Virus record (IMG/VR): IMGVR_UViG_3300009170_000033
Coordinates: 1 to 22,343 of that record
Strand: one strand, 5' to 3'
Length of the DNA: 22,343 nucleotides
From: a virus
Shown here: positions 1-22,343 of the stretch, one piece after another
Layout of the letters: each line of letters starts with the position of its first letter
How positions within the stretch are numbered: position 1 is the stretch's first letter
The notes under the pieces: model-generated
The model's database searches: none
Seen by the model: only the letters and a program-made list of their open reading frames with translations
Told to the model about the DNA's origin: nothing
Made by a program: the position numbers and the translations under genes

Positions 1-23
1 AGGAAAAAACAAACAACTTCCGG

Positions 24-51
24 TTGACTAACAAGAAATAGGTTATATACT
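24..51 (+). promoter_or_regulatory. Early sigma70-type promoter of gp32
   Basis: TTGACT at 24-29 and TATACT at 46-51 are separated by 16 nt. Each box differs by one base from the host sigma70 consensus. No late-type TAAATA box lies upstream of gp32, which fits early or middle expression of a replication protein, unlike the structural genes in this window. The assignment is by pattern only. Confidence 0.55.
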
Positions 52-57
52 AATAAC

Positions 58-86
58 AACTATAGGCCAAGGTAGTTCCTTGGGGA
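58..86 (+). promoter_or_regulatory. gp32 leader hairpin, possible translational operator
   Basis: A perfect 6-bp inverted repeat, CCAAGG (67-72) and CCTTGG (78-83), encloses the loop TAGTT. The 3' arm overlaps the GGGGA ribosome-binding site (82-86) of gp32, so folding would compete with initiation. The loop bases are also complementary to AACTA at 58-62, so a small pseudoknot is conceivable. Pairing of all five loop bases is sterically unlikely, but three base pairs (CTA 60-62 with TAG 73-75) could form. T4 gp32 represses its own mRNA by binding a leader that begins with a pseudoknot. Extending that to this hairpin is inference. Confidence 0.45.
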
Positions 87-96
87 AAGATTTAAT

Positions 97-954
97 ATGG
101 CAGGTTTTTCAGATTTTAAGAAGAAGAGTAAGAACTCAGTCGCATCTCTAACAGAACGTCTTGATAAGATGTCTTCCAAGGACAGCTACAAGGATGATAG
201 ATTGTGGAAGCCAGGTATTGACAAGGCTGGTAACGGCTACGCAGTAATTCGGTTTCTCCCAGAAATTGAGGGAGAAGATACGCCATTTGTAGCAGTTTAT
301 AGTCACGCGTTTAAAGGTAAGGGTGGTTGGCTGTTTGAAAACTGCCTAACTACTCTCGGCGAAAAGTGTCCAATCTGTCAGGCAAACACAGAACTGTGGA
401 ATAGTGGTATTGAAGATGATAAGAATATTGCACGTAACCGTAAGCGCAAGTTAACTTACATCTCTAATATTCTTGTTGTTGAAGATCCAGCAAACCCAGA
501 GAATAAGGGAAAGGTTTTCCTTTATCAGTATGGTACCAAGATCTTCCAGAAGATTCAAGCACTCGCTCATCCAGAATTTAAGGATGAGACTGCAGTTGAT
601 CCATTCAACTTTTGGACTGGTGCAGACTTTAAGATTAAGATTCGTAATGTTGGTGGTTACGTAAACTATGATCGTTCAGAGTTTGCTGCTTCTGCTCCTC
701 TTCTTGGTGGAGAGGATAAGAAGCTAGAGGAACTTTGGAAGAAGCAGTATGCTCTCAAGGAGTTTACTGATAAGAGTCAGTTTAAGAGTTATGAAGAACT
801 TCAGGCTCGTCTAAAGAAGGCTACTGGAGATGATATTCGTGCTCAGTTTACCGAGTCCAGTAGCATCGAAGATGATGTTAAGGATACACTTGCTGAACAT
901 GATGTTGAAGAAAAAGACCCGCTGAAGTACTTCTCCGAAATGGAGAATGACTGA
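97..954 (+). CDS. gp32: Single-stranded DNA-binding protein gp32
   Basis: 285 aa against 301 in T4. The protein coats ssDNA during phage replication, recombination and repair. A basic N-terminus (residues 8-20) is followed by the OB-fold core. A zinc site is readable as H70, C83, C91 and C94 (spacing 13-8-3; T4 has H64, C77, C87, C90). A basic patch, NRKRKLTYISNILVV (about 114-128), follows. The C-terminus from about 255 is strongly acidic, as in T4, where it recruits other replication proteins. The ATG at 97 has GGGGA at 82-86. The gene stands alone between an early promoter and a strong terminator. Its codons are more C/G-ending than in the baseplate genes, which fits high expression. Confidence 0.95.
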   Translation: MAGFSDFKKKSKNSVASLTERLDKMSSKDSYKDDRLWKPGIDKAGNGYAVIRFLPEIEGEDTPFVAVYSHAFKGKGGWLFENCLTTLGEKCPICQANTELWNSGIEDDKNIARNRKRKLTYISNILVVEDPANPENKGKVFLYQYGTKIFQKIQALAHPEFKDETAVDPFNFWTGADFKIKIRNVGGYVNYDRSEFAASAPLLGGEDKKLEELWKKQYALKEFTDKSQFKSYEELQARLKKATGDDIRAQFTESSSIEDDVKDTLAEHDVEEKDPLKYFSEMEND

Positions 955-955
955 G

Positions 956-980
956 AAAAGCCCCGCAAGGGGCTTTTTTT
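956..980. terminator. Bidirectional intrinsic terminator
   Basis: A perfect 9-bp stem, AAAAGCCCC (956-964) and GGGGCTTTT (969-977), has a GCAA tetraloop and continues into a T-run ending at 980. It starts just after the gp32 stop codon. Its T-run contains the stop codon of the convergent minus-strand gene (979-981). Read on the minus strand it is also a GC-rich stem followed by T residues, so it can end both transcripts. Confidence 0.9.
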
Positions 981-1407
981 ATGCCCAACGAGGATATTCA
1001 GAAAATTTAGAACGTCTTTCTTCAAAAATTAAATTAGTTTGTTCTAATATTGGTTTTTCTTCAAAGTTGTTTGATGCTTTTGGAAAAGGAATCCATTTAG
1101 AACGTTGTTCATTGCCAAGTTCTTGTATTCCTTTTTGCATACCATCAACTGTTTCTTTTAATGCTTTATATTGTGTTTCTGGATCAAATTTAATAGTTAA
1201 ATCCATAGCAACTTTTGATGCTTCTGCAGTAGTATTGTTACTAATATCAACGTCGGCTGGATTATATGACATTGAGTCTGGTAATCGAATAATGTCTGGA
1301 TTACTTTGTATCTCTTGCATCTGCTCAGACGCAGACATAATAGAATTACTAAATGCTTGCTGCTCTGCAACTAGATCTAATACAACTTCATTTGGATTGT
1401 CTATCAT
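979..1407 (-). CDS. Unknown 142-aa protein after the frameshift gene
   Basis: The last gene of the minus-strand operon. Its ATG lies 3 nt beyond the TAA (1411-1413) that ends the frameshift extension of the gp26-like gene. Its own TAA lies in the shared terminator. The protein looks soluble and largely helical, has no signal peptide, transmembrane segment or cysteine, and ends in an aromatic/basic stretch (SKFSEYPRWA). I do not recognise a family. Tail-assembly chaperone genes are usually followed by the tape measure gene, but this protein is far too short for that, so it may be another tail or hub assembly factor. It is probably real, because it fills the space exactly and is tightly coupled to its neighbour. 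Confidence 0.7.
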   Translation of the reverse strand: MIDNPNEVVLDLVAEQQAFSNSIMSASEQMQEIQSNPDIIRLPDSMSYNPADVDISNNTTAEASKVAMDLTIKFDPETQYKALKETVDGMQKGIQELGNEQRSKWIPFPKASNNFEEKPILEQTNLIFEERRSKFSEYPRWA

Positions 1408-1410
1408 ATG

Positions 1411-2261
1411 TTAAAAACCTTGAATTTTATTATTTGCTTCTTTGTATTTCTTTTGTTCTTGATAATCTATTAGCAATGATACATAGATTTCACGCTCCCA
1501 CCAAAGCATATTATCTAAATCATACAGGTTCCAATTAAAATTATTTATTAAGGTAAAGTTTGTTGTAAAATAATCTTTTAAATCAAAAAACTTTACCGAA
1601 AGATAAAAAAATTTAAAAACCCGCTGACCTCCTTTGGACCATCTTTTGTTTCCAACATAGCATAAAGTTCGGGTTGATTTGCTAAAAAGTTTTCAAATTT
1701 ACCGAGCATAGACATTGGAAGGTTGTCTAACAAATCTTTTAAATCTTTTGGAATAAATTTGTTTGGATAATATATTTCGTTTTTTACAACAATCTTTTTG
1801 ATGCAACTTTTTATTAATTCTTCTTTTTCTAAAGAGTTTAGTTTAATTAAATTATTAATTGTTGGTGTTTCTAATACTAAATGTATTTCAGGTGAAATGT
1901 TTACAGTTTCTGTTACGATCTCATTTTTATGTTTAATATCAAAAATATAAAGTTGAAGTTTTTCTTCGTTACGTATTAGGTTTAATCGTTCATCAACACT
2001 TTTTGATCTTATTTGTAAAAATAGATATTCAGCATCTGCAAGACATAAATCTAATACATTTACACCTTGTGTATTTGTTTTTAAAATGTCAACTAATGCT
2101 ATTAAAGATAATTTTTTATTTTCTTCTTGTAAAATTATAGATATGTTTTTTGCATCTTTAACTCTAAAAGGTGTAAATGTAACTTTTTCTTTACTAAAAG
2201 GAAGTTCAGTCTCATAACGAGGCATTAGTTGTTCTATTGATTGTAAAATATTTGGATCCAT
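1411..2261 (-). CDS. gp26-like -1 frameshift fusion product (283 aa)
   Basis: Predicted product of a -1 shift at the U7 heptamer 1605-1611: residues 1-219 of the gp26-like protein joined to 64 residues read in the -1 frame, ending at TAA 1411-1413. The extension contains a conserved-looking segment, LDNMLWWEREIYVSLL, then a charged helical end. The -1 frame is open over the whole gap between the gp26-like stop (1593) and the next gene (1407), with only one internal ATG and no ribosome-binding site, so it is unlikely to be an independent gene. In lambda-like tails the analogous G and GT proteins share an N-terminus and the extended form recruits the tail tube protein. The same role here is inferred. 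Confidence 0.8.
1552..1597 (-). promoter_or_regulatory. Frameshift-stimulating stem-loop
   Basis: On the minus strand GGTAAAGTTT (1597-1588) and AAACTTTACC (1561-1552) form a perfect 10-bp inverted repeat with a 26-nt loop. The stem begins 7 nt after the last base of the slippery heptamer, within the usual spacer range for -1 frameshift stimulators. There is no T-run after it and it lies inside the -1 reading frame, so it is not a terminator. Confidence 0.7.
1593..2261 (-). CDS. gp26: gp26-like baseplate hub / tail assembly protein, zero-frame form
   Basis: 222 aa (T4 gp26 is 208 aa). The stretch from about residue 25, FTPFRVKDAKNISIILQEENKK, and the later segment LCLADAEYLFLQIRSKSVDE look like the T4 gp26 baseplate hub assembly family. 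The zero-frame product ends with three codons (Ile-Phe-Arg) after the slippery site. It follows the tube-fold gene by 13 nt with no clear Shine-Dalgarno sequence. The programmed frameshift at its end indicates a chaperone made in short and long forms rather than a simple structural part. The family assignment is from motif memory. Confidence 0.75.
   Translation of the reverse strand: MDPNILQSIEQLMPRYETELPFSKEKVTFTPFRVKDAKNISIILQEENKKLSLIALVDILKTNTQGVNVLDLCLADAEYLFLQIRSKSVDERLNLIRNEEKLQLYIFDIKHKNEIVTETVNISPEIHLVLETPTINNLIKLNSLEKEELIKSCIKKIVVKNEIYYPNKFIPKDLKDLLDNLPMSMLGKFENFLANQPELYAMLETKDGPKEVSGFLNFFIFR
1605..1611 (-). other. Slippery heptamer U UUU UUU (-1 frameshift site)
   Basis: Seven T residues on the minus strand, in the zero frame AAT TTT TTT ATC, give the ideal X XXY YYZ arrangement T TTT TTT (codons 217-219). 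After a -1 slip the next codon is TAT at 1605-1603. The zero frame stops three codons later (TAA 1595-1593), while the -1 frame stays open for 64 codons. Confidence 0.8.
1627..1635 (-). promoter_or_regulatory. Internal Shine-Dalgarno sequence upstream of the slip site
   Basis: AAAGGAGGT on the minus strand, inside the gp26-like coding region, ends 15 nt before the U7 heptamer. No start codon in suitable frame and spacing follows it. The gene starts in this operon have no comparable Shine-Dalgarno sequence. An internal Shine-Dalgarno element about 10 nt upstream stimulates -1 frameshifting in E. coli dnaX. The spacing here is a little longer. Confidence 0.65.
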
Positions 2262-2274
2262 AATTATTACTTAT

Positions 2275-2862
2275 TTAAATTGTTGGGATAGTTGGTAGCA
2301 CAAAATTAAAATCTCTAAACATCATCAAAACACTGTACACAGAATACAGATCATTTTTTAACATACTTAATTCCATAGGTAGGCATTCCACTGGATATAC
2401 TTCGTAAAATTCATACGTAGCATTTATATTTCCATTTGGATCTAGATAATTTATATTCATTTGAGTATCGTAGATAATATCATCATAATATGATAATTGA
2501 AATGGTTTGGTATAATTACCTTTTTGTCTACCACCAGCATAAATTGCATTAAACCATTCATTAAAAAAATATGTTATCTGGTGATCATTTGTTATTGCAA
2601 AATTTAACATAACACCTTCTGGAAATTTTTGTGATCTTGGTACGGTACGTCCAAGACCATAACCAGCTAAGTTATCAGCAACACCATCTATAGCTCTTCC
2701 AGATACTGTTACAGATAAAGGATTTAAATCAAAGTTTTCAATTTGAGGTATTTTTCTTGGTAAATTTAAAAAAGACATAGAAAATCTATTATTTCTTTGT
2801 AAACCTCTATGCCTTGAAAAGAAATCTTTAATACCTATAATTGAATTATTTGTGTTTGTCAT
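2275..2862 (-). CDS. gp54: Tail-tube-fold protein, probably gp54-like tube initiator
   Basis: 195 aa. The start, IKDFFSRHRGLQRNNRFSMS, followed by a GYGLGRTVPRSQ segment and then a segment with FFNEWFNAIYAGG, repeats the pattern of the two gp19-like tube proteins at 15990-17055 (F..G..R.NRF, then GR, then a Trp helix). T4 gp54 (tube initiator) and gp48 share the tube fold with gp19. This third, diverged copy sits beside assembly genes, and gp48 starts across the divergent promoter, so a gp54-like role at the baseplate-tube junction is most likely. T4 gp54 is longer (320 aa). Its start overlaps the gp4 end by 17 nt. It could instead be a hub or tube adaptor of the same fold. Confidence 0.6.
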   Translation of the reverse strand: MTNTNNSIIGIKDFFSRHRGLQRNNRFSMSFLNLPRKIPQIENFDLNPLSVTVSGRAIDGVADNLAGYGLGRTVPRSQKFPEGVMLNFAITNDHQITYFFNEWFNAIYAGGRQKGNYTKPFQLSYYDDIIYDTQMNINYLDPNGNINATYEFYEVYPVECLPMELSMLKNDLYSVYSVLMMFRDFNFVLPTIPTI

Positions 2863-3274
2863 TGCTGAATAGTTCTTTTTCTGTAAAAATTTTAAACTGT
2901 ATTTTGTTTGACTCGCAATACTTTTTTGCAGCTTCCCATTTTGCGCTGTTTATAGTCCAAATAATTTGTTCTTTTTTAGATGCATTTTCTTTTAAATAAG
3001 TTTGTTTTTTTGGTTTAACTTCTACCATCCATGTTTGTACCCCCGTTGTATTTTTAAATTGAATTAAAAAATCAGGAAAATAATTATGAATTTTTTTATC
3101 TACCGGGCTAAAATATGGAATGGCAATTTCTTCAGAAGCCCATTTTAAAATATTTGGGTGTTCGTCACAAAAATTACATACATTTCGCTCCCAAAGAGAT
3201 CTACAAACGATCTTTGATGCGTCTCCTGCATACTTTTTAGGATTCTTTGGATTGAAGATTGTTTTGTACGCCAT
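2846..3274 (-). CDS. gp4: Head completion protein gp4, TnsA-like nuclease fold
   Basis: 142 aa. In T4, gp4 is needed to finish DNA-filled heads before tail joining. The sequence shows a PD-(D/E)xK-type active site: SLWER with E29, YFPDF with D68, and VEVKPK with E85 and K87. All expected catalytic residues are present, so nuclease activity is plausible. It is the first gene of the minus-strand operon. A TCTAAATA late box lies 5 nt before the ATG and there is no Shine-Dalgarno sequence, suggesting a leaderless message. The ATG at 3274 fits the family start MAYKTIFNPKNPKKYAGD. Confidence 0.85.
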   Translation of the reverse strand: MAYKTIFNPKNPKKYAGDASKIVCRSLWERNVCNFCDEHPNILKWASEEIAIPYFSPVDKKIHNYFPDFLIQFKNTTGVQTWMVEVKPKKQTYLKENASKKEQIIWTINSAKWEAAKKYCESNKIQFKIFTEKELFSNDKHK

Positions 3275-3277
3275 CCT

Positions 3278-3304
3278 AATATTTAGAGAATATATCTAAA
3301 TATT
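3278..3304. promoter_or_regulatory. Divergent late promoter pair in a perfect inverted repeat
   Basis: AATATTTAGA (3278-3287) and TCTAAATATT (3295-3304) form a perfect 10-bp inverted repeat around GAATATA. Each arm contains TCTAAATA reading outward: minus strand 3287-3280 towards gp4, and plus strand 3295-3302 towards gp48. The T4 late consensus is TATAAATA at about -13 to -6. The implied transcript starts are 3274 (the A of the gp4 ATG) and 3308 (one base before the gp48 ATG). The whole gp4-gp48 intergenic space is 34 nt. Confidence 0.75.
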
Positions 3305-3308
3305 TTAT

Positions 3309-4187
3309 ATGGGTTTCTATCAATATCCTTCTAACAGTGGGTCAAATTCAGCAGCTGAACAACCTCTTTGGTTAAATTTTTATAGTGCACCATATTCTTT
3401 GGTAAACTATGAACGAACCAGAGGTGGTGTTATTCAGCGTAATCAACAGCATATAATGCTTCCGATGCCAAAGGAACCAGGCTTCCAAGTTGCACATGAA
3501 TACGGTGAAAGCAACAATAATCCAGTAGGACCCGTCCTGACGGCAGCAGGCATTGCTAACGCAGGCGGTGGTGTCAAAGGCACAATCAATGTGTTGAAGC
3601 GTATGTTGCAGCCAGCTACTTTTTACTGGGAAAGAATGTTTGCCACCTCTACTTTTAGAAGATTTAGTAATATTGCTGAATACACTATGGTCTCTGAAGG
3701 TAGAAAAAAATACTTTTTTCAATATGTACTGGTTCCAAAAAATGAAAAAGAAAGTATAGAAATTGAAAACATCGTAGGAACATTTAGAAAGTGTTCGTAT
3801 CCTACGGTAGTAGAAGGGTTGCCTGAACGATCATATCCTCAAAATTTATGGGTTTTACAAGTATCTCCGGGAAATCAAATACCTTTAAATGTAGGTGGCA
3901 ATACAAATGCTCCTTTATCATCAAATTGGATGGGTGAGCCTTTAGTCTGTGTTCTTGAAACTATTAAAGTTGAAAAAAATGATGCATCTGATCCAGTTAT
4001 AAGATACTTACCAAATGGTGGATCTAGTATTACATTACTTGGGTTACTATTTACAGAGTTTGAAACCGGAACATATGATCCAAGTATGAATACTGTATTG
4101 TCTAAATCAGAAGTATCTACGGTATATTCACAAGGTGGAAATGATTTTTTCCTCTCATCTCCCGGTCCAGACCCAAGGAGTAGATAA
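3309..4187 (+). CDS. gp48: Baseplate tail tube cap gp48
   Basis: 292 aa (364 in T4). gp48 sits on the hub and nucleates the tail tube. Recognisable features are an early aromatic segment (PLWLNFYSAPYSLVNYERTRGG), an internal IMLPMPKEPGFQVAHEY block, a Gly/Ala-rich stretch (about 78-92) and a conserved-looking segment from about 130 (KKYFFQYVLVPKNEKES). It is the first gene of the plus-strand baseplate operon, with TCTAAATA 6 nt before the ATG and no Shine-Dalgarno sequence. Its stop overlaps the start of the next gene by one base (TAATG). The identity is from family resemblance and position next to the gp53-like and hub genes. Confidence 0.7.
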   Translation: MGFYQYPSNSGSNSAAEQPLWLNFYSAPYSLVNYERTRGGVIQRNQQHIMLPMPKEPGFQVAHEYGESNNNPVGPVLTAAGIANAGGGVKGTINVLKRMLQPATFYWERMFATSTFRRFSNIAEYTMVSEGRKKYFFQYVLVPKNEKESIEIENIVGTFRKCSYPTVVEGLPERSYPQNLWVLQVSPGNQIPLNVGGNTNAPLSSNWMGEPLVCVLETIKVEKNDASDPVIRYLPNGGSSITLLGLLFTEFETGTYDPSMNTVLSKSEVSTVYSQGGNDFFLSSPGPDPRSR

Positions 4188-5032
4188 TGAAATTTTTTAA
4201 TAACCTACCAAAAACAACATTTACTACTTCAATCGGTGATTTTGTAATTTCTGATTTTTTTACTTATCTGGATATTACTAAAAAACAATTAGATACAAAT
4301 ACTATTTCAGTAGATGATAAAACTACACTTATCGAAGCTTCCTATCAGACATATACTGATACTAATAATTTTTGGACTTTTTTAAGTGCTAATAAAACAA
4401 TAAATCCTTTTGATTTATTAACACTAAATGCATTTTTGTTTTCTAAAAACAATGCTGACAAAATTAATTTAATATTATTACCCTCACCGGGAGCAGTAAC
4501 TGGAGGAACCGCGTTTCCAATTGGAAGCATAATTGTTCCTGCAACTGGTAATACTGGTGCAGCATATAACTTTGGTTATACTGGTAATTTTAATATTCAA
4601 GGACAATTTGCATTAATTGAAAGTACATCATATTATGATGGCAATATGATAATTGGAACTCAATATGGTGGAACAGGACCGTTTATAAATGTTACTGGTA
4701 CTGCTGAAAATGTAACTGTATTACAAAAAAATAATGATGGATCATTTACTTGGGCTGGAACTTATTATACTGGAAATAAAAAATTATATTCAGATAAAGT
4801 ACTTTCACAAGTATTAGAATATGATGCAAAAATAATAGATAAAGAAAGCATATCATCTAATCCAACATTGGATACATATTTACCATCATCTACTCCATTA
4901 TTAGGTATTACTTCTCCTGTATTATACACAACCCTGCAAACTGTAAAAAATAACTCTAAACAAATTCAAGTTTTTATTCCTTCTCAGTTAGGAGTGCTTC
5001 AGTCTTCATTTGTGACGGCTAAGTATAGTTGA
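4187..5032 (+). CDS. gp53: Baseplate wedge protein, gp53-like
   Basis: 281 aa (T4 gp53 is 196 aa). The N-terminal 100 residues carry the gp53 pattern: an opening around NLPKTTF, an acidic helix, then TNNFWTFLSANKTINPFDLL near 58-77, which resembles the W..L...N.I.dPf motif of wedge gp53 proteins. Residues about 100-200 are rich in Gly, Thr, Tyr and Asn, with beta character, and may be an inserted domain. An AAGGAG sequence (4175-4180) inside the end of gp48 is placed 6 nt before the ATG, so this gene has its own ribosome-binding site. In T4, gp53 stitches neighbouring wedges together. The assignment is moderate. Confidence 0.55.
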   Translation: MKFFNNLPKTTFTTSIGDFVISDFFTYLDITKKQLDTNTISVDDKTTLIEASYQTYTDTNNFWTFLSANKTINPFDLLTLNAFLFSKNNADKINLILLPSPGAVTGGTAFPIGSIIVPATGNTGAAYNFGYTGNFNIQGQFALIESTSYYDGNMIIGTQYGGTGPFINVTGTAENVTVLQKNNDGSFTWAGTYYTGNKKLYSDKVLSQVLEYDAKIIDKESISSNPTLDTYLPSSTPLLGITSPVLYTTLQTVKNNSKQIQVFIPSQLGVLQSSFVTAKYS

Positions 5033-5033
5033 T

Positions 5034-7010
5034 ATGGCAAATCCTAAGAATTTTAATCCGGCATATTCTAGTGTAAAATCTCTATTTTTACAATCACCAT
5101 CAACATCAACTAATATTGATATAGTAAAACAAAACACAGAGTGTCGTTTTGAAAAAGTTGAAATGGTAGAAAACGTAACAGATACCTTACCAGCCTGTAC
5201 TCTTGTTGTAACAGATTTAAACGATATTGTATCATTTATACAAAAAAATGATATACAAAATATTATTCTTCAATTTTTTAATGGAAATAGTTATACTTTT
5301 CCTATAACAAGTGTTTCTTATATTAATAATGCTGCGTCAGATAGCGAAATAACTTTAGTTGCAATTAATTTTACTAATCAACATTATACCTTTTTATCTA
5401 AAAATTCTGTAAACAATTTACTAGGAATTAAAAAACCAACTGTTTTTGGTATAAATGAATTAATAGTTAAATTAAGAACTGTGTGTAATGCTCCAACTTA
5501 TGGATATAATGATTTTGCATCAAATTTTTTCTTATATCGTCCTTTAATTCCCTATAACAGTGGTGAAGAAGCGATACCAGATAATGTTATTGAATTTATG
5601 CAGTATTTGTGTAATGGTGCAGTAAATAATAAAGGAGATGCAAATTTTGCATTTTGGACTTCTTTTGATGGGGCAATGAATTTTAAATCCTTTGAACGTA
5701 ACTTAGCCGATGATATTTCTGCTTTAACTGTAATAGATGAAGTGAGAAGTGTAGCAGTTTTTGATGGTGATCAAGTTACAAGAAATATTGATGGTACGTA
5801 TTATAGAAAAGCATACTTTGCTGCTACCAATCCAGCATATCAATGGATTTCTAAAAACTATTACTACATAAGAAAAACTCCAAAGTACTTAGATTCTATT
5901 ATTTTAGATTCTAGTTCAAATGGTTTAACGGGAGCTGATTTAGAAATAGCTCAACAAAATACTACATTAAAAAATCTTACGTTCCAATTTCAAGATGATG
6001 GACAAAAATATAATATTGATGTAGTAAGTATATATGGACGGGGAACAACTGCCCCCAAAGGTGGAGATAATATTTTTATTGATCGTCCGTGGGGATATTT
6101 TGATGGTCAAACACCTACAAATAATAAATCAACAACCAATCTGTTAGGAAATCAATACGGTACTCAGAATAGCTATTATAATATGGTATTGATGGGCGAG
6201 AGTGGCTACATGCCATATTTGGATAGTCCAGATATGTGGAAAAACATGTTTGACTTGACACCGATACATCCACATTATCCAGATGAAAAAGATCTTCCTA
6301 CGACAAGTAATTCTCTTGGAATAAAAGGAACAGATACCTATTTACAAAAAGTTATTGATATTAGATATGATATATTTTCTAGTGAAGCAGCTGGATCATC
6401 AGCCGCTGCCAATAGATTAGAAGAGATTAGAAAAATTGAAGCCCAGAATTTTGTAATGTATTCATTGTGTTGTATGGGTAAAAAAGAAGATTGTTTCTTT
6501 GCTGTTCTTCAAAGATATGAACCAGATAATACGTACTATGGGGTAACATGTGCACAAGACCCAACTTTACCAGGTTCTGCTAAATTTTACAGATATAAAT
6601 GGAATAAAATATTATTTGAACCAGGACATGAAGGTGTAACGTGTGGAACTTGTGGTAGTTCTGGAGCATCTGGTAGTCAATCTGGTGGTGCATCTGGGTG
6701 TACAACTTATAGTCACCAATTAGAAAAATGGTGTTTAGATCCTAGTACAAAATCTAGCCCAACACAGGATGATACTTGGGCAATCAATTTAAATGAACGC
6801 GGTTTATCGGGTGCATATTTACCACCAGGATGGGTAAGCCCACCATCGGCCTCATTTAAATTCAGACCAATAGGTGCTAATACAAGTTCTGTAATAGGTG
6901 TTAGTGGCGGTGATATAAACCATATTGCTAGAGTTTGTATTGAACAAGTTGATGCAAAAACACGTGTAACTTCTTTTTGGATTGAAAATGTCTTGGATGG
7001 TAATTGTTAA
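5034..7010 (+). CDS. gp27: Baseplate hub protein, gp27-like, with Cys-rich C-terminus
   Basis: 658 aa against 391 in T4. The N-terminal 300 residues resemble hub proteins of the gp27 type: an early beta-rich region, DNVIEFMQYLCNGAV (about 184-197), then AFWTSFDGAMNFKSFERNL (206-224), a common hub pattern. The last 180 residues hold 10 of its 14 cysteines, including CC (479-480), CGTC (537-540) and a Ser/Gly linker at 541-555, with the final residue also Cys. This part is not recognised. The hub carries the spike and starts tube assembly. The next gene looks like the C-terminal half of a gp27-type protein, so the hub may be split over two genes. Confidence 0.65.
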   Translation: MANPKNFNPAYSSVKSLFLQSPSTSTNIDIVKQNTECRFEKVEMVENVTDTLPACTLVVTDLNDIVSFIQKNDIQNIILQFFNGNSYTFPITSVSYINNAASDSEITLVAINFTNQHYTFLSKNSVNNLLGIKKPTVFGINELIVKLRTVCNAPTYGYNDFASNFFLYRPLIPYNSGEEAIPDNVIEFMQYLCNGAVNNKGDANFAFWTSFDGAMNFKSFERNLADDISALTVIDEVRSVAVFDGDQVTRNIDGTYYRKAYFAATNPAYQWISKNYYYIRKTPKYLDSIILDSSSNGLTGADLEIAQQNTTLKNLTFQFQDDGQKYNIDVVSIYGRGTTAPKGGDNIFIDRPWGYFDGQTPTNNKSTTNLLGNQYGTQNSYYNMVLMGESGYMPYLDSPDMWKNMFDLTPIHPHYPDEKDLPTTSNSLGIKGTDTYLQKVIDIRYDIFSSEAAGSSAAANRLEEIRKIEAQNFVMYSLCCMGKKEDCFFAVLQRYEPDNTYYGVTCAQDPTLPGSAKFYRYKWNKILFEPGHEGVTCGTCGSSGASGSQSGGASGCTTYSHQLEKWCLDPSTKSSPTQDDTWAINLNERGLSGAYLPPGWVSPPSASFKFRPIGANTSSVIGVSGGDINHIARVCIEQVDAKTRVTSFWIENVLDGNC

Positions 7011-7024
7011 AGTTAGGATATTAA

Positions 7025-7825
7025 ATGTCATCAAAACAAATATACACATACGGTAATAGTGAAAATCAATCAGGATTTTATCCGGTTATTAGTCGTGATG
7101 CTTATGAATGTGCTAATTCCTCTATTACACGAGGTGTTACTAGCACACCTGGATCTATAGAAGAATGTTTTGAAAAATTTGATACAGTAAGAGAGATTGC
7201 AGAAGCTATTGGATTTTATAAAGGTGCAGTAGCAGGAACATCCGGAAGTTCTGGAAGTTCTGGAGGCTTTTCATTATGGGAAGGTCCAACTGGGTGTCCA
7301 CCAGCTATCAACAGATTTACTTCATCGCTCCCAGTTGATATATATTTTGATACTTCTAATGCAGAATGTGATAAAGTTAATAATGATATTACGTTGGGTG
7401 CAGACTGGTTGGGTTGTCTTTGGGGAACTCCTTCTGCACCATATAGTTGTGTGTGTCCGGACGTTAACCCCAGATATGAAGCATATATTAAATACAGATT
7501 AAATGTTGCTTCTTTTTGGAATACACCAGTAGAAACTCCAGTTAAACGTTCAGAATTTGTAGATGCATTACAATATGGAAGAAAAGTAAATGTTACTGTA
7601 GCTGGAGATTTTAATTTAAAGGTTGGTCAAGTTATGCTTGTTCGTTTAAACGGAATAAGTGGATATCCCTATTCAAAAGAAAATTCTGTATTAAATGGTT
7701 TATATTACGTTATGGGAATCAAACATGTGTTCACAAATTCTGGAACGCATGAAACTGCATTATCATTATCTAATATAGCTCCAGACTATAGTGGTTCTGA
7801 TGATGGTGGTCCATATTATCCATGA
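7025..7825 (+). CDS. Second baseplate hub protein with gp27-type C-terminal domain
   Basis: 266 aa. Residues about 186-252 look like the last domain of gp27-type hubs: a GDFNLKVGQVMLVRL strand pair, then GLYYVMGIKHVF and a closing ALSLSN strand. The N-terminal part contains a Gly/Ser linker (71-81, GTSGSSGSSGG) and seven cysteines (29, 48, 91, 115, 131, 142, 144). An AGGAT sequence lies about 8 nt before the ATG. It could be the C-terminal half of a split hub or a paralogue that adds a second ring. There is no lysozyme domain, and no gp5-type spike is seen in this window. Confidence 0.55.
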   Translation: MSSKQIYTYGNSENQSGFYPVISRDAYECANSSITRGVTSTPGSIEECFEKFDTVREIAEAIGFYKGAVAGTSGSSGSSGGFSLWEGPTGCPPAINRFTSSLPVDIYFDTSNAECDKVNNDITLGADWLGCLWGTPSAPYSCVCPDVNPRYEAYIKYRLNVASFWNTPVETPVKRSEFVDALQYGRKVNVTVAGDFNLKVGQVMLVRLNGISGYPYSKENSVLNGLYYVMGIKHVFTNSGTHETALSLSNIAPDYSGSDDGGPYYP

Positions 7826-7833
7826 TCTAAATA
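7826..7833 (+). promoter_or_regulatory. Late promoter of gp25
   Basis: TCTAAATA, one base different from the T4 late box TATAAATA, lies right after the stop of the preceding hub gene. Five bases separate it from the gp25 ATG at 7839. T4 geometry puts the start site on the A of that ATG. Confidence 0.6.
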
Positions 7834-7838
7834 TTCTG

Positions 7839-8219
7839 ATGGCTAAAAAAGATTTTTCAATATTATTAGAAAAAATCAATGTATCTGGACCAAAAAAAGA
7901 TATTGGTACAGTGAGTGGTTTTAATGCCTATGCACAGTACATAGAAGTTGTATTAAAAACACAAAAAGGTGAACTACTATCAAGTATGAATCTTGGATCT
8001 AATTATTTTGATTATATTTTTAATGGTCAAGCAAATCTTCCAGCCCTACAAGCATCTTTAGCTGGATCTATTCAAGCTGCTATTCCAAAATTGTATAATA
8101 TATCTGTTTATACAACATATGCTTCTCAAGATAGCTTTCAATTTACAGTAACATATTCAATAACAGATGGAATATCAACCCAAACAGATGCTACTACCTT
8201 TGTAGAGGTTAATCTATAA
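7839..8219 (+). CDS. gp25: Baseplate wedge protein gp25
   Basis: 126 aa (132 in T4). Member of the small gpW/gp25 family present in all contractile injection systems, where it joins wedge core to sheath. The segment LGSNYFDYIFNGQANLP (about 48-64) followed by a helix and IPKLYNISVYTTY matches the gp25 pattern. I chose the ATG at 7839 (MAKKDFSI). An upstream in-frame GTG at 7791 would overlap the hub gene and place the late promoter inside the coding region. There is no Shine-Dalgarno sequence, in line with a leaderless message. The stop overlaps the gp6 start (TAATG at 8217-8221). Confidence 0.85.
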   Translation: MAKKDFSILLEKINVSGPKKDIGTVSGFNAYAQYIEVVLKTQKGELLSSMNLGSNYFDYIFNGQANLPALQASLAGSIQAAIPKLYNISVYTTYASQDSFQFTVTYSITDGISTQTDATTFVEVNL

Positions 8220-9298
8220 TGACCTACCAACTTAAAAATTTATCAGTCGCTTCTTTGGATTTTGATGATATTAAAACATCATTAATTTCTTTTTTATCAA
8301 AACAACCTGAATTGGCTGATATAGATTTTGCAAACAATGCAAGCACAGCAAATTTATTAATTAATTTGCTATCCACTGTAACAGCATATAATGGTGTATA
8401 TGCACAGTTTGGTTATGTTAATTCTTTTGCTACCACAACCACCTTATTAAATAGTTTACTGGGTATTGCAGCTAATAATTCTGTTCTTATAGCTCCAGTT
8501 CAAGGAGCAAGCACTACAAGAACTATTACAGCTGTTGGTGCAACATTACAGGATTATACTACATTTCAAGCTACAACAAGTTCTGGAGCTATTGCATATT
8601 TTTTCAATATAAATTCTGTTCCTGCTGGAACTGCAAAAACCACTACTCTTTATTCGGGAACACAGGTTGTTAGTTATACAAATTATGACTATGATACTCA
8701 ATCATGTCAACTTCCATATACGGTGGATCCCCGGACAATTACATTTTATGAAAGCACAACCAATTCTGGTGTAGTGAATAAATGGACTAGGGTTGATAAA
8801 TCTTCAACAGCATCAACAGGAAACCAAAATACATTTACAGTAATCAATGGACCTCAGGGTTATATTGTTACAAATAATTTTCCAAGTGCTAAAACATTAA
8901 CGTCATCAAGTACTGTTTTAATTAAAGCTGTTTTAACAAATGGAACTGATTCAAATAATGCAAGCATTACATCCAGATCTGATGCACAATTTAATACAAA
9001 TGATTTGCCAACAGGGGGCTATAATTTAATTGGTGTTGATCGTGCAAGATACAGTTTACTTTTTCAAGCAACTGGTCAAGATCGTTGTGTAACCATATCA
9101 GATTATATTAATGCAATTTTAGGATCGGGTATAAGTGGCACTGAAAGTGAAGATTATATTACTGTTGTTAATGATTGTTGCGTACCTGGCACAGTAAATG
9201 TATATGTTGAGAACTTATCTGCATCAAATCAAACAGCATTAATGACTTATCTAAATGCTAGAAAACTTGCTGGAATACGTTTAGTATATACACAATGA
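8219..9298 (+). CDS. gp6: Baseplate wedge protein gp6 (baseplate J family)
   Basis: 359 aa, about half the length of T4 gp6 (660 aa). The N-terminus has the gp6 signature: SLDFDDIKTSLISFLSKQ, DIDFANNASTANLLINLLS, and a helix ending near SLLGIAANN. gp6 forms the dimers that make the continuous wedge ring around the hub; P2 gpJ is its equivalent. The C-terminal part, SDYINAILGS, VPGTVNVYVE and a final LNARKLAGIRLVY segment, matches the end of J-type proteins. The middle insertions of T4 gp6 are missing. It overlaps gp25 by one base and the next gene by four (ATGA). Confidence 0.85.
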   Translation: MTYQLKNLSVASLDFDDIKTSLISFLSKQPELADIDFANNASTANLLINLLSTVTAYNGVYAQFGYVNSFATTTTLLNSLLGIAANNSVLIAPVQGASTTRTITAVGATLQDYTTFQATTSSGAIAYFFNINSVPAGTAKTTTLYSGTQVVSYTNYDYDTQSCQLPYTVDPRTITFYESTTNSGVVNKWTRVDKSSTASTGNQNTFTVINGPQGYIVTNNFPSAKTLTSSSTVLIKAVLTNGTDSNNASITSRSDAQFNTNDLPTGGYNLIGVDRARYSLLFQATGQDRCVTISDYINAILGSGISGTESEDYITVVNDCCVPGTVNVYVENLSASNQTALMTYLNARKLAGIRLVYTQ

Positions 9299-9930
9299 TA
9301 TTACTATTAAACAATTTAGCTTTATCTCTCGACACTAAAATGAATTTATTGTCAGAAACTGCTTCTACTGCAGCAGGTAGTGATTATTATATCAATTTAG
9401 ATAAACCTTGGTTGGGTGATAAGCTCACAGTAGAATCATTATTTCCACAATGGATACTAAAAGAATATTCTGATAATCCAAATAATGTAACGATTATTCC
9501 TTTTGTAAAAAATTATTTAAGATGGTTGTTGAGTCAAGAATATGGTTATGGTGCCCAGTTAAATTGGGAAACACTACGAGTTCCACTTTTTACAAATGAT
9601 GTATTTCTAGAAGCATTGGCTGATTTTTATTTTCCTGGTGCTGATTTTAGTACAACAGAGTTTCAAAGTATTATTCAAAATTTAAGAACTTTTTTAATTA
9701 AAGCCGATACAAATTATTTTAATTGTAAAGGTACACCTGCCGCAATAAAATACGCAATATGTTCTTTATTGGGAATACCTTGGGATAGCGTTTTTATAGA
9801 TACCGGTGCGTATACCACTATAGAAATTAAAATAAGCACCTCACAAGAATCAAAATTTATTTCGTATAAATCATTTATTGAAAAATATATAGTTCCTGCT
9901 GGAATGTCAATCAATTATTCGACTATTTAA
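9295..9930 (+). CDS. Wedge core protein, gp7 / P2 gpI-like
   Basis: 211 aa. It follows gp6 directly, as gp7 does in T4 and gpI follows gpJ in P2. Residues 54-130 carry conserved-looking aromatic segments (WILKEYSDN, FVKNYLRWLLSQEYG). The C-terminal part, LIKADTNYFNCKGTPAAIKYAICSLLG then a late FIEKYIVPAGM, is typical of gpI proteins (a KGT..A hairpin and a terminal helix). T4 gp7 is 1032 aa, so only the core that binds the gp6 dimer remains here. ATGA overlap with gp6 implies translational coupling. Confidence 0.65.
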   Translation: MILLLNNLALSLDTKMNLLSETASTAAGSDYYINLDKPWLGDKLTVESLFPQWILKEYSDNPNNVTIIPFVKNYLRWLLSQEYGYGAQLNWETLRVPLFTNDVFLEALADFYFPGADFSTTEFQSIIQNLRTFLIKADTNYFNCKGTPAAIKYAICSLLGIPWDSVFIDTGAYTTIEIKISTSQESKFISYKSFIEKYIVPAGMSINYSTI

Positions 9931-9935
9931 AATTT

Positions 9936-10388
9936 ATGTTTACCAAAATGATTATGTTTGCTGCGTCTTTGGCATCACGCGGTTTGACAAATACTAAAAC
10001 AGATATTCCAACTAAACAATTAAGAATTCTTTCTTGTTTTGGTGGAGGTACTTTAACTACCACCTGTCCATTTTTAAAACAAAGTGCTGTAGATTCTACA
10101 AAACATTATTGTGGAGGGTGTGGATGTGGTGATAAACCACACACATGGTTAATGGCAGAAAGTACAGACTATTCAAAATTAGATTATCCAGTATTAAATT
10201 GTCCAATGCAAATGCCTGGATTTAGCAATTATGACCCAAATTTTAAACCAATAGAAGTTAAATTGCGAAAAGAGATGATTGAAGCATTTGATCCAAAAGA
10301 ATTAGAACTTATTCAAGTAACAATAGGATCGAGCGAAGAAAAAGAAAAATTGATTTCTCAAGTTAATAAAATTATTGAGAATTCATAA
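9936..10388 (+). CDS. Cys-rich protein of unknown function (possible metal or Fe-S site)
   Basis: 150 aa. Six cysteines lie in the first 90 residues (34, 44, 59, 62, 64, 89), centred on HYCGGCGCGDKPHTWL, with H57 and H69 nearby and a later YPVLNCPMQMPGFSNY block. This spacing suggests a bound metal or Fe-S cluster, though the arrangement does not match a standard zinc finger. The last 50 residues are a charged helical tail. There is no signal peptide. The position between gp7-like and gp13, where T4 carries gp8 to gp12, suggests a baseplate or tail component. The ATG at 9936 is 5 nt after the previous stop. In-frame ATGs at 9948 and 9954 are also possible starts. Confidence 0.7.
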   Translation: MFTKMIMFAASLASRGLTNTKTDIPTKQLRILSCFGGGTLTTTCPFLKQSAVDSTKHYCGGCGCGDKPHTWLMAESTDYSKLDYPVLNCPMQMPGFSNYDPNFKPIEVKLRKEMIEAFDPKELELIQVTIGSSEEKEKLISQVNKIIENS

Positions 10389-10391
10389 ATA
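10384..10391 (+). promoter_or_regulatory. Late promoter of gp13
   Basis: CATAAATA overlaps the stop codon (TAA 10386-10388) of the Cys-rich gene. Five bases separate it from the gp13 ATG at 10397, so the predicted transcript begins on the A of the ATG. No Shine-Dalgarno sequence is placed for gp13. Confidence 0.55.
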
Positions 10392-10396
10392 TTTCT

Positions 10397-11227
10397 ATGG
10401 CCATAACTACCCGTCAAGATTTTATTGATTTTACATATAGAAAACTCGGTGCTCCTGTAATTCAAATAAATGTTGATGCAGAACAGGCACATGATCGGTT
10501 AGACGAATCTCTTGAGTATTTGTATGAACGCCATTACAATTTTAATGAACGAGCACAATTTGTTGTTCCGGTAACTGCAGAAAATGTTGCAAAGAAGTAT
10601 TTTGATGTATCACAATTTGGTTATGGGTTGGGTGCACAAGACGTTATATCGTCTGAGACAGGAGCTACGGGGTTTTGGCCAATGGCCAGTGATATACGTA
10701 CTATAAACAAAGTGTATGCTCCGGGTAACCTTGTTGGTGATTATATGTTTGATTTGCGGTATCAGATGACTTTATTTGACTTCTTTGGTTTATATTTTAA
10801 TCAAGGTGGTTTAGCTCAAGGCCCAATGGCAACTTATATGGAATCTATGAGCTATCTTCAATTAATAAATGATGTATTTAACTATCCGTATTCATTTACG
10901 TATACAAATACTACTCAAAGATTATTTTTAGAAACTCAAGCCAGTTTAATTCCACCCGGCTCATATTTAATGGTTGAAGCTTATGTAAAGGTTAATCCTG
11001 ATTACCATCCCACAGTGTGGAGTGATCGTATTTTTCAAAGACATTATGCAGCACTATTAAAGAAACAATGGGCTCAAAATTTAATGAAATTTGCTGGTAT
11101 ACCACTTCCCGGTGGAGCTTCTATAAATTCGGCTGCAATAATGCAAGATGCTCAAAAAGAATTAGATGTTATCGAAGCCACCTTACTAAAAACACACGAA
11201 CTACCAATAGAGCCTATGATCGGTTAA
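10397..11227 (+). CDS. gp13: Neck protein gp13
   Basis: 276 aa (309 in T4). gp13 forms the neck ring that closes the filled head and receives the tail. The opening, TTRQDFIDFTYRKLGAPVIQINVDAEQAHDRLDESLEYLYERHYN, is the standard gp13 N-terminus (R/T..l.d..lr.LG.P...i.v...Q..d.i..al......h..g). A hydrophobic middle and a C-terminal block HYAALLKKQWAQNLMKFAGIPLPGG follow, also typical. It begins the neck and packaging set gp13-gp14-gp15-gp16-gp17, which keeps the T4 order. Confidence 0.9.
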   Translation: MAITTRQDFIDFTYRKLGAPVIQINVDAEQAHDRLDESLEYLYERHYNFNERAQFVVPVTAENVAKKYFDVSQFGYGLGAQDVISSETGATGFWPMASDIRTINKVYAPGNLVGDYMFDLRYQMTLFDFFGLYFNQGGLAQGPMATYMESMSYLQLINDVFNYPYSFTYTNTTQRLFLETQASLIPPGSYLMVEAYVKVNPDYHPTVWSDRIFQRHYAALLKKQWAQNLMKFAGIPLPGGASINSAAIMQDAQKELDVIEATLLKTHELPIEPMIG

Positions 11228-11228
11228 A

Positions 11229-11903
11229 ATGGCAACAAATAGATACCTTAATCTTACAAGTTTTAGCCCAGAACAATCATTGGTTGAAAGTTTTACCGTT
11301 GAATTGATACAAGCCATGGGTCAGGATTGTTATTATGTACCTAGAAAATATTTTAGCATAGATAAAATTTTTGGTGAAGATCCAGCTTCTTCTTTTGAAA
11401 AAATTTATACTATCGAAATGTATATTCAATCTTATAAAGGATTTGATGGTACTGATATAATAAGTCAATTTGGATTAGAAATTCGTGATAAAATATCTTT
11501 ATTACTTGCGCGTAAAAGATTTAAAGAAGAAGTAACAACATACGATGCTACAATTATAAGACCCAGAGAAGGTGATCTGATATATTTTCCATTATCCAAA
11601 TCGTTGTTTGAAATTAATTTTGTAGAACATGAAAATCCTTTATATCCATTAGGTAAGTTATATTCATATCAAATAACTGCAGAGTTGTTTACTTATAGCT
11701 ACGAAAAGATCGATACACCAAACACTGCAATCAATTCACCCTATACAACAACAAGAGGTCTTTCTGGCTCTACTGTAATTCCTTTAAATAATATACTGGG
11801 TACAACTATGGGAGTTAATGACATTCTTCAGCAAGAAGGAATAAGTTATGGATTTGATCCCAATAATCCGTTTGATGAATGTAACTCGGATGTTAGTTGT
11901 TAA
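11229..11903 (+). CDS. gp14: Neck protein gp14
   Basis: 224 aa (256 in T4). gp14 lies below gp13 in the neck and contacts the tail terminator. Recognisable blocks are EQSLVESFTVELIQAMGQDCYYVPRKY (N-terminal), DIISQFGLEIRDKISLLLARKRF (middle), then REGDLIYFPLSKSLFEI and a YSYQITAELFTYSYEKI strand pair. The Cys residues at the C-terminus (DECNSDVSC) are unusual. It starts one base after the gp13 stop. Confidence 0.9.
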   Translation: MATNRYLNLTSFSPEQSLVESFTVELIQAMGQDCYYVPRKYFSIDKIFGEDPASSFEKIYTIEMYIQSYKGFDGTDIISQFGLEIRDKISLLLARKRFKEEVTTYDATIIRPREGDLIYFPLSKSLFEINFVEHENPLYPLGKLYSYQITAELFTYSYEKIDTPNTAINSPYTTTRGLSGSTVIPLNNILGTTMGVNDILQQEGISYGFDPNNPFDECNSDVSC

Positions 11904-11916
11904 TAAAGGAGCTTAA

Positions 11917-12573
11917 ATGTTTGGAAACTTTTATAATGAAAATTTAAGAAAAGTGGTTGTTGGATTTGGTTCTTTGTTTAGTAATATTGAAATACAACAT
12001 AAAGATCCAGATACCGGTAATCCATTTTTAATTCGCGTTCCAGTACATTACGCGCCTCAAGAAAAATTTATTCAACGGTTATTGCAACCATCATCAATCA
12101 CCGAAGGTACTCGTATTGAAATACAAGTGCCTATTATAAGTTTTATGATGTCTAGTGTGTCACCAGATCCATCCAGAAGATTGGGTAGATATGCTCTTAA
12201 TACAAATCAAAGCGTTAACGGGGTATGTCAGGCCAATGGAAATAAAATTAAAAGCCAGATTCCTGTAAATATTGTATTTAATTTATACGCATATACCCGA
12301 CACACAGATGATTTACTTCAAATTATTGAACAAATAATGCCATATTTTGTTCCAGATCATACTATTAAATTAGAGATGAATGATGTGCAAACAAATCTTG
12401 ATATTCCTATTATTATGCAGAGTAATAGTATAACTGAAAAATATGAAGGTGATTTTTCTTCTCGTCGTTTAAATATTGCTTCATTCCAATTTGTAGCCAA
12501 ATCATGGATCTTTGGTGAAGTACAGAGTTTTACTACAATTACCAATATAAATCCAATTATAGAAATAGATTAA
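11917..12573 (+). CDS. gp15: Tail completion and sheath terminator protein gp15
   Basis: 218 aa (272 in T4). gp15 caps the finished sheath and tube and joins the tail to the neck. The family pattern is clear: an early VPVHYAPQEKFIQRL block, then IIEQIMPYFVPDHTIKLEM, SITEKYEGDFSSRRLNIASFQFVAKSW near the C-terminus. An AAAGGAG sequence precedes the ATG, one of the clearer ribosome-binding sites in this region. Confidence 0.85.
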   Translation: MFGNFYNENLRKVVVGFGSLFSNIEIQHKDPDTGNPFLIRVPVHYAPQEKFIQRLLQPSSITEGTRIEIQVPIISFMMSSVSPDPSRRLGRYALNTNQSVNGVCQANGNKIKSQIPVNIVFNLYAYTRHTDDLLQIIEQIMPYFVPDHTIKLEMNDVQTNLDIPIIMQSNSITEKYEGDFSSRRLNIASFQFVAKSWIFGEVQSFTTITNINPIIEID

Positions 12574-12577
12574 TACA

Positions 12578-13024
12578 ATGGCTTTAAATAAAAATTTAGC
12601 AAAATTATTTGATGTTGAACCCTCTAGACCAGAGTCTTCTAAGAATTTAACTGGTGGAACTTTTAATTCTAATAATTTTGGTAAAGACTATGAGATGGTT
12701 CAAAATAATCTCAAAGATTTAATTCAAAACGGTAACATTGCTTTGGAAAGTGCATTAAAGGTAGCAACTGAATCAGATAGTCCTCGTGCATTTGAAGTAG
12801 TTGCTATAATGCTAAAAACTATGGCAGATTTAAATAACAATGTTCTTTCTGTGCATAAAAGTGCCAAAGATATTACCTCTGCCAGTGCCACTAAATTAAC
12901 TCAAACTAATAATTCATTATTTGTTGGATCAACAAAAGATTTACAAAATCTATTAAATAAAGAGCGAAGTACTGAAAAAGTAATTGATGTGGAGGTTGTA
13001 CATGAAGGCGCAAAACAGCAGTAA
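12578..13024 (+). CDS. gp16: Small terminase subunit gp16
   Basis: 148 aa (164 in T4). gp16 forms a ring that selects DNA for packaging and stimulates the large subunit. The protein has a polar N-terminus and a central helical hairpin (YEMVQNNLKDLIQNGNIALESAL to AIMLKTMADLNNNVL, about 38-94), typical for the family, with a flexible charged C-terminus. It ends inside the start of gp17 (overlap 23 nt), and the GGAGG for gp17 lies in its coding region. Confidence 0.88.
   Translation: MALNKNLAKLFDVEPSRPESSKNLTGGTFNSNNFGKDYEMVQNNLKDLIQNGNIALESALKVATESDSPRAFEVVAIMLKTMADLNNNVLSVHKSAKDITSASATKLTQTNNSLFVGSTKDLQNLLNKERSTEKVIDVEVVHEGAKQQ
12991..12995 (+). promoter_or_regulatory. Ribosome-binding site that fixes the gp17 start
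   Basis: GGAGG lies 6 nt before the ATG at 13002. The next upstream in-frame candidate start (12984) lies before this site and has no ribosome-binding site of its own. Confidence 0.7.
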
Positions 13025-14660
13025 TTTTGGGTATAGAAATAACTCAAAATTAAAACCACCGGGTGTAGATATACAATATTCAAAAGAGCAGCTTGAAGAA
13101 TATATCAAGTGTGCTAATGATCCTGTATATTTTTGTAGTAAGTATGTAAAAGTAAAAACTCTTGATAAAGGTATTATGCCTTTACAGTTATATGATTATC
13201 AACAAAAATTTGTTGATTCAATTCACAAAAACCGTTTTGTTATTTCAAAATGGCCTCGTCAATCTGGTAAATCTACTTCGGTAATTGGATATATTTGTCA
13301 TTACATAACATTTAATCAAAGCGTTAGCGTTGCAATTTTGGCTAACAGATTGAAAACAGCAAAAGATGAATTATATTCTAAACTACAATTAGCATATGAA
13401 AACTTACCGCAGTTTTTGCAACAAGGTGTCGTAGAATGGAATAAGACATCGATGAAGCTAGAAAACGGATCTAGAGTAATGTGTGATGCAACATCATCTG
13501 CTGCAATCCGCGGTGGTTCATTTAACTTTCTTCTTTTAGACGAATATGCCTTCTTACCTTCACATATTGCAGAAGAATTTTATGCATCAACATATCCAAC
13601 AATTTCAGCTGGTACAACTACAAAACTTGTAATTGTATCTACTCCAAATGGACTTAATCATTTTCATAAATTGTGGGTTGATGCAAATAGAGTAGAAGGT
13701 CATAAACAAAAAAATAAATTTATTCCAGTAGAAGTAAGTTGGAGAGATGTTCCTATATCTCCAGGTGGACCAAAAAGAGACGATGTGTGGGCAGAAGAGC
13801 AGATTGCTAATACAAGTCCTGAACAGTTTGAACAAGAGTATGGATGTAGTTTTTTAGGTTCTAGTAATACATTAATCAATACTAGCAAATTAAATGTTTT
13901 GGCTGGCGAAGAACCTTTAACCGAAACAAATGAAGGTTTGCGAATATTTGCCTATCCTGAAAAAGATCATACGTATTTCTTACAGGCAGATGTCTCACGT
14001 GGGCAAGGTGCCGATTACTCTGCATATACCATTATAGATGGTACCAGCACACCGTATCAAGTAGTATCTACCTATAGAAATAATACAATAAGTCCATTTC
14101 ATTATCCAACTGTATTAAATTCTGCAGCCAAATTATATAATAATGCATTTGTTTTAATAGAAACAAACGATCTGGGAGGACAAGTTTCAGGAATCTTACA
14201 TACCGATTTAGAATATGAAAATGTTTTAATGACAAAGGTACTTGGACGAAAAGGACAAATTTTGTCACAGGGGTTTGGTGGAGTTGGTAAAAATGAAATG
14301 GGAATCCGTACTACAGCCCAAACTAAAAAAATTGGATGTGCTATTCTTAAGCGATTAATTGAAGAAGACAAAATTTTATTAAATGATGAAAGAATAATTG
14401 CAGAACTTACGGCATTTGTGTCAAAGTCTAACACCTTTAAAGCCGAAGATGGTCACCACGACGACTTAGTGATGTCTTTAGTGTTTTTTGCATGGTTAAC
14501 CAGACAAGATTATTTCGCAGATTTGATCGAACAAGGTAAATTTAATTACGAAGAAGGATCAAATCCAGAAGATGATAACATATTAATATCACCACAACAA
14601 AAAAATGAAGATGATGGTGAAGAATTTGTGCAAGGTGGTTTAATTTGGTACCCAGCATAA
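13002..14660 (+). CDS. gp17: Large terminase subunit gp17
   Basis: 552 aa (610 in T4). Two-domain packaging motor. ATPase: Walker A WPRQSGKST (K90), Walker B FLLLDEYAF (D180, E181), and coupling motif IVSTPNG (211-217). Nuclease (RNase H-like): D330 in LQADVSRGQGADYS, E387 in VLIETNDLGG, and DD at 487-488 in GHHDDLV. All catalytic positions are present, so both activities are expected. The start at 13002 is chosen because GGAGG sits 6 nt upstream. A start at 12984 would add six residues. The C-terminus is acidic (EDDGEE). Confidence 0.97.
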   Translation: MKAQNSSNFGYRNNSKLKPPGVDIQYSKEQLEEYIKCANDPVYFCSKYVKVKTLDKGIMPLQLYDYQQKFVDSIHKNRFVISKWPRQSGKSTSVIGYICHYITFNQSVSVAILANRLKTAKDELYSKLQLAYENLPQFLQQGVVEWNKTSMKLENGSRVMCDATSSAAIRGGSFNFLLLDEYAFLPSHIAEEFYASTYPTISAGTTTKLVIVSTPNGLNHFHKLWVDANRVEGHKQKNKFIPVEVSWRDVPISPGGPKRDDVWAEEQIANTSPEQFEQEYGCSFLGSSNTLINTSKLNVLAGEEPLTETNEGLRIFAYPEKDHTYFLQADVSRGQGADYSAYTIIDGTSTPYQVVSTYRNNTISPFHYPTVLNSAAKLYNNAFVLIETNDLGGQVSGILHTDLEYENVLMTKVLGRKGQILSQGFGGVGKNEMGIRTTAQTKKIGCAILKRLIEEDKILLNDERIIAELTAFVSKSNTFKAEDGHHDDLVMSLVFFAWLTRQDYFADLIEQGKFNYEEGSNPEDDNILISPQQKNEDDGEEFVQGGLIWYPA

Positions 14661-14663
14661 AAT

Positions 14664-14690
14664 GCTAAATATTTTGACAGAATAAGGAAT
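14664..14690 (+). promoter_or_regulatory. Late promoter and ribosome-binding site of gp18
   Basis: GCTAAATA (14664-14671) lies just after the gp17 stop and predicts transcription from about 14677. The resulting 18-nt leader contains AAGGA (14684-14688... six bases before the ATG at 14695). This contrasts with the box-to-ATG spacing of 5-6 nt at gp4, gp48, gp25 and gp13. Confidence 0.65.
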
Positions 14691-14694
14691 CTAA

Positions 14695-15990
14695 ATGCCA
14701 TCATTAAGCTCATTTCTCAGCACTAACCAGTATACTAAAGAAAGTACATCTGTAACTCTTTTAGCAGGCATGCAACTGGGTTCAACGTATGCCGGTATAA
14801 CATTTAACGGTGTTTCCGGTGCTGCAGGCAATGATCCAGGTGGTTTGTTTGGATGGCTAATTTATTCCAGACGATATAATTATACCCCACCAAAGGGAAC
14901 TACAGGCGATACTTATATTGTATATACCAATCCCCAAGATTTAGCAGGCGATTTAAATAAACTTTCTAACATACCTGGTTTTATGATAAGTGCACCAAAT
15001 TCAGGTGGCACTTACGGAATGTTTGAAAACACAGGTGTTGTACAAAATGTTACCCGTATAACCCCAAGAACTGTTGGTACTGACTTTTTACATGCAATTA
15101 ATTATCTGGCATATGGTGGAACATTAGTTGTTGCGGGTGGACCTACAGGATTTACCAAATATCAAACAGATACAAATAAAAAATTAGATGTTATTATTGG
15201 TCAAGAAGCAACAAGTAATTTAGTTCAATGGTTAATTTCTCAAAATTACGCTACTGGTATTTTCCCATCTGCAGCCGATTCATCGGGTATTACAGGCAAT
15301 GGTTTGAACCTAGCCAATTATGTAGCCTTGTCTGGTAACTGCACTGGAGCAATAGCAGATAGAATATTTAATGTGTATGGTATTAAAACGGTTGCGGACT
15401 TAGATACTGCATCTTTAGTTAACGGTAGTAAAATTACTTACAATATCCCAGCAGTAGGTGATGTAGGTGGGTTCTTTGCTAGATCTAAAAACAGAAATCA
15501 GCTATATTTAACTGTTGCTGGTATAAATCTTGCAAAAGTATTGAATGGAAATATAAGCAATGCTATTGAATGGAGTAGCAGTTTAAAGGAATCATTAAAA
15601 ACAAATCGTTTAAATTTCTTTGTAAATAATCAAAGTGCTCCTAATTTCTTAGGAGCTGATTTAGTTGGTGTAACAGCGAATGCAACAATTATAGCTGAAG
15701 ATCGAATTGGTGTATCAAAACTTAAATCTGCAATATATCAAGATTTAACAAATATTGGTATGAAATATTTGTTCCAACCCAATGATACACAAACAAGAAC
15801 ATTTGTAACATCGGAAATCAGAACGGCTATTAGCAGGTATAGTCAATTTTTGTTTACAGCATCTACACAAATTACATGTGATAGTACAAACAATGATGAT
15901 TTTACTACATCACTTAATATGTCAGTTGTTGTTCAACCAATTTTAAGTTTGGATAGTTTTGAAATATCACTAACTGTTATAACACAATAA
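14695..15990 (+). CDS. gp18: Contractile tail sheath protein gp18
   Basis: 431 aa against 659 in T4, closer to the minimal sheath. The C-terminal domain is recognisable: RIGVSKLKSAIYQDLTNIG, KYLFQPNDTQTRTFVTSEIRTAISRY, a CDSTNNDD loop and the last strand SFEISLTVITQ, which in sheaths links neighbouring subunits. An earlier block, FLHAINYLAYGGTLVVAGG, matches the N-terminal sheath core. The outer domains of T4 gp18 are reduced. It has its own late promoter and Shine-Dalgarno sequence, consistent with a protein needed in large amounts. Its stop overlaps the next ATG (TAATG). Confidence 0.85.
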   Translation: MPSLSSFLSTNQYTKESTSVTLLAGMQLGSTYAGITFNGVSGAAGNDPGGLFGWLIYSRRYNYTPPKGTTGDTYIVYTNPQDLAGDLNKLSNIPGFMISAPNSGGTYGMFENTGVVQNVTRITPRTVGTDFLHAINYLAYGGTLVVAGGPTGFTKYQTDTNKKLDVIIGQEATSNLVQWLISQNYATGIFPSAADSSGITGNGLNLANYVALSGNCTGAIADRIFNVYGIKTVADLDTASLVNGSKITYNIPAVGDVGGFFARSKNRNQLYLTVAGINLAKVLNGNISNAIEWSSSLKESLKTNRLNFFVNNQSAPNFLGADLVGVTANATIIAEDRIGVSKLKSAIYQDLTNIGMKYLFQPNDTQTRTFVTSEIRTAISRYSQFLFTASTQITCDSTNNDDFTTSLNMSVVVQPILSLDSFEISLTVITQ

Positions 15991-16532
15991 TGGCAAACAA
16001 AAACTCCATAATTAATTTTAAAAACGGGTTTAATGGAGGAACCCGTGCAAATCGTTTTGTTGTTGTTCCATCGTGGCCCACAAAGGTTCCATATACTCAA
16101 TCCGATGCCACCTTTAAAATGGTATCGGCCTCTTTACCGGGAACTCAAATAAATACAATTCCGGTTCCTTATCGTGGTAGAATGTTACTGTTGCCCGGAG
16201 ATAGACAGTACAGCACATGGGCAGTTGGTATATACGATGATAATAATACTCAAAATTTGTGGAAATCTATGCACACATGGTCAGAATTAATGGATGGACA
16301 TTACAACCATTTAGTAGATTCTAATGATTTTAATTATGATACTTTACAAAAAACATGGATTGTAAAACAATTAGATGCAAATGGTGGTTTGTTAAAAACA
16401 ATAACACTATATAAATGTTGGCCATCGGTTGTAGGTGAAGTGGAATTAAATATGGGAGATGCAGGCTTTAGTTCTTTTAGTACTACTTTAACTTTTGATT
16501 ACTTAAAAATACAAGACAATTATAATAATTAA
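15990..16532 (+). CDS. gp19: Tail tube protein gp19 (first tandem copy)
   Basis: 180 aa (163 in T4). gp19 stacks into the tail tube through which DNA passes. Its position directly after the sheath is the T4 order. The pattern FKNGFNGGTRANRFVVV, ASLPGTQINTIPVPYRGR, LPGDRQYSTWAVGIYDD and a final LTFDYLKIQ is typical of tube proteins. The next gene is a clear paralogue. It is coupled to gp18 by TAATG. Confidence 0.85.
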   Translation: MANKNSIINFKNGFNGGTRANRFVVVPSWPTKVPYTQSDATFKMVSASLPGTQINTIPVPYRGRMLLLPGDRQYSTWAVGIYDDNNTQNLWKSMHTWSELMDGHYNHLVDSNDFNYDTLQKTWIVKQLDANGGLLKTITLYKCWPSVVGEVELNMGDAGFSSFSTTLTFDYLKIQDNYNN

Positions 16533-16533
16533 A

Positions 16534-17055
16534 ATGCTTATTAATGATTTTAAAAACAATTTCTTTGGTGGAAATAGAAAAAACCGTTTTCGTATTACGG
16601 GTAGTTTTCCAACTGGTGGTGGTTTTACCGATTATCACGTTCGCGCTACAACAATTCCAAATTCAGCAGTAAAAACAATTAGTTACCAACATTTTGGAAG
16701 ATGGTATCACTATCCCGGAGAAAGAGATTATGGTACGTGGTCTTTCAATGTATGGGATGATACTGGTAGCAACAACATTTGGGGTCGAATCCAAAAATGG
16801 CAAGATTTTATTAATAATCATGACACCAATGTTAGCACAATAGATCCAGATGATTATAAAGCATATAACTGGAAAATTCAACATTTAGATATAAATGGTA
16901 ATCAAAATCCACAAAAAGAATGGATTTTGAATGGTTGTTGGCCTACCGGAATTCAACCGATTCCACTTAATATGGGTAATCCAAATACGTTAAATAGTTT
17001 TAACGTTATTATTGCGTTTGATTATATTGAAATTAGTGATATTACAAAAGATTAA
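16534..17055 (+). CDS. Tail tube protein paralogue (second tandem copy)
   Basis: 173 aa, one base after the previous stop. It shares FKNNFFGGNRKNRF, a TIPNSAVKTI strand, YPGERDYGTWSFNVWDD and a closing FDYIEI with the first tube protein. It lacks the first copy's LPGTQINTIPVPYRGRMLLL segment in the same form and is richer in Trp. It may build part of the tube or act as an adaptor at one end, for example at the neck (the role of gp3 in T4) or the baseplate. Which copy is the major tube protein cannot be decided from sequence alone. Confidence 0.8.
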   Translation: MLINDFKNNFFGGNRKNRFRITGSFPTGGGFTDYHVRATTIPNSAVKTISYQHFGRWYHYPGERDYGTWSFNVWDDTGSNNIWGRIQKWQDFINNHDTNVSTIDPDDYKAYNWKIQHLDINGNQNPQKEWILNGCWPTGIQPIPLNMGNPNTLNSFNVIIAFDYIEISDITKD

Positions 17056-17066
17056 CAAGGTGAAAC

Positions 17067-18641
17067 ATGGAACTACCGCTATTAGGATTTTATTTTGGTA
17101 AGAAAAAGGATGAGAACAAGAAAAGCCTACAACAGGCTAGTCCTGTACAGGCTATAACCGCACCAGAAGTTTACGATGGTACGGTTACAATTGAAGCTGG
17201 TGGGTTTTTTGGTACAGCTCTTGACTATGCAGCATCTACACGCGATGAAACTCAATCGATTATCATGTACAGAAATATGTCTGTATATCCAGAATTAGAT
17301 AATGCAATTGATGAAATTGTAAATGCTTCAATAGTTCAGGGAACCGATCATAAACCAGTCAAATTAGATTTAACACACTGCCCAGTTTCTGATCAAATCA
17401 AAACAAAAATATATAAAGAATTTGATACAATCTTACATCTATTAGATTTTAATCATAAATCATATGAAATTTTTAGACGATGGTATATTGATTCTAAGAT
17501 TTATTATAATTTGGTTATTGATAAAGAACTACCAAATGAAGGTATCAAAGACATTATACCAGTTGATCCTTTAAAGATTAAAAAAGTTCGCAAGGTACAC
17601 AAAGAAGTTGATAAATCTGGAAAAAATCAAATGGTATCTTTAATTAAAGATATCGAAGAATATTACATTTACACAAATACAGATAAAGAATCTTATGTAC
17701 TTACTGGACCCCAAGGTATTCATTTATCGTTGGACAGTGTTGTCTATGTTCCATCTGGCTTGGTTGATTTAAATAGCAAACGTATTTTAGGATATTTGCA
17801 TAAAGCAATTCGCCCACTAAACATGTTGCGTCAAATGGAAGATGCCTTGTTGGTTTATAGAATTGCGCGCGCACCTGAACGTCGTATTTTTTACGTAGAT
17901 GTTGGTCAGTTACCAAAGCAAAAAGCTGAACAATATATGCGTGATATGATGAGTCGTTTTCGCACACGCCTCACATATAACCAAGATACCGGTGAAGTAA
18001 GAGATGAGCGTAAGCATATGTCTGTGTTGGAAGATTACTGGTTACCTCGTCGTGAAGGTTCACGTGGTACAGAAATTACTACTCTTCCTGGAGCCCAATC
18101 TCTTTCACAAATTGAAGATGCAGAATACTTCAAAAAGAAACTATATGGTTGCTTGAACGTTCCAATGAGCCGTTTACAACCAGAGACAAATGGTTTTAAC
18201 ATGGGTAGATCCACAGAAATATCCCGTGAAGAAATTAAATTTTATAAGTTTATTGATCGGCTTCGTTTTCAATTTTCAAGGTTATTCCTTGATACATTAA
18301 GAGTCCAGTTGTTACTCAAAGGTGTAATGACAGATGAAGACTGGCGTCATTTAAAGAATGACATCAATGTTATTTTTACTACTGATAATTATTTCTGGGA
18401 CTTAAAAGAAGCAGAAATACTTGCAGAACGTGTTAAAATGTTGTCGTATGTTGAACCATATGTTGGTAAATATTTCTCAACAGACTATATTAAACGCAAT
18501 ATCTTGCGTTACACTCCTGAAGAACTCAAAGGTCTTGAGAAAGAAATGGCAATTGATCGTCAACGTATTGCACAAGAACAGGCTGCGATGGCTGCACAAC
18601 AGGCAGCACAGGGAATGTCAGCAGAGGATGCAGGACAATAA
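17067..18641 (+). CDS. gp20: Portal vertex protein gp20
   Basis: 524 aa, matching T4 (524). The dodecameric portal starts prohead assembly, holds the terminase and later joins the neck. Family landmarks are YAASTRDETQSIIMYRNMSVYPELDNAIDEIVNASIV (about 50-87), IPVDPLKIKKVRKV, LVYRIARAPERRIFYVDVGQLPKQKAEQYM and TRLTYNQDTGEVRDERKHMSVLEDYWLPRREG, and LPGAQSLSQIEDAEYFKKKLYGCLNVP. AAGGTGA precedes the ATG. It heads the capsid gene set. Confidence 0.97.
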   Translation: MELPLLGFYFGKKKDENKKSLQQASPVQAITAPEVYDGTVTIEAGGFFGTALDYAASTRDETQSIIMYRNMSVYPELDNAIDEIVNASIVQGTDHKPVKLDLTHCPVSDQIKTKIYKEFDTILHLLDFNHKSYEIFRRWYIDSKIYYNLVIDKELPNEGIKDIIPVDPLKIKKVRKVHKEVDKSGKNQMVSLIKDIEEYYIYTNTDKESYVLTGPQGIHLSLDSVVYVPSGLVDLNSKRILGYLHKAIRPLNMLRQMEDALLVYRIARAPERRIFYVDVGQLPKQKAEQYMRDMMSRFRTRLTYNQDTGEVRDERKHMSVLEDYWLPRREGSRGTEITTLPGAQSLSQIEDAEYFKKKLYGCLNVPMSRLQPETNGFNMGRSTEISREEIKFYKFIDRLRFQFSRLFLDTLRVQLLLKGVMTDEDWRHLKNDINVIFTTDNYFWDLKEAEILAERVKMLSYVEPYVGKYFSTDYIKRNILRYTPEELKGLEKEMAIDRQRIAQEQAAMAAQQAAQGMSAEDAGQ

Positions 18642-18643
18642 CA

Positions 18644-19057
18644 ATGATACCTACCACAAAATTATTACTAAAACACGGAGTTAAAAGTTTATTAGCCGAA
18701 AACAATAATTTTTTTAAACAAAACATTATTCAAACTTTGGCTATAAAATTAGATAAAACCGTAAAAGACTCTAAACACTTAGTAGAGCGTAAGTTATTTT
18801 TTAGGGATACAAATACTGAAAATACCAAAGAACTAAAAGAATTTTTAGACTTTATTAATAATTTTAAAGGTGGGGTTTATAATTTTAAAAATGGTTCAAG
18901 TATAAATATTATTGAATCTGAAATCCATAGTTTAAAACAATTGTTTGAATCTTTGAATACACAAAACAGACAAAAAATGATTTCAGAAATATTTGAAGAC
19001 GGAATCAAATTCAAAGAGCACATCAATTTTTCACAGAAGGTAACGAAACTATTATGA
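18644..19057 (+). CDS. gp68: Prohead core protein, gp68-like
   Basis: 137 aa, close to T4 gp68 (141 aa) and in the same place between portal and protease genes. It is helical and basic near the N-terminus, with LLAEN (residues 16-20), a possible gp21 cleavage site (Leu-Ala-Glu) after residue 19. The later MISEIFEDGIKFKEHINFSQKV region looks like the end of gp68. Core proteins are packed into the prohead and then cleaved. It overlaps the next small gene by four bases (ATGA). Assignment is by position, size and weak motif. Confidence 0.6.
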   Translation: MIPTTKLLLKHGVKSLLAENNNFFKQNIIQTLAIKLDKTVKDSKHLVERKLFFRDTNTENTKELKEFLDFINNFKGGVYNFKNGSSINIIESEIHSLKQLFESLNTQNRQKMISEIFEDGIKFKEHINFSQKVTKLL

Positions 19058-19218
19058 AAAACAACGTTCGGCAAATGATAAAAAATATCGTAGAAGAAAA
19101 TGCTGTTGCTTTTAAAGAACAAACTGGTAAAGTTTTGTTTGGAAAAGCTGCTCATCGTTTAGAAGAACAATACAAGAATGTAGCAAAAGATATTTTAAAG
19201 CCAAAGACTAAACAATGA
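19054..19218 (+). CDS. Small prohead core protein, gp67-like (54 aa)
   Basis: Short gene linked by ATGA overlaps to both neighbours (start 19054, stop 19216-19218, with the gp21 ATG at 19215). The protein is highly charged and helical. IVE at residues 12-14 is a possible gp21 cleavage site. A second half, KVLFGKAAHRLEEQYKNVAKDIL, looks amphipathic. T4 has the small core protein gp67 here. The two-sided overlap argues strongly that the gene is real. The gp67 name is tentative. Confidence 0.7.
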   Translation: MKNNVRQMIKNIVEENAVAFKEQTGKVLFGKAAHRLEEQYKNVAKDILKPKTKQ

Positions 19219-19862
19219 AATTAATTACGGAAATAACCGAAGACATTAAGTACATTAAGGAAAATCTCGGAAATGGCGAGAAGACATACTTTATTGAAGG
19301 TGTTTTCATGCAATCCGATACCAAAAACCGAAATGGGCGTATCTATCCACAAAACACTTTACTCAAAGAGTGCAAACGGTATATCACTGAATACGTTGCA
19401 AAGGGAAGAGCGATGGGTGAACTTAACCACCCAACTGGTCCTACTGTCAATTTGGATAGAGTCTCGCACATTGTAAAAGAACTTTATGAAGACGGCAAAA
19501 ACGTCTATGGTAAAGCCAAAGTTCTTGACACTCCAATGGGTAAAATTGTAAAAAATCTTATTGATGAAGGTGCACAACTTGGTGTATCCACTCGTGGTAT
19601 GGGTTCTTTAAAGTCCAAGAATGGATATCAAGAAGTTCAAGAAGACTTTATGTTAGCCGCCATTGACATTGTTGCTGATCCATCTGCTCCAAATGCATTT
19701 GTAAATGGAATCATGGAAGGTCGTGAATGGATGTTTGTCCATGGTAGTTGGCAGGAAAGAGAACACTCTGCTGCTAAAAAATTAATTCACGAATCTTCAA
19801 AAAGAAATTTAAACAAAAATATCGTTAAAGTATTTAACGATTACTTTCGCAAATTATCATGA
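19215..19862 (+). CDS. gp21: Prohead core protease gp21
   Basis: 215 aa (212 in T4). A serine protease that cleaves capsid and core proteins at (Leu/Ile)-x-Glu during maturation. Catalytic candidates are H72 in GELNHP and S125 in GVSTRG, with D151 or D155 in AAIDIVADPSAP as the acid. The first block, FIEGVFMQSDTKNRNGRIYP, and KVLDTPMGKIVKNLIDEGAQLGVSTRGMGSL are standard for the family. It is coupled by ATGA to the genes on either side. Confidence 0.95.
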   Translation: MKLITEITEDIKYIKENLGNGEKTYFIEGVFMQSDTKNRNGRIYPQNTLLKECKRYITEYVAKGRAMGELNHPTGPTVNLDRVSHIVKELYEDGKNVYGKAKVLDTPMGKIVKNLIDEGAQLGVSTRGMGSLKSKNGYQEVQEDFMLAAIDIVADPSAPNAFVNGIMEGREWMFVHGSWQEREHSAAKKLIHESSKRNLNKNIVKVFNDYFRKLS

Positions 19863-20578
19863 AATCAACACTCTCAGTTAAAACTCAAAATTACTTGGTA
19901 GAATCTTTAAATAAAAGAATTACATGTAATTTGGATCGTGAATTTCTGGAAGCATTTATTTTAACTGAGCAGACTCCCGGTAGCGGAACCGGAACTAGTG
20001 GTTCTGGTGGTGGTACTGGCATTTCTCCAACTGGATCTTGTGGTGGTACTAGCACTTCTCCAACTGGATCTGCTGCTATGCCAGTTCCCGGAGTTAAAGT
20101 TAAAAAAACTGGTATAGGATCAAAGTCTACTTTGTTTGGTGATTCTAGTATTAATATGGCTGGTGCAATGGGTATGTATGGTACAGGAAAAGTATTGTCT
20201 GGGCTTGCTGGTGCGGCTAGAGCAACAGGTGGATTAGTTGGCAAAATGCTTCCAAGAGCTTTAACCAGTTTACCAATAATTGGAACTGCAGCTAAATTTG
20301 CAGCTGGATTACCTGGAGATTTAGCAGCAGGTATGTTGAATAATCTTGCTGATTTAAGTGGTGCAAATTACTTTGATGCAAATGTTAAAAAAATGGGTAT
20401 CAATCAAGTTGCACTAGCTGCACAGGGAGCAGGAAAACCATGGGTTCCACTTGAAATTCCACAAGCCAGTAGTGGAGATGAAGAATCTCCATTATCTAAA
20501 GCAGTCAAATCAGCTAAAGAAGCAGAAGAAGCAAAACGGTTATCGGCTCTAGGATATAAATTACCTGGTTACCCCTAA
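19859..20578 (+). CDS. Unknown 239-aa protein, candidate internal (packaged) protein
   Basis: Lies between gp21 and gp22, where T4 has no gene of this kind. The N-terminus is helical with two possible gp21 cut sites, LVE (13-15) and LTE (35-37). A Gly/Ser/Thr linker (about 40-80) follows, then a Gly/Ala-rich hydrophobic stretch (about 108-160, with GKVLSGLAGAARATGG and SLPIIGTAAKFAAG) and a charged C-terminus. T4 internal proteins carry an N-terminal capsid-targeting segment removed by gp21 and are injected with DNA. A similar role is inferred from layout and motifs only. It is not a recognised family. ATGA overlap couples it to gp21. Confidence 0.7.
   Translation: MKSTLSVKTQNYLVESLNKRITCNLDREFLEAFILTEQTPGSGTGTSGSGGGTGISPTGSCGGTSTSPTGSAAMPVPGVKVKKTGIGSKSTLFGDSSINMAGAMGMYGTGKVLSGLAGAARATGGLVGKMLPRALTSLPIIGTAAKFAAGLPGDLAAGMLNNLADLSGANYFDANVKKMGINQVALAAQGAGKPWVPLEIPQASSGDEESPLSKAVKSAKEAEEAKRLSALGYKLPGYP
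20008..20071 (+). repeat. Two-copy 31-bp direct repeat in the linker region
   Basis: Copies 20008-20038 and 20041-20071 match at 29 of 31 bases with a 33-bp period, which keeps the frame (11 codons). They encode GGTGISPTGSC and GGTSTSPTGSA. A slippage-type duplication of a Ser/Thr/Gly linker is likely. Confidence 0.8.
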
Positions 20579-20582
20579 AGTT

Positions 20583-20610
20583 ACTAAATATATAAATAAT
20601 TTACAAGGAT
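20583..20610 (+). promoter_or_regulatory. Tandem late promoter boxes and ribosome-binding site of gp22
   Basis: ACTAAATA (20583-20590) is followed without gap by TATAAATA (20591-20598), the exact T4 late consensus. Predicted starts are about 20596 and 20604. AAGGAT (20605-20610) precedes the ATG at 20620. Confidence 0.75.
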
Positions 20611-20619
20611 TCCTTTCAC

Positions 20620-21645
20620 ATGAAAAACAAGAAAAATAATATGATTTCTGAAGCAGACTCTACCGGTATGGCAACTGGCTACGGACAAAGTGCCGGAGGT
20701 GGTGTACGTGATGCACTGGGTGGGTCTGATATGATTGCCCAACCAGTTCTTAATGCAATGCCTGCTACCTTTGCTGGTATGGGTAAGCCAGGGGTTCCAG
20801 CTACCATGTCAGCCTCCGCTGGTATGCGTGCAGCCCCAGAACAATCTTCTGATGAAGATTCAGATGAAGAAGAAATGGAAGAAGGTGGCGAAGACGAACC
20901 AGTTGAAACCACTGAAGAAACTAGAGCACAATTCCATGATGCTCTGATGTCTCTCTTAGGCGAAGACGTTCCTGCTTCTTTGGTCAATCAACTTGATGCC
21001 ATCTTTGAAGCCGCAGTTTCAGACCGCGTAGAAAGAAAAGTAGCATCTATCGTTGAAGAAGTTGATGAAAATGTTAAGAATTATCTTGATACCGTAACCG
21101 AATCCCTTGTGGAAAAGGTTGATGACTATCTAGATTACGTTGTTGAAGAATGGATGACAGATAATGCTGTCGCCGTTGAACAAGGCATCAAGACTCAAAT
21201 TGCCGAAAACTTTATCGGTGGTCTAAAGAATCTTTTTGAAAATCATTACATTGATGTTCCTTCCGAGAAGTACAACGTTCTCGATGAACTTTATGCTCAA
21301 AATAGAGACTTAGAAAACAAACTCAATGAATCCGTTAAGTACACCATGGATCTTCGCAAGGAAGTATCACTAACCGAATGCGCTGGCATCTTTGTTGCTG
21401 AGACCCGCGATTTGGCAGATACTCAAATTTCTAAGCTTCAAAATTTAATGGAAAACGTAAACTTCAACACACCAGAAGAATATCGCGAAAAGCTCGTTGC
21501 TATTCGTGAGAATTACATGAATCGTCGCCCAGCTCCAGTCCGTCAAACTGAACCTGAGCAAACGTTCTCAGCCGTAAAACAAGCTCCAACAACACTAGTC
21601 GAAAGCTACGTTGGAGCATTAGGTAGACTTAATAAAAGAGTCTAA
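20620..21645 (+). CDS. gp22: Prohead core scaffold gp22
   Basis: 341 aa (269 in T4). gp22 is the main scaffold inside the prohead and is degraded by gp21. An acidic low-complexity stretch (DEDSDEEEMEEGGEDE, about 79-95) is followed by long helical regions rich in Glu and Lys, e.g. ALMSLLGEDVPASLVNQLDAIFEAAVSDRVERKV. ISE at residues 9-11 and many later Leu-x-Glu sites suit cleavage by gp21. The Gly/Met-rich N-terminus is longer than in T4. Codon use is more C-ending than in the baseplate genes, as in gp23 and gp32. Confidence 0.9.
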   Translation: MKNKKNNMISEADSTGMATGYGQSAGGGVRDALGGSDMIAQPVLNAMPATFAGMGKPGVPATMSASAGMRAAPEQSSDEDSDEEEMEEGGEDEPVETTEETRAQFHDALMSLLGEDVPASLVNQLDAIFEAAVSDRVERKVASIVEEVDENVKNYLDTVTESLVEKVDDYLDYVVEEWMTDNAVAVEQGIKTQIAENFIGGLKNLFENHYIDVPSEKYNVLDELYAQNRDLENKLNESVKYTMDLRKEVSLTECAGIFVAETRDLADTQISKLQNLMENVNFNTPEEYREKLVAIRENYMNRRPAPVRQTEPEQTFSAVKQAPTTLVESYVGALGRLNKRV

Positions 21646-21656
21646 TATTTCACTTT

Positions 21657-21682
21657 ACTAAATAATTTTAACTCATTAGGAG
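21657..21682 (+). promoter_or_regulatory. Late promoter and ribosome-binding site of gp23
   Basis: ACTAAATA (21657-21664) lies 12 bases after the gp22 stop; AGGAG (21678-21682) is 11 bases before the ATG at 21694. The implied leader is about 24 nt. Confidence 0.7.
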
Positions 21683-21693
21683 AATTAACTACT

Positions 21694-22343
21694 ATGCAAT
21701 TTCAAGAAAACACACCGTATGATATTTTAACAGAAAAATGGAATCCCGTCCTCAATCATGAGGCTCTTCCTGCTATCAAGGATGATTATCGTAAAAAGGT
21801 TACTGCTGTTCTTTTAGAGAACCAAGAGCAAGCCGTTCGTCAACAACACCTCTATGAAGATATGGGTGGTGGCAATAACTTAGGTGGTCCATCCACCTCA
21901 ACTGGTTATAACACCGGATCAGTATCTGGTTATGACCCAGTACTCATTTCATTGATTCGTCGTGCTATGCCGAATCTAATGGCATATGATATCTGTGGTG
22001 TTCAACCAATGACCGCTCCAACAGGCCTAATTTTTGCCATGCGCTCTAATTATGGTTTCTCTGGTGCATCCAGTTCTTACGCCAGCAGCAATTACACCGA
22101 AGCCATGTTCCAAGAGCCAGTAGCATCATTCGGTGGTTGCGGTTGGACCCTCGGTGCATTTGGTGGTCTGACCGCTGGATCGGGTCTTTCTGCCGGTTGG
22201 AACTCTGCTTCAGGTGTAGTATCAACCGCTGCTCAACTTCAAGCTTTACGTGGTATCCTTAAAAATAATGGTGAAGGTATTGGTAGCGGGTATGGTTCAT
22301 ATGCATCTTGGAACAAAATGAACTATAGCAATGACAGAGTTGA
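21694..22343 (+). CDS. gp23: Major capsid protein gp23 (5' part, runs off the window)
   Basis: The first 216 codons are present and the frame is open to the window end. The protein builds the head hexamers. The clearest block is YDPVLISLIRRAMPNLMAYDICGVQPMTAPTGLIFAMRSNYG, the hallmark of gp23. LYE at residues 53-55 is a plausible site for removal of the propeptide (T4 gp23 loses its first 65 residues by gp21 cleavage); LLE (40-42) and LTE (12-14) also fit the motif. The ATG at 21694 is preceded by AGGAG. Codons are richer in C than in the tail genes. Confidence 0.97.
   Translation, partial: MQFQENTPYDILTEKWNPVLNHEALPAIKDDYRKKVTAVLLENQEQAVRQQHLYEDMGGGNNLGGPSTSTGYNTGSVSGYDPVLISLIRRAMPNLMAYDICGVQPMTAPTGLIFAMRSNYGFSGASSSYASSNYTEAMFQEPVASFGGCGWTLGAFGGLTAGSGLSAGWNSASGVVSTAAQLQALRGILKNNGEGIGSGYGSYASWNKMNYSNDRV

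What the first reader, a model, noticed from the sequence alone, without database searches (positions are those of the whole stretch)
1552..1635. Complete programmed -1 frameshift signal in a T4-type gp26-like gene
On the minus strand the following lie in order: AAAGGAGGT inside the coding region, 15 nt, the ideal slippery heptamer T TTT TTT in frame (1611-1605), 7 nt, and a perfect 10-bp stem-loop (1597-1588 with 1561-1552). The zero frame ends three codons after the slip site. The -1 frame continues for 64 codons to TAA at 1411-1413. All three known elements of a -1 site occur together, and no independent start serves the extension. Frameshifted tail-assembly chaperones are established for lambda-type and several contractile tails. 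I cannot tell from the sequence whether this exact case has been reported.
Basis: partly seen in the sequence, partly recalled or inferred. Interest (0 to 1): 0.88.

Follow-up and report, generated by a model that had tools for sequence, protein, structure and literature searches.

The report
Frameshift-made phage tail assembly chaperone
A T4-like phage from an environmental sample carries a spot where the ribosome is expected to slip back one letter, so that one gene yields a short and a long tail-building helper protein; this arrangement is already known in tailed phages, and this is a well-supported further example.

Summary
On the minus strand a gp26-like gene (2261-1593) holds AAAGGAGGT, 15 nt, in-frame T_TTT_TTT (1611-1605), 7 nt, a perfect 10-bp stem, and a -1 frame open for 64 codons. 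The extension matches the 'gp51' family (phrog_634, E=3.6e-16). Of 187 sequences compared, 184 contain the gene's end, and all 184 keep an in-frame T_TTT_TT[T/C] 0-6 codons before the stop with the -1 frame open (142 distinct regions). T4 gp26 matches the short product and T4 gp51 both parts. The predicted N-terminal part of gp26 resembles the HK97 tail assembly chaperone (Z 7.0; below the tool's caution level). Most likely this is a programmed -1 ribosomal frameshift making the long isoform of a tail assembly chaperone. The stem is clade-specific (11 of 20 T7-type regions). The kind is in print: Vladimirov et al. 2022, not held, seen only through citing papers. New member of a known kind. There is no protein or reporter evidence here.

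The parts
1593..2261 (-). gp26-like gene, short product (TAC-N), 222 aa
   Evidence: Pfam PF12322 E=9.3e-23, 81.5 bits against a cut-off of 24.5; phrog_150 E=1e-23; anatomy
1627..1635 (-). SD-like AAAGGAGGT inside the coding region, 15 nt before the slip site
   Evidence: In the T7 clade (16 sequences) the codons AAG GAG show no synonymous change. Motif at this place in 16 of 20 T7 regions (no shuffled control was run)
1605..1611 (-). slippery heptamer T_TTT_TTT
   Evidence: T_TTT_TT[T/C] in 184 of 184 usable sequences
1593..1595 (-). zero-frame stop TAA, after three sense codons
1588..1597 (-). 5' arm of the 10-bp stem
   Evidence: codons +4 to +8 (this arm and the two codons after it) are the least synonymously changed 5-codon window of the fusion apart from the start codon, 0.06 of expectation
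1552..1561 (-). 3' arm of the 10-bp stem
   Evidence: 9-10 of 10 pairs kept in 11 of 20 T7 regions; this arm alone is not clearly constrained (codons +16, +17, +18: 1.22, 0.57, 0.00 of expectation)
1411..1605 (-). -1 frame extension, 64 codons and TAA (TAC-C, annotated as gp51 in relatives)
   Evidence: phrog_634 E=3.6e-16

Best explanation
The gene makes two proteins. Most ribosomes stop at TAA 1595-1593 and give a 222-aa short tail assembly chaperone (TAC-N). A minority, held at U_UUU_UUU by an upstream SD:anti-SD contact and a downstream hairpin, slip back one base and add 64 residues (TAC-C), giving a 283-aa TAC-NC. The short form is inferred to coat the tape measure protein during tail assembly and the long form to bring in tail tube subunits, as lambda gpG and gpGT do. 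Shown here: the anatomy, the homology of both halves, conservation of heptamer and -1 frame, synonymous constraint, and T4 counterparts gp26 (short) and gp51 (long). Inferred: the slippage itself, its efficiency, the role of each stimulator, and the chaperone activity.
For: Exact anatomy. Extension homologous to gp51. 184 of 184 usable sequences keep heptamer and open -1 frame (142 distinct regions); the +1 frame closes within 3-21 codons. 15 of 18 named phages have T_TTT_TTN and 18 of 18 an open -1 frame. Slip codons show no synonymous change in two clades (57 and 16 sequences), although TTC makes up 316 of 1380 and 34 of 219 Phe codons upstream in T6C- and T7-type genes. T4 gp51 holds both domains, T4 gp26 only the first. 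Fold resemblance to HK97 tail assembly chaperone.
Against: No protein, reporter or RNA evidence. The stem shows no change on both sides among the 11 regions that keep it, and 9 of 20 T7 regions keep only 1-8 of its 10 pairs. The 96-nt fold is not exceptional (z -0.87), and the 3' arm is not clearly constrained. An ATG is present early in the -1 frame of 118 of 118 T6C regions, so re-initiation could add gp51 there. Foldseek's own score for HK97 TAC is not significant (E 1.7). 26 of 142 regions lack an SD-like motif. Three Ackermannviridae lack the heptamer.
Confidence: 0.9

Rival explanations
1. The extension is a separate small gene (gp51), translated by re-initiation or coupling just after the gp26 stop, as most of the records I fetched annotate it.
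For: 15 of 18 named records list a separate CDS in the -1 frame. In T6C phages an ATG lies within the first 20 -1 codons in 118 of 118 regions, mostly at codon 3 or 6.
Against: 13 of 20 T7 regions have no ATG there, the window included. The heptamer is kept in 184 of 184, which a separate gene does not need. T4 gp51 is one protein with both domains.
Confidence: 0.06
2. RNA polymerase slips on the T run, and the fusion comes from altered mRNA and not from ribosomal slippage.
For: The window has seven Ts in an AT-rich genome.
Against: 122 of 142 regions have only six Ts followed by C, a short run for transcriptional slippage (own knowledge). The X_XXY_YYZ phase is kept throughout, and SD codons and 5' stem arm are constrained.
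Confidence: 0.05
3. The locus is frameshifted, but the products are true baseplate hub parts or a hub catalyst, as the old T4 names say, and not tail assembly chaperones.
For: PHROG and GenBank names.
Against: Fold likeness of residues 1-89 to HK97 TAC (Z 7.0, next unrelated row 3.1). Short-plus-long design. In HTVC008M and phiM12 the locus lies one gene upstream of a gene annotated as tape measure or like it. Citing papers treat the T4-like genes as TACs.
Confidence: 0.1
4. The T run and open -1 frame are chance in an AT-rich gene.
For: T_TTT_TTN occurs 12 other times in frame in 27 window ORFs; 96-nt fold z -0.87.
Against: Conservation in 184 of 184 and protein homology of the extension.
Confidence: 0.01

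Closest known systems
[quoted passage not shown] paper not held, seen through citing passages)
   Same: TAC-N gene of the gp26 family; poly-T -1 signal named for TAC-N genes of T4-like phages in PMC12846349
   Different: Whether that paper covers this clade, its SD and its stem could not be checked
Lambda G/GT frameshift (passages of PMC5009743)
   Same: -1 shift near the end of a chaperone gene gives a minor long form that shares the short form's N-terminus
   Different: Contractile-tailed T4-type phage; another slip heptamer (lambda's is recalled as G_GGA_AAG); no sequence likeness tested
T4 genes 26 and 51
   Same: Same two domains: gp26 short, gp51 long
   Different: Two separate, divergent genes and no frameshift
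TAC locus of Pseudomonas phage Adele and other Vandenendeviridae (PMC12846349, passages)
   Same: Poly-T motif at the end of TAC-N, -1 frame open in all alleles, extension usually annotated as a separate gene
   Different: GTTTTT motif, another phage family

Membership tests
Programmed -1 ribosomal frameshift site | In-frame X_XXY_YYZ heptamer near the zero-frame stop, with an open -1 frame | tested here: met
   conserved in 184 of 184
Programmed -1 ribosomal frameshift site | Stimulators under selection (internal SD, downstream structure) | tested here: inconclusive
   SD codons AAG GAG and 5' stem arm show little or no synonymous change in the T7 clade, but the 3' arm is not clearly constrained; stem kept in 11 of 20 T7 regions without change on both sides
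Programmed -1 ribosomal frameshift site | Fusion protein actually made | not testable with these tools
   Needs reporter or mass spectrometry
Frameshifted tail assembly chaperone (TAC-N/TAC-NC) | Two products sharing the N-terminus, the long one with a conserved extra domain | tested here: met
   At sequence level only: extension matches phrog_634; T4 gp51 has both parts
Frameshifted tail assembly chaperone (TAC-N/TAC-NC) | TAC fold | tested here: inconclusive
   2ob9 (HK97 TAC) Z 7.0 over 88 residues, 3fgx Z 7.5, next row 3.1; Foldseek E 1.7; Z under 8 is within the tool's caution range
[quoted passage not shown]
   In the window a 142-aa gene of unknown family and then a convergent gp32 gene follow; in HTVC008M and phiM12 a tape-measure-annotated gene follows after one gene
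Frameshifted tail assembly chaperone (TAC-N/TAC-NC) | Binds tape measure protein | not testable with these tools
   Needs biochemistry
T4 gp26 family (Pfam PF12322) | Score above the curated cut-off | tested here: met
   81.5 bits against 24.5

The most novel reading that the evidence does not exclude
Outside the T4 group, 'gene 51' is not a gene of its own but the -1 half of a frameshifted gp26. The slip site stays fixed while its stimulators are exchanged between clades: a shared 10-bp stem in 11 T7-type regions, another hairpin in L036, an 11-bp stem in the P-SSM2-like clade, and two SD distances. This would be a natural series for measuring how stimulators set the chaperone isoform ratio, and the T4 gene pair would be one later duplication that freed the phage from slippage.
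Probability: 0.4. Interest if true: 0.5.

Novelty: new member of a known kind. Interest (0 to 1): 0.35.

Why it matters
It makes one frameshifted chaperone gene out of a 'baseplate hub' gene and a supposed tiny neighbour: 0 of the 18 named records fetched mark a join. It would also explain the remark of Sullivan et al. 2010 (PMC3037559, passages) that cyanophage and marine vibriophage gp51 lack the first ~200 residues: those residues would be gp26, joined by slippage. The clade-specific stimulators make the isoform ratio testable.

Tried and rejected
Chance T run in an AT-rich gene: rejected by conservation, although T_TTT_TTN is common in this window. Stem as an ancient, general element: rejected, 9 of 20 T7-type regions keep only 1-8 of its 10 pairs. 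Covariation proof of the stem: not obtained. Among the 11 regions that keep it no pair changes on both sides; L034 (two pairs) and L035 (one pair) show double changes, but their stems are otherwise broken. In the P-SSM2-like clade an inner pair is A-C in 18 of 59 regions and another is T-T in 13 of 59, against the stem there; three regions have G-C in place of T-A but written off as too few. No control was run for how often SD-like motifs occur upstream by chance; in the T6C genes the Gly codon of the motif changes freely at its third base (1.99 of expectation). Profile comparison of seven gp26 sequences with T4 gp51 was too weak (probability 1.9%); the family scans served instead. Sequence search of solved structures gave nothing relevant. 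A literature search on ribosome profiling of cyanophages listed 8 of 10 papers, none on this by title. A tRNA scan of locus L008 found none. Vladimirov et al. 2022 could not be read; I recall its abstract as saying that frameshifting appears conserved in several T4-like groups while T4 uses separate genes 26 and 51. That is recall, consistent with the citing passages.

Full report
WHAT IS THERE. The minus strand carries a 222-aa gp26-like gene (2261-1593). Its last codons read AAG GAG GTC AGC GGG TTT TTA AAT TTT TTT ATC TTT CGG TAA. The heptamer T_TTT_TTT (1611-1605) is in the canonical phase, a perfect 10-bp stem begins after 7 nt, and after a -1 slip the frame is open for 64 codons to TAA 1413-1411. 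The only ATG in the shifted frame is 32 codons from its end.

WHAT THE TWO HALVES ARE. The zero-frame protein matches Pfam T4_baseplate (E=9.3e-23) and phrog_150 (E=1e-23). The 64-aa extension has no Pfam match up to E 0.1 but matches phrog_634, 'baseplate hub assembly catalyst', i.e. gp51 (E=3.6e-16). In T4, genes 26 and 51 are separate and divergent. T4 gp26 matches phrog_150 but not phrog_634; T4 gp51 matches phrog_150 over its length and phrog_634 over residues 147-246; both pass the PF12322 cut-off. So T4 gp26 looks like the short product and T4 gp51 like the long one.

CONSERVATION. 187 sequences were compared: 184 IMG/VR loci (three searches by gp26 protein, each capped; some contigs fetched twice), P-SSM2, P-SSM4 and the window. 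Three (L024, L052, L056) end before the gene does and were dropped. In all the other 184 an in-frame TTTTTTT or TTTTTTC lies 0-6 codons before the stop and the -1 frame is open: 176 close 54-66 codons on, 8 run off the contig, while the +1 frame closes within 3-21 codons. They reduce to 142 distinct regions, 122 T6C and 20 T7. Eighteen named phages, which I chose from hit lists for spread (P-SSM2 and P-SSM4 among them), were read as well: the -1 frame is open for 50-69 codons in 18 and T_TTT_TTN is present in 15; the three without it are Ackermannviridae, while a fourth member of that family has T7. None of the 18 records marks a join; 15 list a separate CDS in the -1 frame and 3 (ACG-2014b, T751, SH-Ab 15599) list nothing there (frames worked out by hand from the coordinates).

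STIMULATORS. SD-like motifs end 9-10 nt (96 of 122 T6C regions) or 15-16 nt (16 of 20 T7 regions) before the slip site; 4 further T6C regions have weaker matches and 26 of 142 none (no shuffled control). Synonymous change was measured in two clades: 57 of 59 P-SSM2-like regions, and 16 of the 20 T7 regions, the four most distant left out by choice. In both the slip codons show no synonymous change. In the T7 clade AAG GAG shows none either, and codons +4 to +8, the 5' stem arm and two codons beyond, form the least changed 5-codon window apart from the start codon (0.06 of expectation). The 3' arm there is not clearly constrained (1.22, 0.57, 0.00 at +16 to +18). In the P-SSM2-like clade codons +9 to +12, the 3' arm of an 11-bp stem, stand at 0.10-0.15, but one 5'-arm codon (+5) is free (1.41). 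The window's stem keeps 9 or 10 of 10 pairs in 11 T7 regions and 1-8 in the 9 others. L036 can form a different 9-bp hairpin at the same place (fold). Folding of the 60 nt after the slip site averages z -1.95 over 138 regions and is -4.4 for the window; the 96-nt fold of the window gives only -0.87.

FOLD AND ANCESTRY. An AlphaFold2 model of gp26 from 60 sequences has mean pLDDT 89.8. Foldseek finds no PDB match at E 0.001; HK97 tail assembly chaperone 2ob9 is listed at E 1.7. Among predicted viral proteins 49 match at E 0.001 or better, many named baseplate hub, one named tape measure chaperone. The second-look aligner puts 3fgx (Z 7.5) and 2ob9 (Z 7.0, 88 residues, rmsd 4.8) on top, the next row being 3.1. 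This supports a TAC fold but lies under the tool's caution level of 8. A 31-row tree of the N-terminal part puts the T4-group short and long genes, with a Klebsiella phage tandem pair, on one side of a branch supported 100/97, and all frameshift-type genes, the KVP40-like one included, on the other. The tree is unrooted, the short group within it is weakly supported (86/61) and long branches meet there; it fits one duplication that replaced the frameshift in the T4 group but does not prove the direction.

MECHANISM. Best reading: tandem slippage of two Phe-tRNAs on U_UUU_UUU, helped by the internal SD and the hairpin, gives a minor 283-aa TAC-NC beside the 222-aa TAC-N. Chaperone function and unequal isoforms are inferred from lambda (PMC5009743 passages) and from papers citing the T4-like TAC work. 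Re-initiation is possible as an addition in T6C phages, where 118 of 118 regions have an early ATG, but hardly in the window's type, where 13 of 20 lack one in the first 20 codons.

NOVELTY. Passages of PMC12846349 state that poly-T sequences are known -1 signals in TAC-N genes of T4-like phages, citing Vladimirov et al. 2022. PRFect (PMC10274946, passages) cites the same paper for T4-like phages that carry a short and a fused long gene. The original was not held. My literature searches were seen as listings, apart from the passages of the papers named here and of PMC12859696 and PMC9603447. They showed no description of this clade's three-part signal, but they cover only open-licence papers. 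Hence: a new member of a known kind, solidly supported, of moderate interest.

Noticed in passing
window 19054-19218 and 19215-19862 (+): The small ORF has an in-frame T_TTA_AAG five codons before its stop and its -1 frame is the next gene, which has its own overlapping ATG; probably ordinary coupling, but a second possible slip site.
   Followed up: no
L199, L200, L203 (Ackermannviridae YC, T751, RC-2014): gp26 ends in GCT TTC or ATT TTC with no canonical heptamer, yet the -1 frame is open for 50-69 codons; another slip mode or re-initiation may serve there.
   Followed up: no
L207 1201-2492 (Klebsiella phage CP-p-KP-21068): A long and a short gp26-family gene lie in tandem on one strand, unlike the divergent 26 and 51 of T4; they fall with the T4-group pair in the tree.
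   Followed up: partly
window 979-1407 (-): A 142-aa protein just after the -1 frame stop has no PHROG match and only a sub-threshold Pfam match; a GC-rich inverted repeat with flanking A and T runs follows it, before the convergent gp32 gene.
   Followed up: no
window 9936-10388 (+): A 150-aa protein with a cysteine-rich stretch (CPFLK...CGGCGCGDKPH) and no convincing family match, lying among structural genes.
   Followed up: no
P-SSM2-like T6C clade, second slip codon: The second slip codon is TTC in 57 of 57 sequences although TTT is the commoner Phe codon upstream; the C also starts the next -1 codon (Arg), so coding in the -1 frame may hold it.
   Followed up: partly
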